NCBI GenBank assembly: GCA_014653385.1
Contig: JACWER010000001.1
Coordinates: 1 to 64,000 of the forward strand
Direction: 5' to 3'
Length of the DNA: 64,000 nt
Origin: Pelagibacterales bacterium SAG-MED50
GTDB lineage: Bacteria > Pseudomonadota > Alphaproteobacteria > Pelagibacterales > Pelagibacteraceae
Part shown: positions 1 to 64,000 of the stretch, in pieces
How positions within the stretch are numbered: the first letter of the stretch is position 1
Layout: every line of letters begins with the position of its first letter
Translations under genes and position numbers: made by a program
The notes under the pieces: generated by a model
The model's database searches: none
What the model saw: only the letters and a program-made list of their open reading frames with translations
What the model was told of the DNA's origin: nothing

Positions 1-1129
1 CTCTTACATCATTTTGAGATTTTTCATCAGTTTCAACAACTTTCTCTATAATAATTGGTTGATCATACACTTGATGTAATACTACAAATAATCCTGCAAA
101 TGCCATTAAAATGAAAAAAACCATTACCGATAAACCCTTTGTTACTCTTGTGACATAAGGAAGAATAAGACTAACTAATAATGCTATAACCAAAACTGCT
201 CCATAAGATAAGTCTGAAACAAAGCTTTGAAGTCTTTCAAATCTAAAAGTAACCAAGATATAATTTATAAGGTATAAGTTTAATGCACCTAAAATTGCTC
301 CAAACGCACCTCCACGCCCACCAGCCAAACTTGCACCACCTAGAACTAAAGCAGTAATACCTAGTAATGTATATTTAGTTCCTTGTAGTGGATCTCCAGA
401 TCCAACAAGAGCCGTAAAACATATTGCAGAAAGAGCTGCAAAAATTCCTGCTATCATATGAGCAACTATTCTTACAAGGTGAATTTTTACACCGCTTGTA
501 AAAGCTGCACGTTCATCTGAACCCATTAATTTTAGATGACCCCAAAAAGCCGTATGAGTAATTATATAAAATAATATTGTTGCCAATATCATTAGAAGAA
601 ATATAGGATTTAGAATTGTAAATCCTTCTCCCCATGGAAGCAACCAGTCAGGAGCTATTCCACCTGGTCTTGGTAAAATAACAATATTTATTCCAGCAAA
701 TGCTAAATATCCAGCTAGAGATACAATGATCGGTGAAACTCTAACAAAACAAACAATTAAAGCATAGAAAAGTTGCCAAATTAATCCCATTGCTATTGCA
801 TAAACAAACCAGCCAATTGGAGTTTGCAAATATCCAGCGGCATATAGTTGAATACTACTTACATTTATGAAACCCATGAAAGGACCAATAGACAAATCAA
901 CCCCACCTCTTCCGGCCATAGCTATAAATGTTAGAGCATAAGTGGTTAAAATTAAAGGAGCAGTAAGCATTATCGCACTTCCTATGCCTGATTGCGAGAT
1001 AAGTATTGGACTTCTAATTAAAGCAAAAATTAATAAAGCAAAAAAAATAAAAATAGGAACCATTAGATACTTATTTGAAGAAGTATCTACACTAGATCTA
1101 TAGGTTTTTAATTTTTCTATTATTTCCAT
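1..1129 (-). CDS. Ribose-type sugar ABC transporter permease, 3'-truncated by window edge
   Basis: The reading frame starts at an ATG at 1129 and stays open to base 1, so about 376 residues are visible and the C-terminus lies outside. The translation is very hydrophobic and carries two hallmarks of the RbsC/BPD_transp_2 family: GRGGVDLSIGP near residue 70 and VLGGASLAGGRGGAFGAILG in the C-terminal half. A cytoplasmic loop (GSDERAAFTSG) fits the ATPase-coupling region. The last visible residues form a polar tail after the final membrane segment. It starts 6 bases behind the stop of the preceding small gene and is the last visible gene of the operon. The family imports sugars or related polyols; the substrate cannot be read from the sequence. 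Confidence 0.9.
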   Translation of the reverse strand, partial: MEIIEKLKTYRSSVDTSSNKYLMVPIFIFFALLIFALIRSPILISQSGIGSAIMLTAPLILTTYALTFIAMAGRGGVDLSIGPFMGFINVSSIQLYAAGYLQTPIGWFVYAIAMGLIWQLFYALIVCFVRVSPIIVSLAGYLAFAGINIVILPRPGGIAPDWLLPWGEGFTILNPIFLLMILATILFYIITHTAFWGHLKLMGSDERAAFTSGVKIHLVRIVAHMIAGIFAALSAICFTALVGSGDPLQGTKYTLLGITALVLGGASLAGGRGGAFGAILGALNLYLINYILVTFRFERLQSFVSDLSYGAVLVIALLVSLILPYVTRVTKGLSVMVFFILMAFAGLFVVLHQVYDQPIIIEKVVETDEKSQNDVR

Positions 1130-1135
1130 TTTTTT

Positions 1136-1645
1136 TTAATCAAAATAAACAATTTTTATTTTATCAATTCCAAATTTATTTTTTAATTTTTTTTCACTTC
1201 CATTTATTTTGCTATAATCGATAACTCGAATTTTTTCGTTTAGTTCGTTATTTTTTTCTTGATCTAAATTTCTTTTTGGAATTATTTTATTGAACTCTTC
1301 ATGGTCTTTCGATGAATAGTTTGATTTGAGACTAATTTTTTTTTGTATTTTTTCCTCATTATTATGTTCAGAAAAATTATCTAGTTGATCAAATTTTTGA
1401 AAGTCTGATGGGTTATAATAGTTTATCTCTTTTCCCTTATCATTTTCATTATATTTAGGGGCTTTTTGATCAATCTTTAAAATATTATTAAAATAATTTT
1501 TATCAGAATTAGCATATTTAATATTATGATTATTTGATTGAATGTTATTTTTAAGGTTAGAATTAAATTTTCTAAAATTATTTAATTTTTCAAAATTAAT
1601 TTCATCTTCATCACTATAATATTTATGTTTATTTTCTATTTTCAT
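1136..1645 (-). CDS. Asn/Lys/Asp-rich protein of unknown function in sugar ABC operon
   Basis: I do not recognise this 169-residue protein. The ATG at 1645 overlaps the TGA of the ATPase gene by one base (TGATG), so it is probably translated by coupling; a TTG one codon earlier is less likely. The protein is almost entirely polar (N, K, E, D, S), with no signal peptide, membrane segment or obvious globular core, and is probably disordered. Two short hydrophobic islands break the pattern: KIRVIDY, and KIKIVYFD at the extreme C-terminus. A similar KIVKIVNFDDE stretch occurs in the C-terminal tail of the neighbouring ATPase. Its place between ATPase and permease genes argues for a role with this transporter, but that is inference. 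Confidence 0.7.
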   Translation of the reverse strand: MKIENKHKYYSDEDEINFEKLNNFRKFNSNLKNNIQSNNHNIKYANSDKNYFNNILKIDQKAPKYNENDKGKEINYYNPSDFQKFDQLDNFSEHNNEEKIQKKISLKSNYSSKDHEEFNKIIPKRNLDQEKNNELNEKIRVIDYSKINGSEKKLKNKFGIDKIKIVYFD

Positions 1646-3390
1646 CAAAAAGTTTTAACTTTTATTTTATTATTACTCTTATTATTATTTTCATCATCAA
1701 AATTTACTATTTTGACAATCTTTCTTTCTTCAGGTTTAGTTTTATTTTCAGCTTTATTTTTAATTATTGTTGAAACATTAGATTTAGCTGAAATAGTTGT
1801 TTCACCAACTCCAGCTGTTTGACCAAACATTCCTTCAAGTAAAGTATCAGCATTAATTTTATCATTTTCAAAAATATCAAATATTGTCCCATTTCTGAAA
1901 ACTATAACTTTTGGACATAGCCCAATAAATTCTTCTAGTTCACTTGATAAGAAAACAACTGTGTTACCTTCCTCAACATATTTTCTTAAATGAACATATA
2001 GGTCTCTTTTAGTGCTTATATCAATGCCCCTTGCAGGATCATTTAAGATAAGAACTTTTGGATGCTGTGCAAATGATCTTGCTATCATCACTTTCTGTTG
2101 GTTTCCTCCACTTAGTGAACCTATTAGATTATCACTTGGACCAGTTTTAATATTTAATCTTTCTACCTCCCAATCATAAATTCCATTTAGTTCCATCCAA
2201 TTAATAAAACCTAAGAATCCTGCTCTACTAGTTTTTTTGTAAAGAGGTACAACTAAATTTTCATAAATACTTAAGTTAGGAAGTATTCCTTCTTTTTTTC
2301 TATCACCAGAAACAAATGATATTCCATTTTCTTTTGCACTTTCTAATGAATTATATTTTAAAAATTTTTCACTAGAGTCTAAAATTTCAATAGTCCCACC
2401 ATGAGATTCTTGTACACCTGCTAAAATCTTAACAAAATCATCTTGTCCATTACCATCAAGACCTGTTATGCCTACAATTTCTCCTTTTTTGACTTCAAAA
2501 TTGACAGGTTTGCTATCTGGCCAAACAACTAAATTTTCTGCTCTCATTACAACTTTATCTGTTTTAGTTTGCATAGCTATTGATGTAGATTTCTCTCCAG
2601 TTTCTTCTCTACCGGTCATTAAGCCTATTAAATTTTTTTCATTAAGATCTTTTTTTTCTAACACCCCAACATCTTTACCATCTCTCATAACAGTTGCTTT
2701 ATCACTTATTCTTACTAGCTCAGCAATTCGGTGAGTTACAATAAAAATTGCAACTCCTCTGTCACGTAACTCTCTCATTTTTTTAAATAATCTTTCAGTG
2801 GAATCAAAATCAAGAGCAGCAGAGGACTCATCTAGAATTAACACTTTTGTATTATCTCTTAAGAAAGCTCTTGCAATTGTTATCCATGCTTTTATTGGAA
2901 GAGATAAATTAAATGCCTGAGTATATGGATCAACGTATTCACCAACAAGATCTTCCATAATTTCTTGAGCTTTAAGTACTTTTTCTCTTTGGGTTAAATT
3001 TTTGTACCAAAAATCATCTGATCCAACAAATAAGTTGTCTACTACTGATGACTCTTCAGCTATCATTACTTCTTGAAAAACTGTTGCGATTCCCATGTTT
3101 CTAGCCATTACTGGGGAAGTAGGAGTTTGACCAAGTATTGAAACTTTACCTTTATCTACTGGCAAAACTCCAGACATTGTTTTTGCCAATGTGCTTTTAC
3201 CACAGCCATTTCCTCCAACTATCGCGTGAATTTCACCAAAATTTGCATTGAAATTTACTCCGTTCAAGGCTTTGGTTACACCAAAATATTTGTGAACATC
3301 TTGGACGTAAATATCACCTTGGACAGTTTTTGACTTATCAGACAACACCTCTTTAGAGGTGTTGTCTTCTATATTTTTTTCAGCACTCAT
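1645..3390 (-). CDS. Sugar ABC transporter ATPase with two nucleotide-binding domains (RbsA/MglA type)
   Basis: This 581-residue protein powers sugar import with the neighbouring permease. Domain 1 (about 28-265) has a full Walker A (GGNGCGKST, 59-67) and Walker B (VLILDESSAALD, about 183-194), but its signature is degenerate (NLSLPIKAW, 161-169). Domain 2 (about 280-520) has a good signature (LSGGNQQK, 426-433), but its Walker A lacks lysine (GLDGNGQDD, 310-318) and its Walker B reads LILNDPARG. The intact parts therefore belong to one composite ATP site and the damaged parts to the other. A polar N-terminal extension of about 27 residues and a C-terminal tail of about 50 residues are additions to the usual length of about 500. 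Confidence 0.9.
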   Translation of the reverse strand: MSAEKNIEDNTSKEVLSDKSKTVQGDIYVQDVHKYFGVTKALNGVNFNANFGEIHAIVGGNGCGKSTLAKTMSGVLPVDKGKVSILGQTPTSPVMARNMGIATVFQEVMIAEESSVVDNLFVGSDDFWYKNLTQREKVLKAQEIMEDLVGEYVDPYTQAFNLSLPIKAWITIARAFLRDNTKVLILDESSAALDFDSTERLFKKMRELRDRGVAIFIVTHRIAELVRISDKATVMRDGKDVGVLEKKDLNEKNLIGLMTGREETGEKSTSIAMQTKTDKVVMRAENLVVWPDSKPVNFEVKKGEIVGITGLDGNGQDDFVKILAGVQESHGGTIEILDSSEKFLKYNSLESAKENGISFVSGDRKKEGILPNLSIYENLVVPLYKKTSRAGFLGFINWMELNGIYDWEVERLNIKTGPSDNLIGSLSGGNQQKVMIARSFAQHPKVLILNDPARGIDISTKRDLYVHLRKYVEEGNTVVFLSSELEEFIGLCPKVIVFRNGTIFDIFENDKINADTLLEGMFGQTAGVGETTISAKSNVSTIIKNKAENKTKPEERKIVKIVNFDDENNNKSNNKIKVKTF

Positions 3391-3406
3391 ACTTAGTTAT
3401 AAGTAT
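3389..3406 (-). other. Small AT-rich inverted repeat between binding-protein and ATPase genes
   Basis: A 7-bp inverted repeat (ATACTTA / TAAGTAT, loop GTTA) spans the end of the binding-protein gene and the start codon of the ATPase gene. It is AT-rich and therefore weak. It lies where other importer operons in this window carry much stronger hairpins, so it may modulate ATPase translation. It may equally be chance in such AT-rich DNA. Confidence 0.25.
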
Positions 3407-4608
3407 TAGTGAGATTTTGGATCGTATTTTGTAGGATCGCTTGGATTCTCAAAGAATGCTTCTACGTATTCTTTAGGAGCCCACTTGTCCATTCCAGGAT
3501 TATCCCAACCAGTAGAATTTCGATCACAATCTTCATTTAAGATTTGACTGATTTCATCGAAATTTTTTGTAGCTGGACCAACTAATATAGACTGAATCAT
3601 AGGACTTTGACCTTGCAAAGTTCTAATCATTACATCCATACCAAGTTCAACTTCATCTCCTGGAGGCCATGCATATATTGCTTCATCAATATATCCAGGG
3701 TTTTGTCTCCAATAACATAATGCTCCAAGTTCTCCACCTAAAGCAATTGGTGGAATTGGATCAAGACCAGACTGAAGTAAAGCTTGTAACGTTCCAGTTT
3801 CTCCTGAAGACTGTACCGCAATACCATCAACTTTTTTTGTATTTGTTGATAACCATTGTGATAGTTCTTTTTGAGCAACTTGCGAAGTCCAGTTATGTGC
3901 TAATTGTCCAACAACATTTACATCAGGGAATTCTGACAATGCAGCTAATACCCCTTTGTTTTGTTGGTCCGAAGCAGAATATCCTGGTATTCCTTCGATA
4001 ACTATAACATTACCTTTTTCACCAATAAGCTCAGCCATCCAAGCACCAACATAATAACCAACTAATCTGTAATTAACAGATGTATTGATTGAATATGGAG
4101 ATGTTGTAAAGCCAGTAAATGATAATGTAGGTATACCTTTTTCCCAACCATACTTAATAGTAGTGTTAAGAGCAGTTATATTAGAGCAACATATAATAAT
4201 TGCATCAACTTTACCCCCATCTATCATTTGTCTCATTTGTTGGATTTGTAATGAATCGTCCAAGTTTGATTGAGTAATTACGATTTCATCAACCATACCA
4301 AGTGCTTTCCATTTTGGATAAACAACTTCCATCAAACGTTCCATTGCACCTTTACGCCATGTATTTCCAGCATAAGTACTTGCATAACCAATAGTCCACG
4401 GTGGTTTTCTGGGACTTTTCCATCCCTTCATTACCGCAGGTCCTAAAGGTTGGTCTTTATCCATAAAGTCCATGTTATAAACATAATCTCTCATTTCTTG
4501 AGGAACTTTTTTTAGACACTCTGTGCATAATTCACCTGAATTAGCTGTGCTAAAGATTCCAAGAAGTGAAGAAAACATAATAACATAGATCATTTTAGTT
4601 ATTTTCAT
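3406..4608 (-). CDS. Periplasmic sugar-binding protein of ribose-type ABC transporter
   Basis: A 400-residue type I periplasmic binding protein that should capture the substrate for the ATPase and permease downstream. Residues 1-24 form a classical signal peptide ending in TANS. The mature part has the family pattern: an opening WTIGYASTYAGNTWRKG, then ...GGKVDAIIICCSN (a Peripla_BP_4-like strand-helix pattern) and a later DGIAVQSSG segment. At about 400 residues it is longer than E. coli RbsB, with an N-terminal insertion (ELCTECLKKVPQEMRD) and several cysteines (two in ELCTEC, CC, LCYW, EDCD) that could form disulfides. It is the first gene of the operon and has the strongest ribosome binding site seen here. 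The ligand is unknown. Confidence 0.88.
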   Translation of the reverse strand: MKITKMIYVIMFSSLLGIFSTANSGELCTECLKKVPQEMRDYVYNMDFMDKDQPLGPAVMKGWKSPRKPPWTIGYASTYAGNTWRKGAMERLMEVVYPKWKALGMVDEIVITQSNLDDSLQIQQMRQMIDGGKVDAIIICCSNITALNTTIKYGWEKGIPTLSFTGFTTSPYSINTSVNYRLVGYYVGAWMAELIGEKGNVIVIEGIPGYSASDQQNKGVLAALSEFPDVNVVGQLAHNWTSQVAQKELSQWLSTNTKKVDGIAVQSSGETGTLQALLQSGLDPIPPIALGGELGALCYWRQNPGYIDEAIYAWPPGDEVELGMDVMIRTLQGQSPMIQSILVGPATKNFDEISQILNEDCDRNSTGWDNPGMDKWAPKEYVEAFFENPSDPTKYDPKSH

Positions 4609-4613
4609 TTACC

Positions 4614-4619
4614 CCTCCT
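4614..4619 (-). promoter_or_regulatory. Strong Shine-Dalgarno of sugar-binding-protein gene
   Basis: Read on the minus strand the sequence is AAAGGAGGGGTAA followed by ATG, with a perfect AGGAGG five bases before the start codon. Most genes in this window have no recognisable Shine-Dalgarno, so it stands out. It confirms the start at 4608. The promoter should lie further upstream in the AT-only stretch up to about 4800, where several TATAAA-like boxes prevent a precise choice. Confidence 0.8.
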
Positions 4620-4826
4620 TTGATTAAATTAATAATGATACCTTCTCATGTAAGAAAAACTTTTTCTACGGTTTAAATATTATTAATTTTTATATATAAT
4701 TTTTATAGGTTAAATTTTCGTTTGTTTTAAATGAAAAAAATGATCTAAATTATGTTAAGTATATATTAAAAAAATATTCTATTAAGAGTTGAATAAGATT
4801 ATTTTTTGACAAAAAATTATTTCTAT

Positions 4827-5141
4827 ATGAAAAAATTAATTTTTATTTTTATTTTTATTCTAATGATCCCTTCGAGAGTTTTTGCAGATTATATTTTAGA
4901 GCCAGCAAATTGTACTTTGAAAAAACAAAATAATTGTGGAGCTTATCTTTACAATAATAAAACAGGAGCAACATATTTTTGTACTTTAGAAAAGTGTAAT
5001 GAAATTATGCCAGCTTTAGAAGAATTTATAGTAGAAGAAACTAAAGGTAAAAAAGAGTCTAAAAAATCAAAAATTCCTAAATTTAAAAAAAAAGAAAAAA
5101 AGAAATCTAAAATACCAAAATTTAAAAAAAAATCTGAATAA
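4827..5141 (+). CDS. Small exported protein with repeated basic C-terminal motif, unknown function
   Basis: I do not recognise this 104-residue protein. I chose the ATG at 4827 rather than an in-frame TTG at 4806 because it opens directly into a signal peptide (MKKLIFIFIFILMIPSRVFA). The mature part has four cysteines in a compact region (NCTLKKQNNCG, YFCTLEKCNE), suggesting two disulfides, then a very basic tail with KSKIPKFKKK twice. It is probably periplasmic; the tail could bind a polyanion such as a membrane surface, lipopolysaccharide or nucleic acid. It lies opposite the sugar-transport operon across a 218-base AT-rich spacer and converges on the next gene. Confidence 0.65.
   Translation: MKKLIFIFIFILMIPSRVFADYILEPANCTLKKQNNCGAYLYNNKTGATYFCTLEKCNEIMPALEEFIVEETKGKKESKKSKIPKFKKKEKKKSKIPKFKKKSE
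5064..5132 (+). repeat. Two-copy repeat encoding KSKIPKFKKK
   Basis: Bases 5064-5093 and 5103-5132 encode the same ten residues in the same frame, separated by EKK. The copies differ at synonymous positions (TCA/TCT, ATT/ATA, CCT/CCA). The peptide is therefore conserved while the DNA has drifted, which argues for selection on the peptide rather than recent slippage. Confidence 0.8.
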
Positions 5142-5147
5142 ATAGAT

Positions 5148-5618
5148 TTAATCTTTTGATTTTAATTTTTTAGTTTCTGCAATAGTGATTTCTATAGCTG
5201 ATCTAATCTCATTACAAAAATTGAGATCATCTCCAATAAAAGTTCCTTTAATAAAGCTTTGATTGGCAACTCCATTTTCTTTCATAAAATCCATATAATC
5301 AGATACCTGAACGCCCACACTATTTGAGTATTCTTTTTCAACATCTTGGTAGTTGACTTTTTTTATCTTTGCTAATGTCAGGATTCCAAATGGATATAAA
5401 TAATTTGCTGTTGCAAAAAAGCTTTTTGATAACTCAGGATGATCTTCTCTGGTTATTTCTGTTATTGCAGAATTTAAAGAAACACAACTTTTAATAATTT
5501 TATAAGTTAAATTATCATCTTCTAGAAGTTCTTGTATATTGTAAAAACCTAATCGTTCAACTTTTCCAGCAAATATGGGTGTTGAGAAAAAAATAAAAAT
5601 AATTATTAGTTTTCTCAT
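5148..5618 (-). CDS. Exported protein of unknown function
   Basis: I do not recognise this 156-residue protein. Residues 1-17 form a signal peptide (MRKLIIIFIFFSTPIFA, cleavage before GKVERLG). The mature region is predicted mostly helical, with two cysteines far apart (SCVSL and FCNEI) that could pair. It starts one base before the stop of the upstream class II aldolase-like gene (next gene ends at 5620), so the two are probably co-transcribed. It converges with the small basic exported protein. No catalytic motif is visible. Confidence 0.6.
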   Translation of the reverse strand: MRKLIIIFIFFSTPIFAGKVERLGFYNIQELLEDDNLTYKIIKSCVSLNSAITEITREDHPELSKSFFATANYLYPFGILTLAKIKKVNYQDVEKEYSNSVGVQVSDYMDFMKENGVANQSFIKGTFIGDDLNFCNEIRSAIEITIAETKKLKSKD

Positions 5619-5619
5619 A

Positions 5620-6345
5620 TTATTCTCTGTAACTTATATCCTCTTTATCAAGTATTTTTTTTATTTCTTTTAAATGTTGTTCACCCATGTTCACTGGATA
5701 ATTTTCCCATTCTTGAGCTGTTTTTTCAGCAACTTCAGAACTTACTATATTTAATTCTTTGTTAGTAGAAAGAGCTGTTAAATATGTTTCGCAGGCTTTT
5801 TCAAAATAATATAATTCATCAAATGCTTCAGCGACAGTTTGACCTAAAGTTAATATTCCATGGTTTGCTAGAAGCATAGAACGATTGTTTCCTATAGCTG
5901 ATGCCATTTTATTTGACTCTTCTTCAAAGCCTAGTCCTCCAAAATCATTATAAATTGAAACACGATTATAAAACCGCATAGTATTTTGATCTATTGGTTG
6001 TAATACAGGGTTTTTTAAGGCTGATAGTGCTGTAGCATATTTTGAATGAACATGAAGTATGCACCTAGCGTGAGGGACTTTTCTATGGATTGTTCCGTGA
6101 ATGTTTAATGCTGTTGGATCAACTAGTTCAGGATTTTTTTTAATCTCATCAATTTTGTTCTGTTCTACTAAAACCATGTCACTAGCTTTAATTGAGCTAA
6201 AGTGTAACCCAGAACCATTAACATAAAAATCGTTTGAATTAGGAAGACAAACACTAAAATGATTAGCTATTCCCTCGTTCATATTAAGTCTAGCTGTCCA
6301 TCTAAATGCTGCTGCTAAATCTTGTTTTAATTGATTTATTTTCAT
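5620..6345 (-). CDS. Class II aldolase/adducin-family protein
   Basis: A 241-residue cytoplasmic protein of the class II aldolase/adducin fold (FucA/AraD relatives). The zinc-binding signature is present: HVH in CILHVHSKYATAL and a third histidine in LLANHGIL. The region before it (PTALNIHGTIHR) has no glutamate where fuculose-phosphate aldolase carries its catalytic acid, as in many family members acting on non-phosphorylated substrates. Members cleave, epimerise or decarboxylate small hydroxy-acids or sugars; the substrate here is unknown. It diverges from the BKACE gene across 35 bases, so a shared promoter region and a related pathway are possible. Confidence 0.85.
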   Translation of the reverse strand: MKINQLKQDLAAAFRWTARLNMNEGIANHFSVCLPNSNDFYVNGSGLHFSSIKASDMVLVEQNKIDEIKKNPELVDPTALNIHGTIHRKVPHARCILHVHSKYATALSALKNPVLQPIDQNTMRFYNRVSIYNDFGGLGFEEESNKMASAIGNNRSMLLANHGILTLGQTVAEAFDELYYFEKACETYLTALSTNKELNIVSSEVAEKTAQEWENYPVNMGEQHLKEIKKILDKEDISYRE

Positions 6346-6380
6346 TTTTATTAATCTAGAGTATATTTTTTATTTTTAAA

Positions 6381-7268
6381 ATGAATAATAAAGTATTTAT
6401 ATCATGCGCTGTAACTGGTTCAGGTGATACTGCTAGTAAACACCCAGATTTACCAAAAACTCCAGAACAAATTGCAACAGCTTCAATTGAAGCTGCTAAA
6501 GCAGGAGCTGCAATTGCTCATATTCATGTTCGAGAAGAAGACGGAACTCCAAGTAGAAGATTAGAGTTATATAAGGAAGTTGTAGATAGAGTAAGATCTA
6601 GTGGTACTGATGTAATTCTAAATTTAACTACAGGGATGGGCGGTGATCTAGACATTGGACAAGGTGATAATCCCTTAGATTTTGGTCCTATGACTGATAT
6701 GGCAAATGTTATGGAAAGAATTGCAAATGCTGAACAGTTTCTGCCTGAAATTTGTACATTAGATGCTGGAACATTAAACTTTGGTGACAGCTCAGTAATT
6801 ACAGTTAATACACCAAATGATTTAAGAAAAGCTGCAAAAAAATTAAAAGAGATAGGTGTAAAACCTGAAATAGAAGCATTTGATTTAGGTAATATGTGGT
6901 TTGGAGCTCAGCTATATAAAGAGGGTTTATTAAGTGATCCACCTATGTTTCAAATGTGTTTAGGAATTCCATGGGGAGCACCAGCAACAACTTTAGCAAT
7001 GCAAGCAATGAAAGATATTATGCCAAAAGAAGGTGTTTGGTCTGGTTTTGCAATTTCAAAAAATGAAATGCCATTTGTTGCTCAAACTGTTTTAATGGGT
7101 GGTAACCCAAGAGTTGGACTTGAAGATAATTTATATTTATCAAAAGGAAAATTAGCAACCAATGCTCAGTTAGTAGAAAAAGCTATAAGAATAGTAGATG
7201 AACTAGGTTATTCAACTATGACACCAGCTGAAACAAGAGAAAAATTAAAATTAATTAAACATAATTAA
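6381..7268 (+). CDS. BKACE-family beta-keto acid cleavage enzyme, probably 3-dehydrocarnitine cleavage
   Basis: A 295-residue DUF849/BKACE enzyme. The family uses zinc and acetyl-CoA to exchange acyl groups with a beta-keto acid, giving acetoacetate and a new acyl-CoA. Visible motifs are the HxH metal pair in AAIAHIHVREEDG, the GTLNFGD block and LCLGIPWGAPATT, followed by PRVGLEDN. From memory, the overall pattern (NLTTGMGGDL, PLDFGP, NMWFGAQL) is closest to the members acting on 3-dehydrocarnitine to give betainyl-CoA. A carnitine dehydrogenase at 14.5 kb and a gamma-butyrobetaine-dioxygenase-like gene at 17.4 kb support this. It is followed without a gap by the small monooxygenase-fold gene. 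Confidence 0.82.
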   Translation: MNNKVFISCAVTGSGDTASKHPDLPKTPEQIATASIEAAKAGAAIAHIHVREEDGTPSRRLELYKEVVDRVRSSGTDVILNLTTGMGGDLDIGQGDNPLDFGPMTDMANVMERIANAEQFLPEICTLDAGTLNFGDSSVITVNTPNDLRKAAKKLKEIGVKPEIEAFDLGNMWFGAQLYKEGLLSDPPMFQMCLGIPWGAPATTLAMQAMKDIMPKEGVWSGFAISKNEMPFVAQTVLMGGNPRVGLEDNLYLSKGKLATNAQLVEKAIRIVDELGYSTMTPAETREKLKLIKHN

Positions 7269-7576
7269 TGTCAAAAATAACAGTCCTAGCAAGTTTTTAT
7301 CCTAAGGAGGATAAATATAACCAGGTTAAAGAAATTTTATTATCCATGACAAATCCAACAAGATTAGAGGAAGGGAATGAAGTTTATAATTTTTATGAGG
7401 AAAAAAATACTGAAGGTAAAAGTAAGTCTTTTCATTTATTTGAAATATATAAAGACACTAAATCATTAGATTTCCATAGAAACACAACACATTATAAAAA
7501 TTATAGATCTAAAATAATTGATTTATTGAGTAGACCCATAGAAGTAAAAGTTCTTAGTTCGGTTGATACTAAATAA
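7268..7576 (+). CDS. Small ABM-fold (antibiotic biosynthesis monooxygenase-like) protein
   Basis: A 102-residue protein matching the dimeric ferredoxin-like ABM fold: an opening strand KITVLASFYPKEDKYNQVKE, a helix, the HLFEIYKD strand, and HRNTTHYKNY with histidines in the usual helix. Its start codon overlaps the stop of the BKACE gene by one base (TAATG), so the two are translationally linked. The family includes quinol monooxygenases and proteins without known enzymatic activity. A role in handling the BKACE substrate or product is likely but unproven. Confidence 0.72.
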   Translation: MSKITVLASFYPKEDKYNQVKEILLSMTNPTRLEEGNEVYNFYEEKNTEGKSKSFHLFEIYKDTKSLDFHRNTTHYKNYRSKIIDLLSRPIEVKVLSSVDTK

Positions 7577-7581
7577 TTTTT

Positions 7582-8610
7582 TTAATAACCTAGTTTTTTA
7601 TCAATCTGATTTAATAATTCTTTATTTTCTATGAATAATTTTAAATTTTTTACAAATATATCAAGAGTTAACTTAACATAACTTCCATTATCATCAGATG
7701 AAACATGAGGGGTTAATATTAAGTTCGGTGTATCCCAAAGATTTGAAGACTTATCAAGAGGCTCATGCGTAAAAACATCAAGTATTGCACCTGCTATTTC
7801 ATTATTATTTAGTTTTTCACTCAATACTTCATAATCCATTACTGATTGTCTTCCAACGTTTACTATTCCACAAGTAGGTTTAAGCATATTAAGTTTTTCT
7901 TTATTAATAAGATTTTTTGTATCTGGAGTTTCAGGAACCGCTAAGTATAAAAAATCAGCATTAGGTAAAACATTATTAATATTTTCTATTGTGATTACTT
8001 CATTACATCCTTCAACAGCTCTTCCTCTTTTATTAACTCCAATAACATTTGCCCCTAATGACTTAACATGTTTTGCCATCGAAGATCCTAAGGAACCTGT
8101 TCCAACTACAACCACGGTTTTTCCTGCAATTGGATTACTGAAAAGAGATACAAACTCCTTCTTTTTTTGGTTTGTAACAATTTTAGTCATATGGTTTTGC
8201 AACATTAAAATAGCCATTAATCCATACTCACCAGCTTTTTTAGCATGAACACCACTGCTATTTGTCAAAACTAAATCATCAAACATCCAGTCCAATGGCA
8301 GCAAATGCTCAACACCTGCTGATACAACATGTATCCATTTTAGATAAGGTGAAATCTTTTTAAGGTTTTTTGTAGGAAAATTCCAAGCTAACAAAATATC
8401 AGAATTTGACATTGATTTTTCAAAATTTTCCTCATCCCAATCAACAAATATTTCCAATTTATCCTTTATTTCAGGAAAACCTTTAAGAGCTTCATTTAAA
8501 TGTTCTTTTGTAATAGTAAAATTTTTCTCACCTTCGGCATCAGTTGGGAACGACCCAGGTGCCCAATGATTATTTTTAACATGAATTTTAATCTTTTTAT
8601 CTTTATTCAA
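7582..8610 (-). CDS. D-isomer-specific 2-hydroxyacid dehydrogenase family protein
   Basis: A 342-residue NAD(P)-dependent oxidoreductase interconverting a 2-hydroxy acid and a 2-keto acid. The Rossmann motif VVVGTGSLGSSMAKH lies near 167-181. The catalytic triad residues are Arg254 (NVGRQSV), Glu283 (FTHEPL) and His302 (LTPHVSS). The fold resembles the glyoxylate/hydroxypyruvate reductase branch (GhrA-like). It overlaps the end of the upstream Rieske oxygenase gene by 8 bases and is thus expressed with it, suggesting it acts on that enzyme's product. It converges with the BKACE/ABM pair. Confidence 0.87.
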   Translation of the reverse strand: MNKDKKIKIHVKNNHWAPGSFPTDAEGEKNFTITKEHLNEALKGFPEIKDKLEIFVDWDEENFEKSMSNSDILLAWNFPTKNLKKISPYLKWIHVVSAGVEHLLPLDWMFDDLVLTNSSGVHAKKAGEYGLMAILMLQNHMTKIVTNQKKKEFVSLFSNPIAGKTVVVVGTGSLGSSMAKHVKSLGANVIGVNKRGRAVEGCNEVITIENINNVLPNADFLYLAVPETPDTKNLINKEKLNMLKPTCGIVNVGRQSVMDYEVLSEKLNNNEIAGAILDVFTHEPLDKSSNLWDTPNLILTPHVSSDDNGSYVKLTLDIFVKNLKLFIENKELLNQIDKKLGY

Positions 8611-9952
8611 AATTGCCTCTTGCTTCCATCTCTTGAAGATTGTTTATAATACTTTTGTCTCGTTCTTTTAATGGCATATCTTCTAAATTAAATTGCATAT
8701 TCATCACAGATGAACAGATTGATTTAACATATTCTTTATCATTATTATTTTTTTTTGGTGCTTTTAATATTGTATCCTGTCCATTAGTTCTTACAACTTG
8801 TCCTTTTACTTTTTGAGGTTGAGGAGGATCTTTACCTTCTTCTAAATCTTTTGACAGTTTTCTTATCCTTCTTCTGTAAATCATAACACCTTTGTCAGTT
8901 GGCATTAAATGTTCACCTTTATGACTACTAATTGATCCCATTCCTTCAACAGCTTCCGCATCACCTGGATTCTTTTGCTTTTCTTCTTGTGTTCTATTGG
9001 AAATTTCACCAGCTTCAATTCTTTCATACCCTTCTTGATTATTGTATTCAATCGGATCTCCTCTATCACCAAAATTTGCCCAAGCTAAAGCAACACAATG
9101 ATGATCATCAACAGGAACAACCCATCTAGTAAAAGAGCTTCTGCCAAAGTACTTACTTTTTGTACCATCAGCAGCAAAAGCAGCTCCTGCTTGTGTAAAA
9201 TTTGGTAAAATTAATTCATTTACTCTAACCCAAACGTTATCATTTATCCGTCTTGTATTGCATCCAAGGTATTGAATACCTCTTTCAAAAAAATCTATTT
9301 CTCCAACTTCAGCAAACCCTTCAGAAAATTGTATACCAGAGCTTTGACCATGTAAAAATGAAGTATGAAGAGGGTCCATAATTGCATCAAGCACTTGTAT
9401 CCAATTACAATTATAATCTATGCGATAAGGACTAGAAATATTTCCAGGTATTTCAAATGAATCATAATGTGGAAATTCAGGAATTTTTTCCATTGGACCA
9501 AGATATGAAAAAACTAAACCATTAAATTCTATTACTGGGTATGCCCCAAGCTTAAAAGTATCTCTTAATTTTTTTGCTTGTTTCGAGTCTATATTCTCTC
9601 CAGGTGTTTCAAGTATTTCACCATTAGTAGAAAAAAGCCAACCATGATAACAGCACCTAATACCTTCATCCTCAGTTTTTCCATAAGCCATTGAAGCTCT
9701 TCTGTGAGGACAAGCTTTATGAACCAATCCTATCTTACCTTTAGTTGATTTAAATATAACAAGATCTTCACCTAAAATACGAATTTCCTTTGGTATCTCA
9801 CTTACCTCAGATGTTAGGGCAACAGGATGCCAATAACGTCTTAGATATTCCCCGCATGGTGTTTTAGAATTTGTTTGGGCCAATCGTTTATCAATCTCTG
9901 GTACAGTTGACAGTTTGTAGCCTCTAAAATCTTCCTGTTTAAAATTATTCAT
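8603..9952 (-). CDS. Rieske non-heme iron oxygenase, phthalate-dioxygenase-like alpha subunit
   Basis: A 449-residue oxygenase component. The Rieske cluster ligands are C81-x-H83 (ACPHRRA) and C100-x2-H103 (CCYHGW). The mononuclear iron site is carried by DAIMDPLHTSFLHG, with Asp and two His. Length and layout fit the single-component phthalate 4,5-dioxygenase-like group, which hydroxylates or O/N-demethylates ring or small substrates using electrons from a separate reductase. No reductase or ferredoxin gene is in the window, so electrons must come from elsewhere. It is transcribed with the hydroxyacid dehydrogenase and diverges from a second Rieske gene of a different subfamily. Confidence 0.9.
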   Translation of the reverse strand: MNNFKQEDFRGYKLSTVPEIDKRLAQTNSKTPCGEYLRRYWHPVALTSEVSEIPKEIRILGEDLVIFKSTKGKIGLVHKACPHRRASMAYGKTEDEGIRCCYHGWLFSTNGEILETPGENIDSKQAKKLRDTFKLGAYPVIEFNGLVFSYLGPMEKIPEFPHYDSFEIPGNISSPYRIDYNCNWIQVLDAIMDPLHTSFLHGQSSGIQFSEGFAEVGEIDFFERGIQYLGCNTRRINDNVWVRVNELILPNFTQAGAAFAADGTKSKYFGRSSFTRWVVPVDDHHCVALAWANFGDRGDPIEYNNQEGYERIEAGEISNRTQEEKQKNPGDAEAVEGMGSISSHKGEHLMPTDKGVMIYRRRIRKLSKDLEEGKDPPQPQKVKGQVVRTNGQDTILKAPKKNNNDKEYVKSICSSVMNMQFNLEDMPLKERDKSIINNLQEMEARGNFE

Positions 9953-9971
9953 ACCAGTGCTCTTTTGAAAA

Positions 9972-9977
9972 ATTATA
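9972..9977 (-). promoter_or_regulatory. Possible -10 box for the minus-strand Rieske gene
   Basis: On the minus strand this is an exact TATAAT about 20 bases before the ATG at 9952, with only a weak TTTTAG 17 bases upstream of it. The 87-base divergent spacer also has a TATAAAT at 10013-10019 in the other direction, a candidate -10 for the plus-strand Rieske operon. AT-rich DNA makes such matches common. Confidence 0.35.
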
Positions 9978-10039
9978 TTGTAAATATTATTATTCTAAAA
10001 TACGCTTTTCAATATAAATAACCCTTTAGTGACAAGCTA

Positions 10040-11173
10040 ATGTCTAAAGAAAAAAATTTAGTAAAAATTAAAAAACCTAAAAATTCAAATATTATATTTG
10101 GATTGCCACCCACATCTTATATTGATGAAGATTTTTGGAAAAAGGAATGTGAAACTGTATTATCCAATGGATGGCTGTTTGTAGGTTTTTCTCATGAACT
10201 TAAAAAATCTGGTGATGTAATTCCAGTTTTTATTGCAAATAAACCTATTTTACTTGTGAGAAATGGAAATGAAATTTCTGCTTTTCACAATGTTTGTAGT
10301 CATCGATGTTTAAAACTTGTAAATGAAAAAAAAAATGTAGGAAAAATTATCCGTTGTCCATATCATGCTTGGAGTTATGATCTTGATGGTAAATTAAAAG
10401 CAGCTCCACATGTGGGTGGAACCAATCAACACAAACCTAAAGGATTTAATTTCTCTGATCATGGATTAAAATCAATTAAAGTTCATATTTGGCATGATTG
10501 GATTTTTGTTAATTTTAATGGAAGAGCAAAAAAATTTGAAGAATATGCGAAACCACTTATTAAAAAATTTGATGATATTGATTTAACAAAATTAAAATAT
10601 GCAACAACTCTAGATTTTGGAAAAATAAATACTAACTGGAAATTTCTAATTGAAAATTTTATAGAACCATATCATGTACAATTTGTTCATAAAACTACTA
10701 CTAATCAACCTTTAAAGGATCATTATACGATTGTTGACGGCATGTGTTACGGAAGTGGCGTTGATGTTGATGAAGAAGATACTAATAATAGTGATGCACT
10801 ATCCGTAACTTCAAAATATTTATCTCTTTTTCCAAATTTTATAATTGGAACATATTTTCCTAATCAAATTGGTGTTTATTTAAATATACCAATAAGCCCA
10901 GGCATAACTTCACAAAAAAGAATAATCTATACTACTGATGGTAAGGTTATGAGTGAAAAAGAAATTAAAACGGTGAGAAATATATGGTGGAGTGTTCATA
11001 AAGAAGATCATGAAATGTGTGAAAGACTTCAAGAAGGCAGATATTCTCCAGCTGCAAAAGAAGGTGGTCTTTTATCTCCAGTTTGGGAAAAAGGTGTTCA
11101 AGCATTTCAAAAACTTATAGTTGATGCTACAATGAAATCTTCTAAATCAATAAAAAGGAAAAAAAATGTCTAA
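10040..11173 (+). CDS. Rieske oxygenase alpha subunit of the CntA/GbcA-like group
   Basis: A 377-residue ring-hydroxylating-type oxygenase with Rieske ligands C86/H88 (CSHRCL) and C106/H109 (CPYHAW). The iron site lies in NWKFLIENFIEPYHVQFVH, with the spaced YH...H typical of choline, carnitine and glycine-betaine monooxygenases and of aryl dioxygenases. It is the first gene of a six-gene plus-strand operon. Close to carnitine and betaine genes, glycine betaine or a related methylated amine is a plausible substrate, but sequence alone does not settle this. Its reductase partner is not in the window. The next gene begins inside its last codons (8-base overlap). Confidence 0.88.
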   Translation: MSKEKNLVKIKKPKNSNIIFGLPPTSYIDEDFWKKECETVLSNGWLFVGFSHELKKSGDVIPVFIANKPILLVRNGNEISAFHNVCSHRCLKLVNEKKNVGKIIRCPYHAWSYDLDGKLKAAPHVGGTNQHKPKGFNFSDHGLKSIKVHIWHDWIFVNFNGRAKKFEEYAKPLIKKFDDIDLTKLKYATTLDFGKINTNWKFLIENFIEPYHVQFVHKTTTNQPLKDHYTIVDGMCYGSGVDVDEEDTNNSDALSVTSKYLSLFPNFIIGTYFPNQIGVYLNIPISPGITSQKRIIYTTDGKVMSEKEIKTVRNIWWSVHKEDHEMCERLQEGRYSPAAKEGGLLSPVWEKGVQAFQKLIVDATMKSSKSIKRKKNV

Positions 11174-11585
11174 AGAAATTAATCTAGATGGGTATCGACT
11201 TGCTCACACAATGATAAGAGTTAAAGATCTAGAAGCATCTTTTAATTTTTACTGCAAAACTTTAGGTATGAAAGTTTTAAGAAAAACAGATTATCCAGAT
11301 GGAAAATTTACAAATGCATTTATAGGATATGGACTTGAAACAGAGTCTCCTTGTTTAGAGTTAACTTGTAATTGGGATCAAAAAGAAGACTACGACAAAG
11401 GAAACGGTTGGGGACATGTTTGTATTGAAACCCCTGATGTTTACAAAGCCTGTGAGGATCTTGAAAAACTAGGTGTTAATATTACTCGTAAACCAGGCCC
11501 TATGAAACATGGAACTAGAGTAATAGCATTTTGTGAAGATCCCGATGGATACAAAGTTGAATTAAACGAACCAATAAAAGTATAA
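11166..11585 (+). CDS. gloA: Glyoxalase I-like VOC protein
   Basis: A 139-residue vicinal-oxygen-chelate protein matching lactoylglutathione lyase. The metal ligands can be placed as His in LAHTMIRVKD, Glu in CLELTCNW, His in GWGHVCIE and Glu in GYKVELNEP. The FYCKTLGMKVLRK and DPDGYKVE blocks are typical of GloA. An AAGGAA lies just before the ATG, which overlaps the Rieske gene end. Within this operon it may detoxify methylglyoxal or glyoxal-type aldehydes from oxidation of methylated amines. It could also be a GloA paralogue with another substrate. Confidence 0.85.
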   Translation: MSKEINLDGYRLAHTMIRVKDLEASFNFYCKTLGMKVLRKTDYPDGKFTNAFIGYGLETESPCLELTCNWDQKEDYDKGNGWGHVCIETPDVYKACEDLEKLGVNITRKPGPMKHGTRVIAFCEDPDGYKVELNEPIKV

Positions 11586-11602
11586 ACTGAAAGGAAATAA
11601 GA

Positions 11603-11998
11603 ATGTCAAAAACACCTCAACTATATAAATTTAAAGATATTGAAAATAGACTTCATACATTGGAACCTGGAAAGAGTTATATTAAACCATTTGTAACCAG
11701 CAAAGTAAGTAACACAATGTGTGGAGGGTTAAATTTTTTAAATAAAGTTTCTGTTCCGTGGGATTTAACTTGTGATGAAATTATTTACTGTATGGAAGGA
11801 ACTTTTAGACTAACATGTGATGGAAAGTCTTATATTTGTAATCCGGGAGATGTTCTTTATATACCTAAAGACAATCATATAGCTTATGAATGTGATGAGA
11901 AATGCGTGATATTTTATGCTGCTTATCCTCATGATTGGAAACAACAAGCGGGCATAACATTTGTTCCTGGAATAGATCCTGAAGATATGCCACAATAA
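11603..11998 (+). CDS. Single-domain cupin protein (EutQ-like)
   Basis: A 131-residue single-cupin protein. The jelly-roll pattern is visible in CDEIIYCMEGTFRLTCDG, NPGDVLYIPKDNHIAYECDE and KCVIFYAAYPHDW. The first cupin motif lacks the usual HxH metal pair, so metal binding is doubtful. The layout resembles EutQ and ethanolamine-utilisation-type cupins. A good AAAGGAAAT ribosome binding site precedes the ATG. It sits between the glyoxalase and the glutamine-synthetase-like gene in one operon and may isomerise, sense or hydrolyse a pathway intermediate; no specific reaction can be assigned. Confidence 0.75.
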   Translation: MSKTPQLYKFKDIENRLHTLEPGKSYIKPFVTSKVSNTMCGGLNFLNKVSVPWDLTCDEIIYCMEGTFRLTCDGKSYICNPGDVLYIPKDNHIAYECDEKCVIFYAAYPHDWKQQAGITFVPGIDPEDMPQ

Positions 11999-12010
11999 TA
12001 AAATGATCAA

Positions 12011-12015
12011 AGGAG
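12011..12015 (+). promoter_or_regulatory. Shine-Dalgarno of glutamine-synthetase-like gene
   Basis: AGGAG lies six bases before the ATG at 12022 in an otherwise Shine-Dalgarno-poor genome. It fixes the start and suggests strong translation of this gene within the operon. Confidence 0.7.
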
Positions 12016-12021
12016 ATTGAT

Positions 12022-13443
12022 ATGAGCCAAAATGAGAAGATTTATTATGAAAATTTTAAAGATGCAGTAGAGCGAAATAGAAAAAAAATACCTTCTGTTC
12101 ATAAAAAATTAAAAAATGCTGGCGTTAAGTATGTTTTATCAAGCTGGATTGATCTCCACGGAATTCCAAAATCAAAACCTGTTCCAATGACTGACTTTGA
12201 ACCTTTATGTTTAGGAAAAGGACCTCAGTTTGCTGTTCACTCAATATCTTTTGTTCCAGAACTTACACCCGCAGACTCAGATCAGGTTATGCTGCCAGAT
12301 TTAGATGCTATTTATATTTGTCCTTGGGATAACACTACAGCAATTATTTTTGCGGATCTTTATTGGGAGGATAAACCATATAATGTTTGTCCAAGACAAG
12401 CTTTAAAACGTAATATGCAAAAAGCTCAAGATGCTGGATATAAAGGTATGGCCGGTGTAGAGCCTGAATTTATAGCAATGAAATATGATGAAAATGGGCA
12501 ACCAGTAAAAGCAATTGATACAGATCCAATAAAAGGAATTAGACCAAGACGTCAGGCTTTTGGATATGATGTTGAACACTCGCTAGACTCAATGCATTTT
12601 CTAAAAGAGTTAATAGATATTCTTAATGGATTAGGATGGAAGCTTCATGATGTAGTTGCTGAAGGTGCTTATTCACAATTTGAATTAGATTTTCATTACA
12701 CAAATCTTTTAGAGATGGCTGATAGATTAGTTTTTCTTCGTATTCTTTTAAAAGAAGTTGCTAAAAAACATAATATGTTCATTACATTTATGCCCAAACC
12801 AACAATTGGTGATTGGAGATCAGGAGCACATATAAACTTTTCAATGATTGATAAAAAAGGAAAAAATATTTTTGACGGTGGAAATAAGTGGTCTAAAGAA
12901 TCTTTGTTTGCGGTAGGTGGACTAATGAAACATGCTGAAGCAATAACTTCAATTACATGTTCAACTGTAAATTCCTATAATGGATTAGTGCCAAGAGTTG
13001 GTGGATTTGAAGGGGGTACTGTTACTTGGGCGCCAACAAATATCACTTATGGGCACAATAATAGATCTGCTCAGTTTAGATTACCACAAAACAGATATTG
13101 TATTGAAAATAGAGCTGCAGATATGACAATGAATGTGTATTTGGCCTTTTCAATGACGCTTTCAGCTGCAGTTGAAGGAATTAAGAAAAAAATTCACCCG
13201 GGTAAAGCTACAGACCAAGATCTCTACAATATGACTGAGAAAGAATTTAAAAAACTAGGAATTAAAAGATTACCAAGAAATTTACTAATGGCGTTAGAAG
13301 CTCTTAAAAATGATACTTTGTCAGATGAGGTAATAGGATCTGTTATGAAAAAATCATTACTTGCCTATAAGAATGATGAATGGGAAAGATATCATCAGGC
13401 AGTGACAGATTGGGAAGTGAAAGAGTATTTAAGACTTTACTAA
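12022..13443 (+). CDS. Glutamine-synthetase-like ligase (GlnT/gamma-glutamyl-amine type)
   Basis: A 473-residue member of the glutamine synthetase superfamily, which activates glutamate with ATP and joins it to ammonia or an amine. Visible parts are the N-terminal beta-grasp (KYVLSSWIDLHGIPKSK), the metal glutamates in AGVEPEFIAM and SQFELDFHYTN, the ATP/metal block MPKPTIGDWRSGAHINFSM, and the RLPQNRYCIENRAAD and C-terminal GIKKKIHPGK blocks. The usual GSGxHxHxS is RSGAHINFS here. It is not a housekeeping GlnA: it lacks that enzyme's tail and sits in an operon with a Rieske oxygenase, VOC and cupin proteins. Glutamylation of an amine before or after oxygenation is a reasonable guess. Confidence 0.85.
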   Translation: MSQNEKIYYENFKDAVERNRKKIPSVHKKLKNAGVKYVLSSWIDLHGIPKSKPVPMTDFEPLCLGKGPQFAVHSISFVPELTPADSDQVMLPDLDAIYICPWDNTTAIIFADLYWEDKPYNVCPRQALKRNMQKAQDAGYKGMAGVEPEFIAMKYDENGQPVKAIDTDPIKGIRPRRQAFGYDVEHSLDSMHFLKELIDILNGLGWKLHDVVAEGAYSQFELDFHYTNLLEMADRLVFLRILLKEVAKKHNMFITFMPKPTIGDWRSGAHINFSMIDKKGKNIFDGGNKWSKESLFAVGGLMKHAEAITSITCSTVNSYNGLVPRVGGFEGGTVTWAPTNITYGHNNRSAQFRLPQNRYCIENRAADMTMNVYLAFSMTLSAAVEGIKKKIHPGKATDQDLYNMTEKEFKKLGIKRLPRNLLMALEALKNDTLSDEVIGSVMKKSLLAYKNDEWERYHQAVTDWEVKEYLRLY

Positions 13444-13446
13444 TTC

Positions 13447-14457
13447 ATGAAGAATTATGAAAAGTTTAAATTAGGAAATATAAAACTTTTATCTGGTAAA
13501 GTTTTTAAATCAGCAGAATTAGTTTATAAAACTTATGGTATATTAAACAAAAATGGTTCAAATGTAATTGTTCTTCCAACATTTTATACAGGAAGTCATA
13601 TTAGGAATGAAGGATTTATAGGGAAAAATAGAGCAATAAATCCAAACAAGTATTTTATTATATCTATAAATATGTTTGGAAATGGTTTTTCATCATCACC
13701 AAATAATTCTAATAACAATCAATCAGGCTCAAAATTTCCAACTCTTACATTGTGGGATAATATTTATTGCCAGCATAAGCTTATTACAGAAAAATTAAAA
13801 ATAAAAAAAATAGCACTGGTAACTGGCTGGTCAATGGCTGGTTGCCAATCATATCAATGGGCTGCTCAGTATCCAAATATGGTAAAAGCTATTCTTCCAT
13901 TTTGTGCTTCATCTAAAACTTCAATTCACAATCATGTTTTCTTAGAAGGGGTTAAAGCTGCACTTACTGCCGATAAAAATTGGAATAAAGGCAACTATAA
14001 AAAACAACCGATTTCTGGTTTAAAAGCTTTTGGTCGTGTTTATGCAGGATGGGCTTTTTCTCAAAATTTTTATAGAAAAAAACTATACAAAAAACTGGGT
14101 TATAAAAATTCTGAGGAATTATTAAAAGATTGGGCAAATGATCATGCTAAAAATTGGGATGCAAATAATTTATTATCTAAACTAAAAACGTGGCAACTAA
14201 ACGATATTAGTAAAGGGCCAATCTATAATAATAATTATATTAAAGCACTTAAATCGATAAAGGCAAAAACAATTTTGATGCCATGTAATCAAGATCTATA
14301 CTTTAGAACTAAAGATAATGAATATGAAAGTAAATTTATACCCCATTCATCGTTAAGACCGATTGATTCATCTTTTGGTCATTGTGCAGCCAATCCAGGT
14401 AATGATAAAAATTTTGAAAAAAAGCTAGATAAAAACATCAAAGAATTACTAAATTAA
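13447..14457 (+). CDS. Alpha/beta hydrolase, homoserine O-acetyltransferase family
   Basis: A 336-residue alpha/beta-hydrolase of the MetX-type branch. The nucleophile elbow is GWSMAG with Ser129. The probable acid is Asp in MPCNQDLYF and the histidine is in DSSFGHCAANPG near the C-terminus. The opening strand (VIVLPTFYTGSHIRNEG) fits the oxyanion region. It lacks the tight similarity and context expected of a methionine-biosynthesis MetX, being placed 3 bases after the ligase gene and 2 bases before carnitine dehydrogenase. Such proteins are often acyl hydrolases, so it is a candidate for a missing thioesterase or amidase step; the role is inferred. Confidence 0.78.
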   Translation: MKNYEKFKLGNIKLLSGKVFKSAELVYKTYGILNKNGSNVIVLPTFYTGSHIRNEGFIGKNRAINPNKYFIISINMFGNGFSSSPNNSNNNQSGSKFPTLTLWDNIYCQHKLITEKLKIKKIALVTGWSMAGCQSYQWAAQYPNMVKAILPFCASSKTSIHNHVFLEGVKAALTADKNWNKGNYKKQPISGLKAFGRVYAGWAFSQNFYRKKLYKKLGYKNSEELLKDWANDHAKNWDANNLLSKLKTWQLNDISKGPIYNNNYIKALKSIKAKTILMPCNQDLYFRTKDNEYESKFIPHSSLRPIDSSFGHCAANPGNDKNFEKKLDKNIKELLN

Positions 14458-14459
14458 AA

Positions 14460-15401
14460 ATGAAGAAAATTAAAAAAGTTGCAATAATAGGCACCGGTGT
14501 AATAGGAGCTGGTTGGATTATACGTTGTTTAGCACATAACAAAATTGTTTATGCTTTCGATAGAGATTTAAGATTAAAAAAAAATTTAATAGCTGAAATT
14601 AAAAGAACATGGCCGTATGTAAAAAAACTTTTTAATAAAAAAACAATTAACCTAAAAAATTTTAAATATTTTACTTCAATTGAGGAGACCTTAAGAGAAG
14701 CAGATTTTATTCAAGAATGCGCAAGTGAAAATTATGCTTTAAAAACTAAATTAATGACCAATATTGGTAAATATGCAAAACCTAATGCAATTATTGCATC
14801 AAGTTCTTCAGGTTTATTGCCGACTAGGATTTATTCAGAATGTTTAAATCCTGAAAGAACTCTTATCGGACATCCATTTAACCCAGTCTATTTGTTGCCT
14901 GCAGTTGAAATTGTGCCTGGAAAAAAAACTACAAAGAAATATTTAAAACTAGCTGATAAATTCTATAAATCAATTTCCATGAATCCAATAATGGTTAAAC
15001 ACGAGTTGCCTGGTTATTTATCAGATAGATTACAAGAAGCATTATGGAGAGAGGGACTTCATATAATTAATGAAGGACACGCAACAACTAAAGATTTGGA
15101 TAGAGCAATTGAGGATGGACCTGGTTTGAGATGGTCTTTAATGGGCACATTTCTAACATTCCATTTAGCAGGAGGAAAAGCTGGAATGAGACACATGCTA
15201 GAACAGTTTGGACCAGCTTTAAAACTTCCTTGGACAAAATTAAAAGCACCGAAATTATCAAATAAATTAATTAATAGGTTAGTTGAAGGCACAAAAAAAC
15301 AATCTAAAGGAAAATCAATTACAAAAATTTCAAATATTAGAGATGAATATTTAGTAGAACTTCAAAAACTTAGAAAAAAATACGAAAAAAAATTAAGATA
15401 A
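14460..15401 (+). CDS. lcdH: L-carnitine dehydrogenase
   Basis: A 313-residue NAD-dependent enzyme of the 3-hydroxyacyl-CoA dehydrogenase superfamily. The N-terminal Rossmann motif is VAIIGTGVIGAGW and the catalytic region contains IGHPFNPVYLLPAVEIV. The C-terminal stretches MGTFLTFHLAGGKAGMRHM and EQFGPALKLPWTKL match, from memory, the characteristic C-terminus of Pseudomonas and Sinorhizobium carnitine 3-dehydrogenases. It should oxidise carnitine to 3-dehydrocarnitine, the substrate of the BKACE-type enzyme at 6.4 kb. It is the last gene of the Rieske-led operon and converges with the SDR gene. I call it with good confidence because context and sequence agree. Confidence 0.85.
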   Translation: MKKIKKVAIIGTGVIGAGWIIRCLAHNKIVYAFDRDLRLKKNLIAEIKRTWPYVKKLFNKKTINLKNFKYFTSIEETLREADFIQECASENYALKTKLMTNIGKYAKPNAIIASSSSGLLPTRIYSECLNPERTLIGHPFNPVYLLPAVEIVPGKKTTKKYLKLADKFYKSISMNPIMVKHELPGYLSDRLQEALWREGLHIINEGHATTKDLDRAIEDGPGLRWSLMGTFLTFHLAGGKAGMRHMLEQFGPALKLPWTKLKAPKLSNKLINRLVEGTKKQSKGKSITKISNIRDEYLVELQKLRKKYEKKLR

Positions 15402-15402
15402 G

Positions 15403-16185
15403 TTAATCATTTCTCTCTGTGTGACCATCAACAGAAATTACTTGTCCTGAAACCCTACTTGAGTCGTCAGAGATTAAAAAAGAGCACATTTTTCCAATAT
15501 CTTCTTCTAAGATCCATTGCTTCATTGAACTCATGGAAACAAAATCTTTTTCAATTTTTTTTGTTGAAACCTTGGTGAATTTTGCTTTATCTTTTATCAC
15601 TCTTTTCATTCTATTACCTTTAATTGTTCCAGGGCATACTGCATTGACTCTAATATTAAACTTACCAAGCTCCATTGCTAATGTTTTTGTAACCCCAATT
15701 ATTGCCCATTTACTTGCTGCATATGGCGAACGCAGTGGAAAACCTAATATTCCTGCTGTTGATGATATGTTTACTATCGAACCATTTTTAGATTTTTTAA
15801 GCAGAGGTATAGCTTTTTTTGTAAAATAAAAATGACTGTTAACATCCACATGTATTGTATTTTCCCAGTCTTTAGATTTTAATTTTTCAAGAGATCCAGT
15901 AGGGCCAGCTATTCCAACATTATTAATTAAAGCATCAATTTTTTTAGTTTTCTTTTTAACTTTTTCAAAAAAATCAGAAACTTGATCTTCAATAGAAGCA
16001 TCACAATGATAAGCAAACAATCTTTTATTTTTTAAAGGATGTTTATTTAATTTCTTAAGCGATTTATCGTCTATATCACAAAGATAAACATAGGCGCCAC
16101 GCGCCAAACAAATTTTAGCTGTTGCTAAACCTATCCCAGATGATCCTGCTGAAATTATAATCTTTTTATTCTTTAGATCAGTCAT
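15403..16185 (-). CDS. Short-chain dehydrogenase/reductase (SDR)
   Basis: A 260-residue classical SDR oxidoreductase. It has the cofactor loop ISAGSSGIGLA (the usual TGxxxGIG starts with SAG here), NNVGIAG, the catalytic serine in NISSTAGILG and the YxxxK pair in PYAASKW. An acidic residue after strand 2 (LCDIDD) predicts NAD over NADP. It follows the ProV gene by 38 bases on the same strand and is probably co-transcribed with it, placing it in the quaternary-amine region. The substrate is unknown. Confidence 0.87.
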   Translation of the reverse strand: MTDLKNKKIIISAGSSGIGLATAKICLARGAYVYLCDIDDKSLKKLNKHPLKNKRLFAYHCDASIEDQVSDFFEKVKKKTKKIDALINNVGIAGPTGSLEKLKSKDWENTIHVDVNSHFYFTKKAIPLLKKSKNGSIVNISSTAGILGFPLRSPYAASKWAIIGVTKTLAMELGKFNIRVNAVCPGTIKGNRMKRVIKDKAKFTKVSTKKIEKDFVSMSSMKQWILEEDIGKMCSFLISDDSSRVSGQVISVDGHTERND

Positions 16186-16223
16186 TTAAATTTCACTAAT
16201 TTTTTATTAAATCTTTTAATATT

Positions 16224-17246
16224 TTATGATTTAACTAGAGAAGTTTGTAACTCTTTGTTAGTTATATATCCTTTTATATCACCAGCTGAATCTACAACTT
16301 CTACAACAACATCTTTTAAAACAATCTTAGGTAAAAATTCCTCTAAAAATTCATCTTCATGTACTTTCAATCTATTATCTCCAGAAGGCTTTCCTTCTTT
16401 AGCATCGGTCATAATCACTTTTGCCTTCAGTACCTTTGCTCTATTTACATCTTTTACAAACGCAGCAACATAATCGTCTGCTGGATTCATTACGATATCA
16501 ACTGGAGTTCCAACTTGAACTAATTTACCAGCATTTAAAATTGCAATATGATTACCAAGTCTTAACGACTCATCTAAATCATGCGTTATAAAGACTATTG
16601 TTTTTTTTAATTCTGACTGAAGAGAAAGTAATTGTTTTTGCATATCACTTCTTATTAAAGGATCTAAAGCACTAAAGGCTTCATCCATCAACATAATATC
16701 AGAGTCTGTTGCTAAAGCTCTAGCAAGGCCAACTCTTTGTTGCATTCCTCCTGATAGTTGGTTTGGATATTGATTTTCAAAACCATTTAATCCAACTGCT
16801 TCAATTTTTTCCATAGATATTTTATCTCTTTCATCTTGAGATATGTTTCTCATTTCAAGCCCGTAAGCAACATTTTGAATTACAGTTTTATGAGGAAAAA
16901 GACCAAATCTTTGAAACACCATACTCATTTTGCGTCTTCTAAATTCAATTAATTCTTGCTTATTTAGTGACATAACATTTGTGCCTTCAACTAAAATTTC
17001 TCCTGATGTAGGTTCTATTAATCTATTAAGGTGTCTTATTAGAGTAGATTTTCCTGAACCAGACAACCCCATACAAACAAAGGTTTCTCCTTCTTCAATT
17101 TTTAAAGAGACATTATCTAGGCCGACAGTATGCCCCGTATTTTCTAAGACTTCGTCCTTAGTCGCACCGTCTTTAACCATTTGTAAAATTGATTGAGGCT
17201 TATTACCAAAGATTTTATAGATGTTGTTAATTTCTATTTTAGACAT
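16224..17246 (-). CDS. proV: Glycine betaine/carnitine-type ABC transporter ATPase
   Basis: A 340-residue ProV/OpuAA-type ATPase. I chose the ATG at 17246 (MSKIEINNIYKIFG), which aligns with the normal family start; an upstream TTG at 17309 would add an unusual hydrophobic leader. Walker A is GLSGSGKST, the signature LSGGMQQR and Walker B IMLMDEAFSALD. The C-terminal 75 residues contain one CBS-like unit (VVEVVDSAGDIKGYITNKEL), as in ProV proteins that sense ionic strength. It is separated from its likely partners ProW and ProX by two genes and lies opposite the dioxygenase gene, an unusual split of this transporter. Confidence 0.9.
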   Translation of the reverse strand: MSKIEINNIYKIFGNKPQSILQMVKDGATKDEVLENTGHTVGLDNVSLKIEEGETFVCMGLSGSGKSTLIRHLNRLIEPTSGEILVEGTNVMSLNKQELIEFRRRKMSMVFQRFGLFPHKTVIQNVAYGLEMRNISQDERDKISMEKIEAVGLNGFENQYPNQLSGGMQQRVGLARALATDSDIMLMDEAFSALDPLIRSDMQKQLLSLQSELKKTIVFITHDLDESLRLGNHIAILNAGKLVQVGTPVDIVMNPADDYVAAFVKDVNRAKVLKAKVIMTDAKEGKPSGDNRLKVHEDEFLEEFLPKIVLKDVVVEVVDSAGDIKGYITNKELQTSLVKS

Positions 17247-17321
17247 TTTTTGTAGTGAACTTGTAACAAAACTGAAAAATTTATTAAAGGAAAGAAATAA
17301 TTTATTCAACTTTTAATTGCA

Positions 17322-17327
17322 TTGACA
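17322..17327 (+). promoter_or_regulatory. Consensus -35 box upstream of the dioxygenase gene
   Basis: An exact TTGACA is followed 16 bases later by a weak TAATCA. The predicted transcription start would fall at or within a few bases of the ATG at 17357, which has no Shine-Dalgarno. If used, this promoter would make a leaderless or nearly leaderless mRNA. Confidence 0.45.
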
Positions 17328-17356
17328 AACTTCAGTGAGTAAATAATCATCTATAT

Positions 17357-18481
17357 ATGGCTCAAATAGAAAAAATTGAAAAAGATAGATCAGATCTTAA
17401 AATTAAGTGGAGTGACGGAGAAGAAAGCAAATTCAATTATATGTGGCTTAGAGACAATTGTCCTACGGCTCATGATAAAGACTCACATCACAGAATGTTT
17501 AATATTTTAGATATATCAAAAGATTTATCTGTAAAAGATTTTAAAATTGATGAGTCTGGATCACTTCAAGTTCAATGGAGTGAAGGGGATCACACCAGTT
17601 ATTACGATCCAAGCTGGCTTAGAAAGAATTGTTATACATTAAAAAATAAATCTAAATATGTTTCTCCTTACAGTTTGTGGAACAAAGATCTTAAGAACGA
17701 ATTTGATTTAATTTGTATAGAGCATGATGAAATCTTAGACACTGACGAAGGCTTAATTAAATGGTTAGAACTTTTGCATCACAAGGGTATTGCAATTGTT
17801 AAAAATGCACCGGTTGAAAAAAAATCTGCTTTTCCTCTTTTAAATAGAATAAGCCATATAAGAGAAACTTTTTTTAAAACACCGTTTGAAGTAATAAATA
17901 TTCCAAAACCAAATAATTCAGCTTATACAGCGCATGCACTCAGAAATCATATGGATTTACCGTGGTTCGAACTTCCACCAGGATACCAATTTCTTCATTG
18001 TTTAATTAACTCTGCAACTGGAGGAGACTCATCAGCAGTTGATGGGTTTGCTGTTGCAGATTATTTAAAGAATAATGAAAATGAAATCTTTGAAACTTTA
18101 GTTAATGTTCCTCTAAAATTCAGAGACATGGATTACACACAAGAATCTCATAGAAATTTTCATGCACCCGCAATAAGTTTAACCAAAGATGGAGATTTTC
18201 ACGACATTAGGTTTAGTGTAGCAACAATGGATGTACTTGATTGCCACCCTGATGTTATGGAAAAAGTTTACAAAGCCCATCATAGATTTGGAAATCTGCT
18301 ACATGATGAAAGATTTCAAGTAAACTTTCGATTAGGGCCAGGTGATATTTATTCATTCAATAACAGACGAATATTACACGGAAGAACAGCATTTAATCCA
18401 AATTCGGGACATAGACATTTGCAAGGTTATTATATGGACCGTGATGAAATTATAGGAAGATTAAACTATTTAAAAAAATAA
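17357..18481 (+). CDS. Gamma-butyrobetaine dioxygenase-like Fe(II)/2-oxoglutarate oxygenase
   Basis: A 374-residue enzyme with the two-part architecture of gamma-butyrobetaine and trimethyllysine dioxygenases: an N-terminal small domain (about 1-95) and a TauD-type catalytic core. Iron ligands are His198 and Asp200 (NHMDLPWF) and His341 (ILHGRTAF), with Arg353 a likely 2-oxoglutarate anchor. PPGYQFLHC after the HxD motif is typical of BBOX-type enzymes. In the small domain only Cys35 and His79 of the usual zinc site are evident. It should hydroxylate gamma-butyrobetaine to carnitine, feeding the carnitine dehydrogenase upstream. It is a single plus-strand gene between transporter genes. Another trimethylated substrate is possible. 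Confidence 0.82.
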   Translation: MAQIEKIEKDRSDLKIKWSDGEESKFNYMWLRDNCPTAHDKDSHHRMFNILDISKDLSVKDFKIDESGSLQVQWSEGDHTSYYDPSWLRKNCYTLKNKSKYVSPYSLWNKDLKNEFDLICIEHDEILDTDEGLIKWLELLHHKGIAIVKNAPVEKKSAFPLLNRISHIRETFFKTPFEVINIPKPNNSAYTAHALRNHMDLPWFELPPGYQFLHCLINSATGGDSSAVDGFAVADYLKNNENEIFETLVNVPLKFRDMDYTQESHRNFHAPAISLTKDGDFHDIRFSVATMDVLDCHPDVMEKVYKAHHRFGNLLHDERFQVNFRLGPGDIYSFNNRRILHGRTAFNPNSGHRHLQGYYMDRDEIIGRLNYLKK

Positions 18482-18485
18482 AATT

Positions 18486-19133
18486 TTATAAATTTTCAAA
18501 TATCAAATTATTATCTTTTTTATATTTATTGAATTCTAATTTAGTTTTGATTGTGTAAAAATATGTTTTAATTTTTAAATTTTTTATTTCATTACTTTTT
18601 AGATACGATTTATCTAGTATTAGACAATAAATTTTTTTATCATTTGCTTTTTTTAATATCTTCTTGATACTTGTTGGTGGTGCAAAAGATAATCCAGCCT
18701 TAGTATTTCTATTAATCTTCAATAGGTTGTAAATATTTTTATGTTTGAATGTTATAAACACACATTTTGTGAATTTTGATGTCTCTTTTAAAAGTTTTTT
18801 TAGAAGTGATATTGAAAATAGTGGTTTAATTTCAATAAATAATGGGTATTTATTTTTTGATAATTTTAACATGTCTTTTAATAGTGGAATTGGTTTACCA
18901 AGCTTAGTGCTGATCTCATTAATTTTTGAGTAGTTAAGATTTTTTACACTTAAGTTTTTTTTAAAAACTCTTTTTAATGAGAAATCATGAAAACAAATAA
19001 ATTCTTTATCTTTTGTTGCATGAATATCTGTTTCAATCCCATAATTTTTATTAAAACAATAATTAAAAGATTTAATGCTATTCTCTAATAATCTTTTTTT
19101 AGCTAGACCTCTATGTATTAATAGTTGAGGCAT
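18486..19133 (-). CDS. Glycerophosphodiester phosphodiesterase family protein
   Basis: A 215-residue GDPD-family hydrolase. Motifs are LIHRGLAKKRLLENS (first catalytic His), GIETDIHATKD (metal Glu and Asp), FICFHDFSL (second catalytic His) and LFIEIKP (metal Glu). There is no signal peptide, so it acts in the cytoplasm. The family splits glycerophosphodiesters such as glycerophosphocholine into glycerol-3-phosphate and an alcohol. It lies 17 bases behind the ProW gene on the same strand, linking it to quaternary-amine uptake; choline release from imported glycerophosphocholine is an attractive but unproven role. It is slightly shorter than UgpQ. Confidence 0.85.
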   Translation of the reverse strand: MPQLLIHRGLAKKRLLENSIKSFNYCFNKNYGIETDIHATKDKEFICFHDFSLKRVFKKNLSVKNLNYSKINEISTKLGKPIPLLKDMLKLSKNKYPLFIEIKPLFSISLLKKLLKETSKFTKCVFITFKHKNIYNLLKINRNTKAGLSFAPPTSIKKILKKANDKKIYCLILDKSYLKSNEIKNLKIKTYFYTIKTKLEFNKYKKDNNLIFENL

Positions 19134-19150
19134 GTATAAATTATTAGTAG

Positions 19151-20038
19151 TTATTTTTTAGTTGTTCCCCGATGTCGTTGAATTCTGTTTCCATATTCCT
19201 GGGTAATTCTGTCAAATATTATCGCTAAAGCAACAATTGCTAGACCGTTCATTAAACCTAGAGCTAAGTATTGATTTGAAATTGCCTGTAAAATTGGAAC
19301 ACCAAGTCCTCTAACACCAATCATAGATGCAATCACCACCATTGCTAAAGCCATCATAATCGTTTGGTTTACTCCAGCAAAAATTGTTGGAAGAGATAGT
19401 GGTATTTGAACAGATCTTAATTTTTGCATTGGTGTCGCGCCAAAAGCATCTGCTGCTTCTAAAGTTTCTTTATCTACCTCTCTTATTCCTAAATTTGTTA
19501 ACCTAACAACAGGAGGTAAAGCATAAATACAAACTGCCAATAAGCCTGGTACTTTTCCAATACCCAATAACATTATAATTGGAATTAAGTAAACAAAACT
19601 AGGGATAGTTTGCATCATATCAAGTACTGGTAATATTGTTTTTTCTGCTCTGGCTGATTTTGACATTAAAACACCAATAGGTATTCCAACAACTATACAA
19701 ACTAATGTTGCAACAGATATAATAGCTACAGTTGCCATACAATTTTTCCACATTCCAAAATAACCAATAACTACGAAGCATAAGATAGTACCGATTACTA
19801 ATTTATAATTTCTTGAACCAATCCATGCAAGTAAACCAAAAACGCCAATAACTATTGGCCATGGAGTATTTACTAGTAATTTTTCTAGAAAAATTAAAAA
19901 AGTTAAAAGAGGATCAAAGAAACTCTCTATAGCATCTCCATACTCTCTTGAAAAATTTTTAAAACTGAAATCAATACCTTTTTTTAGCTCTCTTAAAGCA
20001 TCTCTATCCATTACAGGTATTTTATTGAAAAATTCCAT
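19151..20038 (-). CDS. proW: Glycine betaine/carnitine-type ABC transporter permease
   Basis: A 295-residue ProW/OpuAB-type inner-membrane permease. After a hydrophilic N-terminus (about 45 residues, ProW-like) come about six to seven membrane segments. The ATPase-contact EAA loop is ADAFGATPMQKLRSVQIPLS, and the family blocks CIVVGIPIGVLM and MMQTIPSFVYLIPIIMLLGI are present. It follows ProX across a 67-base spacer holding a strong hairpin, which may lower its expression relative to the binding protein. It is followed by the phosphodiesterase gene. Confidence 0.92.
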   Translation of the reverse strand: MEFFNKIPVMDRDALRELKKGIDFSFKNFSREYGDAIESFFDPLLTFLIFLEKLLVNTPWPIVIGVFGLLAWIGSRNYKLVIGTILCFVVIGYFGMWKNCMATVAIISVATLVCIVVGIPIGVLMSKSARAEKTILPVLDMMQTIPSFVYLIPIIMLLGIGKVPGLLAVCIYALPPVVRLTNLGIREVDKETLEAADAFGATPMQKLRSVQIPLSLPTIFAGVNQTIMMALAMVVIASMIGVRGLGVPILQAISNQYLALGLMNGLAIVALAIIFDRITQEYGNRIQRHRGTTKK

Positions 20039-20061
20039 TTTATTTAAATTTTATACTATAA

Positions 20062-20092
20062 AATCGAACCCGTTTAAATAACGGGTTCGATT
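20062..20092 (-). terminator. 13-bp perfect hairpin between proX and proW
   Basis: The arms AATCGAACCCGTT (20062-20074) and AACGGGTTCGATT (20080-20092) pair perfectly around a TAAAT loop. On the minus strand the hairpin lies 13 bases behind the proX stop and 23 bases before the proW start. No clean U-run follows on that strand, so it may act as a partial terminator or as a 3' stabiliser of proX mRNA rather than a full stop. Confidence 0.85.
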
Positions 20093-20105
20093 AATATTTT
20101 ATATA

Positions 20106-21119
20106 TTAAAGTGCAGCTTTGATTTTTTTCTTAGCACTGCCTGAAACCCATTTACCCCAAACATCTTCTTTGGTTTTTAGGAATTCAATTGCAGCATCAG
20201 CACCTTCAGCTTGGTTTTCTCCCATCCAAACTAACATACCATTCATCACTGGACCTGGGTAAGTTCGGTTTTTAAGATAATTCATACCGTCTTTACCTGC
20301 TGTTTTTTTAAAGTTATCTGTTGCAACAGAATAAACTTCAGATTTGACCCATGAAGATTTCAAAGGATTAGCACATTCTTGTTCAGGTTTTGATAAACAG
20401 TTATCCCAGTTATCTTTTCCTGCGTACTCACCCATATCTACAGCTTGCATATTATATTTACCAATTAAAGCAGTTGGTGACCAGTAGTAACCAAACCAGT
20501 TTTCACCTCTTTCAGCAGCTTTTGCTATTGAACCATCAAGTCCAGCAGCAGAACCTGTTTCAACTATCATCCAACCTTTTGCTTCCATTTCCCATGCTCT
20601 GAAATGGTTTCTGTTACTTAATTCACAGTTCCATCCTGGAGGACAAATATGGAAACCACCTTTTGAAGGATCTTCTGGATGTGGAAATAAATCTGGTCTT
20701 TTTAAAATTGCATCTGCAGTTGTTAACTCAGGATGCTTCTCCAAAGTTGCAGGTAATACCCACCAACCTTCACCTAGTCCAGTAATAGGTGCTTTGTTAA
20801 TTGAGTGCAATTTTCCTTCAGATACTGCAGCCTCTAATTCAACTTTAGCAGCATTGGCCCAAAATTCTGGAGCTATATCTGGTTCACCTTTTTCTTGCAT
20901 AGATGTAAATGTTGGCATTGTTGATCCTGGAACTAGTTCAACTTCACAGCCATATCCTTTTTCAAGAATTACTTTATCAACTTCAGCCATAAAGTTTGCT
21001 GAAGCCCAGTTCATATTGGCAATTGTGATCTTTCCACAAGCTGCGTTAGCTACACCAGTAAATAATGTAAAGCTTATTACAGCAAAAGCAGAAAGTATTA
21101 TTTTTTTAATTATTTTCAT
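20106..21119 (-). CDS. proX: Glycine betaine/carnitine-type periplasmic binding protein
   Basis: A 337-residue OpuAC/ProX-type binding protein. The ATG at 21119 gives a clean signal peptide (MKIIKKIILSAFAVISF... ending ANA, mature ACGKITIANMNW) and is preceded by AGAGGA; an in-frame upstream start at 21179 would bury the signal. Aromatic residues typical of a cation-pi cage for a quaternary ammonium are visible in NMNW, GENWFGYYWSP and CPPGWNCE. It is the first gene of the proX-proW-phosphodiesterase unit. With neighbouring carnitine genes, gamma-butyrobetaine or carnitine is as likely a ligand as glycine betaine. Confidence 0.9.
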   Translation of the reverse strand: MKIIKKIILSAFAVISFTLFTGVANAACGKITIANMNWASANFMAEVDKVILEKGYGCEVELVPGSTMPTFTSMQEKGEPDIAPEFWANAAKVELEAAVSEGKLHSINKAPITGLGEGWWVLPATLEKHPELTTADAILKRPDLFPHPEDPSKGGFHICPPGWNCELSNRNHFRAWEMEAKGWMIVETGSAAGLDGSIAKAAERGENWFGYYWSPTALIGKYNMQAVDMGEYAGKDNWDNCLSKPEQECANPLKSSWVKSEVYSVATDNFKKTAGKDGMNYLKNRTYPGPVMNGMLVWMGENQAEGADAAIEFLKTKEDVWGKWVSGSAKKKIKAAL

Positions 21120-21188
21120 GTTTCCTCTTTTCTTCGGTTTATATTTTTTGATCACAACATATTGAGAATAATAAATCAACAGCGGTAA

Positions 21189-21194
21189 ATTATA
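21189..21194 (-). promoter_or_regulatory. Likely -10 box of the proX promoter
   Basis: On the minus strand an exact TATAAT preceded by GTAG lies about 70 bases before the proX start, which predicts an untranslated leader of about 60 bases. The matching -35 is poor (CATTAT at 17-base spacing). The 152-base spacer has no other feature that I can name. Confidence 0.5.
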
Positions 21195-21271
21195 CTACAA
21201 CCTGAAATAGAATAATGTATAGCTTTATTTAATAGTTTAAGCTTAAAGGTCTGAGGAATATTATTTATTTA

Positions 21272-22213
21272 TTAAATCTCATATCCTTTTTCTTCAGGTT
21301 CGTTATCAATTAGCTCTGAAGGAAAGCCAGTTGCTCTAAAATCTATATTATTTGCATCTTCCATTCTTTTTACAATCATTGATGACCAAGCTCTTGAACC
21401 ATATTTTTTTTGACCATCTTTAAATATTTCTACAACTTTTGGAGATATTTCTAGTGGAGCATTAAGTTTCTTTGCAAGATCATCAAAAAGTCCTGTATCT
21501 TTTAATACTAAGTCCATCGTAAAATTAATATTATAAGAGCCATTTAGAATAACCTGACTTTCTGTTTCATGAACAAAAGAGTTTCCAGATGAAACAGCAA
21601 TTCCCTTATAAGCTTTAGCAAGATCTAAATTTGATTTTTTAGCAACAGTCCAAGCTTCACCTAATGCAACTAGATGAACTGAGGCTAAATAATTTGTAAT
21701 TACTTTGAGTATAGTTGCACTTCCTAATTCTCCGGTATGTAACACTTTTCTTCCCATAACAGTTAATGCAGGTAAAATGTTTTCAAATGCATCTCTTTCT
21801 CCACCAACAAAGATAGCAATATTTCCAGTTGCTGCTCTATGGCAACCACCACTTACAGGTCCATCAAGAGGTGAAGCTTTTTTATCTAAAACTTTTTGAC
21901 CAATTCTTTTAATCTCAGCTTCATCGGTAGTACTCATTTCAAGCCAAATTTTATTTTCAGATAGTCCATTAATTACTCCATCTTCACCTTCCATTACTTC
22001 AGCGCATATTTTTGGAGACGGTAGACATGTAATTATTAAATCTACTTGTTCTGCTAATTCTTTTGCAGAATGAACGACTTTTGCTCCTAAATTTTCAAAT
22101 TGTTTTGTTAAATTTTTGTCTAAGTCTCTTACCGTTAAATCAAACTTATTTCTTAACAAACTCTTTGCAAGTTTACATCCAACATTTCCCAAACCAATAA
22201 AACCTATTTTCAT
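21272..22213 (-). CDS. 3-hydroxyisobutyrate dehydrogenase family oxidoreductase
   Basis: A 313-residue beta-hydroxyacid dehydrogenase (MmsB/GarR/GlxR family). It has the Rossmann motif IGFIGLGNVGCKLAKSL at the N-terminus, the substrate-binding SPLDGPVSGGCHRA block and the catalytic lysine in GSATILKVITNYL. The family oxidises 3-hydroxyisobutyrate, tartronate semialdehyde or similar short hydroxy acids; the substrate here is unknown. Its start codon overlaps the stop of the upstream DMT transporter gene by 4 bases (ATGA), so transport and oxidation of one compound may be linked. Confidence 0.87.
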   Translation of the reverse strand: MKIGFIGLGNVGCKLAKSLLRNKFDLTVRDLDKNLTKQFENLGAKVVHSAKELAEQVDLIITCLPSPKICAEVMEGEDGVINGLSENKIWLEMSTTDEAEIKRIGQKVLDKKASPLDGPVSGGCHRAATGNIAIFVGGERDAFENILPALTVMGRKVLHTGELGSATILKVITNYLASVHLVALGEAWTVAKKSNLDLAKAYKGIAVSSGNSFVHETESQVILNGSYNINFTMDLVLKDTGLFDDLAKKLNAPLEISPKVVEIFKDGQKKYGSRAWSSMIVKRMEDANNIDFRATGFPSELIDNEPEEKGYEI

Positions 22214-23082
22214 TCTTTAACCTCTTTTTTTTTATTTTTAGTAAATACAATTAAGATTACTCCAACTATAATTAATGCTCCACCAGTATACAATTCTTGT
22301 GTTGGTTTTTCCCCTAAAAGAAATATTGCAGCCAATAATCCTGTCGGCGGAATACCCATTGTGACTATTGGTAGAACTTTATAAAGTGGATTATTTTTTA
22401 ATACATAATAAAAACAACCATAAGTTATTGGTTGCATTATAAAGCCAATATAAATTGCAATAATCCAATGATCAAATTTTGCATTTGATAAATAATTAAT
22501 AGTATTTCCGTCTAGTATAACAGATAAGAATATTAAAATTGGACCAGAAAATAAAGCTAGCCAAGCAACTAGTGCTAATGGGTTTAATTCTTTACTTAAT
22601 GGTTTTACAAGGACTTGTCCTAGAGCCCATGTTGCAGACCCCAAAATAGTAAGACTAATTCCAATAATTTTTCCATCTAAATTTGGAGATCCAGTTAAGA
22701 TATAAACCCCAATAAATGCAATACCAATTCCTATTAAAGCTCTTATGGTTGGTTTTTCTTTAAGCATGAAGTATGCAAGGATTACACCAAATGGCACTTC
22801 TGTTTGAACTATTAAAACTGCTGCAGAGGCATCTATTAAATCTAAACCAGAATAGGTAATACTGTATTGCAGTGTATTAGCTATAAAAGATACGATAAAA
22901 ATTTTTTTTAAATATCCCCAAGGTATGGGAAACCACCAAATCAAAATAGAGGCTGCAAACATAAAACGTAAACCCATTAACAATATTGGAGGAAAAGATT
23001 CAAAAGCAGGTTTTGCAATAACAAAACCAAAGCCTAAAAATATAGGTACCAAAGATGCAACAAAGGTATCTTTTATATTCAT
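22210..23082 (-). CDS. EamA-family drug/metabolite (DMT) transporter
   Basis: A 290-residue inner-membrane protein with about ten membrane segments in two EamA repeats. It opens with DTFVASLVPIFLGFGFVIAKPAFESFPP, and the second repeat begins near GKIIGISLTILGSATWALGQ. A basic KKKEVKE tail is cytoplasmic. The family usually exports amino acids or small metabolites, but some members import. It diverges from the racemase-like gene across 61 bases and is translationally coupled to the dehydrogenase gene downstream. The substrate is unknown. Confidence 0.87.
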   Translation of the reverse strand: MNIKDTFVASLVPIFLGFGFVIAKPAFESFPPILLMGLRFMFAASILIWWFPIPWGYLKKIFIVSFIANTLQYSITYSGLDLIDASAAVLIVQTEVPFGVILAYFMLKEKPTIRALIGIGIAFIGVYILTGSPNLDGKIIGISLTILGSATWALGQVLVKPLSKELNPLALVAWLALFSGPILIFLSVILDGNTINYLSNAKFDHWIIAIYIGFIMQPITYGCFYYVLKNNPLYKVLPIVTMGIPPTGLLAAIFLLGEKPTQELYTGGALIIVGVILIVFTKNKKKEVKE

Positions 23083-23143
23083 TTCGTTATTTTTAATGTT
23101 AATGATTATTAAAAAACTTATGATATATTCACTTTTTTAAAAT

Positions 23144-23890
23144 ATGAATTCAACAAAAATAGATCCTAAGTATATTTCTAAATCAAATCCAAGAGTTGGC
23201 CTCATCGCACTTGCAAGTGACTTCATGATTGAAAGAGACTTTATTAATGTCATTAAAGACCGTAATATAGACTTTTTTGTAAACCGTATTGAGTGTTACA
23301 ATCCATTAACTAGAGAAAATCTCATTAAGATGTCAAACAAAGTGACTGAGGTTACAAAAGATATTTTACCAGACCAAGACATAGATTGTGTAGTTTATGG
23401 ATGCACCTCAGGAACTATAGCTGCAGGATATAAATCGATAGAACAAAAGATAAAATTAGCAAAACCTATGGCAGATGTTACTACGCCTAGTTCAGCAGCA
23501 ATCAAAGCTCTAAAAAAATTGAATATTAATAAAGTTTGCCTGTTTACTCCTTACAGTAAAAAACTTAATGATGAGGTTTTAGAATATTTCAAAAGTGAAG
23601 GTTTTGAAATTACCTCAAACGCTTATTTTGATATAGAAGCAGATTATGACATTGGTAAAGTTGATCAAAATTATTTATCTGAAGTTTTATCTAAGATAGA
23701 TATGAATGGCGCGGAAGCTTTGTTCGTTTCGTGTACAGCTTTGCCAGTTTTAGCAATAATCGATGAGTTAGAAAAAAAATTAAATACTACTGTTTTATCT
23801 AGCAACCAGGCTTTGATTTGGGACACACTTGTAAAAATAAATAAAAATAATTCTGTGAAAGGATTTGGAAAGCTGTTCCAAACTAATTGA
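23144..23890 (+). CDS. Asp/Glu racemase superfamily protein, maleate isomerase-like
   Basis: A 248-residue two-domain cofactor-independent enzyme. The two catalytic cysteines of the superfamily are in place: Cys87 in VVYGCTSGTIAAG and Cys197 in FVSCTALPVL. The pattern is closest to maleate cis-trans isomerase and arylmalonate decarboxylase. Its stop overlaps the start of the M24 gene (TGATG), so both act in one pathway. In other bacteria a gene of this family is found beside ectoine hydrolase genes, which fits the neighbour. The product should be a racemised or isomerised small acid; its identity is not clear. Confidence 0.83.
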   Translation: MNSTKIDPKYISKSNPRVGLIALASDFMIERDFINVIKDRNIDFFVNRIECYNPLTRENLIKMSNKVTEVTKDILPDQDIDCVVYGCTSGTIAAGYKSIEQKIKLAKPMADVTTPSSAAIKALKKLNINKVCLFTPYSKKLNDEVLEYFKSEGFEITSNAYFDIEADYDIGKVDQNYLSEVLSKIDMNGAEALFVSCTALPVLAIIDELEKKLNTTVLSSNQALIWDTLVKINKNNSVKGFGKLFQTN

Positions 23891-25056
23891 TGCTTTTTAC
23901 AAAAGAAGAATACAAAACAAGATTAAAAAAAATACAAAAAATGATGCAAGAAAAAGGCATCGAACTATTAATTTCACACGATACTAATAATTTAAATTAT
24001 TTAACGGGGTATGATGCATGGTCTTTTTATTATGCGCAATGTGCAATTGTTCATGTCAACGCCGATGAACCTCTATGTTTTGTAAGAGCGCAAGATGCTG
24101 GTGGAGCATATATAAAGTCATATTTAAAAGATGAAAATATTATTGTTTATGATGAAAATTATATTCATACTTGGCCAAAGCATCCTTATGATTATCTAGT
24201 TCAAATAATTAAAGAAAAAAAATGGGATAAACTTTGTATTGGTGTGGAAATGGATGCTCATTATTACACAGCTTTCTGTCACGAGAAAATAAAACAAGGG
24301 TTACCGAATGCTAAAATTATTGACAGTGAAAGATTAGTTAATTGGGTAAGATTAGTGAAATCAAATACTGAAATTGGATTTATGAAATCTGCTGCTCAGA
24401 TATCTGAAAGAGGAATGAAAAAAGCTATCGAAGTAATTAATCCTGGTGTTAGACAGTGTGATGCTGTTGGGGAAATTCAAAAAACATTATTTTACGGAAC
24501 TGAAGAATTTGGTGGTGAATACTCTAGTATTGCCACTTTACTTCCAACTGGCAAAGGAACCTCTGCTTCACATTTAACAGCATCTCAAGATAAATTTGTA
24601 GAAGGTGAGGCAACAATAATAGAGCTATCAGGTGTATACAAAAGGTATCATGCGCCTATGGCAAGAACTGTATTATTAGGTAAGCCTGATCAATTAAAAA
24701 TTGATACGATGAAAAAAACAATTGAAGCTCTGGAAACTGGAATTAGTGCTGTAAAACCAGGAAACACAGCAGATGATGTTGCTCAAGCTTTCTGGAAAAT
24801 ACTTGATAAATATGGAATTGATAAAAAATCTAGAACAGGTTACTCAATTGGAATTGGTTATCCACCTGATTGGGGAGAACATACTCTTAATATATATAAA
24901 GGAGACATGACTGTTTTAGAGCCCAATGTCTGTTTTCACATGATTGCAGTTATGCAATTTGGTGATTGGGGTGTTGAGGCGTCAGAGGCTATAAGAGTAA
25001 CTGAAACGGGTAGTGAATTATTTTGTAATATGAGCAAAGAATTACATATCAAATAA
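23890..25056 (+). CDS. M24-family hydrolase, ectoine hydrolase (DoeA)/creatinase-like
   Basis: A 388-residue protein of the pita-bread fold. I chose the ATG at 23890. The N-terminal creatinase domain includes NYLTGYDAWSFYYAQ and the C-terminal catalytic domain includes EATIIELSGVYKRYHAPMA, GYPPDWGEHTLN and LEPNVCFHMI. The two aspartates that bind metal in aminopeptidases are missing (IELSG and HAPMAR instead of vDxG and sDxTR), as in creatinase and DoeA, so it should be a metal-independent amidine or amide hydrolase. From memory the GYPPDWGE block is characteristic of ectoine hydrolase. It leads into the PotADBC genes and may act on what they import. Confidence 0.8.
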   Translation: MLFTKEEYKTRLKKIQKMMQEKGIELLISHDTNNLNYLTGYDAWSFYYAQCAIVHVNADEPLCFVRAQDAGGAYIKSYLKDENIIVYDENYIHTWPKHPYDYLVQIIKEKKWDKLCIGVEMDAHYYTAFCHEKIKQGLPNAKIIDSERLVNWVRLVKSNTEIGFMKSAAQISERGMKKAIEVINPGVRQCDAVGEIQKTLFYGTEEFGGEYSSIATLLPTGKGTSASHLTASQDKFVEGEATIIELSGVYKRYHAPMARTVLLGKPDQLKIDTMKKTIEALETGISAVKPGNTADDVAQAFWKILDKYGIDKKSRTGYSIGIGYPPDWGEHTLNIYKGDMTVLEPNVCFHMIAVMQFGDWGVEASEAIRVTETGSELFCNMSKELHIK

Positions 25057-25095
25057 ATTGCTTGATTATCAATCTAACAAATGTTTTAAAGTAAT

Positions 25096-26181
25096 ATGGC
25101 CAATGATCACTTTGTAAGATTTGAAAATGTAGACAAAAGTTACGACGGCAAGCAACTTGTTGTAAAAGGTTTAGATCTAGATATTGCAGAAGGTGAGTTT
25201 GTTACAATGCTTGGACCTTCTGGTTCTGGTAAAACAACTTGTTTGATGATGTTAGCTGGATTTGAAACACCAACTAATGGACAAATTTATTTAGATAACA
25301 AAGTTATCTCAGATATTCCTCCTCACAAAAGAGGAATTGGAATGGTGTTCCAAAATTATGCTTTGTTTCCTCATATGACAGTATATGAAAATTTAGCATT
25401 TCCATTAAGAGTTAGAAAAATTCCTAAAGATGAAGCAGACAAAAAAGTTGATAAAGCATTATCAATGGTATCACTACAAGGCTTCGAAGCAAGAATGCCA
25501 ATGCAGTTATCTGGAGGACAACAACAAAGGGTAGCTGTTGCAAGATCATTAGTTTTTGATCCTCAACTTGTTTTAATGGACGAACCTCTTGGAGCATTAG
25601 ATAAAAATTTAAGAGAAAGTATGCAGTATGAAATTAAACATATTCATGAAAGTATTGGTGTAACAGTTGTGTACGTTACTCACGATCAAACAGAGGCTTT
25701 GACGATGTCTAACAGAATTGCAGTTTTTAATGATGGAAAGGTTCAGCAACTTTCCAGCCCTGATGAATTATATGAAAGACCAGTTAACTCATTTGTTGCA
25801 GAATTTATTGGTGAAAATAATACATTCGCAGGTGAAGTATCTGATGTATCAGGTGATAAGTGTAAAGTTAAATTAAATTCAGGTACAGAGATTTTAGCTA
25901 ATCCAATTGTTATTAAAGCAAAAGGGGAAAAAACTACAGTATCTTTAAGACCTGAAAGAGCATTGATTGATCCAGAAACTAAAATGGACAATAATCATAA
26001 AGGTAAAATTGAAGAGGTTATTTACCATGGTGATCACACAAGATTAAGATTAGATTTATTAGGTAATAAGCAATTTATTTTAAAAGTTCCAAATAGTTCA
26101 AACAGAATAGATATTCAAGAAGGTAAAGAGATAAATATTGGCTGGAATAGTGTTGATTGTAGAGCTCTTGACCCAAAATAG
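25096..26181 (+). CDS. potA: Spermidine/putrescine-type ABC transporter ATPase
   Basis: A 361-residue ATPase with Walker A GPSGSGKTT, Q-loop FQNYALFPHM, signature LSGGQQQRVAVA, Walker B LVLMDEPLGALD and the switch histidine in VTHDQTEAL. A C-terminal TOBE domain (about 245-361) is typical of PotA/FbpC-type import ATPases. It starts 39 bases behind the M24 gene without an obvious promoter. It should energise the PotB/PotC-like permeases downstream. Pot-family systems import polyamines and other cationic or amino-acid-like compounds, so the name does not fix the substrate. Confidence 0.93.
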   Translation: MANDHFVRFENVDKSYDGKQLVVKGLDLDIAEGEFVTMLGPSGSGKTTCLMMLAGFETPTNGQIYLDNKVISDIPPHKRGIGMVFQNYALFPHMTVYENLAFPLRVRKIPKDEADKKVDKALSMVSLQGFEARMPMQLSGGQQQRVAVARSLVFDPQLVLMDEPLGALDKNLRESMQYEIKHIHESIGVTVVYVTHDQTEALTMSNRIAVFNDGKVQQLSSPDELYERPVNSFVAEFIGENNTFAGEVSDVSGDKCKVKLNSGTEILANPIVIKAKGEKTTVSLRPERALIDPETKMDNNHKGKIEEVIYHGDHTRLRLDLLGNKQFILKVPNSSNRIDIQEGKEINIGWNSVDCRALDPK

Positions 26182-26277
26182 AATTTTAATTTTAATCTAA
26201 ATCACAAGTCAAATTACGTTGATTCAGCTGTTGACTAAGCCTATCTATATTGTTTTACTTTCACTTTATAAAAACTA

Positions 26278-26289
26278 AACGTTAACGTT
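26278..26289. promoter_or_regulatory. Perfect 12-bp palindrome before the PotD-like gene
   Basis: AACGTTAACGTT is its own reverse complement and lies 14 bases before the ATG. A possible promoter (TTGACT at 26231-26236, TTTACT at 26254-26259) would put the transcription start just upstream, so the palindrome would be in the leader, where a dimeric repressor could bind. This is a candidate operator only. Confidence 0.35.
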
Positions 26290-26303
26290 AAATAGGAGAA
26301 TAA

Positions 26304-27425
26304 ATGAAAAAAATAAGTAAATTATTACTTGCTCTTTCTTTTGTACTTTCTGTAACAACTTCAGCATTTGCAGTAACTGTAGTGTCTTGGGGTGGAGCTT
26401 ATACAGAGTCACAAAAATTGGGTTATGGTGATCCTACAGCTGCTAAACTTGGAATACCTGTTGATTGGGTAGACTATACTGGTGGATTATCAGAAATTAA
26501 GGCCCAAAAAGAAGCCGGAGCAATTACATGGGATATCATGGATGTATATGCAAAAGACACTATCATTGGATGTGACGAAGGAATTTTTGTTGAATTCGAT
26601 TTCGATAATGACTTTGCACCTGCTCCAGATGGAACACCTGCAAGCGAAGACTTCTTTACAAGTATGCCTTCTAAATGTGCAGTTGGAAACATTCTGTACT
26701 CTTGGAACTTTGCTTACAATGATGCAACAATCGGTTCTAAAAAACCAACTAAACTAAAAGACTTTTTTGATACTAAAAAGTTTCCTGGTAAGAGAGCTAT
26801 TTACAAAAATGCTATGTCTAACTTAGAAATTGCTATCACTGCAGACGGTGTTAATCCTGGTAAAGGTTCTGACTTAACTTATAGAAAACTTGAAGTTGAC
26901 GGTGGTATTGATAGAGCTATGAACAAACTTAAAGCACTTTGTACAGATCCAAATGGTGGATGTGTATTCTGGAATGCTGGAGCTCAACCACCAGAACTAC
27001 TAGCCAATGGTGAAGTAGTAATGGCTACTGGTTGGAATGGTAGATTTTTCAATGCACAAATGGAAGGAACTCCACTTGTACAAGTATGGGATGGACAAAT
27101 TCTTGACTATGAATATTTTGCAATGGTTAAGGGTGGACCTAACGATGCTAATGGTGAAGCACTTAAAGTACTTAGAGAAATGACTAGCTCAGAAGGTTTA
27201 GCTGGAAGTGCTAAGTATATTGCATATGCACCTTGGAGAAAATCTTCAATTGCTGTAATGGAAGCCGGAGAGCCTTGGTTTAAAGATGGTAAGACTAACA
27301 TGGTACCACATATGCCAACAGCTCCTGCTAACACAAAAAGATACATTCTTATGAATCCTGATTTCTGGGCAGATAACCAAGATGAAATCAACGAGAAATG
27401 GGAAGCTATGAAAGCTGGTCTATAA
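26304..27425 (+). CDS. potD: Spermidine/putrescine-type periplasmic binding protein
   Basis: A 373-residue binding protein with a signal peptide (residues 1-23, ending SAFA) and the PotD-like opening VTVVSWGGAYTESQK. Later blocks (DIMDVYAKDTIIGCDEG, VFWNAGAQPPELLANGEVVMATGWNG) follow the SBP_bac_6/PotD family. Cysteines in GCDEG, SKCAVG, ALCTDP and GGCVFW could form two disulfides. A clear AGGAG lies before the ATG, and the gene has its own 122-base upstream region. Downstream a strong hairpin separates it from the permease genes. The ligand is unproven: polyamine, or the substrate of the adjacent hydrolase. Confidence 0.9.
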   Translation: MKKISKLLLALSFVLSVTTSAFAVTVVSWGGAYTESQKLGYGDPTAAKLGIPVDWVDYTGGLSEIKAQKEAGAITWDIMDVYAKDTIIGCDEGIFVEFDFDNDFAPAPDGTPASEDFFTSMPSKCAVGNILYSWNFAYNDATIGSKKPTKLKDFFDTKKFPGKRAIYKNAMSNLEIAITADGVNPGKGSDLTYRKLEVDGGIDRAMNKLKALCTDPNGGCVFWNAGAQPPELLANGEVVMATGWNGRFFNAQMEGTPLVQVWDGQILDYEYFAMVKGGPNDANGEALKVLREMTSSEGLAGSAKYIAYAPWRKSSIAVMEAGEPWFKDGKTNMVPHMPTAPANTKRYILMNPDFWADNQDEINEKWEAMKAGL

Positions 27426-27460
27426 TTTAGTTTTATAGAATAGTTTTTTATACTATATTG

Positions 27461-27488
27461 AAAGGGCAGTTATTTATAACTGCCCTTT
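27461..27488 (+). terminator. 12-bp perfect hairpin with T-tract between potD and potB
   Basis: AAAGGGCAGTTA and TAACTGCCCTTT pair perfectly around TTTA and are followed by further Ts (to 27491). This has the form of an intrinsic terminator, yet the potB ATG follows only 6 bases after the stem. Read-through or partial termination must occur if potB is expressed from the potD promoter. Confidence 0.88.
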
Positions 27489-27494
27489 TTTATT

Positions 27495-28742
27495 ATGAGC
27501 AAAGAACAAATTTTATCATCTGACGGATTACCTTTAGAAGTTAGCTTAAAAAAAGCAGAGAGAAAAAATAAACTCAAAGCTGTTTTACTAGTAGCGCCAT
27601 TGTTTTTATTTATTTTAATTATTTACGTATTCCCAATTGGAGACATGTTATTTAGAAGTATTGACGACAGAATGATAACTAATATGCTTCCTAAGACATT
27701 CAAAGCAATGGAAAAATGGGACGGTAGTGAATTACCAGATGAGCCAGTTTATCAGGGACTTTATGAGGATTTAACTTTCCTTAAAGAAAACAAAACTTAT
27801 GGAAAAATTATAGCAAGATTAAACTATGAAAAATCTGGTTTTAGTAGCTTAATAAAAAAAACAGTTAGAAAAATTAACAAATTTGAAGAAGGTAATTACA
27901 AAGAACAATTTATCAAAGTTCATAAAAGATGGGGTCAAAGTGATTACTTGGTTGCCTTAAAAAATGCAGCTCCTAAATGGACATACGCTAAATACTTAAA
28001 AGGCATGGATAGAAAATTTGACCAAGATAGAAATATAATCCAGGTTGATGAAGATAGAAGAATCCATAAAATTTTATGGTTAAGAACTTTAAATGTAGCT
28101 TTTTGGGTAACTGTTTTTTGCTTTATTCTTGCTTACCCGATTTCACATTTGTTAGCTACATTACCGATGAAATATAGTAATTTATTGATGATTTGTGTGC
28201 TACTTCCTTTTTGGACATCATTATTGGTTAGAACATCTAGTTGGATGGTTTTGCTTCAACAACAAGGACCTATAAACGATTTGATTGTTTGGATAGGCTT
28301 AGCAGCTGATGATAATAGGCCAGAATTAATGTATAATGTGATTGGAACTTTTGTTGCAATGACACAAATACTTTTGCCATTTATGGTTTTGCCTTTGTAC
28401 AGTGTGATGAAAACTATTTCACCAAGTTTAATGCGAGCTGGTAAATCTTTAGGAGGAACACCTCTTGTATCTTTTGTTAAAATATATTTTCCTTTAACAA
28501 TTCCAGGAATTGGCGCTGGTTGTTTGCTCGTATTCATCTTAGCAATAGGTTATTACATTACTCCAGCATTAGTTGGTGGTGCTAGTGGATCTTTAATAAG
28601 TAATACGATTGCTTACCATATGAAAAGTTCATTAGATTGGGCCTTTGCCTCGGCACTTGGAACCATGCTTTTAGTTGGAGTGTTAACTATATATTGGATT
28701 TATAACAAACTTGTGGGAATAGATAATATTAAATTAGGATAA
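27495..28742 (+). CDS. potB: PotB-type ABC permease with large periplasmic insertion
   Basis: A 415-residue inner-membrane permease. Membrane segment 1 (about 30-52, AVLLVAPLFLFILIIYVFPI) is followed by about 140 mostly charged residues before segment 2 (about 198-222); normal PotB proteins of about 280 residues have a much shorter stretch there. The ATPase-contact loop is AGKSLGGTPLVSFVKIYFPLT. The insert should lie in the periplasm, where it could touch the binding protein. The start has no Shine-Dalgarno and lies immediately behind the terminator-like hairpin. The stop is 6 bases before potC. Confidence 0.9.
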   Translation: MSKEQILSSDGLPLEVSLKKAERKNKLKAVLLVAPLFLFILIIYVFPIGDMLFRSIDDRMITNMLPKTFKAMEKWDGSELPDEPVYQGLYEDLTFLKENKTYGKIIARLNYEKSGFSSLIKKTVRKINKFEEGNYKEQFIKVHKRWGQSDYLVALKNAAPKWTYAKYLKGMDRKFDQDRNIIQVDEDRRIHKILWLRTLNVAFWVTVFCFILAYPISHLLATLPMKYSNLLMICVLLPFWTSLLVRTSSWMVLLQQQGPINDLIVWIGLAADDNRPELMYNVIGTFVAMTQILLPFMVLPLYSVMKTISPSLMRAGKSLGGTPLVSFVKIYFPLTIPGIGAGCLLVFILAIGYYITPALVGGASGSLISNTIAYHMKSSLDWAFASALGTMLLVGVLTIYWIYNKLVGIDNIKLG

Positions 28743-28748
28743 ATTACT

Positions 28749-29603
28749 ATGGCACTACCAAATCATACACAACTTAATTACAGAATTTGGCATTATACAT
28801 ATTTAACTTTTTGTGGTTTGGTATTTTTCTTTTTAATAGCACCTTTGTTTGTAATTTTACCACTTTCTTTTAATGCTGAACAATATATTCACTTTTCAGC
28901 AAAGATGCTTGCCCTTGATCCTGAAGGTTTTTCTTTAAGATGGTATGAAGATATGATTTATGGAACTAAAAATCCTTGGGGACTTGCTACTAAAAATAGT
29001 TTGATTATTGCTTTCTTTGCAACAATAGGATCAACTATTCTTGGAACTGTTGCTGCATTAGGTTTAAGTAGTAGATACATGCCATATAAAGCTGCATTTA
29101 TGGCGTTATTAATTTCACCAATGATAGTTCCGCTGATTATTTCAGGAACTGCAATATTTTTCTTTATGGCAAAAGTAGGTTTGGCTGCAACACACACAGG
29201 AATTATATTATCTCATATAATCTTAGGAACTCCATTTGTTGTAATTACGGTTACAGCAACATTAACTGGTTTTGATCATAGTGTGACACGAGCTGCTGCA
29301 AGTTTAGGGAGCAATCCTGTGAATACTTTTATGAAAATAACACTACCATTAATTATGCCTGGTGTAATTTCTGGAGCACTATTTGCTTTTGTGACTTCAT
29401 TTGATGAAGTTGTAGTTGTGTTATTCTTAGCAGGATTAGAAAATACTACTATTCCAATTCAAATGTGGGTAGGATTAAGAGAGCAGTTAAGCCCAACTAT
29501 AATGGCTGTTGCAACATGTTTGATTGTAATGTCTACTTTAATTCTAGTTAGTGCAGAGCTATTGAGAAGAAGATCTGAAAGACTTAGAGGAATTAACCGT
29601 TAA
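28749..29603 (+). CDS. potC: PotC-type ABC permease
   Basis: A 284-residue inner-membrane permease with six predicted membrane segments. The EAA loop reads AAASLGSNPVNTFMKITLPL and the preceding periplasmic region contains FSLRWYEDMIYGTKNPW, a PotC/YdcV-like stretch. It pairs with PotB to form the channel driven by PotA. AGGA overlaps the end of potB. It ends the unit; a 108-base spacer then precedes the TRAP genes. Confidence 0.92.
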   Translation: MALPNHTQLNYRIWHYTYLTFCGLVFFFLIAPLFVILPLSFNAEQYIHFSAKMLALDPEGFSLRWYEDMIYGTKNPWGLATKNSLIIAFFATIGSTILGTVAALGLSSRYMPYKAAFMALLISPMIVPLIISGTAIFFFMAKVGLAATHTGIILSHIILGTPFVVITVTATLTGFDHSVTRAAASLGSNPVNTFMKITLPLIMPGVISGALFAFVTSFDEVVVVLFLAGLENTTIPIQMWVGLREQLSPTIMAVATCLIVMSTLILVSAELLRRRSERLRGINR

Positions 29604-29711
29604 ACTCTCAAAATTCAATTTTTGATTGATTCTAAATTATTCATTAGCATAGACCTATTAAAAATTAGTTATTAGACTTCATTTTATAAATAATAATTAG
29701 GAGAGAAAATA

Positions 29712-30731
29712 ATGAATATATTTAGAAACTTATCTAAAGCACTAATTAGCTTTTTTGTTTTAGTGTCAATTATTGTTACATCTAGCTCTGTTTATGCTGC
29801 TGAGATTGTAGGACGTCTTTCTGTACATTGGAGCCCTAAGCACCATAGTGCAAAACATGCTATAATTTTCGCTGAAGAGGTAACAAAAAGATCTAATGGT
29901 AGATTAAAAATAGAGGTTTATCCATCAAAGCAACTTTTTGGTGTAAGAGAAGTAATGGGAGCTGTAACTTCTGGAGCAGTTGAACTTGGGGGAATACTTG
30001 GAGTAGTTAGTTTTCCATCAATTAATAAAGATTTCAATGTAGCTTCTTTTCCGGGCCTTTTTAATTCTTGGGAACAACAAAGAGGATTTTTTCAGAATTC
30101 TCCTAAAGGCAAAGAAATTTGGGGGGAGCTGACAAAGAAAACTAATTCTACATTAATTATGTATAACCCTGTTGGACCTGTAATGAATTTTTCTAGTGAA
30201 AGAGAACTAACAGGCGTAGATGCTATGAAGGGTTTAAAGGCAAGAAGATTGCTTAAAACTGATGAGCCTATGTGGGACGCTCTTAAAGCAAATCGTATTT
30301 CTTTACCTACTGGTGAAGTATATACGGCACTACAAACTGGAATGATAAATACAATGAGTACTCCTCCAGGAAGTATAGAAGCCTATAGTTGGTGGGAATT
30401 TTTAAAGTATGGTCAAAAACCATATCAATATTACGCTGACGCCTATATAATGGCTAATTCTACATGGTTTAATGGATTGCCTGCAGACTTACAAAAAATA
30501 ATAATGGATGTTGGTAAAGAAGTTGGAAAACTATCAACTGATAGAATTATGGATGCAGGTGAAAGTACTCTTAAAAAATTCCAAGAGAGAGGTGGAATTA
30601 TTACCACACTTTCAGGAGCAGAAAAAGCTAAGTTTGATAAGCTTATGAAAGATGAAGTGATGCCAGCTATGGCTAAGATGATGGGCGCAGATGCTTTGCT
30701 TGCCGCTCAAGAGTATGCAAAAAATAATTAA
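29712..30731 (+). CDS. dctP: TRAP transporter solute-binding protein (DctP family)
   Basis: A 339-residue periplasmic protein with a signal peptide (1-29, ending VYAA) and the DctP layout: opening strand IVGRLSVHWSPKHHSAKHA, LKIEVYPSKQLFGVREVM and the conserved arginine stretch LKARRLLKTDEPMWDAL that normally anchors a carboxylate. GEVYTALQTGMINTMSTPPG follows as expected. The start has AGGAG. It is the first gene of a complete dctPQM set behind the Pot genes. Its ligand should carry a carboxyl group; an ectoine- or betaine-like osmolyte would suit the neighbouring hydrolase but this is inference. Confidence 0.9.
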   Translation: MNIFRNLSKALISFFVLVSIIVTSSSVYAAEIVGRLSVHWSPKHHSAKHAIIFAEEVTKRSNGRLKIEVYPSKQLFGVREVMGAVTSGAVELGGILGVVSFPSINKDFNVASFPGLFNSWEQQRGFFQNSPKGKEIWGELTKKTNSTLIMYNPVGPVMNFSSERELTGVDAMKGLKARRLLKTDEPMWDALKANRISLPTGEVYTALQTGMINTMSTPPGSIEAYSWWEFLKYGQKPYQYYADAYIMANSTWFNGLPADLQKIIMDVGKEVGKLSTDRIMDAGESTLKKFQERGGIITTLSGAEKAKFDKLMKDEVMPAMAKMMGADALLAAQEYAKNN

Positions 30732-30760
30732 GATAAGAATAAAAAACTTATTTTAGATAT

Positions 30761-31252
30761 ATGAACACTTTGCGGGTTGTCAATAATTTTCTAGCTTCAA
30801 TAGCTATGACGCTCGCAATGTGTATTATTTTTATAATGGTGGCTGCATTAACATTGAGTGCAAGCACAAGATTTATAACAGGATCAGGATTTGCATGGTT
30901 TATCGAGCTACCACCTGTATTAGTTAGCTGGCTGGTATTTCCTCTACTAGGTCCTTTGTTAAAAAAAGGGCAACATATACAAGTTGATTTTTTAACTCCG
31001 TTACTTTCGGACAAATCAAAAAAGATTTTAAATTTAAGTGTAAATTTAATAGCACTTATATCAGCATGTGTTTTTTTTAAAGCGGGATTTGATGCAACAC
31101 ACCTATATTATAATTTAGGACAAATGCTGGACATAGAAATTAGTGTTCCTATATGGTGGATGTTTTTAGCTTTTCCTGTTGGATTTCTTATTTTAGGATT
31201 AGTTTCTCTTGAGTTGTTAATCGATAACTTTTTTGATTTGTATAAAAAGTAA
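30761..31252 (+). CDS. dctQ: TRAP transporter small membrane subunit (DctQ)
   Basis: A 163-residue protein with four membrane segments, the usual DctQ topology. The segment with SGFAWFIELPPVLVSWLVFPLLGPLLKKGQH carries the conserved ExP...W pattern, and a cytoplasmic loop follows. It starts 29 bases behind dctP with no strong hairpin between, unlike the ABC operons here. It forms the sodium-driven translocator with DctM. Confidence 0.88.
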   Translation: MNTLRVVNNFLASIAMTLAMCIIFIMVAALTLSASTRFITGSGFAWFIELPPVLVSWLVFPLLGPLLKKGQHIQVDFLTPLLSDKSKKILNLSVNLIALISACVFFKAGFDATHLYYNLGQMLDIEISVPIWWMFLAFPVGFLILGLVSLELLIDNFFDLYKK

Positions 31253-31261
31253 CTTATTTCA

Positions 31262-32527
31262 ATGTTTACAATTGCATTTATTTTATCTTTAATAACACTT
31301 ATTATATCTGTTCCTATATTTTTAGTTTTTGGCCTAGGTAGTTCAGTTGCTGCAGTAGGTGGACTTAATCTTCCTTGGTCAGTATTAATTCAAGTATCAT
31401 TTGGAGCATTAACAAAGCATGTTTTGATAGCAGTGCCTTTATTTATTTTTGCTGGTATGGCAATGCTAAAAGGTGGTGCTGCAACAAGGTTGGTTAAATT
31501 TACTACCACTTTAGTTGGGCATTGGCCTGGAGGATTGGGTGTAGCTATGGTTATAGCAATGGGTTTTTTCGCAGCTTTTTGTGGATCAATTTTAGCAGCA
31601 ATAACTGCTGTTGGTACAATTATGATGCCAAAAATGATTGAGCAGGGTTATCCAAAACCATTTGTGGTAGTTTTGGCAGCATCAGCTGCTTTGCTTGAAG
31701 CTCTAATACCTCCTTCTAATGCTGCTATTTTATTCAGCGCATTAACAAATGTTCCGGTATCTAAAACATTTGCAGCTGGTGTAATACCTGGATTAATACT
31801 TTTAGTTTTAATGGTTCTATTAGTTTTATTTAAATGTAGACATATTAGAACTTCTAATGCTGCTTCTTACAAAGAAAGAGGCAAGGCTTTTTTATCTGCG
31901 TTACCAGCTCTTATTACGCCTGTCATAATTCTCGGAGGTATCTATGCAGGAATTTTAACACCATCAGAGTCAGCAGCGATAGCAGGTGTTTATGCTGTTT
32001 TAATTGGTTTTTTTATTTATAGAGAGCTTACTTTTTCTGGTTTAAAAAATTGCCTTAAAGAAACGGCAATTATTACTGCAGTTATATTTTCAATTATTGC
32101 AACAGCAACTTTTTTAAGTGTTGTTCTTACATATACGCAAGCGCCTCAAAAAATAATTACATACTTTACTGAAATGGGTATAAGTGTAAATTTATTTTGG
32201 ATTATGCTAGGTATAATTTGTTTAATACTTGGAACTTTTATTGAAATAGTTCCTGTATTTTATTTAACAGTTCCAATATTTGCTGCTATCACATTATCTT
32301 TTAATCAAAGTCTTTTACATTTATATGTGGTGTTTGTTGCTTTTGCAGGAATTGGAATGATAACTCCACCTGTCTGTGTTGGAATTTATACAGCAGCGGG
32401 TGTAATAAAAGAAAACCCAGCTAATGCCTTTAAAGAAGTTCCTTTATTTACAGTTGTTGGAATTATTTATGGAATTTTAATGATTTTATTTCCAGTAGTT
32501 TCAACTTGGCTTCCAAGTCTTATCTAG
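31262..32527 (+). CDS. dctM: TRAP transporter large permease subunit (DctM)
   Basis: A 421-residue, very hydrophobic protein with about 12 membrane segments. DctM signatures are GGAATRLVKFTTTLVGHWPG, FFAAFCGSILAAITAVGTIMMPKM, ALIPPSNAAILF and, near the C-terminus, FAGIGMITPPVCVGIYTAAG. It is the channel-forming subunit that couples sodium to substrate entry. It follows dctQ by 9 bases and converges with the aminotransferase gene. Confidence 0.92.
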   Translation: MFTIAFILSLITLIISVPIFLVFGLGSSVAAVGGLNLPWSVLIQVSFGALTKHVLIAVPLFIFAGMAMLKGGAATRLVKFTTTLVGHWPGGLGVAMVIAMGFFAAFCGSILAAITAVGTIMMPKMIEQGYPKPFVVVLAASAALLEALIPPSNAAILFSALTNVPVSKTFAAGVIPGLILLVLMVLLVLFKCRHIRTSNAASYKERGKAFLSALPALITPVIILGGIYAGILTPSESAAIAGVYAVLIGFFIYRELTFSGLKNCLKETAIITAVIFSIIATATFLSVVLTYTQAPQKIITYFTEMGISVNLFWIMLGIICLILGTFIEIVPVFYLTVPIFAAITLSFNQSLLHLYVVFVAFAGIGMITPPVCVGIYTAAGVIKENPANAFKEVPLFTVVGIIYGILMILFPVVSTWLPSLI

Positions 32528-32536
32528 TTTTATAAA

Positions 32537-33418
32537 TTAATTATTTTTACCAACAAGAGTTTCATAACTAGCAGATAAATCTTTAATTAAATCACAGACT
32601 TCAAAATTATTATCTAGAATATTTCCTACAGGTGTAATTTCTGCTGCAGTACCTGTTATAAAACAACCTTTAAAATTTGAGAGTTCATTAGGAGATATTT
32701 TTCTTTCATTTATTTTAATATTTTTTGATTTTGCTAAATCAATAACAGTTTTTCTAGTGATACCATCTAAAAATGAGTCCGGTATTGGTGTGTGTAATTC
32801 ATTATTTTTATCTTTAAAAAAAATATTAGCACTTGTTGCTTCTGCTATGTTTCCTTCATGATCCAACATTAAAGAATCTGTATACCCATCTTTTTCTGCT
32901 TGGTGTTTTGAAAGTGTACAGATCATATATAAACCAGCAGCCTTACTTTCCCAAGGTGATGAATTTTGTGGTGGTCTTTGCCACTTTGAAATATTTAATT
33001 TTATGCCTTTTAACTTTAGTTCAGGATCAAAATATGTTGGCCATTCCCATATCGCTATTGCAACATTAATTTTAGTATTTTGAGCAGAAACACCCATCAT
33101 TTCACTACCCCTCCAAACAAATGGTCTTATATATCCATTTTGAATATCCTGGTCAGAAACAAGTTTTTTTGTAGCATCCATAATTTCGTTAGCTGAGTAT
33201 GGAATTTTCATATCTAAAATTTTTGCAGAATTGAAAAGTCTATCAGTGTGTTCTTCTAGTTTAAAAATTTTTGTATTGTATACTCTTAAGCCTTCAAAAA
33301 CTAAGCTAGCATAATGCATTCCATGACTAATGATATGTACTCTAGCATCTTGCCACTCACATAATTCATTATTAAACCAAATTTTTCCAGATCTTTTATC
33401 AAAAGGTAATTGTTGCAT
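32537..33418 (-). CDS. Branched-chain aminotransferase-family PLP enzyme
   Basis: A 293-residue class IV aminotransferase (IlvE type). The PLP lysine lies in SPWESKAAGLYMICTLSK, followed by DSLMLDHEGNIAEATSANIFF and the phosphate-binding region DGITRKTVIDLAKS. It closely follows the IlvE pattern (GMHYASLVFEGLRVYN, YIRPFVWRGSEMMG). It may be the general branched-chain aminotransferase. Because it is the last gene of the compact operon starting at the peptidase E gene, it may instead supply or remove an amino group in that pathway. Confidence 0.85.
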   Translation of the reverse strand: MQQLPFDKRSGKIWFNNELCEWQDARVHIISHGMHYASLVFEGLRVYNTKIFKLEEHTDRLFNSAKILDMKIPYSANEIMDATKKLVSDQDIQNGYIRPFVWRGSEMMGVSAQNTKINVAIAIWEWPTYFDPELKLKGIKLNISKWQRPPQNSSPWESKAAGLYMICTLSKHQAEKDGYTDSLMLDHEGNIAEATSANIFFKDKNNELHTPIPDSFLDGITRKTVIDLAKSKNIKINERKISPNELSNFKGCFITGTAAEITPVGNILDNNFEVCDLIKDLSASYETLVGKNN

Positions 33419-33426
33419 ATTAAAAT

Positions 33427-34551
33427 TTATTCTACAGTTTCAATAATTGTTGCAATGCCCATTCCAAGACCAATACATTGGGTAGCTAACGCGTATTTTT
33501 TATTTTCTCTTCTTAATAACTGAGCTGCTTTTCCAGTAATTCTTGCACCAGTTGCTCCAAGTGGATGGCCCAGTGCTAATGCACCACCATCTAAGTTAAT
33601 TTTGTTAGGATCTATTTGTAAATCTTTTATGCAAGCTAATGATTGTGATGCAAATGCTTCATTTAATTCTACAATATCAATATCATTCATTTTTAATTTA
33701 GCTCTCTGCAATGCTTTATGTGAAGCTCCAATTGGTCCTAATCCCATTGTATCAGCTTTACATCCTTGAACAGCAGTAGACACAATTCTTGCTAAAATTT
33801 CTAAATTATTATCTTTAGCATATTGTTCTTCACAAATTAAAGTAGCAGCAGCACCATCTGTAAGAGGCGATGATGTAGCAGCAGTTACTGTTCCATTTTG
33901 ATCAAATGCTAATTTTAAACTATCTAATTTCTCTTGATTGCTATTAGGTCTAATATTACTGTCGTGAGAACAATTTCCAATAGAGACAATTTCATTATTA
34001 AAATTACCTTTTGACTGTGCGTCAAATGCTTTTTTATGACTTGATATTGCAAATTCTTGCTGCTCTGTTCTTGAAATAGAATATTGTTTCGCAACATTTT
34101 CAGCAGTAGTGCCCATTGTAAAATAAACATTTGGATTTTCAGTTTCAGTGTATGGATATGGCATAGGATCAAAACCAGTAGTTACTCTAGTCATACTTTC
34201 AACACCTCCACAAATAAAAACTTTTCCAGATCCCATTGCTATTTTTCCTGCAGCTATGTGAATAGCTTCCATAGATGATCCACACCATCTATCTACTGTC
34301 ATCCCAGAAGTTTTGATATCCATATTAGTTAAAAAAGTTACTAGTTTACCAATATTAAAACACTGTTCTCCAGTTTGAAATGCGCATCCAATTACAATGT
34401 CTTCTATATCGCTTTTATTAATTTTAGTTTTTGAAACAAGATTGCTTACAATTTCAGCAAGCAAATTAACTGGCTTCACATCAATTAATTCTCCTTTTCT
34501 TGCCATTGTAAAAGGTGACCTTGAATAACCTGCTATAACTGCTTTAAACAT
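33427..34551 (-). CDS. Thiolase family acetyl-CoA acyltransferase
   Basis: A 374-residue degradative-type thiolase. The nucleophilic cysteine is in TVDRWCGSSMEAIHIAAG, the catalytic histidine in ALALGHPLGATGAR and the second cysteine in ATQCIGLGMG. The NEAFAS block is intact. Thiolases split 3-ketoacyl-CoA into acetyl-CoA and a shorter acyl-CoA, or run backwards. It lies 17 bases after the DmdA-like gene and 8 bases before the aminotransferase gene on the same strand, so it belongs to this operon and suggests CoA esters occur in the pathway. Confidence 0.9.
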   Translation of the reverse strand: MFKAVIAGYSRSPFTMARKGELIDVKPVNLLAEIVSNLVSKTKINKSDIEDIVIGCAFQTGEQCFNIGKLVTFLTNMDIKTSGMTVDRWCGSSMEAIHIAAGKIAMGSGKVFICGGVESMTRVTTGFDPMPYPYTETENPNVYFTMGTTAENVAKQYSISRTEQQEFAISSHKKAFDAQSKGNFNNEIVSIGNCSHDSNIRPNSNQEKLDSLKLAFDQNGTVTAATSSPLTDGAAATLICEEQYAKDNNLEILARIVSTAVQGCKADTMGLGPIGASHKALQRAKLKMNDIDIVELNEAFASQSLACIKDLQIDPNKINLDGGALALGHPLGATGARITGKAAQLLRRENKKYALATQCIGLGMGIATIIETVE

Positions 34552-34568
34552 AAAGAATATATAGCTAT

Positions 34569-35714
34569 TTAATCTGGAAATGGCAAAGATGTTATCGTCC
34601 CATTTCTTTTCTCACCATCAAGAGTTTGGATAAATACACTTTCTCCAACATTCCAGTATTTTTTCAAAATCATAGATAAACCAATATTTTTTTTAATTCT
34701 AGGAGAAAAAATTCCTGAAGTTATCTGTCCGATTTTCTTATTATCTTTTGAGAGCACTTTTAATGGTTGTCCGGTTGCTGGACATGGATCGCCATCAAAA
34801 ATAATTCCCATCATTTTTTGTTTAACACCTTCATTTTTAATTTTTGTTAAAGCTTGTTTTCCAATAAAGTCGTGTGACACATCATCTTTACAATATTTTT
34901 CTAGATTACATTCAAGGGGATTATTCTCTCCTGTAAAATCATTGCCATAAGACATAAGCCCTCCTTCAATTCTATCAATTAAGTTAGGACAACCTGGTGA
35001 AATATTAAATTTTTTACCAGCTTCCCAAATTGTATTCCAAAGTTTTTCACCCATTTCAACTTTATCAAAATAGTTATCATGTACTTTAAAATAAATTTCA
35101 AAACCATCTTGCTTGCTGTATCCCGATCTTGCAATAACTTGTTTAGTTCCTTCAAAATCAACTATTCTAAAATTGAAAAACTTAATTTTTTTTATTTCTT
35201 CACCAAATATTGAAGCTAGAAGCTTTTCTGATTTTGGACCCTGAACTGCCAAAGGATAAACATCAGGTTCTTCAATGATTACGTCTAAGTTTAATCCCAA
35301 AGCATATCCTTTAGCCCATAATAAGATATCAGAATCAGCTATTGAGATCCAAAACATATCATCATCTAGTTTAAGTAAAACAGGATCATTTATCATACCA
35401 GCATTTTCATTTAGCATTGGTATATAAAAACATTTTCCTATTTCCATATTTTTTATTGAACGAGGTGTTAATTTTTGAATCAGTGTAGCGGCATCAGGAC
35501 CACTTATTTGAACTTGTCTTTGACAAGAGACGTCCCAAATTTGAACCTCTTTACTCAAATGCCAGTAATCTTCTTCAACAGTATTTTTATACCCTTTTGG
35601 TAAAAGCATATGATTTACTACTGTAAAATCTGAGACACCATGTTCTTCAACTCGATTGGTATATGGAGTTCTTCTTATTCTTCGAGACATATTTAATTTT
35701 ATATTTTTTGACAT
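34569..35714 (-). CDS. DmdA-like tetrahydrofolate-dependent demethylase (GcvT family)
   Basis: A 381-residue GcvT-family protein. It closely follows the Pelagibacter DMSP demethylase pattern as I remember it: MSRRIRRTPYTNRVEEHGV, VQIWDVSCQRQVQISG, DPVLLKLDDDMFWISIADSD, SPGCPNLIDRIEGGLMSYGND. Differences lie near the presumed substrate pocket, where SGYSKQDGFEIYF replaces the SGWSKQGGYEVYV recalled from DmdA. It should transfer a methyl group from a sulfonium or amine to tetrahydrofolate. DMSP is possible, but a related methylated compound is equally likely given the unusual operon (FMN oxidase, ThDP enzyme, thiolase). It lies 21 bases behind the transthyretin-like gene. Confidence 0.78.
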   Translation of the reverse strand: MSKNIKLNMSRRIRRTPYTNRVEEHGVSDFTVVNHMLLPKGYKNTVEEDYWHLSKEVQIWDVSCQRQVQISGPDAATLIQKLTPRSIKNMEIGKCFYIPMLNENAGMINDPVLLKLDDDMFWISIADSDILLWAKGYALGLNLDVIIEEPDVYPLAVQGPKSEKLLASIFGEEIKKIKFFNFRIVDFEGTKQVIARSGYSKQDGFEIYFKVHDNYFDKVEMGEKLWNTIWEAGKKFNISPGCPNLIDRIEGGLMSYGNDFTGENNPLECNLEKYCKDDVSHDFIGKQALTKIKNEGVKQKMMGIIFDGDPCPATGQPLKVLSKDNKKIGQITSGIFSPRIKKNIGLSMILKKYWNVGESVFIQTLDGEKRNGTITSLPFPD

Positions 35715-35735
35715 AAGGAATTAATTATTTAATAA

Positions 35736-36071
35736 TTATTGAGACCACCAAATTGAATAACCGTTTGGTGATATAATTATTGGTAGGTGATATTTTTTTT
35801 CTGGATCTTCCATTCTAAATTTTATTATTATTTCAGAGACAATTTTTTTTTTAGAAAAATAATCTGCTGTTTTGCAAACCATTTCATAATCACATCCACA
35901 GTCATCATTTGAAAGTTCGAAATCTTTTAAAATTCTTCCTCCATCATCTGTTTCAGTTTCAAAAAATATTTTTTTAATTCCTGAGGAATTAATTTGATTA
36001 ATTATTACTTTAACACCACTCGCATGAGTTCCATCTACTGAATTTAGTAAGTGTGAAGATATAGTTGCCAT
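35736..36071 (-). CDS. Transthyretin-like / 5-hydroxyisourate hydrolase-fold protein with altered C-terminus
   Basis: A 111-residue protein of the HIU hydrolase family. Typical parts are ISSHLLNSVDGTHASGVKV (first active-site His), the GGRI arginine and KYHLPIIISPNGYS (second His). The family's terminal YRGS tetrapeptide, whose serine helps catalysis, is replaced by WWSQ after GYSI. There are no other uric-acid genes in the window. Located inside an operon of unrelated catabolic enzymes (4 bases after the ThDP gene), it is probably a repurposed hydrolase acting on a cyclic or ester-like intermediate. Confidence 0.8.
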   Translation of the reverse strand: MATISSHLLNSVDGTHASGVKVIINQINSSGIKKIFFETETDDGGRILKDFELSNDDCGCDYEMVCKTADYFSKKKIVSEIIIKFRMEDPEKKYHLPIIISPNGYSIWWSQ

Positions 36072-36075
36072 ATAT

Positions 36076-37818
36076 TTATTCTATTGATGCTTTATCTCTT
36101 TTATCACTAACAGCAGCAACTATTGGGCTAATAACACCTTTTGCTTTTACATTGATGCATGCAGTTTTTCCACTTTCTATTGCTCTTTTCAATGCTGGAG
36201 CTAATTGCTCTCTTTTTGTAACTAATTCTCCATGACCTCCAAAACCCTCAAAAATTTTGTGAAAAGGTATATCTCTGAAGTCAGTTGCAAAATGTTTTCC
36301 ACTTTCAAATAATCTTTCTTGTTGTTGTGAAATACAATCTAAACCACCATTATTATCAATTACTACTACAATAGGTTTATTTTCTTGAAAAGCAGCCTCT
36401 ATAGATAATCCTCCAGATAAAAAAGCTCCATCTCCACTTATTAAGATAACATTAGAGTCAGGGTTTATATTTTTCGCAGAAAGTGCAAATGGAACACCAA
36501 CACCCAACATACTAAATGTTCCAGGGTGAAGAATTCCACCTATTTTTTTTCCTTTTGATCCAGCAATATTTATTGCAATTTCAGACCAGAAGTGAGTGTT
36601 ACCTCCGTCAATGACTAACCAATCTTTTTCGCCAATAGCATCTTGAACATCCAAAGCTAATTGTAATGGATGCATTTTACCTCCGTTAGTTTCAGCCTCT
36701 TTCGTTTCTTTACTTAAATCTTCTAAAGTTTTATCAACCCATTCTTGTTTTTTGGTTCGGTTAAGATCAAACCATTCGTTACTTAAATTCCATTTATTAT
36801 TTGATTTAAGTTTATTTAATGTGTCAAAAAAAACTCCTGGATCACATAATAAATTTATATCTGCAGCTCTATTAAGTTCTATTTCTTCATGAGATCCATT
36901 AATACATACAAGTTTAGTGGACTTAGGAAAAAGTGGTGGGTTTCCAAAATTCATTTGATTGTCTAATCTAGCCCCAACCATCAATACCAAATCAGATTCA
37001 TGTAATGCAAATTTTGAAGGTGGATACTGATGTATATCTGCTAAACCCATGTAGGCATTAGCTTCTTCCCCAAGTAATTTTTGATGATAAGGAATATTAA
37101 ATATTGGAATTTTTAAATTATTTCCTGCTTCTTCTAATTTTTTTTCAGAACTAGACCACCAAATTCCATGACCACCAATTAAAACTGGTTTTTTTGAATT
37201 ACAAGCAAGCTCTAATATTTCTGAAATTTGCATTGGATCAGGCCAAGCTTTTACAGTTGGTTTTGTTTGATGAGAAAAAGGTCTTTCTTCAAGTCCTGCA
37301 TCTTCAGAAAAAGATGAAAACATAATGTCGACCGGCATACTTAAATGTACTGCACCAGGATATCCATTTGTTGCAATCTTATATGCTTTATCTACAAATT
37401 CTCTAATTCTATTTCCATCAGTTATGCTTGCGCTGTATTTTGTTAAAGGTGCTGCAATTGCAACATCATCAATTTCTTTAAATCCTCCAGAGCCTTGTCT
37501 TTTTAAACTACTTGAACCAGTTATAAATATTACAGGTGATCTTTCGCCCCAAGCTTCCATCATTGACGGAACTGCATTTGCAAACCCTTCAGGACCAACA
37601 AGACAAACTGCAGGTTTTCTTGTAATTCTTGTATGACCGTCAGCTATATGACCTGCTACCTGTTCATGAGGACAATTAATTACTTCCATTTGGCACTCCA
37701 TAAACCCCTCTAAAGCGGGATTACAGAACCCACCAGATAATGTAAAAACATGCTGAATACCTTTATCTTTTAAAGCTCTAGCGATAAGGGAGCCACCTCT
37801 TATTTTTTTTTCTGACAT
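36076..37818 (-). CDS. Thiamine-diphosphate enzyme (acetolactate synthase / 2-hydroxyacyl-CoA lyase-like)
   Basis: A 580-residue three-domain ThDP enzyme. The catalytic glutamate lies in CPHEQVAGHIADGHTR near residue 53. The ThDP-binding motif starts with ISGDGAFLSGGLSIEA and ends with IDNNGG in the C-terminal third. The last part FGGHGELVTKREQLAPAL is typical of the family. It lacks its own small regulatory subunit and is not placed with isoleucine/valine genes, so it is not the obvious biosynthetic IlvB. Lying 4 bases after an FMN 2-hydroxyacid oxidase gene, it probably decarboxylates or cleaves the 2-keto acid or acyl-CoA made there. Confidence 0.85.
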   Translation of the reverse strand: MSEKKIRGGSLIARALKDKGIQHVFTLSGGFCNPALEGFMECQMEVINCPHEQVAGHIADGHTRITRKPAVCLVGPEGFANAVPSMMEAWGERSPVIFITGSSSLKRQGSGGFKEIDDVAIAAPLTKYSASITDGNRIREFVDKAYKIATNGYPGAVHLSMPVDIMFSSFSEDAGLEERPFSHQTKPTVKAWPDPMQISEILELACNSKKPVLIGGHGIWWSSSEKKLEEAGNNLKIPIFNIPYHQKLLGEEANAYMGLADIHQYPPSKFALHESDLVLMVGARLDNQMNFGNPPLFPKSTKLVCINGSHEEIELNRAADINLLCDPGVFFDTLNKLKSNNKWNLSNEWFDLNRTKKQEWVDKTLEDLSKETKEAETNGGKMHPLQLALDVQDAIGEKDWLVIDGGNTHFWSEIAINIAGSKGKKIGGILHPGTFSMLGVGVPFALSAKNINPDSNVILISGDGAFLSGGLSIEAAFQENKPIVVVIDNNGGLDCISQQQERLFESGKHFATDFRDIPFHKIFEGFGGHGELVTKREQLAPALKRAIESGKTACINVKAKGVISPIVAAVSDKRDKASIE

Positions 37819-37822
37819 ATTT

Positions 37823-38977
37823 TTAGTATTTCATATTTTGAATAAATTTTTTAGCAATAATTTCTGACGAGACATCATTTATATCAGTTAAACCAACTAA
37901 ACCTAGTGCGGTACTTAATTCATCTTTTATAATATCTAAAATTCTTCTTAATCCTTTTTCACCATCAGCTCCGATACCATACATTAGAGGTCTTCCTAGC
38001 ATTACATAATTTGCCCCCAGCGCTAAGGCTCTAATTATGTCACTTCCTCCTCTTACTCCGCTATCAAACAATAAAGGGAATTCTTTACCTAATGCATTTC
38101 TTATCAAAGGTAATGCTTCGATTGCTGCAGTCGCACTATCTAATTGTCTTCCACCATGGTTTGATACTTGTATAGCATCAACCCCTTCAGCTTTAATTTT
38201 TAAAGCATCTTCTGGTGACATTACTCCTTTAATTATTAATTTTCCTTTCCAAGCATCTCTTACTCTTTTTAGAGTTCCCCAATCTGTAGCTCCTCTGCTT
38301 TCACTTCTTACAAATTTGTTACCATTCTTTGAGGTTTCATAGTTCATTGGTTTTGGAATACCCCCTAGTAAAGTTGATAAAGACCAATGAGGATGAGTTA
38401 CAAAATCGAACATTTGTTTAGGACCTATTTTAAAAGGGACTGTAAAACCATTTTTATTATCCTTAGCTCTTCTAAATTGAATTGGAACATCCACAGTTAG
38501 TATTGCTACTTTATAACCTGTAAGTTCTGCTCTTTGTAAAAGCTCCATTACAAAATCTTCTTGGAAATTATATAATTGAATCCAAGATCTACCTTCTGAT
38601 AATTCATACATTTTTTCTAAAGATGTTGAGGAAGCCATAGACACACATGCAGGCACATTATTTACAATACTTTCTTTAGCTAACATTTTATCTGCACCAG
38701 TCCAGGTTAGGTTACACATACCCATTGGTGAAAAACCAAATGGCTGATCAAACTCAATTTCTAAAAATTTTGTTTTTAAATTTCTATTTTCAACATTTCT
38801 TAAAACTTTTGGTTCAAGTCTAATTTGATCTAAAGCTGTACTATTAATTTCACAAAGTTTTTCATCACCTGAAGCACCATCTACAAAATCAAACATTAAC
38901 TTAGGCATTCTTTTTTTTGCTAAACTTCTTGCATCTTCGATACTATGAATTTTTTTACTTGCAGTTATATTGTTCAT
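37823..38977 (-). CDS. FMN-dependent alpha-hydroxy-acid oxidase/dehydrogenase
   Basis: A 384-residue TIM-barrel flavoenzyme of the lactate dehydrogenase (LldD)/glycolate oxidase/mandelate dehydrogenase family. Its N-terminal half contains RLEPKVLRNVENRN and SPMGMCNLTW. The active-site histidine and arginine are in VSNHGGRQLD, and FMN phosphate binding is in DSGVRGGSDI and YVMLGRPLMYG. It oxidises a 2-hydroxy acid to a 2-keto acid. Its start overlaps the end of the peptidase E gene by 4 bases, and the ThDP enzyme gene follows after 4 bases, so oxidation followed by decarboxylation is suggested. Confidence 0.9.
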   Translation of the reverse strand: MNNITASKKIHSIEDARSLAKKRMPKLMFDFVDGASGDEKLCEINSTALDQIRLEPKVLRNVENRNLKTKFLEIEFDQPFGFSPMGMCNLTWTGADKMLAKESIVNNVPACVSMASSTSLEKMYELSEGRSWIQLYNFQEDFVMELLQRAELTGYKVAILTVDVPIQFRRAKDNKNGFTVPFKIGPKQMFDFVTHPHWSLSTLLGGIPKPMNYETSKNGNKFVRSESRGATDWGTLKRVRDAWKGKLIIKGVMSPEDALKIKAEGVDAIQVSNHGGRQLDSATAAIEALPLIRNALGKEFPLLFDSGVRGGSDIIRALALGANYVMLGRPLMYGIGADGEKGLRRILDIIKDELSTALGLVGLTDINDVSSEIIAKKFIQNMKY

Positions 38978-39663
38978 CTATTTTTTATGTATTCTTTAAG
39001 ATTAATTTTTTTATTTTTATCTAAAAAATAAGCACCTTGATTATCTACGGTAGAATAAACTTCAGTTGGTTTTCCGTCAATAAAAACTACTGCTACACCA
39101 TCATCTATAGCAATCCCATTAGGCAATTTGTTATTTTTAATATTTAATTTAAATTCATTAATTCTCTCAATATTAGATGAGTGAGGCGTACAACTTCCTT
39201 CTATTAAATTGATCCCTTTTAATGGTTTAAAACCAAGTCCCTTAGAATCTGACAATATCCAATCGAACCAACAAACAGCACCAGCACTAACACCAGACAA
39301 TATTATTCCTTTTTCATAAGCAATTTTAAATAATTGTTCAAAATTATTTTTCCTCCAAATTTCTAACATAAATGAAGTATTACCACCCCCAACATAAACC
39401 AAATCTTTACTGAGTAACCATTCAGAAAAACTATTTACACTTGATGTAAGATTAAAATGAGATAGTTCAGAATTATTATTTTCAAATTTTTTATAAAAAT
39501 TTTCTATTTTTTCATCATCATCTTTGCTAGCTGTAGCTAAAAAACCAATATCGTTTTTTGTTTTCTTTAATTGACTTAAAATAAAAAGATCTAAATTTTT
39601 GTCTGACTCAGGTGTAACCCCAACACCACCTATTGCGATTATTTTTTTTTCTATTTCATTCAT
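38974..39663 (-). CDS. Peptidase E-like serine hydrolase (S51 family)
   Basis: A 229-residue protein of the dipeptidase E/cyanophycinase group. The nucleophile is in LSGVSAGAVCWFDW, preceded by the LVYVGGGNTSFMLEIW strand, and SCTPHSSN follows. There is no signal peptide, so it is cytoplasmic. The family removes N-terminal aspartyl or related residues from small peptides. It begins the compact operon on the minus strand, suggesting that the pathway starts from, or passes through, a dipeptide-like or amino-acyl conjugate. It diverges from the binding-protein-fold gene across 57 bases. Confidence 0.85.
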   Translation of the reverse strand: MNEIEKKIIAIGGVGVTPESDKNLDLFILSQLKKTKNDIGFLATASKDDDEKIENFYKKFENNNSELSHFNLTSSVNSFSEWLLSKDLVYVGGGNTSFMLEIWRKNNFEQLFKIAYEKGIILSGVSAGAVCWFDWILSDSKGLGFKPLKGINLIEGSCTPHSSNIERINEFKLNIKNNKLPNGIAIDDGVAVVFIDGKPTEVYSTVDNQGAYFLDKNKKINLKEYIKNR

Positions 39664-39720
39664 TTAATTAAATTTAATAAACTTAAATTAATATATAGTA
39701 TTTTATAAATAAAATTTCTA

Positions 39721-40449
39721 ATGAATGATTTTATATCAAAAAAAATAGCTCCAACAGGAGAGCTACGTGTAGGTTTGAATATGAGTAATTTTTTACTTGT
39801 TAATTCGAAAGATGCAAATGGATTACCAGATGGTGTATCTCCAGATATTGGAAAAAAACTTGCTGAAGAACTTAATATAAATTGTAAATTGGTTCAATTT
39901 GAGAGACCAGGGTTATTAGCTGATGCAGTTGATGATGATAAATGGGATATTGGTAATATAGCTTATGAGAAGGAGAGGAGTAAAACTATCAATTTTAGCA
40001 ATCCATATGTGAATATTGACGCTAATTTTATTTTTAGGAATAAATACAACTTTATGAGCAATGAAGAAATTAATTCTTCAGGTATTAAGATTGCAGTAGT
40101 TGAAAGAAGTGCATATGATTTATGGCTATCAGATAACTTTAAAAACGCTGAATTAATTAAAGTAAAAACAATAGATAGCTCACATAAATTATTTAGAGAA
40201 GGTAGTGTAGATGTTCTAGCTGGCTTAAAACCAAAGCTTTTAGAAGAACTTGAAATAAATGATGATTTTAAAATAATATCAAATCCATTTACTTATATAA
40301 AACAATCAGTTGGTATTAAAAAAGGTAATCCTGAAATATTAGATTTTTTAAATGATTTTATTTCAAAACTTATTAAAGAGGGTTATGTAGAAAGTTTATT
40401 AAAAAAACATAACGTTCAAAACAAATTGAGTATTCCTAAAATTAATTAG
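39721..40449 (+). CDS. Binding-protein-fold protein (SBP_bac_3) without signal peptide
   Basis: A 242-residue protein of the amino-acid-binding (type II, SBP_bac_3) fold: TGELRVGLNMSNFLLV, PDGVSPDIGKKLAEELN, KWDIGNIAYEKERSKTINFS, and a later SSHKLFREGSVDVLAG. It starts directly at the first strand, with no leader, transmembrane segment or lipobox, so it appears cytoplasmic unless a start was lost. It stands alone between two divergent or convergent catabolic genes and has no permease partner. The fold is also used by enzymes such as cyclohexadienyl dehydratase, so it could be an enzyme or an intracellular sensor. Confidence 0.8.
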   Translation: MNDFISKKIAPTGELRVGLNMSNFLLVNSKDANGLPDGVSPDIGKKLAEELNINCKLVQFERPGLLADAVDDDKWDIGNIAYEKERSKTINFSNPYVNIDANFIFRNKYNFMSNEEINSSGIKIAVVERSAYDLWLSDNFKNAELIKVKTIDSSHKLFREGSVDVLAGLKPKLLEELEINDDFKIISNPFTYIKQSVGIKKGNPEILDFLNDFISKLIKEGYVESLLKKHNVQNKLSIPKIN

Positions 40450-41669
40450 CTTTTTATTCCTGACCAAGGTTCAGCTTTTATGGGTATTTTTTTATCTATA
40501 CCTCTTACTATTTCACCTCTTGGATCATACATCGGTAATTTGCAAAGTTCAGCTTTGTGAATTTTTTCATCAGTGCACTCAACATCAACTATTGTTTCAG
40601 GCCCTAAGTCTGAATTGTCTAATAACACAATACCAACCCCACAAACTTGGTACGGAGACCATGTACTTGAAGTTACTTTTCCAATATATTGATTATTAAA
40701 TTTAATAAACCTTCCTTTTTTTGCTATTCCATCAACTACTCTAATACCCCAACTTCGACATTCTTTATCTGCATTTATCAGAGCTTTTTTACCTATAAAG
40801 TTATCTTTTTCTAAATCTACAAAACGACCAAGACCTACAGAAAAAGGATTTGTTTCATTTGAAAAATCCTGTCCTGCAGATAATAACCCAGCTTCAATTC
40901 TTCTACCTCTAAATGAAGGTGTTGCTGTAATAATCATTCCCATTTTTTTTCCTTCTTCAAGAATAAGATCACCTAATTTTTCAATATTATTTTCAGGACG
41001 AAAATAAATTTCCCAACCAAGTTCATTTGTAAAACCAGTTCGACTAATTATTACCTTTTCATTAGCCATGGTAATCTCGACCCAGTCAAAATATTTCCAT
41101 GTATTTGCTATCGGTTCATCAATTAAATGATTAAGAAGTTCCATTGATTTAGGTCCTTGAATTTGACTAACAAATACATTTGGTTCTTTAATTTTAACAT
41201 CAAGTCCTTCAGAATTGGCTTTATACCATGAGAGCATGTCTCCATCAGCTTGAGCAAACCAAAAACAATTATCATCAATTCTTAAAAGCAAACCATCAGT
41301 AATTATTCCACCATCATGGTAACAGGCAAACTGATAGGAACATCTTCCTTTTTTAACTTTCGAAATATCTCTTGGAAAAATTCTTTGTAATAATTTAAGA
41401 GCGTCTGGTCCTGAAATTTCATATGGATGCTCTCCTGTATGTCGAAGAATAATTTCTTGTTTCGTTTTCCAGTACTGCTCATCTGGAGTAGCATTAGATA
41501 ATTTTTCAGTTGTTAGTCTTCCAGCATAATGTGAATACTCTGGGTCATAAGGTAGTTCTTGATAAGTCAAAGGATGAATGCTCATAGTCCTTGCTAACTC
41601 AACAGGTCTGTCACCTTGCTCTCTCTGAGGTTTGATAGAAAACCTAATATTTCTTAAAGATTTGTGCAT
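40446..41669 (-). CDS. GcvT-family tetrahydrofolate-dependent methyltransferase-like protein
   Basis: A protein of about 407 residues in the aminomethyltransferase (GcvT/DmdA) family. Recognisable parts are EIILRHTGEHPYEISGPDALKLL, GRCSYQFACYHDGGIITDGL, QIQGPKSMELL, SRTGFTNELGWEIYF and RRIEAGLLSAGQDF. The start is uncertain: I prefer ATG 41669 (MHKSLRN), though ATG 41720 would add 17 residues. It differs strongly from the DmdA-like protein at 34.6 kb, so it should have another methyl donor. It ends 4 bases inside the convergent binding-protein-fold gene. The substrate is probably a methoxy or methylamino compound; unproven. Confidence 0.8.
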   Translation of the reverse strand: MHKSLRNIRFSIKPQREQGDRPVELARTMSIHPLTYQELPYDPEYSHYAGRLTTEKLSNATPDEQYWKTKQEIILRHTGEHPYEISGPDALKLLQRIFPRDISKVKKGRCSYQFACYHDGGIITDGLLLRIDDNCFWFAQADGDMLSWYKANSEGLDVKIKEPNVFVSQIQGPKSMELLNHLIDEPIANTWKYFDWVEITMANEKVIISRTGFTNELGWEIYFRPENNIEKLGDLILEEGKKMGMIITATPSFRGRRIEAGLLSAGQDFSNETNPFSVGLGRFVDLEKDNFIGKKALINADKECRSWGIRVVDGIAKKGRFIKFNNQYIGKVTSSTWSPYQVCGVGIVLLDNSDLGPETIVDVECTDEKIHKAELCKLPMYDPRGEIVRGIDKKIPIKAEPWSGIKS

Positions 41670-41824
41670 AGAATTTTTTATTAAATTAAATGATAATATT
41701 AATCCATCAATATCATACATTATAAACCCAAAATGAGTACAATCTATAATTGAAAATTACATTAGTATTGTTCTAAATTTTGTAAAATGTTAGCTTTTAT
41801 AAAATAAACAAAAAGGAATTAATA

Positions 41825-43312
41825 ATGAAAAACATTTTAAAATTGATATCAGCTTCACTGTTATCAGTAATAATATCGTTTTCATTTGCCAATGCATCAA
41901 GTGGAACTTTTAAACTTTCACACGATCTTGGATTTGGAAAAGATACAAACCTGGACGCAATAACTAAGGGTCGATTATTTCAAGTTGTAATAATGACTCA
42001 AAATCGTTTGGTAAGAAAAAATCTTAAAGGAGTAGTATCTGAAGAATTGGCCACAAAATGGTCAGCAAATGCAGACGCAACAGAGTGGACTTTTAATCTT
42101 CGTAAAGGAGTTAAATTTCATGATGGATCAGATTTTGATGCTGAAGATGTAAAATATTCTTTAATGAGAGTTAAAGACCCAGAAATTGGCTCACCTGCAA
42201 AAAAAAGCTTAAGTGTTGTAACTGATATTGAGGTAATTGACTCACATACAGTTAAAATGAAATTAAGCACTTCTTTTGCTGATTTTCCTCTTAATTTAAC
42301 TGATTACAGATTAAGAATGATACCTTCAGGATCTGGAGATACTATTGGCAAAACTGGAATTGGAACAGGACCTTTTATAGTTGAAAAATTTGATGCAGAA
42401 GGAACTACAATTTTAAAAGCTAATCCAAATTATTGGGAAGGTGCACCTGGACTTGCTGAAGTTCATGTAATAGCTATACCTGATGGAGAAGCTAGAGTAC
42501 AAGCTCTATTAACTGGCCAAATTGATATGAATAGATATGTACAATTTAGTCAAAAAAAAATCTTTGATGGTAATTCTAAATTCAAAACTGCAGTAATACC
42601 AACAGGTAACTGGAGAGGAATGGTTATGAATACTGAACGAGCTCCTTTTAATGATCCAAATGTTAGAAAAGCTGTTCGTTTAGCTGTTGATAGACAAGAG
42701 CTAGTTGATACTGTTATGGGTGGAGAAGCAATTGTGTCATGTGATACACCTGTTTCACCAGCTGATCAATATAGACTTAAAATGAAGTGTCCTCAAAACA
42801 TCAAGAAAGCAAAAAAACTTTTAGCTGAAGCTGGATATCCTGATGGAATAGAAATGGTAATTCATGTATCTACTAAAGAACCAACTTGGCCAACTATTGC
42901 TGAAGTAATTCAACAACAAGTGGCTAAAGCAGGTATCAAAGTTGATATTAAAATGACTCCATCAAAAAGTTACTGGAAAGAAACTTGGATGAAAAAAGAT
43001 GTTGCTATGACGCGTTGGAATGAAAGATCTGCTGATAGTGTACTTCATGAAGTTTATCACAGTAGTGCAAAATGGAATGAGTCTTATTATAAAAGTTCTG
43101 ACTTTGATAAAAATCTAGCTAGCGCTAGAGCTGAGCTAAACTTTAATAAAAGAAGAACAGCTTATAGAAATGCACAAAAAACTTTATGGGAAGAATCTGG
43201 TACTATGATTCCTTACCACGTTTCTAAATTAGTAGTTACTAATTCTAGAGTAAAAAACCTTGATGAAGTTGAGGTTTTTTCAGTTCAGTGGCATAAAGTT
43301 AAAGTAGATTAA
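41825..43312 (+). CDS. Dipeptide/opine-type ABC periplasmic binding protein
   Basis: A 495-residue SBP_bac_5 protein. Residues 1-25 form a signal peptide (MKNILKLISASLLSVIISF... ending NASS). Family blocks are LATKWSANADATEWTFNLRKGVKFHDG, FDAEDVKYSLMRV, GTGPFIVEKFD and PFNDPNVRKAVRLAVDRQELV. AAGGAA precedes the ATG. It starts a four-gene importer operon and is followed by a strong hairpin. The family binds dipeptides, oligopeptides, opines, nickel-chelates or glutathione; the specificity is not readable, though a peptide-like ligand would suit the adjacent peptidase E operon. Confidence 0.92.
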   Translation: MKNILKLISASLLSVIISFSFANASSGTFKLSHDLGFGKDTNLDAITKGRLFQVVIMTQNRLVRKNLKGVVSEELATKWSANADATEWTFNLRKGVKFHDGSDFDAEDVKYSLMRVKDPEIGSPAKKSLSVVTDIEVIDSHTVKMKLSTSFADFPLNLTDYRLRMIPSGSGDTIGKTGIGTGPFIVEKFDAEGTTILKANPNYWEGAPGLAEVHVIAIPDGEARVQALLTGQIDMNRYVQFSQKKIFDGNSKFKTAVIPTGNWRGMVMNTERAPFNDPNVRKAVRLAVDRQELVDTVMGGEAIVSCDTPVSPADQYRLKMKCPQNIKKAKKLLAEAGYPDGIEMVIHVSTKEPTWPTIAEVIQQQVAKAGIKVDIKMTPSKSYWKETWMKKDVAMTRWNERSADSVLHEVYHSSAKWNESYYKSSDFDKNLASARAELNFNKRRTAYRNAQKTLWEESGTMIPYHVSKLVVTNSRVKNLDEVEVFSVQWHKVKVD

Positions 43313-43323
43313 TATAAAATAAT

Positions 43324-43355
43324 ATTTTACAGGCCTTTAAATAGGCCTGTAAAAT
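43324..43355 (+). terminator. 13-bp perfect hairpin between the Dpp-type binding-protein and permease genes
   Basis: ATTTTACAGGCCT and AGGCCTGTAAAAT pair perfectly around TTAAAT, 11 bases behind the binding-protein stop and 51 bases before the permease start. The downstream side has only a short T run. It matches in position the hairpins behind proX and potD and probably lowers permease expression or protects the upstream mRNA. Confidence 0.87.
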
Positions 43356-43406
43356 TTACTTCATTTATCAATAATTAATTTTTTATTTGGGTTTATTAGC
43401 TGAAAT

Positions 43407-44363
43407 ATGTTTTTTTTAATTTTTAAAAGATTTGTATTAGGGTTAATTACATTATTTATTGTATCTTTAATTACTTTTATTGGTGTTGAAATATTACCAG
43501 GTGATGCTTGCACTTCTTATCTGGAAAGAGAAGCTTTTGGCGAAGCTTTAGCTGCATGTGTAAAAAGATTAGGATTAGATGTCCCTGCTTATGAACGATA
43601 TTTATCTTGGGCATTTAATGTCATTCAAGGTGATTTTGGCTATTCATTAAGTGGACAAATGCAAATTAATGAAGTCTTAGGACCAAGAGTAAAAAACTCA
43701 TTGGTTCTTGCTTCTGCAGCAATAATTATTGGTATTCCATTAGCTTTAATATTAGGAATAATTACAGCTCTTTGGAGAGACAGAATGCCAGATATTATCA
43801 TTTCAACAGTTGCGATATTTTCAATGACTATTCCAGAATTTATAAGTGCAACTTTACTGATTTTAATAGTAGCAATATGGTTAGAGTGGTTACCAGGCAT
43901 AGTAATTGTACCAACTGACGTTACTTTTTTTGAATTACTTCCTAACATCATTTTACCAGTGATAGCAATAGCAATGATAATGACTGCTCATATGGCTCGA
44001 ATGGTTCGTTCAAGTGTTATTCAAGTAATGGCAAGTGATTATATTCAAATGGCAATATTAAAAGGAGTGCCATATTGGAAAATGGTTTTCAAACATGTAT
44101 TACCAAACGCATTATTGCCAGCAATTAATGTTGTCGCTTTAACTATTGCTTGGTTATTAGGTGGGGTAGTTGTAACTGAAGTGGTATTTAATTATCCAGG
44201 ACTAGGTAGATTGGTAATTGAGTCCATATCTAATAGAGATTTACCGGTCGTTCAAGCTTTAGGTATCATTCTTGCATCTATTTACGTTAGTATAAATTTT
44301 ATAGCTGATTTATTAACGTTAATGTTAAACCCAAGATTAAAGACATTGCAAACTAGAAAATAA
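43407..44363 (+). CDS. Dipeptide/opine-type ABC permease, DppB-like
   Basis: A 318-residue inner-membrane permease with six predicted segments. The N-terminus (IFKRFVLGLITLFIVSLITFIGVEILPGD) is typical of DppB/GsiC. The EAA loop is AILKGVPYWKMVFKHVLPNA. It lies 94 bases behind the binding-protein gene, across the hairpin, and 3 bases before the next permease gene. It has no Shine-Dalgarno. Confidence 0.93.
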   Translation: MFFLIFKRFVLGLITLFIVSLITFIGVEILPGDACTSYLEREAFGEALAACVKRLGLDVPAYERYLSWAFNVIQGDFGYSLSGQMQINEVLGPRVKNSLVLASAAIIIGIPLALILGIITALWRDRMPDIIISTVAIFSMTIPEFISATLLILIVAIWLEWLPGIVIVPTDVTFFELLPNIILPVIAIAMIMTAHMARMVRSSVIQVMASDYIQMAILKGVPYWKMVFKHVLPNALLPAINVVALTIAWLLGGVVVTEVVFNYPGLGRLVIESISNRDLPVVQALGIILASIYVSINFIADLLTLMLNPRLKTLQTRK

Positions 44364-44366
44364 AAA

Positions 44367-45263
44367 ATGGAAAACTCTAAAAATATATTTAATGAAAAAC
44401 CTAAAAGTTCTTTAGCTAAAGCTTTAGATATAATATCTACAATGGTTTCAAAACCATCTGGATTTATAGGGTTAACAATTTTGGTTTTTCATATATCTTT
44501 AGCTTTAACTAGTCCATGGTTTGCACCTTATGACTATAAGGCAATCAATCCTTCGTTAATGTTAAATGCACCATCATCAGAATTTTGGTTTGGAACTGAT
44601 AGTTTAGGTAGAGATGTTTTTACCAGAACAATTTTAGGAGGAAGAACTGCTTTAACCATAACTTTTTTTGGGTCAATTATCGCTCTACTTTGGGGAGGTC
44701 TTTTAGGAATTTTTTGTGGTCTAGTAGGAGGAAGAATTGATGACATTGTAATGAGAATAGTAGATGCATTTTTATCAATACCTTGGATATTAGCTATGCT
44801 TTTAATAGTTTCACTTCTTGGAACAACTACTGAAGTATTAATACCTGCTCTTGGGTTTTTTTATGGAAAAGGAATAGTTCGTGTTGCAAGAGCTGCTACT
44901 CACGATGTAATAGCTAAAGACTTTATTGTTTCCGCAAAAGCTAGAGGCCACAGTAATCTTTCAATTATTTGGAATGAAATATTACCAAATGTGAGAGATG
45001 CTATTTTAGTTGAAGGAGCAATGAGATGGTCTTGGATGCTTCTTGGATTTAGCTCATTATCTTTTTTAGGATTTGGGGTAAGCCCTCCAACTCCTGATTG
45101 GGGATTGATGATATCAAATGCTAGAGGATTAATGTCTTTTGCATGGTGGGCAGTCATAGCACCTATTGTTGGGTTAAGCTCATTAATTATTGGAATAAAT
45201 TTAACCGCTGATGCTTTTGCTAAGGCTTTAGGAATTGATAGATCAACAAAAGCTCCTGTTTAA
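44367..45263 (+). CDS. Dipeptide/opine-type ABC permease, DppC-like
   Basis: A 298-residue inner-membrane permease of the DppC/GsiD type. The signature PSSEFWFGTDSLGRDVFTRT follows the first membrane segment, and the EAA loop is SAKARGHSNLSIIWNEILPN. LGFSSLSFLGFGVSPPTPDW near the C-terminus is characteristic. It forms the channel with the preceding permease and is followed 3 bases later by the fused ATPase gene. Confidence 0.93.
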   Translation: MENSKNIFNEKPKSSLAKALDIISTMVSKPSGFIGLTILVFHISLALTSPWFAPYDYKAINPSLMLNAPSSEFWFGTDSLGRDVFTRTILGGRTALTITFFGSIIALLWGGLLGIFCGLVGGRIDDIVMRIVDAFLSIPWILAMLLIVSLLGTTTEVLIPALGFFYGKGIVRVARAATHDVIAKDFIVSAKARGHSNLSIIWNEILPNVRDAILVEGAMRWSWMLLGFSSLSFLGFGVSPPTPDWGLMISNARGLMSFAWWAVIAPIVGLSSLIIGINLTADAFAKALGIDRSTKAPV

Positions 45264-45266
45264 AAT

Positions 45267-47291
45267 ATGAAAACTAATATTCAAGAAATTAAAGACTTAT
45301 CTATTGGTTTTAAAAGTCAAAAAGGCAAACAAATATCAATACTTAGAAATATAACTACCAATATTAGAAAAGGTGAAACCGTAGGTATAGTAGGAGAGTC
45401 TGGATCAGGAAAAAGTACATTAGCTCTTGCGATGATGGGGTATATTAAACACGGCCTTTTTACTACTGGAGGTGAATGTTTATTTAAATCTCAAAATCTA
45501 CTTAGTCTAAATAATAAGGAATTAGAGGACATAAGAGGTAGAAAAATTGCAATGATTCCACAAAATGCTGGGCAAGCACTAACTCCAAATCTTAAAATTG
45601 GTTATCAAATTGAAGAAGCTCTTAGACTTCATACTGATTATAGCAAAACTGAAAGAGAGCAAAAAATTTCAGAATTATTAAATCAAGTTAGACTTCCTTC
45701 TCCAAAAATAATGGCACTTAGATATCCTCATGAACTTTCAGGAGGACAACAACAACGAGTTGCAGTTGCTATGGCTTTAGCTGGTAATCCAGAGTTATTG
45801 TTGTTAGATGAGCCGACTACTGGATTGGATGTAACAACTCAAGCACATGTTTTAGAACTTTTAAAAGATATAGCAAAAGATACAGGAACATCCATGGTTT
45901 ATGTAAGTCATGATCTTGGAGCAATTGCTCAAGTTTGTGACAGAGTGATTGTAATGTATGCAGGTGAAATTGTCCTAGAAGGACCAGTAAGAAAAATTTT
46001 AAAAGAACCTATTCACCCATATACATATGGATTATTAAATTCAATTCCAAAACTTTCTCTAGCAGGTCTTCCCGACTCAATGCCAGGTAGCCAACCACAA
46101 CCAGGAAACATTGAGAATGGTTGTAGTTTTTATGATAGATGTAATTTTTCAAATGAAAAATGTAAAACTCAAGTTCCTGAGTTAGAATATTTATCTGAAA
46201 TGGATACAAGTGTAAGATGTTTTAATCATTCTGAATTCATTTCTAAAACTAGTGAACAAAAAACAAAAAATCATTCACAAAAAGAAATAACTATAGATGA
46301 AATTTTAGACTTAAAAGACGTTTCTATATCTTACGCAAAACAAGGTATTATAGATCAATTCTTGAATAAAGTGACTGATACAAATCCAACAGTAAAAGAT
46401 ATAAATATAAATATTAATAAAGGAGAGACTATTGCATTAGTAGGAGAGTCTGGAAGTGGAAAGTCTACAATTTTAAAATCTATTGCTGGGTTATTAAAAA
46501 CCAAAGATGGGCATATAAAATTTAATAAAGAAAAATTGTTATCTAGCGATCTAAAAAAAAGAAATTCAGATGATTTGAGATCTATTCAATTAATCTTTCA
46601 AAATCCAGACGAGTCATTAAATCCAAATCATACAGTTGAACAAATTCTCTCCCAACCTTTAAAACTATATTTTGGTTTGACAGGTAGTAAACTTAAATCA
46701 AGCATTGCAGAATTACTTGAAAAAGTAAGACTTGGTGCTTTTTATATGAGTAGATACCCAAGACAATTATCTGGAGGAGAGAAACAGAGAATAGCTGTTG
46801 CAAGAGCTTTTGCAGCAAGACCAGATATTATTTTATGTGATGAAGTAACTTCAGCTTTAGACGTGTCAGTACAAGCTGCTGTATTAGATTTATTACAAAA
46901 ATTAAAAGAAGAGTTAGGCACCACTTATGTATTTGTTTCTCATGATCTTGCAGTTGTAAAAGCAATCAGTGATAGAGTAGCTGTTTTATATCAAGGAAGA
47001 TTATGTGAAATTGGTCCATCAAAAGATGTTTATCAATTTCCCTCTCACCCTTACACAGAGGTTTTAATAGGTGCTGTATTAGAGCCAGACCCAGATATAA
47101 AACCAAAACTAGTTGCAGAAGACATAGTTGAGGAAAAACCTCCTGAAATTGGCTGTTCTTTTCAAGGAAGGTGTCCAAGAATTATTGGTGATAAATGTAA
47201 AAATGAAACTCCACCATGGCAATTTGGAGATAATGGAAATGCAATTCGATGTCATATAGATATTGAAAAATTAAAAATCCAGCAAAGTTAA
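45267..47291 (+). CDS. Fused dipeptide/opine-type ABC ATPases (DppD-DppF in one chain)
   Basis: A 674-residue protein combining the two ATPases that are separate genes in many Dpp/Opp operons. Domain 1 (about 5-325) and domain 2 (about 345-674) each have Walker A GESGSGKST, a signature (LSGGQQQRVAVA and LSGGEKQRIAVA) and Walker B (LLLLDEPTTGLD and IILCDEVTSALD). Each ends in an oligo_HPY-type cysteine region: GCSFYDRCNFSNEKCK and GCSFQGRCPRIIGDKCK. Both ATP sites look intact. Fusion is common in alphaproteobacteria (GsiA-like). It completes the importer. Confidence 0.93.
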   Translation: MKTNIQEIKDLSIGFKSQKGKQISILRNITTNIRKGETVGIVGESGSGKSTLALAMMGYIKHGLFTTGGECLFKSQNLLSLNNKELEDIRGRKIAMIPQNAGQALTPNLKIGYQIEEALRLHTDYSKTEREQKISELLNQVRLPSPKIMALRYPHELSGGQQQRVAVAMALAGNPELLLLDEPTTGLDVTTQAHVLELLKDIAKDTGTSMVYVSHDLGAIAQVCDRVIVMYAGEIVLEGPVRKILKEPIHPYTYGLLNSIPKLSLAGLPDSMPGSQPQPGNIENGCSFYDRCNFSNEKCKTQVPELEYLSEMDTSVRCFNHSEFISKTSEQKTKNHSQKEITIDEILDLKDVSISYAKQGIIDQFLNKVTDTNPTVKDINININKGETIALVGESGSGKSTILKSIAGLLKTKDGHIKFNKEKLLSSDLKKRNSDDLRSIQLIFQNPDESLNPNHTVEQILSQPLKLYFGLTGSKLKSSIAELLEKVRLGAFYMSRYPRQLSGGEKQRIAVARAFAARPDIILCDEVTSALDVSVQAAVLDLLQKLKEELGTTYVFVSHDLAVVKAISDRVAVLYQGRLCEIGPSKDVYQFPSHPYTEVLIGAVLEPDPDIKPKLVAEDIVEEKPPEIGCSFQGRCPRIIGDKCKNETPPWQFGDNGNAIRCHIDIEKLKIQQS

Positions 47292-47353
47292 TATTGAGAC
47301 GATTTATTTATTTTAAGTTTGATTTAATTTTAATATAAGAACATTCTAATTTT

Positions 47354-49576
47354 ATGGATATCAAAAAAGTTGTAGTTATTGGTTCAGGCACAATGGGAAG
47401 TGGGATTGCAGCTCATTTATGTAATGCAAATGTTCCTGTTATTTTATTAGATCTTACCACAGACATAAGTGAGAAAGCTAGGGAGAGAATTAAAAAATCA
47501 AGACCTCCTCTGTTAATTGATAAATCAAAAATTGACAATATTGATGTTGGAAACATTAATGATAATTTTGATGTTGTTAGTGAAGCAGATTGGGTTGTCG
47601 AAGCTGTTGTTGAAAGAATAGATATTAAACATAATATTTATGATAAAATTTTTAAAGAAAGAAAAGCTGGATCTATAATATCATCTAATACATCTTCAAT
47701 TCCAATTAGCATTCTTTCAGAAAAATTATCCACTGAAGATAAAAAAGATTTTTGTATTACTCATTTTTTCAACCCTGTTAGATACATGGATTTGCTTGAA
47801 ATTGTTAAAAGTGAAAATAATGATTTGAATAAAATAAATTCACTAAAGAAATTCTGTGAAATTAGCTTAGGCAAAGGTGCAATTGTTTGCAATGATACCC
47901 CTGGTTTCTTGGGAAACAGAATAGGAGTTTTTGCAATGCAAGTCGCTATGACAGAAGCTTTTAAAATGAAATTATCCATAGAAGAAGCTGATGCTATTTT
48001 TGGAAGACCAATGGGTATCCCTAAAACTGGAGTATTTGGATTATATGATTTAATCGGAATAGATTTAATGGCTGATGTTCTTAAAAGCTTTATAAAAGAA
48101 TTGCATGAGACAGATGAATTCCAAGAAGTTGCTAAAGAAATACCTCTAGTAAAAAAATTAATAGAAACTGGTTATACAGGACGTAAAGGTAAGGGTGGTT
48201 TCTATAGAATGAATAAAGTTGATAATAAAAAAATTCTTGAGGCAATTAATTTAGAAACTGGAGAATATCGTCCAACACAAAAAATTAACATTAAGTCTGA
48301 AAAAGTAGACCTTAAAGCATTAATCAATAGAGATGATAAATATGGCGAATACGCATGGTCAGTTATCTCAAAAATTATTAATTATGCTTCTTCTTTAGTT
48401 CCAGGAATTACAGATGAATTTAATGACATTGATGAGGCAATGAGACTTGGATTTAATTGGAGTAAAGGACCATTTGAAATGTTAGAGGAAATTGGTGTTG
48501 CAAATTTCTTTAGTAAGTTCAAAAATTATGAAGAGAATAAATTTTTAAAAAAATTAGCTGAAACAAAAAATGAAAAGTTTCATGGGGTAAGACAAAAGTA
48601 CACTGAAATTGAAACTTTAGGGAAAGTTAAAAAAACAGCATCAAATATTGATGGTAATAGCTCAGCTTCTATTTATAGATTTAATGATTACAATATTGTT
48701 GAATTTACTACTAAAGCAAATGCTCTTGATTATGACTCAATGGATGCTTTAAAAAAAGCAACTGATAAACCTTTGATAATAATTAATGAGAGCATGCAGT
48801 TTTCCGCTGGAGTAAATTTAAGCTATACAATGGAATTTGCAAACAAAGGTGACTTTAAATCTATAGAAAAATTTGTCGGATACTTTCAAGAAACATGCAA
48901 ACATCTCAAGTATTCTGATCATCCCGTAGTATCTGCTCCCTCAGGTTTAACTCTTGGAGGTGGCTTTGAGGTTATGGTGCAAAGCAATTTTGTAGCATCA
49001 CATACAAACATTGTGGTCGGTTTAGTTGAAACTATTGTTGGATTAATTCCTGCAGGTGGTGGATGTAAGGAAATGTTAGCAAGATGGCTTGATACAGAAG
49101 AAGCTAGAAATGATCCTCATTATGCACCTTTAAAAGTATTTGATATTATTGGTTATGGAAAAACCGCAACTTCACCAGTTGAAGCTGAGCCCATGAAATA
49201 TTTAAAACCGGAAGATAAAAAGGTAATGAATAGAAATAGTCTTTTAGAAGTATCAAGAGAAATTTTAAATAATAATAAAGATTTTAAATCCCCCTCAGAG
49301 ACAGAATTTAAACTTCCTGGAAAAGCGGTTAAAGAAGAGATGAATAAAATTTTAGAAAAACTATACAATGAAAAGGTTATCCTTGATCATGGTTTATTAG
49401 TAGCTCAAGAACTGGCTCATGTTTTAAGTGGAGGAGATACTACAATAGATAAGATATTGTCAGAGGATGATTTGTATAAATTAGAATTAGATGCTTTTAT
49501 GAGGTTGATTGAGACTCAAAAAACCCAAGATAGAATTAAACATACGCTTGCAACCGGTAAGCCTTTAATTAATTAA
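47354..49576 (+). CDS. 3-hydroxyacyl-CoA dehydrogenase/enoyl-CoA hydratase fusion
   Basis: A 740-residue two-function beta-oxidation protein. The dehydrogenase comes first: VVVIGSGTMGSGIAAHL, EAVVERIDIKHNIYDKIF, SNTSSIPIS, HFFNPVRYMDLLEIV, and 3HCDH_C repeats around 190-400 (GRPMGIPKTGVFGLYDLIGID, FNWSKGPFEML). The C-terminal half is a crotonase domain (SAPSGLTLGGGFEVMVQS, GLVETIVGLIPAGGG). This order is opposite to E. coli FadB/FadJ, where the hydratase comes first. It should convert enoyl-CoA to 3-ketoacyl-CoA for a thiolase. It is preceded by 62 bases after the importer operon and has no Shine-Dalgarno. Confidence 0.9.
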   Translation: MDIKKVVVIGSGTMGSGIAAHLCNANVPVILLDLTTDISEKARERIKKSRPPLLIDKSKIDNIDVGNINDNFDVVSEADWVVEAVVERIDIKHNIYDKIFKERKAGSIISSNTSSIPISILSEKLSTEDKKDFCITHFFNPVRYMDLLEIVKSENNDLNKINSLKKFCEISLGKGAIVCNDTPGFLGNRIGVFAMQVAMTEAFKMKLSIEEADAIFGRPMGIPKTGVFGLYDLIGIDLMADVLKSFIKELHETDEFQEVAKEIPLVKKLIETGYTGRKGKGGFYRMNKVDNKKILEAINLETGEYRPTQKINIKSEKVDLKALINRDDKYGEYAWSVISKIINYASSLVPGITDEFNDIDEAMRLGFNWSKGPFEMLEEIGVANFFSKFKNYEENKFLKKLAETKNEKFHGVRQKYTEIETLGKVKKTASNIDGNSSASIYRFNDYNIVEFTTKANALDYDSMDALKKATDKPLIIINESMQFSAGVNLSYTMEFANKGDFKSIEKFVGYFQETCKHLKYSDHPVVSAPSGLTLGGGFEVMVQSNFVASHTNIVVGLVETIVGLIPAGGGCKEMLARWLDTEEARNDPHYAPLKVFDIIGYGKTATSPVEAEPMKYLKPEDKKVMNRNSLLEVSREILNNNKDFKSPSETEFKLPGKAVKEEMNKILEKLYNEKVILDHGLLVAQELAHVLSGGDTTIDKILSEDDLYKLELDAFMRLIETQKTQDRIKHTLATGKPLIN

Positions 49577-49584
49577 TTAATTTT

Positions 49585-50229
49585 TTACTTAAACATTTTA
49601 ACTGTATTTATAAAATCAGGTCTAAGGACATATTCAGATCTATGAGAGTATTTAATTTTTTCTAATACATTAATGCCATAAAGCACTTTTCCTATTGGAG
49701 TGTATTCACTTTCAAACAAGGGCTCATCATCAAGAATGATAAAAAATTGACTATCTTCAGTGTCATATTTTAAAGTTCTTGCTAAACCAACTGTACCTTT
49801 TATAAAATTAAACTCAGTATTAACTTCTGATTTGATTGTACCAAGACCTGATTTACCAGTTCCGATCTTTCCATAATCTAATTGGTCTTTTTTACCAAAC
49901 TCAAGGTCACCAGCCTGAACAAGTTTATCTTTGATCACTCTATGAAAAGCTACATTATCATATGCTTTTAAACTAATTAATTTTTTAAATCTTTCAACTC
50001 CGTTTGGAGATATTTCAGGATAAATTTCTATTATAACATTTCCACATTCAGCATTAAGGACAACAATATTATTTGGTTTTTCAAAGTTAAATTTATTTGG
50101 ATCAAAATTTTTTACAAATAAACATTTGTTTTTTATTATAATAGTAAAACTTAAAGCAAAAATTCCAAGTAGAATTAAAAAAATTAAAATTAATTTTTCA
50201 TGAAGTGAGGCTTTAATTTTTTTTATCAT
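49585..50229 (-). CDS. Membrane-anchored cyclophilin-type peptidyl-prolyl isomerase
   Basis: A 214-residue protein. A hydrophobic segment (about 13-31, LILIFLILLGIFALSFTII) after a basic N-terminus looks like an uncleaved anchor. The cyclophilin domain runs from about 50: NIVVLNAECGNVIIEIYPE, VAFHRVIKDKLVQAGDLEFG, FIKGTVGLARTLKYDTEDSQ and FFIILDDEPLF. The FHRV arginine and SQFFI glutamine of the active site are present. The domain should face the periplasm and assist protein folding. It is translated next to the HExxH protein gene (2-base gap), which suggests a shared envelope role. Confidence 0.87.
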   Translation of the reverse strand: MIKKIKASLHEKLILIFLILLGIFALSFTIIIKNKCLFVKNFDPNKFNFEKPNNIVVLNAECGNVIIEIYPEISPNGVERFKKLISLKAYDNVAFHRVIKDKLVQAGDLEFGKKDQLDYGKIGTGKSGLGTIKSEVNTEFNFIKGTVGLARTLKYDTEDSQFFIILDDEPLFESEYTPIGKVLYGINVLEKIKYSHRSEYVLRPDFINTVKMFK

Positions 50230-50231
50230 AT

Positions 50232-50960
50232 CTAAAATACAAAATTATTATCAACTGCATTCAATATATCTTTTATAAATTTTATTTTTTTATTAAGAAT
50301 TTTATCATCTGAATTTTTATATTTTCCAGTTATTAAATGTGAAAATACTTCAGCCATATCTTCCGATGGAGTTGTCATTGAATATTCAGTAAAAAAACCA
50401 TTAGTATTTTTATAAGTATCAAGTCCTAATTTTTTTGAGCAAGTAGAACAATCTGCATATTTAAAATTTGGTTCATTAAATTTTTTCCATTCATCTTCAT
50501 CAAATAAATCCTTAAAACCATCATTAATGATATGAAATAACTCATGGTGTATTACTCTTTCAAAATATTTTTCATTAAATTTTAGATCTATAATTAATGT
50601 TTTCATTACATGATCTGGAATCCCAGCTGTATTTATTCCTGAAATAGATAGGTTTTCACACATAACAATATATTTAAGATTAATTTTTCTTAAAAATTCT
50701 TTTGAATAGAGACTTAAATTTTTAGATATTATTTGATATTTTTTATCGTAAGTCTTCTTATGAGAGTTATTACAGACAATATTTTTTTGAACCCCTAGTC
50801 TAAATGGTTTTGTAGCGTAAAAATATTTTAGTTTATTGGGAGTTTTTAATTCATAGATTTCTAAATTTGGTATTTTGATAATATTATAAATAGAATTGGA
50901 GTTTGCTGAAGTTATCAAAAAAAATGATATTAAAACTAGCTTAAAAATCTTCATAAACAT
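50232..50960 (-). CDS. Secreted HExxH metalloprotease-like protein
   Basis: A 242-residue exported protein with a signal peptide (MFMKIFKLVLISFFLITSANS, or starting at the second Met at 50954). HELFH at 139-143 is a zincin motif in FERVIHHELFHIIND, and a likely third zinc ligand is a glutamate in SEDMAEVFSHLI about 55 residues later. That E..AE.F pattern occurs in gluzincin-like families such as the lethal-factor fold. Cysteines in CNNSH, MCENL and DCSTCSK may form disulfides. I do not recognise a specific family. It probably acts in the periplasm and lies next to a cyclophilin gene. Confidence 0.7.
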   Translation of the reverse strand: MFMKIFKLVLISFFLITSANSNSIYNIIKIPNLEIYELKTPNKLKYFYATKPFRLGVQKNIVCNNSHKKTYDKKYQIISKNLSLYSKEFLRKINLKYIVMCENLSISGINTAGIPDHVMKTLIIDLKFNEKYFERVIHHELFHIINDGFKDLFDEDEWKKFNEPNFKYADCSTCSKKLGLDTYKNTNGFFTEYSMTTPSEDMAEVFSHLITGKYKNSDDKILNKKIKFIKDILNAVDNNFVF

Positions 50961-51010
50961 AATTTAGATGATATTCGATTTAAAAAGAATGTGGTACATT
51001 TTGTTAATAA

Positions 51011-51970
51011 ATGAAAAAAGAACGTAATAAAAATCCAATTCAACCTGTTAGTGGAACAAAAGTTCCAAGATTTGCTGGTCCGTCAACTTTTGCAAGATTG
51101 CCAGAATTAAGAGATGTTGAAAGTTGTGATGTTGCAATTGTAGGAGTTCCATTTGATGCTGGTACAAGTTACAGACCAGGAGCAAGATTTGGACCACAAA
51201 GTATTCGACAAGCATCAAGACACTTAAGAACTAACTATCATCCTAGTTATGATGTGGAGCCTTTTAAAGTTCAACAAGTAGCAGATGCAGGTGACATTAC
51301 TTGCAACCCATTTAGTATTGATGAAGCAATAAAACAAATAGAAGCTGGAGCAACAGACTTATTAAATAAAGTAGGAGGTATAATTAGTTTAGGGGGCGAT
51401 CATACAATTGCTGTACCTCTATTAAGAGCAATTAATAAAAAATGTAATGGACCAGTTTCCCTAGTACATTTTGATGCACATTTAGATACTTGGGATACTT
51501 ATTTTGGAGCTCCTTATACACACGGAACACCTTTTAGAAGAGCAAGAGAAGAGGGATTGTTTTTAGATGATGCTTCAATGCATGTTGGTATTAGAGGGCC
51601 ACTTTATAGTAGAGATGATATTAAAAATGATGAAAGTTTTGGTTTTAAGATAATTCATTGTGATGAATTTCAAACAGAAGGGACAGATAAAATTGCAGAA
51701 AGAATTAAAAAAAGAGTAGGAGATAATCCTCTTTATTTATCAATTGATATTGATGTACTTGATCCTGCTTTTGCACCAGGAACAGGTACACCCGAAATTG
51801 CTGGTATGACTACTAGAGAAATGGTTAATGTTTTAAGAGGTCTTTCAGGATTAAATCTAGTTTCTGCAGATGTGGTTGAAGTTTCACCTGCATACGATCA
51901 TGCAGAAGTAACCTCTTTAGCTGCTGCAACAATAGTTTACGAATTGACTAATTTATTTGCAAAAACATAA
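51011..51970 (+). CDS. speB: Agmatinase/ureohydrolase family enzyme
   Basis: A 319-residue ureohydrolase with all manganese motifs: SLGGDHTIAVPLL, SLVHFDAHLDTWD and LSIDIDVLDPAFAPGTGTPE. The N-terminus VGVPFDAGTSYRPGARFGP is typical of agmatinase and guanidinobutyrase. It releases urea from agmatine or another guanidino compound. The aldehyde dehydrogenase gene follows after 20 bases, which would suit oxidation of a guanidino- or amino-aldehyde in the same pathway. Agmatine, guanidinobutyrate and related substrates cannot be separated by eye. Confidence 0.87.
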   Translation: MKKERNKNPIQPVSGTKVPRFAGPSTFARLPELRDVESCDVAIVGVPFDAGTSYRPGARFGPQSIRQASRHLRTNYHPSYDVEPFKVQQVADAGDITCNPFSIDEAIKQIEAGATDLLNKVGGIISLGGDHTIAVPLLRAINKKCNGPVSLVHFDAHLDTWDTYFGAPYTHGTPFRRAREEGLFLDDASMHVGIRGPLYSRDDIKNDESFGFKIIHCDEFQTEGTDKIAERIKKRVGDNPLYLSIDIDVLDPAFAPGTGTPEIAGMTTREMVNVLRGLSGLNLVSADVVEVSPAYDHAEVTSLAAATIVYELTNLFAKT

Positions 51971-51990
51971 AGAAAGGATAGTTTCAAAAC

Positions 51991-53424
51991 ATGTTAGATA
52001 AAAAAGATTTTTATATAAATGGGCAGTGGGTTAAGCCAAATAGCTCTGAAGAAATTAAAGTAATTGATCCTGCAACTGAGGATAATTGTGCAGTTATCAC
52101 TTTAGGAAATAAAGCTGATGTTGATATGGCTGTTAATGCAGCTAAAGATGCCTATCAGTCTTGGGCCTTTTCATCTAAAGAGGAAAGAATTGGATTATTA
52201 GAAAAACTATATGAAAATTATAAAAAAAGATGGTCAGATATTGCAGAGACTATAACTCTAGAAATGGGTGCACCCAAAGATTTCGCAACAAAGTTGCAAG
52301 CAGGTACTGGGGCAAGCCATATTAAATCTTTTATAAGATATTTAAAAAATTTTGAATTTGAAAAACCATTAGGTGAACATGCTCCTAATCAAAGACTAAT
52401 TTATGAACCCAAAGGTGTTTGTGCATTAATTACACCATGGAATTGGCCAATGAATCAAGTGTGTTTAAAAGTAATGCCAGCAATCGCATCAGGGTGTACT
52501 ATGGTTTTAAAACCATCAGAGTTAGCGCCTCTATCTTCAATGATACTTGCTGAAATTATTGATGAAGTAAAATTTCCAAAAGGAGTATTTAATTTAGTTA
52601 ATGGTGATGGAGCAACAACAGGTGATGCTTTAACAAGTCATCAAGATATTAATATGATTTCTTTTACAGGATCAACAAGAGCAGGAGCTCTAATTTCACA
52701 AAATGCTGCTAAAGATTTTAAAAGAGTAAGTTTAGAGCTGGGTGGCAAAGGAGCAAACATAATTTTTAAAGATGCTGATCCAGAGGCTATCGAAAGAGGT
52801 GCTCTTAGATGTTTTAGAAATTCAGGACAATCCTGTAATGCACCAACTAGAATGCTAGTAGAAAAATCTATGTATAACGAGGCTATTGAAAGATTAAAAA
52901 AATATACTGAAAGTTTTGAAGTTGGCGATCCTAAAAAAGAAGGTGAACATATTGGTCCAGTTATTTCAGAGGCTCAATATTCTAAAATACAAACCTTAAT
53001 ACAAAAGGGTATAGACGAAGGTGCAAAATTAGTTGCTGGAGGAACAGGTAAACCAGAAGGTTTAGATAAAGGTTATTTTGTTAAACCAACAGTATTTGCT
53101 GACGTTAATAATGATATGGAGGTAGCAAGAACAGAAATTTTTGGACCTGTTCTATCTGTTATCCCATTTGAAACAGAAGAAGATGCGATCAAAATTGCAA
53201 ATGATACTGCTTATGGATTGACAAACTATATCCAAACGCAAGATACAGAAAAAGTTCAAAGAGTTGCTAGAAAATTGAGATCTGGAATGGTTGATGTAAA
53301 TGGAGCTGGGATTGCTGTTGACGCACCCTTTGGTGGTTTCAAACATTCAGGAATAGGTCGTGAAGCAGGTGCACATGGTCTAGAGGAATTTTTGGAAGTA
53401 AAAGCAGTAGGTGGTTGGAGTTAA
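51991..53424 (+). CDS. NAD(P)-dependent aldehyde dehydrogenase
   Basis: A 477-residue aldehyde dehydrogenase. Catalytic cysteine is in FRNSGQSCNAPTRM and the general-base glutamate in SLELGGKGANIIF; cofactor binding is in TPWNWPMNQ and FTGSTRAG. The length is normal. AAAGGA lies upstream of the ATG. It follows the ureohydrolase gene and so may oxidise gamma-guanidinobutyraldehyde, aminobutyraldehyde or a similar aldehyde. Its stop overlaps the convergent ArgE-like gene by 4 bases. Confidence 0.9.
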   Translation: MLDKKDFYINGQWVKPNSSEEIKVIDPATEDNCAVITLGNKADVDMAVNAAKDAYQSWAFSSKEERIGLLEKLYENYKKRWSDIAETITLEMGAPKDFATKLQAGTGASHIKSFIRYLKNFEFEKPLGEHAPNQRLIYEPKGVCALITPWNWPMNQVCLKVMPAIASGCTMVLKPSELAPLSSMILAEIIDEVKFPKGVFNLVNGDGATTGDALTSHQDINMISFTGSTRAGALISQNAAKDFKRVSLELGGKGANIIFKDADPEAIERGALRCFRNSGQSCNAPTRMLVEKSMYNEAIERLKKYTESFEVGDPKKEGEHIGPVISEAQYSKIQTLIQKGIDEGAKLVAGGTGKPEGLDKGYFVKPTVFADVNNDMEVARTEIFGPVLSVIPFETEEDAIKIANDTAYGLTNYIQTQDTEKVQRVARKLRSGMVDVNGAGIAVDAPFGGFKHSGIGREAGAHGLEEFLEVKAVGGWS

Positions 53425-54620
53425 TTTAAATTAGAACTTTCTTTAATTCCATCAAGAAGCTTTAAACATTTTTTTAATTCATCTAAAACTATAAACTCAT
53501 CAATTTTATGAGCTTGTTCAATTGATCCAGGACCACAAACAACAGTACTAATTCCAATTTCTTGAAATAAACCTGCTTCAGTTCCAAAAGAAACTACTTG
53601 TCTAGAATTGTCACCTGTTAGGCTTGAGATAAATTCACAAGCATCTGACTTATCTTCTCTATCAAATCCAACTATTTCACCGATGATATTTTTTTCAATT
53701 GAAGCATTTATAAAAATTTTTTTCATATCTGGAAGTAATACTTCATTTGCATATTTATCTATTTCTTGATTTAAAAATATTCCATCTTCTTTCACTACAG
53801 GTCTTGTTTCCCAATTAACATGACATTTATCTGCTATTACATTGTGAGCAATACCACCAAATATACCACCAATTGATAGTGTAGAGTGAGGTGGGTCAAA
53901 AATAGAGTCTTTAGGTTCTCTTTCCTTAAGTTTTTCTCTTAATTCAATTAATTTATTTACATATCTTGATGCGTATTCAACAGCACTTACACCTTTGTGA
54001 GGCGCAGAACTGTGTCCTGCCAAACCTTTAAAATAAGTTGTATATTCGTAACACCCTTTGTGGGCATCAATAATTTTCATATTAGTTGGTTCTCCAACAA
54101 TACAAATACCATCCTTAATATTTCTTCTTTTCAATTCTTCAATTAATATAGGAGCTCCTATACATGCTGTTTCCTCATCAAACGTAAAAGAAAAATGAAT
54201 ATCTCTATCTAAATTGGATTTTGAGTAGATAGGTGCATAAGCTAAAGCGCATGCAATAAATCCCTTCATATCACAAGAACCTCTTCCAAATAACTTATCT
54301 TCTTTAATTGTTGCAATAAATGGATCTGAGCTCCAACCTTTTGAAACTGGAACAACATCAGTATGGCCTGATAAAATTATTGGTTTTTTATTGTTTGAAT
54401 TTTTAGCTTTAAGTGTTGCAAATAGATTTACTCTTTTTTTTTCATCATCGTAGGTTCTAAAAGAAGTAGCACCTAGTTTTTTTAAGATATCATCACAGTA
54501 GTCAATTAAAGCAGTATTATCCTCTCCAGATATAGTTTTAAAACCAATTAAGTCTGTTAAAATTTTAACAGACTTATTAAATAAAAGGTCTGAATTATTT
54601 TCTGTACTCATATTTTTCAT
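53421..54620 (-). CDS. argE: ArgE-like M20 metallopeptidase (acetylornithine deacetylase family)
   Basis: A 399-residue M20 zinc amidohydrolase. Metal and catalytic motifs are LSGHTDVVPVSKGW, LFGRGSCDMKGFIA, FTFDEETACIGA and the dimerisation-domain AGHSSAPHKGVSAVEYA. The match to ArgE is good and arginine biosynthesis is the conventional role. In this neighbourhood of ureohydrolase and, 30 kb away, an ectoine-hydrolase-like gene, deacetylation of another N-acetyl diamino acid (such as N-acetyl-diaminobutyrate) is possible. An internal ATG at 54611 is an alternative start. Confidence 0.85.
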   Translation of the reverse strand: MKNMSTENNSDLLFNKSVKILTDLIGFKTISGEDNTALIDYCDDILKKLGATSFRTYDDEKKRVNLFATLKAKNSNNKKPIILSGHTDVVPVSKGWSSDPFIATIKEDKLFGRGSCDMKGFIACALAYAPIYSKSNLDRDIHFSFTFDEETACIGAPILIEELKRRNIKDGICIVGEPTNMKIIDAHKGCYEYTTYFKGLAGHSSAPHKGVSAVEYASRYVNKLIELREKLKEREPKDSIFDPPHSTLSIGGIFGGIAHNVIADKCHVNWETRPVVKEDGIFLNQEIDKYANEVLLPDMKKIFINASIEKNIIGEIVGFDREDKSDACEFISSLTGDNSRQVVSFGTEAGLFQEIGISTVVCGPGSIEQAHKIDEFIVLDELKKCLKLLDGIKESSNLN

Positions 54621-54638
54621 CTATTATATATTAATTAT

Positions 54639-54980
54639 ATGAAAGAACAAATTACCTTTGATGATTTTGACAAAGTAGATATTCGAGTTGGAACAGTAAT
54701 CTCAGTTAAAAAAAATGAAAAAGCTAGAAAACCATCGTTAGTGGTAGAAGTTGATTTTGGTGAGGAAATTGGAATTAAACAATCATCAGCTCAGATTACG
54801 CATTACTATACAGAGGAAAATTTGAAGGGCAAACAAGTGATTGGAGTGTGCAATTTTGCTGAAAAAAATATTGCTGGTGTAGTTTCACAAGTTCTAATTT
54901 TAGGATCAATTGATAAAGAAGGAAAAGTAATATTAGTTCATCCTTCTCAAAAATCTGAGAATGGATTGCCAATCGCTTAA
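54639..54980 (+). CDS. csaA: tRNA-binding domain protein, CsaA-like
   Basis: A 113-residue single OB-fold protein matching the tRNA-binding domain of CsaA and of the C-terminus of methionyl-tRNA synthetase. DFDKVDIRVGTVISVKKNEKARKPS opens the fold, and IKQSSAQITHYYTEENLKGKQVIGVCNF and VSQVLILG are typical. CsaA proteins have been described as chaperone-like or tRNA-binding. It diverges from the ArgE-like gene across only 18 bases and precedes the LysE gene by 3 bases. Confidence 0.85.
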   Translation: MKEQITFDDFDKVDIRVGTVISVKKNEKARKPSLVVEVDFGEEIGIKQSSAQITHYYTEENLKGKQVIGVCNFAEKNIAGVVSQVLILGSIDKEGKVILVHPSQKSENGLPIA

Positions 54981-54983
54981 TAA

Positions 54984-55577
54984 ATGCATCCAGAAATTTT
55001 ATCTATAACATTATTTGGAATTGTAGCTGCATTCACTCCAGGCCCAAATAATTTTGTTGCGTTTTACTCTGGTTTCAATTTTGGGATAAAAAGAACACTG
55101 CCACATATACTTGGTGTTACCTTTGGTTTCCCTTTTCTTTTATTATGTGTGGCTTTAGGGTTAGTTAATATATTTAAACTTTATCCATTAATTCAAGTAG
55201 TATTAAAGTATTTAGGAACAATATTTTTAATTTATTTAGCATATAAAATTTCATTTTCAGGATCACAAAATCAAGAAAATAAAAATATAAATCCTGTAAG
55301 GTTTATAGAGACATTTATTTTTCAATTTTTAAACCCTAAAGCTGTAATTGCTTCAATAATTGTTGTTTCTACATACATAAATCCAGGTGAAAATTTTGTA
55401 AATTACACGACTCAAATTATTATTTTAGCTTTACTGGTTTCTGTCACTAGCATCACCCTCTGGACATTTTTAGGTAAATTTCTTAGGAAATACGCGACAA
55501 ATCAGAAATTTATTAATTATTTTAATTATGCTATGTCACTGCTTCTTTTATTAAGCATAATAACTTTTTATTTATAA
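54984..55577 (+). CDS. LysE/RhtB-family amino-acid exporter
   Basis: A 197-residue inner-membrane protein with six predicted segments. The family signature TPGPNNFVAFYSGFNFGIKR lies near the N-terminus, and FQFLNPKAVIASIIVVSTY in segment 3-4 is typical. It exports amino acids or related metabolites; the substrate is unknown. It sits directly before aconitase (1-base gap), a compact arrangement rather than clear functional coupling. Confidence 0.88.
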   Translation: MHPEILSITLFGIVAAFTPGPNNFVAFYSGFNFGIKRTLPHILGVTFGFPFLLLCVALGLVNIFKLYPLIQVVLKYLGTIFLIYLAYKISFSGSQNQENKNINPVRFIETFIFQFLNPKAVIASIIVVSTYINPGENFVNYTTQIIILALLVSVTSITLWTFLGKFLRKYATNQKFINYFNYAMSLLLLLSIITFYL

Positions 55578-55578
55578 C

Positions 55579-58248
55579 ATGACTCCGGGAACAAAAAATT
55601 CTTATAAATCTTTAGCTAATATTTCTGTTGGAGACAAAAATTATAAATTTTATTCTCTAAAAAATGCTGAGCAAAATGGTCTTGAGGGTATATCAAAATT
55701 ACCAAAATCTTTAAAAGTTCTCTTAGAAAATCTACTAAGATATGAAGATGATTTGTCAGTAAATAAAAACCAAATTGAATCGATCAAAGAGTGGTTAAAA
55801 TCAAAAAAATCAAATACTGAAATTGCATATCGACCAGCTAGAGTTTTGCTACAAGATTATACAGGTATTCCAGCTGTAGCTGATTTGGCAGCGATGAGAG
55901 AAGCTGTAAAAGACAAAAATAAAGACCCGAATACTATTAACCCATTATCAGCTGTTGATCTTGTAATCGATCACTCTGTTCAAGTAGATCAATCTGCAAA
56001 ATCAGATTCTTTTGAAAATAATGTTGATATAGAATTTCAAAGAAATGGAGAAAGATATTCTTTTTTAAAATGGGGGCAACAAGCATTTAATAATTTTAGA
56101 ATAGTTCCACCTGGAACTGGAATTTGTCATCAAGTAAACTTGGAATATTTATCAAAAGTAGTTTGGTCAGAAGAATTTGAAGGAGATAAATATTTATTTC
56201 CAGACACTTTAGTTGGTACTGATAGCCATACCACAATGGTTAATGGGTTGTCAGTATTAGGTTGGGGTGTTGGAGGAATAGAGGCTGAAGCGGGTATGTT
56301 GGGTCAACCAATTTCAATGCTAATTCCTGAAGTTGTAGGTTTTGAAGTTACAAATAAAATGCCAGAGGGAACAACAGCAACTGATTTAGTTTTAACAGTT
56401 GTTAAGATGTTAAGAGATAAAGGAGTAGTTGGAAAATTTGTTGAATTTTATGGCGAAGGTTTAAAAAACTTAACTCTTGCTGATAGAGCAACAATTGCAA
56501 ACATGGCTCCAGAATATGGCGCAACATGTGGTTTTTTTCCAATTGATGATGAAACATTAAAATATCTAAAATTCTCTGGAAGAGATCAGCATACGGTTGA
56601 TGTAGTTGAACACTATGCAAAAGAACAAGGTTTATGGGCAAGTGATGAAATAGAATTTACTGATACTATCTCTTTAGATATGTCTACAGTAGTTCCAACA
56701 ATTTCTGGACCTAAAAGACCTCAAGATAAAGTTTTATTAACAGATGCACCAACTTCATTTAAAAAAGTTTTAGAAGATGCAACAAATAAGAAAGATCACT
56801 CAGTTTCAAAAGTTTCAAATACAGATTATGAAATTAGGGATGGTTCAATTTTAATTGCTGCAATTACTTCTTGCACCAACACCTCAAATCCAAATGTTTT
56901 AATTGGAGCTGGGTTACTTGCAAAAAAAGCTGTTGAATTAGGATTAGAAGTAAAACCTTGGGTTAAAACATCTTTAGCACCAGGTTCTCAGGTAGTAACT
57001 GATTATTTAGCAAAAGCTGGATTAAACACTTATCTTGATAAACTAGGTTTTAATCTTGTGGGCTATGGTTGTACAACATGTATTGGAAATTCAGGACCAT
57101 TGCCTGGAAATATAGTAGATGCAATTCAAAAAGAAAATATTTATGCAGTTTCCGTTTTATCTGGAAATAGAAATTTTGAAGGAAGAATATCTCCTCATAT
57201 TAAAGCAAATTATTTAGCCTCCCCTCCATTAGTTGTAGCTTACGCATTAGCTGGACACATGGAAGTTGATTTATATAAAGACGCTCTTGGAAAAGATAAA
57301 GATGGCAATGATATTTACTTAAAAGACATCTGGCCATCTAATAAAGAAATTGAAGACACTTTAAAACAATCTTTAAACGCTGAAATGTTTATTCAAAGAT
57401 ATTCAAATGTTTCAGAGGGACCCAGCCAATGGCAAAAAATTAAAACGGAAGAAAGCAGTATTTACAGTTGGGATGAAGGATCAACATATGTAAAAAAACC
57501 TCCTTTCTTTGATAACTTATCAGATGAACCAGAAGGATTTAAGGAAATTAAAGATGCAAGACCTTTATTAATCTTAGGAGATATGGTTACAACAGATCAC
57601 ATTTCGCCAGCAGGGAATATTCAAAAAGAAAGTCCAACTGGAGAATATTTTATGGAACACCAAATACTACCCAAAGATTATAATTCTTATGGATCAAGAA
57701 GAGGAAATCATGAAGTAATGATGAGAGGAACTTTTGCAAATATTAGAATTAAAAATGAGATGGCACCAGGAACAGAAGGTGGATTTACCAAGATTTATCC
57801 TGAAGAAAAAGTATTACCTGTTTATGATGCGGTTGTAGAATATAAAAAAAGAGGTACTGATTTAGTTGTCATAGGTGGTAAAGAGTATGGAACTGGATCC
57901 TCAAGAGATTGGGCAGCTAAGGGAACAAAATTATTAGGAGTTAAAGCAGTTATCGCCGAAAGTTTTGAGCGTATTCATAGGTCAAATTTAATAGGAATGG
58001 GAATTCTACCTCTGCAATTTACAAATGATGTAAATAGAAAAAATCTAAACTTAATTGGTTCAGAATTAATTAGTGTTCTTGATGTTGAAAAAGGTATTAA
58101 TCCATCTGATGAAGTAACAATTGAGATAAAATATGCTTCAGGGGATATCAAAAAGGTTAAAACTTTATGCAGAATTGATACTAAAAATGAATTAGAATAC
58201 TATAAAAATGGAGGCATACTCCAATATGTTTTAAGGAACATGATTTAG
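55579..58248 (+). CDS. acnA: Aconitate hydratase A
   Basis: An 889-residue AcnA/IRP-type aconitase converting citrate to isocitrate in the TCA cycle. The [4Fe-4S] cysteines are in AITSCTNTSNPNVL and YGCTTCIGNSGPLPGN. HQVNLEYLSKVVW and PDTLVGTDSHTTMVNGL are conserved substrate-site blocks, and the swivelling C-terminal domain contains VVIGGKEYGTGSSRDWAAKG. Length and motifs are complete. It is followed 2 bases later by the YfgM-like gene. Confidence 0.96.
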   Translation: MTPGTKNSYKSLANISVGDKNYKFYSLKNAEQNGLEGISKLPKSLKVLLENLLRYEDDLSVNKNQIESIKEWLKSKKSNTEIAYRPARVLLQDYTGIPAVADLAAMREAVKDKNKDPNTINPLSAVDLVIDHSVQVDQSAKSDSFENNVDIEFQRNGERYSFLKWGQQAFNNFRIVPPGTGICHQVNLEYLSKVVWSEEFEGDKYLFPDTLVGTDSHTTMVNGLSVLGWGVGGIEAEAGMLGQPISMLIPEVVGFEVTNKMPEGTTATDLVLTVVKMLRDKGVVGKFVEFYGEGLKNLTLADRATIANMAPEYGATCGFFPIDDETLKYLKFSGRDQHTVDVVEHYAKEQGLWASDEIEFTDTISLDMSTVVPTISGPKRPQDKVLLTDAPTSFKKVLEDATNKKDHSVSKVSNTDYEIRDGSILIAAITSCTNTSNPNVLIGAGLLAKKAVELGLEVKPWVKTSLAPGSQVVTDYLAKAGLNTYLDKLGFNLVGYGCTTCIGNSGPLPGNIVDAIQKENIYAVSVLSGNRNFEGRISPHIKANYLASPPLVVAYALAGHMEVDLYKDALGKDKDGNDIYLKDIWPSNKEIEDTLKQSLNAEMFIQRYSNVSEGPSQWQKIKTEESSIYSWDEGSTYVKKPPFFDNLSDEPEGFKEIKDARPLLILGDMVTTDHISPAGNIQKESPTGEYFMEHQILPKDYNSYGSRRGNHEVMMRGTFANIRIKNEMAPGTEGGFTKIYPEEKVLPVYDAVVEYKKRGTDLVVIGGKEYGTGSSRDWAAKGTKLLGVKAVIAESFERIHRSNLIGMGILPLQFTNDVNRKNLNLIGSELISVLDVEKGINPSDEVTIEIKYASGDIKKVKTLCRIDTKNELEYYKNGGILQYVLRNMI

Positions 58249-58250
58249 TT

Positions 58251-58895
58251 ATGGAAGAAGATATTTCAATCATAAATAGCAACACAAGAAATGAAAAAGT
58301 AAGAAACTTTTTTGTTAATAATAAAAATAAAATTATCTCAACAATAGTAATTTTGATTATTATTCTTGCAGGCACTTATGGTTTTGACAGCTATAAAACT
58401 AATAAGAAAAAGGAAATCTCTAATAAATTTAATTCAACTACTTTAACCCATTCTGAAAGTGCAAAAGAAATAACAGTTCGAAATTTAGTTGAAATTATTA
58501 ATGAACAAGACCCAACGTATTCACCTTTATCTCTCTATTTTATAATCGATAACAATCTAATTTCTAATCAAAGTGAAATAAACAGTTATTTTGATACTGT
58601 GATTAAAAAAACTTCGCTCGATGAAGAAATTAAAAACTTAGTTATTTATAAAAAAGCATTATTTAACTCCGATCAGGCTCAAGAAAGTGAACTACTGAAA
58701 ATTTTAAATCCATTGATTAATTCTAAAAGTGTATGGAAATCCCATGCTTTATATTTAATGGCTGAGTATTTCTATTCTAAAGATCAAAAACAAAAATCTA
58801 AAGAATTTTTCAATCAAATTGCTAATTTAGGGGACGCTAATCCAGACATAAAGCTTCAAGCACAAAAAAGATTGAATAGAGATTTGAGTGATTAG
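58251..58895 (+). CDS. YfgM-like single-pass inner-membrane protein
   Basis: A 214-residue protein with a cytoplasmic N-terminus of about 24 residues, one membrane segment (about 25-41, IISTIVILIIILAGTYGF) and a helical, TPR-like periplasmic region (YKKALFNSDQAQESELLKIL, ALYLMAEYFYSKDQKQKSKEFF). Its position directly before a BamB-like gene, overlapping it by 8 bases, matches the yfgM-bamB order of many proteobacteria. YfgM associates with the Sec translocon and periplasmic chaperones; function here is inferred from topology and context. Confidence 0.75.
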   Translation: MEEDISIINSNTRNEKVRNFFVNNKNKIISTIVILIIILAGTYGFDSYKTNKKKEISNKFNSTTLTHSESAKEITVRNLVEIINEQDPTYSPLSLYFIIDNNLISNQSEINSYFDTVIKKTSLDEEIKNLVIYKKALFNSDQAQESELLKILNPLINSKSVWKSHALYLMAEYFYSKDQKQKSKEFFNQIANLGDANPDIKLQAQKRLNRDLSD

Positions 58896-60186
58896 ATTAA
58901 TTTTATTTGTTTCTACATTAGTATTTTTATCGAATTGTTCTATTAGTGAGACTTCTCGTATTTGGAACGATAAAGAGGAAAAAATCGAAAATCAAAAAAA
59001 TATAAAGAAGCTATTTGATAAAGAAAAAAAAATAATTACTGAGTTAAACCCTGACTTAAAGCTTGATTTGTCTAAACTTAAGCTAAACAATTATATTGTA
59101 GATTATAAAAATAATTTTGGTGCTCAAAATTATAGTGGACTTAATCAAAAAAGTGGTTCTTATAAATTTTCTAAAATTGAAAATCCCAGTCACTTAAATT
59201 ACAAACCGATTTTTTTAAATGATGGACTTATATTTTTTGATAAAAAAGGAACTATTATTAGATATGATAACAATAATAAAGTTATTTGGAAAAAAAATCA
59301 TTATTCAAAGTCAGAAAAAAGACTAAGCCCCAAATTATACTTTTCATTAGATGATCAAAATTTATTAATAGCAGATAGTATTGCAAAGTATTATTCAATA
59401 AATATTAAATCTGGGGAACTAAATTGGTCAAAAAACGGAAGTTATTCTTTTAATTCAGAAATAAAGAGGGAACGTAATAAATTTTTTGTTATCGATTATA
59501 AAAATACCATAAGATCTTTTAGTGTGGATGATGGGTCTGAGTTTTGGAATTTTCAAACTGAAGATTCTTTTGCAATATCGAACTCTAAAAACTCCCTTAT
59601 TATTATTGAGGATTTAATTATTTTTAGTAATTCCATAGGAGATATTACTTCAGTTGATATAGAAACTGGCTTAATAGCTTGGCAACTTCCAACTCAAAGT
59701 AGCAATATAATTAATGAATCTTATAATTTTAAAACATCAAAATTAGTTTCAGATGGAAAATCTGTTTATTTTTCAAATAATAAAGATGAATTTTATTCAG
59801 TTGATGTCAAAACTGGAGTTACAAATTGGATTAATGAAATTAATTCAAATATAATGCCCTCTGTTACAGGTAATCTAATTTTTACAATATCTAATGAAGG
59901 TTACTTATATGTATTAGAAAAAAACACTGGTAATATTATTCGGGTAACAAATATTTATAATAATTACAAAGTTAAAAAACGTAAAAATATAAAACCAATT
60001 GGGTTTGTCATAGGAAAGACTAATTTATATTTGACAAATAATGACGGTAAAATGATAGTAGTCGATTTAGTAACTGGAAATCCAATTAATACTATTAAAG
60101 TTTCAAATAGCCTATTGTCTGAACCATTTATTTTTAATAAGAATTTATTTATAATTAAAAATGGATCTATTGTTCAGTACAATTAA
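58888..60186 (+). CDS. bamB: BamB-like outer-membrane assembly lipoprotein (beta-propeller)
   Basis: A 432-residue protein. It starts at GTG 58888, inside the end of the previous gene; the only sensible start, because it opens a lipoprotein signal (MIRLILFVSTLVFLSNC, lipobox LSNC). The mature part has repeated PQQ-propeller-type strands with W or I at blade ends (KVIWKKNH, GELNWSKNG, GSEFWNFQ, GLIAWQLP, GVTNWINE). It should be anchored in the outer membrane and help the BAM complex insert beta-barrels. The sequence is very Asn/Lys/Ser-rich even for this genome. Confidence 0.82.
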   Translation: MIRLILFVSTLVFLSNCSISETSRIWNDKEEKIENQKNIKKLFDKEKKIITELNPDLKLDLSKLKLNNYIVDYKNNFGAQNYSGLNQKSGSYKFSKIENPSHLNYKPIFLNDGLIFFDKKGTIIRYDNNNKVIWKKNHYSKSEKRLSPKLYFSLDDQNLLIADSIAKYYSINIKSGELNWSKNGSYSFNSEIKRERNKFFVIDYKNTIRSFSVDDGSEFWNFQTEDSFAISNSKNSLIIIEDLIIFSNSIGDITSVDIETGLIAWQLPTQSSNIINESYNFKTSKLVSDGKSVYFSNNKDEFYSVDVKTGVTNWINEINSNIMPSVTGNLIFTISNEGYLYVLEKNTGNIIRVTNIYNNYKVKKRKNIKPIGFVIGKTNLYLTNNDGKMIVVDLVTGNPINTIKVSNSLLSEPFIFNKNLFIIKNGSIVQYN

Positions 60187-60188
60187 GA

Positions 60189-60617
60189 ATGTTCTTAAAT
60201 TTTTTAGATAAAGTAGGAAGAAAAAAAGTAGTTTTAGATAGGGGACCTTCTCATTCAAGATATGATGAAGCTAAGCCTTGGATGAATAGATATTATGTTT
60301 TATTAAGACATCGACCAAAATGGTTCCCATTTAACATTCTAATACATGAAATGTTGGCTGATGATCATGGAGATGGAGTTCATAACCACACTTTTCCCTA
60401 TATAACAATTATATTAAGAGGAGGATACTGGGAAACTTTAACAACAGGTAAATATTGGAGACCCCCTGGGTATATTGGTTTTAGATCTGCAAATAATTTA
60501 CATAGAGTTGACCTTAAACCTGGAACAAAACCTTTGACATTATTTATATCTGGACCTTTTGGATTAAGAAAAGGTCCAAGGTCAGAATATGGTATTGATT
60601 TTAAAACAAAGAAATGA
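60189..60617 (+). CDS. Cupin-fold protein of unknown function
   Basis: A 142-residue protein with a single cupin fold: LIHEMLADDHGDGVHNHTFPYI (several metal-capable histidines), TIILRGGYWETL, YWRPPGYIGFRSANNLHRVDL and PLTLFISGPFGLRKG. The HNH and later HR pattern suggests metal binding. It resembles small conserved cupins in alphaproteobacteria without a firm reaction. It lies between the BamB-like gene and ZapE, with its stop overlapping the ZapE start (ATGA). Confidence 0.7.
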   Translation: MFLNFLDKVGRKKVVLDRGPSHSRYDEAKPWMNRYYVLLRHRPKWFPFNILIHEMLADDHGDGVHNHTFPYITIILRGGYWETLTTGKYWRPPGYIGFRSANNLHRVDLKPGTKPLTLFISGPFGLRKGPRSEYGIDFKTKK

Positions 60618-61666
60618 ATTTAGATAATCTTTTTAAAAATTTTTGTAAAAAAAATAATTTAGAAATAAATTCTTATCAATTATCCATTATTAATGAATTA
60701 AAAAGTTATTATGATTTAAATTTTAATAAATCAATTTTGAATAAAATTTTTTCAAAAAAAAATTCAAAACCAGCTTTTTATTTATATGGGGGTGTTGGTG
60801 TTGGAAAAACCATGATCTTAAATTTTTTTTTTGATTTATTAGAGGAAAAAAAATTAAGACAACACTTTAATGAGTTTATACTAAGCTTTCATAATTTTGT
60901 ACATGAAAGAAAAGAAAAAAATGAACAAAATGTAATCAACCAATTTGTAAAAAATTTAAAATCACAAACCAAACTAATTTATTTTGATGAGTTTCAAGTA
61001 ACTAACATTGTTGATGCAATGATCTTGGGAAAACTATTTGAGCAAATCTTTAAAGAAGATATTAAAATAATTTTAACTTCAAATATAAAAATATCTGAAC
61101 TTTATAAAGATGGTCTCCAAAGAGATCAGTTTAAACCTTTTATAAAAATTATGGAAAAGCAATCTATTGAGTGTGAACTTAAAATAGAGGATGATTATAG
61201 AAAATCAAATGACAACCTGAAACAAAGATATTTTTATCCACTTAATCAAGAGACTAATTTTAAAATAAACAAATTTTTTAGAACTATTACAAAAGAGAAA
61301 AATCACTTATCCAAAACAATTAAAGTAAAGGGGAGAGATTTAAAAATAGAAAATTTTTATGAAGGAATTGCTAGATTTACTTTTGATGATTTATGTAATC
61401 GAAATTTGGGTGCAGAAGATTACTTAGAAATAATTAAAAATTGTAAATTTATTACAATTGATCATATCCCACAATTTAATGATATTAACTCTAATCAACA
61501 ACAACGTTTTATTACTTTAATTGATGTTATATATGATAAAAATATACCTCTGGCAGTAACTGCTGAACAAAATATAGATCAATTTACTTCATCAAGATTA
61601 TTACAAAATCCATTCAAACGAACTATTAGTCGATTATATGAGTTAACATCTGTGGAAAAAAATTGA
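60614..61666 (+). CDS. zapE: Cell division ATPase ZapE (AFG1-like)
   Basis: A 350-residue AFG1-family P-loop ATPase. Walker A is YGGVGVGKTMILNF and Walker B IYFDEFQVTNIVDAMIL. EGIARFTFDDLCNRNLGAEDYL and IDHIPQFNDINSNQQQRFITLIDVIYD are hallmark blocks. In E. coli ZapE associates with FtsZ during constriction; related mitochondrial AFG1 handles protein quality control. The start overlaps the cupin gene and its stop overlaps the YjbQ gene (TGATG). Confidence 0.92.
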   Translation: MNLDNLFKNFCKKNNLEINSYQLSIINELKSYYDLNFNKSILNKIFSKKNSKPAFYLYGGVGVGKTMILNFFFDLLEEKKLRQHFNEFILSFHNFVHERKEKNEQNVINQFVKNLKSQTKLIYFDEFQVTNIVDAMILGKLFEQIFKEDIKIILTSNIKISELYKDGLQRDQFKPFIKIMEKQSIECELKIEDDYRKSNDNLKQRYFYPLNQETNFKINKFFRTITKEKNHLSKTIKVKGRDLKIENFYEGIARFTFDDLCNRNLGAEDYLEIIKNCKFITIDHIPQFNDINSNQQQRFITLIDVIYDKNIPLAVTAEQNIDQFTSSRLLQNPFKRTISRLYELTSVEKN

Positions 61667-62088
61667 TGAAACAAGAATTCTTTAATCTTAAAATAAATAC
61701 TGCCGGTCAAAGATTATACGAATTCACTGATCAGACAATTCAGTGGATCAACAAAAATAATTTTAAAAGTGGAATGCTTAATCTAAGCATTCAACACACT
61801 AGCGCATCTTTAATTGTACAAGAAAATGCTGATCCAGATGTTCAAACAGATTTAATAAATTATTTTGATAAATTAGTACCTATGGATAATAAATTGTATG
61901 TACACACTACTGAGGGTAAAGATGATATGCCTGCACATATCAAATCGGCATTAACTAATAATCAAATCTCTCTTAGTATTAAAGATAGTGAATTATTGCT
62001 TGGAACTTGGCAGGGTTTATATTTATTTGAGCATCGTTTAGAGCAACAAAACAGAATAATTATTCACCATTTTATTGGTGATGTTTGA
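61666..62088 (+). CDS. yjbQ: YjbQ family protein
   Basis: A 140-residue protein of the UPF0047/YjbQ family. I chose the ATG at 61666, overlapping the ZapE stop. Family motifs are LNLSIQHTSASLIVQENADPDVQ, HTTEGKDDMPAHIKSAL and LLGTWQGLYLFEHR, including the conserved histidines. Members have weak thiamin-phosphate-synthase-like activity when tested, but the true role is unsettled. It ends a run of coupled plus-strand genes and converges with the minus-strand gene at 62111. Confidence 0.9.
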   Translation: MKQEFFNLKINTAGQRLYEFTDQTIQWINKNNFKSGMLNLSIQHTSASLIVQENADPDVQTDLINYFDKLVPMDNKLYVHTTEGKDDMPAHIKSALTNNQISLSIKDSELLLGTWQGLYLFEHRLEQQNRIIIHHFIGDV

Positions 62089-62110
62089 TTTTTTATATCT
62101 TAAATTTTTT

Positions 62111-62572
62111 TTATCTATAAGGATCATAAGCCCATTGCAATATAGCTTGCCTCTGTCTTTTTCTGCATCCAAGGTCACCTTTTTCACAGTTTTTTTCTAT
62201 TGCTAAAACATGTCTTCTAAAATTCTTCCATCTTTTAATTTGTATCTCATCCATTGCTGAAATTCTTCTTCCATTAGCAAATCTACAATACCATTGAAAC
62301 CAACCTAGAGGGTCCTCTTTAAATATCCATCCCTTTTCAATCCAATGTTCTCTTGAAAGTCCTGACACAACTTTAAATCTATTTAAGCTTACATCAAAAG
62401 TTTTACTTAATTTTGCATTTTTGAACCATACTTTTGGATATTCTTTAATATTTAATCCAAAATATGCACCACCAAATACTCCTAATTCCATCATTCTTTT
62501 TGGAGTTAATTCTGGTTTAAAGATTTTATAAAAATCTAAATTATCAACCTTTTTTTTAATAATTTTTTTCAT
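62111..62572 (-). CDS. Conserved small basic protein of unknown function
   Basis: I do not recognise a named family for this 153-residue protein. It is soluble and rich in aromatic and basic residues: MMELGVFGGAYFGLNIKEYP, GLSREHWIEKGWIFKEDPLG, WFQWYCRFANGRRISAMDE, and a C-terminal CRKRQRQAILQWAYDPYR. The dense W/R composition suggests a compact domain that may bind nucleic acid or a metabolite. Similar proteins occur in alphaproteobacteria as far as I recall. It lies 9 bases behind the ammonia-lyase gene on the same strand. Confidence 0.7.
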   Translation of the reverse strand: MKKIIKKKVDNLDFYKIFKPELTPKRMMELGVFGGAYFGLNIKEYPKVWFKNAKLSKTFDVSLNRFKVVSGLSREHWIEKGWIFKEDPLGWFQWYCRFANGRRISAMDEIQIKRWKNFRRHVLAIEKNCEKGDLGCRKRQRQAILQWAYDPYR

Positions 62573-62581
62573 TAAATTTTT

Positions 62582-63709
62582 TTACTGATTTATAAGTTTT
62601 TGATACATTTCTTTATCAGTGTCACCCTCACAACCAATTATCAAAATATTAGAGTTCTCATCTAATTGTAATTTTTGTTTAATAATTTGATCCTCGTAAC
62701 TAGCAATTAAACCTATCACACCAGGTGCTGAATTTTCACCTGCTATGATCCGATGTTCACTAAAGGTAGAATTTCCCAATAGCCTCATTGTCTTTGCAAT
62801 ATCATCATCTGGTAAACTAATACAATGTTTTACTGAATTCTTAAGTATTTCCCAGGGAACTAGCGATACTTCACCACAAGACATACCACCCATTAAACTT
62901 TCTCTTTTAATATCAATTTTTTCTATTTTTCCAGTTTTAATACTTTCTAAAACACAAGCTGCACTATCAGGTTCAACTACTATTGTAACTGGAACATTAT
63001 CTAAATATCTTGCAATACCTGAAACCATAGCTCCAGCCATTCCACCAACACCAGCCTGTAGTATTACGTGCGTAATTTTTTCATTGTTTATTTGATCAAT
63101 AATTTCTCTCATCATCACTGAATAGCCAGCCATAGTATATTTAGGAACCACCATGTAATCTTTCCAAGCAACATCCTGAACTATTTGCCAATTATTTTCT
63201 GTAGATTGTTTAATACATTCAATTAAAGATTGTTCATAATTTCCTTTTACTTTAATAACATCTGCACCAAGATCAGACATAGCTTGACCTCTTGCCTCAC
63301 TAACAAACTCGCTTATAAAAATTTTACACTTTAAGCCCAATCTTCTAGCACCCCATGCAACTGATCTTCCATGGTTTCCAGCAGTTGCGGTTGCAACAAC
63401 AATATCTTTATTTCCTTTGGTAACTTTCTCAACAGCATAAGCTCCGCCTAGCGCTTTGAAAGATTTAAGATCAAACCTTTTGTTTTCATCTTTATAAAAA
63501 ATATTTTTGAGATTTAGCTCTTTAGATAATTTATTTAAGGATAGTAAAGGAGTGGGAGAGTATCCTTCCCATTTAGAAATGATATTATATGCATCATCTA
63601 TATCATCTTTAGATATTGATTTTAATATCTTATCTTTATCAAATGAATAATTTTTATTATCAATAAATTCAGAGTATTTCCATTGATGACCGTTAGATAA
63701 AATTGTCAT
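62582..63709 (-). CDS. dpaL: Diaminopropionate ammonia-lyase-like PLP enzyme
   Basis: A 375-residue fold-type II PLP enzyme. The PLP lysine is in KRFDLKSFKALGGAYAV. Other DpaL features are TATAGNHGRSVAWGARRLG, ISEFVSEARGQAMSDLGADV, VQDVAWKDYMVVPKYTMAGY, ILQAGVGGMAGAMVSGIARY and the C-terminal GCEGDTDKEMYQ. It should convert 2,3-diaminopropionate to pyruvate and ammonia; threonine and serine dehydratases are more distant. It follows the glutamine-synthetase-type gene by 3 bases, so ammonia or amine chemistry links the two. Confidence 0.87.
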   Translation of the reverse strand: MTILSNGHQWKYSEFIDNKNYSFDKDKILKSISKDDIDDAYNIISKWEGYSPTPLLSLNKLSKELNLKNIFYKDENKRFDLKSFKALGGAYAVEKVTKGNKDIVVATATAGNHGRSVAWGARRLGLKCKIFISEFVSEARGQAMSDLGADVIKVKGNYEQSLIECIKQSTENNWQIVQDVAWKDYMVVPKYTMAGYSVMMREIIDQINNEKITHVILQAGVGGMAGAMVSGIARYLDNVPVTIVVEPDSAACVLESIKTGKIEKIDIKRESLMGGMSCGEVSLVPWEILKNSVKHCISLPDDDIAKTMRLLGNSTFSEHRIIAGENSAPGVIGLIASYEDQIIKQKLQLDENSNILIIGCEGDTDKEMYQKLINQ

Positions 63710-63712
63710 AAT

Positions 63713-64000
63713 CTAACAGTCTAAAGTATTATCTTTTTCCCATTTCGTGACTGGTTTTTTTTTATTAAATGAAGATTTGCTTTTAAAATCTTTAATTTCA
63801 GAATTTTTTAATTTTATATAACTTTCAATAACATCTTTTCCAAAAGCTTCAGAAAGAGATTTGCTTTTTTGTAGCATTTTAATTGCTTGTGAAATATCAT
63901 TAGGTAGTTTCTTTAGTTTAGGATACTTTTTAAAATCTTTGTACATATTGCAATGTAATGGTTTTCCAGGGTTTATTTTTTTATTAATTCCTTCTAGTCC
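63713..64000 (-). CDS. C-terminus of glutamine-synthetase-type ligase, gamma-glutamylmethylamide synthetase-like (5' end outside window)
   Basis: The frame is open to the right edge, leaving about 95 C-terminal residues. An ATG at 63946 lies inside this frame but is not the start: translation continues upstream as GLEGINKKINPGKPLHCN, the conserved GS block (dGI..Ki.PG.P...N.Y). The end, AFGKDVIESYIKLKNSEI and VTKWEKDNTLDC, matches the C-terminus that I recall for gamma-glutamylmethylamide synthetase and type III GlnT proteins. It is clearly different from the ligase at 12.0 kb, whose end is WEVKEYLRLY. It leads the ammonia-lyase gene in an operon. Confidence 0.75.
   Translation of the reverse strand, partial: GLEGINKKINPGKPLHCNMYKDFKKYPKLKKLPNDISQAIKMLQKSKSLSEAFGKDVIESYIKLKNSEIKDFKSKSSFNKKKPVTKWEKDNTLDC

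Follow-up and report, generated by a model that had tools for sequence, protein, structure and literature searches.

The locus examined here raises the question of what a short, Asn- and Lys-rich 'hypothetical' protein might contribute to the ABC importer operon of a streamlined genome. In the window, that is, the whole stretch of 64,000 nucleotides that was analysed (from contig JACWER010000001.1 of Pelagibacterales bacterium SAG-MED50), the corresponding ORF occupies positions 1136..1645 of the minus strand, with the ATG at 1645 and the stop down at 1136, and encodes 169 amino acids. As the initial annotation had stated, the ORF shares one base with the stop codon of the ATPase gene and lies 6 nt upstream of the permease ATG. 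The ATPase (1645..3390, minus strand; 581 aa) encompasses two ABC domains of the RbsA/YtfR/XylG-like variety and a C-terminal tail (residues 525–581; 1648..1818, minus strand) that is predicted to be disordered (pLDDT below 50 from residue 525 onwards) and includes two islands, KIVKIVNF (1699–1722) and the terminal KIKVKTF (1648–1668). With the first permease, a BPD_transp_2 protein truncated by the window start (2..1129, minus strand), and a periplasmic substrate-binding protein of the Peripla_BP_4 family (3406..4608, minus strand; 400 aa), this ATPase makes up an RbsA-type ABC importer.

In the draft genome from which the window comes, the operon is split between contigs C1 and C13, with the downstream genes on C13; the 3' part consists of the remainder of the permease, a second permease, PxpA (LamB/YcsF), a BC-PxpB fusion, PxpC, a BCCP-like gene, and a gene for a 69-aa protein. 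The first permease is of about double length, with a long additional half past the BPD_transp_2 domain (774 aa at L033:7261-9585, and 757 aa in two HIMB59-like genomes), and the second (L128:1197-2597) contains the stretch EEDEENFFFKNI, which is similar to the first repeat of the ORF, described below, minus its Tyr. Two small, probably exported proteins are encoded beside the operon (4806–5141, plus strand, and 5148–5618, minus strand); the former carries a C-terminal doubled KSKIPKFKKK-like motif that is kept in locus L072, and a Cys-containing relative may lie at L211:1866-2414.

The residues N, K, D, E, Q, S, P, and G account for 66% of the ORF product (18% each for K and N), and the AF2 single-chain model is of low confidence (mean pLDDT 62.5, pTM 0.20), in keeping with the largely disordered protein that had been proposed. 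Embedded in this chain are four copies of a motif with the consensus Y[STN]xxDxxxFxx[IL], starting at residues 10, 44, 77, and 110, and each is modelled as a helix: repeat 1 (residues 9–24, YYSDEDEINFEKLNNF; 1574..1621, minus strand) within a helix at 12–34, the most confidently predicted part of the protein (mean pLDDT 89 for residues 11–20 and 83 for 21–30), repeat 2 (residues 44–56, YANSDKNYFNNIL; 1478..1516, minus strand) with a helix at 46–56, repeat 3 (residues 76–91, YYNPSDFQKFDQLDNF; 1373..1420, minus strand) at 79–88, and repeat 4 (residues 110–122, YSSKDHEEFNKII; 1280..1318, minus strand) at 112–121. The protein ends in a bipartite tail (residues 136–169; 1139..1240, minus strand), in which KIRVIDYSK is separated by a charged stretch from the terminal GIDKIKIVYFD, the general form being KIxxIDYxK, charged residues, and GIxKIKxVYFD as the C-terminus; strands are predicted at 138–143 and 162–167, with low confidence. 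Hereinafter, the YTEKDFKAFKNIL-type helix motif and the KIKIVYFD-type tail are referred to as tags. None of 100,000 permutations of the ORF sequence contained three or more copies of YxxxDxxxFxx[IL]. T, S, or N at the N-cap with D three residues on constitutes a helix capping box, and T, S, or N follows the Tyr in 107 of the 119 distinct motif instances from the SAR11 ORFs and BC-PxpB proteins, among which Y, D, and F are invariant because the search pattern requires them. Thus, the ORF combines predicted disorder with repeated conserved motifs, as a multivalent disordered scaffold does.

The ORF (P0001) showed no match in Pfam or PHROGs at E ≤ 1 and none in NCBIfam at E ≤ 0.1. Across 36 members of the ORF family, weak matches were scattered over several families, such as MerR_1 and Lebercilin, the best being to MerR_1 (PF13411; 3 of the 36 at E ≤ 0.1, the lowest 1.8e-5). 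A MerR regulator was nevertheless rejected, given that the one match located, in L068 (E = 0.015, with a score under the cut-off), spans 23 of 69 positions, short of a complete HTH, and falls over repeat 1; we read the MerR_1 matches as probably reflecting a common capped-helix pattern. The sole match to a solved structure, a fucolectin-related one (E = 0.015, profile positions 38–143), was judged a composition artefact, and a viral or mobile origin was rejected as no relative was found in the viral_contigs or phages sets.

Is the ORF a committed member of the operon, as the initial annotation claimed? A scan with the ATPase, with one genome per species, yielded 78 loci from the best 80 places. 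Forty-six of these (L033–L078) encode an ATPase 79–98% identical to that of the window, and the other listed loci are at about 35% or less. Among the resulting 47 loci, window included, 45 extend beyond the ATPase stop (L060 and L071 end within the ATPase), and in all 45 the ORF start overlaps this stop by one base. The ORF is complete in 41 of the 45 (168–179 aa; one copy, in L056, has a GTG start), runs off the contig in two (L067 and L070), sits at a rearranged contig end in one (L051), and is broken, at residue 50, in one (L047); L047 and L051 were left out of the alignments and the dN/dS calculation. The expectation of an intact ORF in relatives was therefore borne out in 41 of the 42 fully readable orthologous operons, the exception being L047 (G232:C27:5522-5879), where the broken ORF lies beside an intact tagged ATPase, with a tagged PxpC elsewhere in genome G232. 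Loci L111–L113 duplicate L034, L041, and L067. The record of L039 is titled Flavobacteriales and is probably a misnamed draft; with 91% ATPase identity, it was counted as SAR11. The ORF is matched in only 10 of 397 genomes of the order and hence belongs to the flexible gene content. The orthologous ATPase was present in 4 of 61 genomes, including that of the window, and the ORF is next to it in all four (one copy, in G030, runs off the contig).

Selection on the ORF is concentrated in conserved islands. In the tail, the residues invariant in the 41 complete copies are K138, I142, D143, K146, N156, K157, G159, I163, K164, and V166–D169, and invariant residues map mostly to five islands, the four motif copies and the tail. 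The two tail segments singled out initially are thus conserved, as anticipated, but they are not the only islands of this kind, given that the four YxxxDxxxFxx[IL] copies are conserved to the same extent. Summed dN/dS is 0.39 over 789 pairs with dS between 0.1 and 1.5, without a single pair at 1 or above, and it drops to 0.19 in the motifs and tail compared to 0.77 in the linkers; the corresponding values, over the same set of pairs, are 0.06 in the core of the ATPase and 0.54 in its tail. Judging from these alignments, the ORF is under purifying selection, and a spurious ORF or a chance pattern was rejected in view of the conservation, the dN/dS values, the permutations, and the shuffles described below.

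The tail of the ORF recurs in two other proteins of the operon. In each of the 45 distinct SAR11 ATPases, the last seven residues are KIK, three further residues, and F, the K-I-K and the final F being invariant. Comparison of the ORF and ATPase tails with hhalign gave a probability of 81.6% over 20 columns, and none of 200 column shuffles scored as high. In these profile comparisons, the resemblance exceeds chance, in agreement with the likeness noted initially. The signal is not private to this pair, however: the ORF tail is matched more closely by that of PxpC (95.4% over 34 columns), and the PxpC and ATPase tails match at 93.1% over 13 columns; in either case, none of the 200 column shuffles reached the observed score. 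An ORF-like PxpC tail is present in 26 of the 27 operon copies read to the end, that of the same genome included (the copy in L154 is interrupted), and in one genome the tail of PxpC was matched by the whole-ORF profile as well (E = 1.3e-4). A tail profile (A3) built from 19 rows of ORF and PxpC tails, with the ATPase tails excluded, was run over 297 genomes of the order; at E ≤ 0.01, six genomes yielded 11 matches in total, every one of them to a frame with the size of the ORF or of PxpC. Both proteins were matched in five of these genomes, and PxpC only in G232, with the broken ORF. Among the 63 non-overlapping ORFs of at least 100 aa in the window (20,211 aa), the terminal tail pattern is restricted to the ORF and the ATPase.

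Likewise, the helix motif recurs in the enzyme encoded downstream, in the linker that joins the BC and CT domains of BC-PxpB, where two copies are found in 30 of 30 frames (28 distinct). The ORF has four copies in 39 of 43 complete rows and three in the other four (the duplicates L111 and L112 are included in this count). When the motif profile was run against the genome of the window, the four ORF sites and the two BC-PxpB sites scored at E values of 1.1e-5 to 0.0019, and the next-best matches were at 0.139 and 0.238; in the 57 searched genomes without the operon, the best match had E = 0.0066. Apart from its four copies in the ORF, the strict motif has a single occurrence among the 63 ORFs of the window. 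Neither tag is present on the canonical paralogues encoded in the same genome, a PxpB of 224 aa and a PxpC of 314 aa. As far as these scans of sequences can tell, the two tags appear to be near-exclusive to the proteins of this gene cluster.

One of the orthologous loci, L033, belongs to AG-390-L03, a SAG annotated in PMC10308929 for the flotillin-associated rhodopsin (FAR) cluster, in which biotin-dependent carboxylases and a PxpA-like gene have been noted. The operon of the ORF thus is part of the FAR cluster as presented in the passages of PMC10308929 devoted to it. On the AG-390-L03 contig, the genes run from the substrate-binding protein (from about 32306) to the end of PxpC (43818), and the flotillin-like (52915–54888; 658 aa) and rhodopsin-like (54906–55607; 234 aa) genes follow about 9–12 kb past PxpC. 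In between, with a few small genes interspersed, are genes for a BCCP-like protein, a 69-aa protein, a metallo-beta-lactamase (MBL)-fold enzyme, an Fe-ADH-like protein, a symporter, a dimethylformamidase-like protein, a hydrolase, and an SCP2-like protein. These names, as well as the identities of the rhodopsin and the flotillin, come from inspection of the sequences and from synteny with the cluster in the relevant passages of PMC10308929. In AG-390-L03, as in L208 and L209, the rhodopsin and flotillin genes are neighbours within the cluster of ~26 kb to which the operon belongs; in two HIMB59-like genomes they adjoin the same permeases. Compared with our locus, the cluster in PMC10308929 shares rhodopsin-like, flotillin-like, SCP2-like, symporter, carboxylase, and PxpA-like genes; it differs in that its FAR passages mention neither a small disordered ORF nor common tags.

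The downstream enzymes bear on the nature of the imported compound. The BC-PxpB fusion is 817 aa long, PxpC 374 aa, and the BCCP-like protein, encoded after PxpC, 72 aa; it was identified by reading its EVMKTEV site, which overturned an earlier reading of L114 as lacking a BCCP. Thus, BC, CT_A_B, CT_C_D, and BCCP components are all encoded, as in urea carboxylase or PxpABC, along with a PxpA (LamB/YcsF) homologue; unlike those systems, the enzymes here are split and partly fused, and carry tails and linker motifs absent from the canonical paralogues. PxpC scores above the cut-off of TIGR00724 (266.3 versus 230.2), and PxpA above those of NF003814 (282.4 versus 226) and NF003816 (253.5 versus 213). 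Scores against TIGR02712 (303.7 and 722.7 versus 1303.85) are below the cut-off, each chain corresponding to part of the model, and so are those against PxpC_5OPro (175.1 versus 500) and TIGR00370 (85.9 versus 145.55). The operon had initially been taken for that of a sugar importer, for which the transporter family is the sole support: the scores against sugar-transporter NCBIfam equivalogs are far under the cut-offs, and the enzymes encoded downstream resemble urea carboxylase and 5-oxoprolinase. We consider a sugar an improbable substrate, and the enzymes encoded next to the importer suggest an amide or a lactam as the better fit. We did not adopt 5-oxoproline as the substrate because a separate, untagged pxpABC-like set is present on another contig of the same genome (G000:C5); this second, canonical-looking pxpA/pxpB/pxpC set (L129:8023-10436) lies near apparent genes of a branched-chain-type ABC transporter. 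A protein of 69–75 aa is encoded near the BCCP-like gene in both lineages (L128:7162-7371, L267 with record positions 44074–44280, and L211:2416-2643), with similar C-terminal halves (IKTEIKTFITINIFSLV / LKSEIKSYIIINMLSLV).

A class-level search for BC-PxpB (385 genomes, E ≤ 1e-150) matched, besides the genome of the window, G652 and two genomes that we label HIMB59-like (G714 and G791), based on the cluster of the family and on the part of PMC10308929 that describes it. The tags are also found in this second lineage, on a different set of proteins. The ATPase is present at E ≤ 1e-120 in 39 of 52 HIMB59-like genomes; all ten copies read to the end finish with [IV][KQ]VVDF...KIK[IV]KYF, and the ATPases of loci L212–L241 terminate in KIK[IV]KYF in 30 of 30 cases. 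The biotin carboxylase is a separate protein here, and 10 of 10 copies read have an IKI-type first island followed by a terminal [IM]K[IV]V[YF]FD, which is GGIKVVYFD in six and a variant in four. The nine HIMB59-like PxpC proteins read lack the tail. In the operons read, the gene after the ATPase encodes PxpB with an N-terminal extension, and there is no separate ORF; the extension, which thus sits at the position of the ORF, contains motifs of the YK..D[LI]D.F.KI and Y...[DE]...F..[LI] types. In G652, a non-FAR relative (BC 53% identical), BC and PxpC are without the tail and PxpB without the motif extension. A contig with SAR11-like BC-PxpB and PxpC in a HIMB59-like draft of ~150 contigs (G844:C91; L265) was set aside as probably mis-binned.

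Profile comparisons across the lineages support some of these links more firmly than others. The two ATPase tails match at 96.3%, the highest among the tail pairs compared; the ORF tail matches the HIMB59-like BC tails at 93.8% (4 of the 10 tails were used) and the HIMB59-like ATPase tail at 85.2%, with 0 of 100 shuffles as high in all three cases. The PxpC tail reaches only 5.3% against the BC tail, not above shuffles (1 of 100 as high), and 32.5% against the HIMB59-like ATPase tail; within the HIMB59-like lineage, ATPase and BC tails compare at only 5.0%. With the SAR11 tail profile, the HIMB59-like BC tail was matched at E ≤ 1 in a single genome out of 52 (E = 0.02), so that the link to this tail comes from profile–profile comparison and inspection. 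Six of the nine PxpB extensions were scored with the SAR11 motif profile, the best scores being 13.1, 10.7, 9.7, 8.2, 7.4, and 6.9 bits; 8 bits were reached by 5 of 6000 permuted extensions, and hence the two lowest-scoring extensions carry little weight individually. A putative third motif in these extensions (LDVDDYASFKNM) was dropped as weak (at this place, one of the six extensions scored 5.8 bits, and the other five had a negative score or no match). In the 52 HIMB59-like genomes, matches of the motif profile are individually weak (E of 0.013 and up for the frame after the ATPase), an unrelated frame (G870:C5) outscores them in one genome (0.008), and most of the other matches listed look like chance. 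Among the better matches is a frame of about 317 aa (E of 0.016 and up), which in all seven copies read is the MBL-fold enzyme of the cluster, with YKKSDLDQFDKI near the N-terminus. The motif lies in an N-terminal extension of this enzyme (L264:4958-5908 in G791; also L258–L263), and no such extension was detected in the SAR11 MBL-fold enzyme (L114:3282-4118) with the pattern used.

The initial annotation envisaged a disordered accessory subunit that would be a new part of this importer class. The tags are found also on PxpC and BC-PxpB, and therefore a system linking the importer to the enzymes of the FAR cluster seems a better description than a new sugar-importer subunit. We propose that the ORF is a multivalent, mostly disordered adaptor that couples the ABC importer to the biotin-dependent carboxylase of the downstream genes, a reading to which we would give an even chance. 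The ORF would contribute four N-capped amphipathic helix motifs and a bipartite, strand-like C-terminal tail; the tail-bearing partners would be the ATPase and PxpC, and the motif-bearing partner BC-PxpB. Because it holds tags of both types, the ORF could bridge the two kinds of partners, either through contact between motif and tail or through common receptor sites. The importer and the enzymes would thereby be gathered into one assembly, a transport metabolon, in which the imported substrate is passed on to the biotin-dependent enzyme. The distribution of the tags would then amount to a docking code, with both tags on the ORF, the tail on the ATPase and on one enzyme subunit, and the motif on PxpB in both lineages. 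The ORF and the HIMB59-like PxpB extension might represent the same module, without and with an enzyme attached; given that the HIMB59-like operons read encode PxpB and no separate ORF, a free adaptor is not indispensable.

The main rival to the adaptor is a third hub, for example, the flotillin of the cluster, that would bind both motif and tail, such that the tags serve as addresses collecting their bearers in a rhodopsin-side microdomain, with the ORF as an extra multivalent client or spacer. Flotillin-like and rhodopsin-like genes are indeed located near the operon in AG-390-L03 and in two HIMB59-like genomes, and the relevant passages of PMC10308929 describe flotillins as scaffold proteins of membrane microdomains. 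According to the same passages, however, the carboxylase genes are confined to Pelagibacterales and HIMB59, whereas Pseudothioglobus retains flotillin and rhodopsin; hence, flotillin does not require the tags. Furthermore, neither tag was detected on the flotillin and rhodopsin frames scanned with the motif and tail patterns, and we consider this explanation unlikely.

Distinctly improbable, in our assessment, is a role restricted to enzyme assembly, whereby the ORF and the tags would hold together the carboxylase (PxpA, BC-PxpB, PxpC, and the 72-aa BCCP), and the ATPase tail would be a weaker bystander. BC, CT, and BCCP are separate chains that need to meet, and the closest match to the ORF tail is on PxpC; yet the islands of the ATPase tail are conserved, both among the 45 distinct SAR11 ATPases and among the HIMB59-like ones read to the end, and it is the cross-lineage ATPase pair that tops the tail comparisons. 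We give even less credence to a competitive regulator that would mimic the PxpB linker and the PxpC and ATPase tails to block or titrate partner sites or to mark proteins for turnover, a possibility raised by the copies on the ORF of tags that the enzymes also carry: the one-nucleotide overlap with the ATPase gene suggests coupled translation and hence stoichiometric production, and in the HIMB59-like operons read, the tags are present without the ATPase being followed by a free ORF. That the resemblance arose by chance in AT-driven, low-complexity disordered sequence is hardly credible, despite the high K and N content and the loose family matches, because the permutations, column shuffles, and genome-wide scans contradict it and conservation is concentrated in the islands.

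To return to the adaptor, its general principle has precedents, in that neither a scaffolded metabolon nor a docking motif is a new concept. In EPYC1 of the pyrenoid and CsoS2 of the carboxysome, disordered chains with repeated short helical or linear motifs gather a metabolic enzyme. At the level of description, the ORF is alike in being a disordered chain with repeated motifs, and the system differs in that the tags are also on the enzymes and the importer ATPase. Between PKS/NRPS subunits, short docking motifs at the termini determine which large proteins come together, in other proteins and another setting. We know of few documented cases of direct physical coupling between an ABC importer and catabolism, and none was found among the matches listed in the open-access literature on transport metabolons with an ABC transporter. 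Neither a described family (Pfam, NCBIfam, PHROGs, at the limits given above) nor, among the matches listed in the open-access literature for SAR11, 5-oxoprolinase, FArhodopsin, and transport metabolons, a paper corresponds to the set of proteins and tags found here.

More broadly, and with somewhat less confidence than an even chance would imply, we suggest that a private, transplantable two-part docking code, a capped helix plus a terminal strand tail, assembles the importer and catabolic enzymes, and that evolution has moved it between the ATPase, biotin carboxylase, PxpB, PxpC, the MBL-fold enzyme, and a dedicated disordered linker. The outcome, in ocean SAR11 and HIMB59-like bacteria, would be a transport metabolon held by a scaffold, which might take the form of a condensate at a flotillin/rhodopsin microdomain. 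Given that sequence alone names the candidate tags, their bearers, and a lineage in which the tags are elsewhere, the proposal can be tested with short peptides. If it is correct, the FAR cluster would gain a testable organisation, with the importer, the biotin-dependent enzyme, and further enzymes held near flotillin. It would also show that an Asn- and Lys-rich 'hypothetical' ORF of a streamlined genome need not be noise but can encode a conserved connector.
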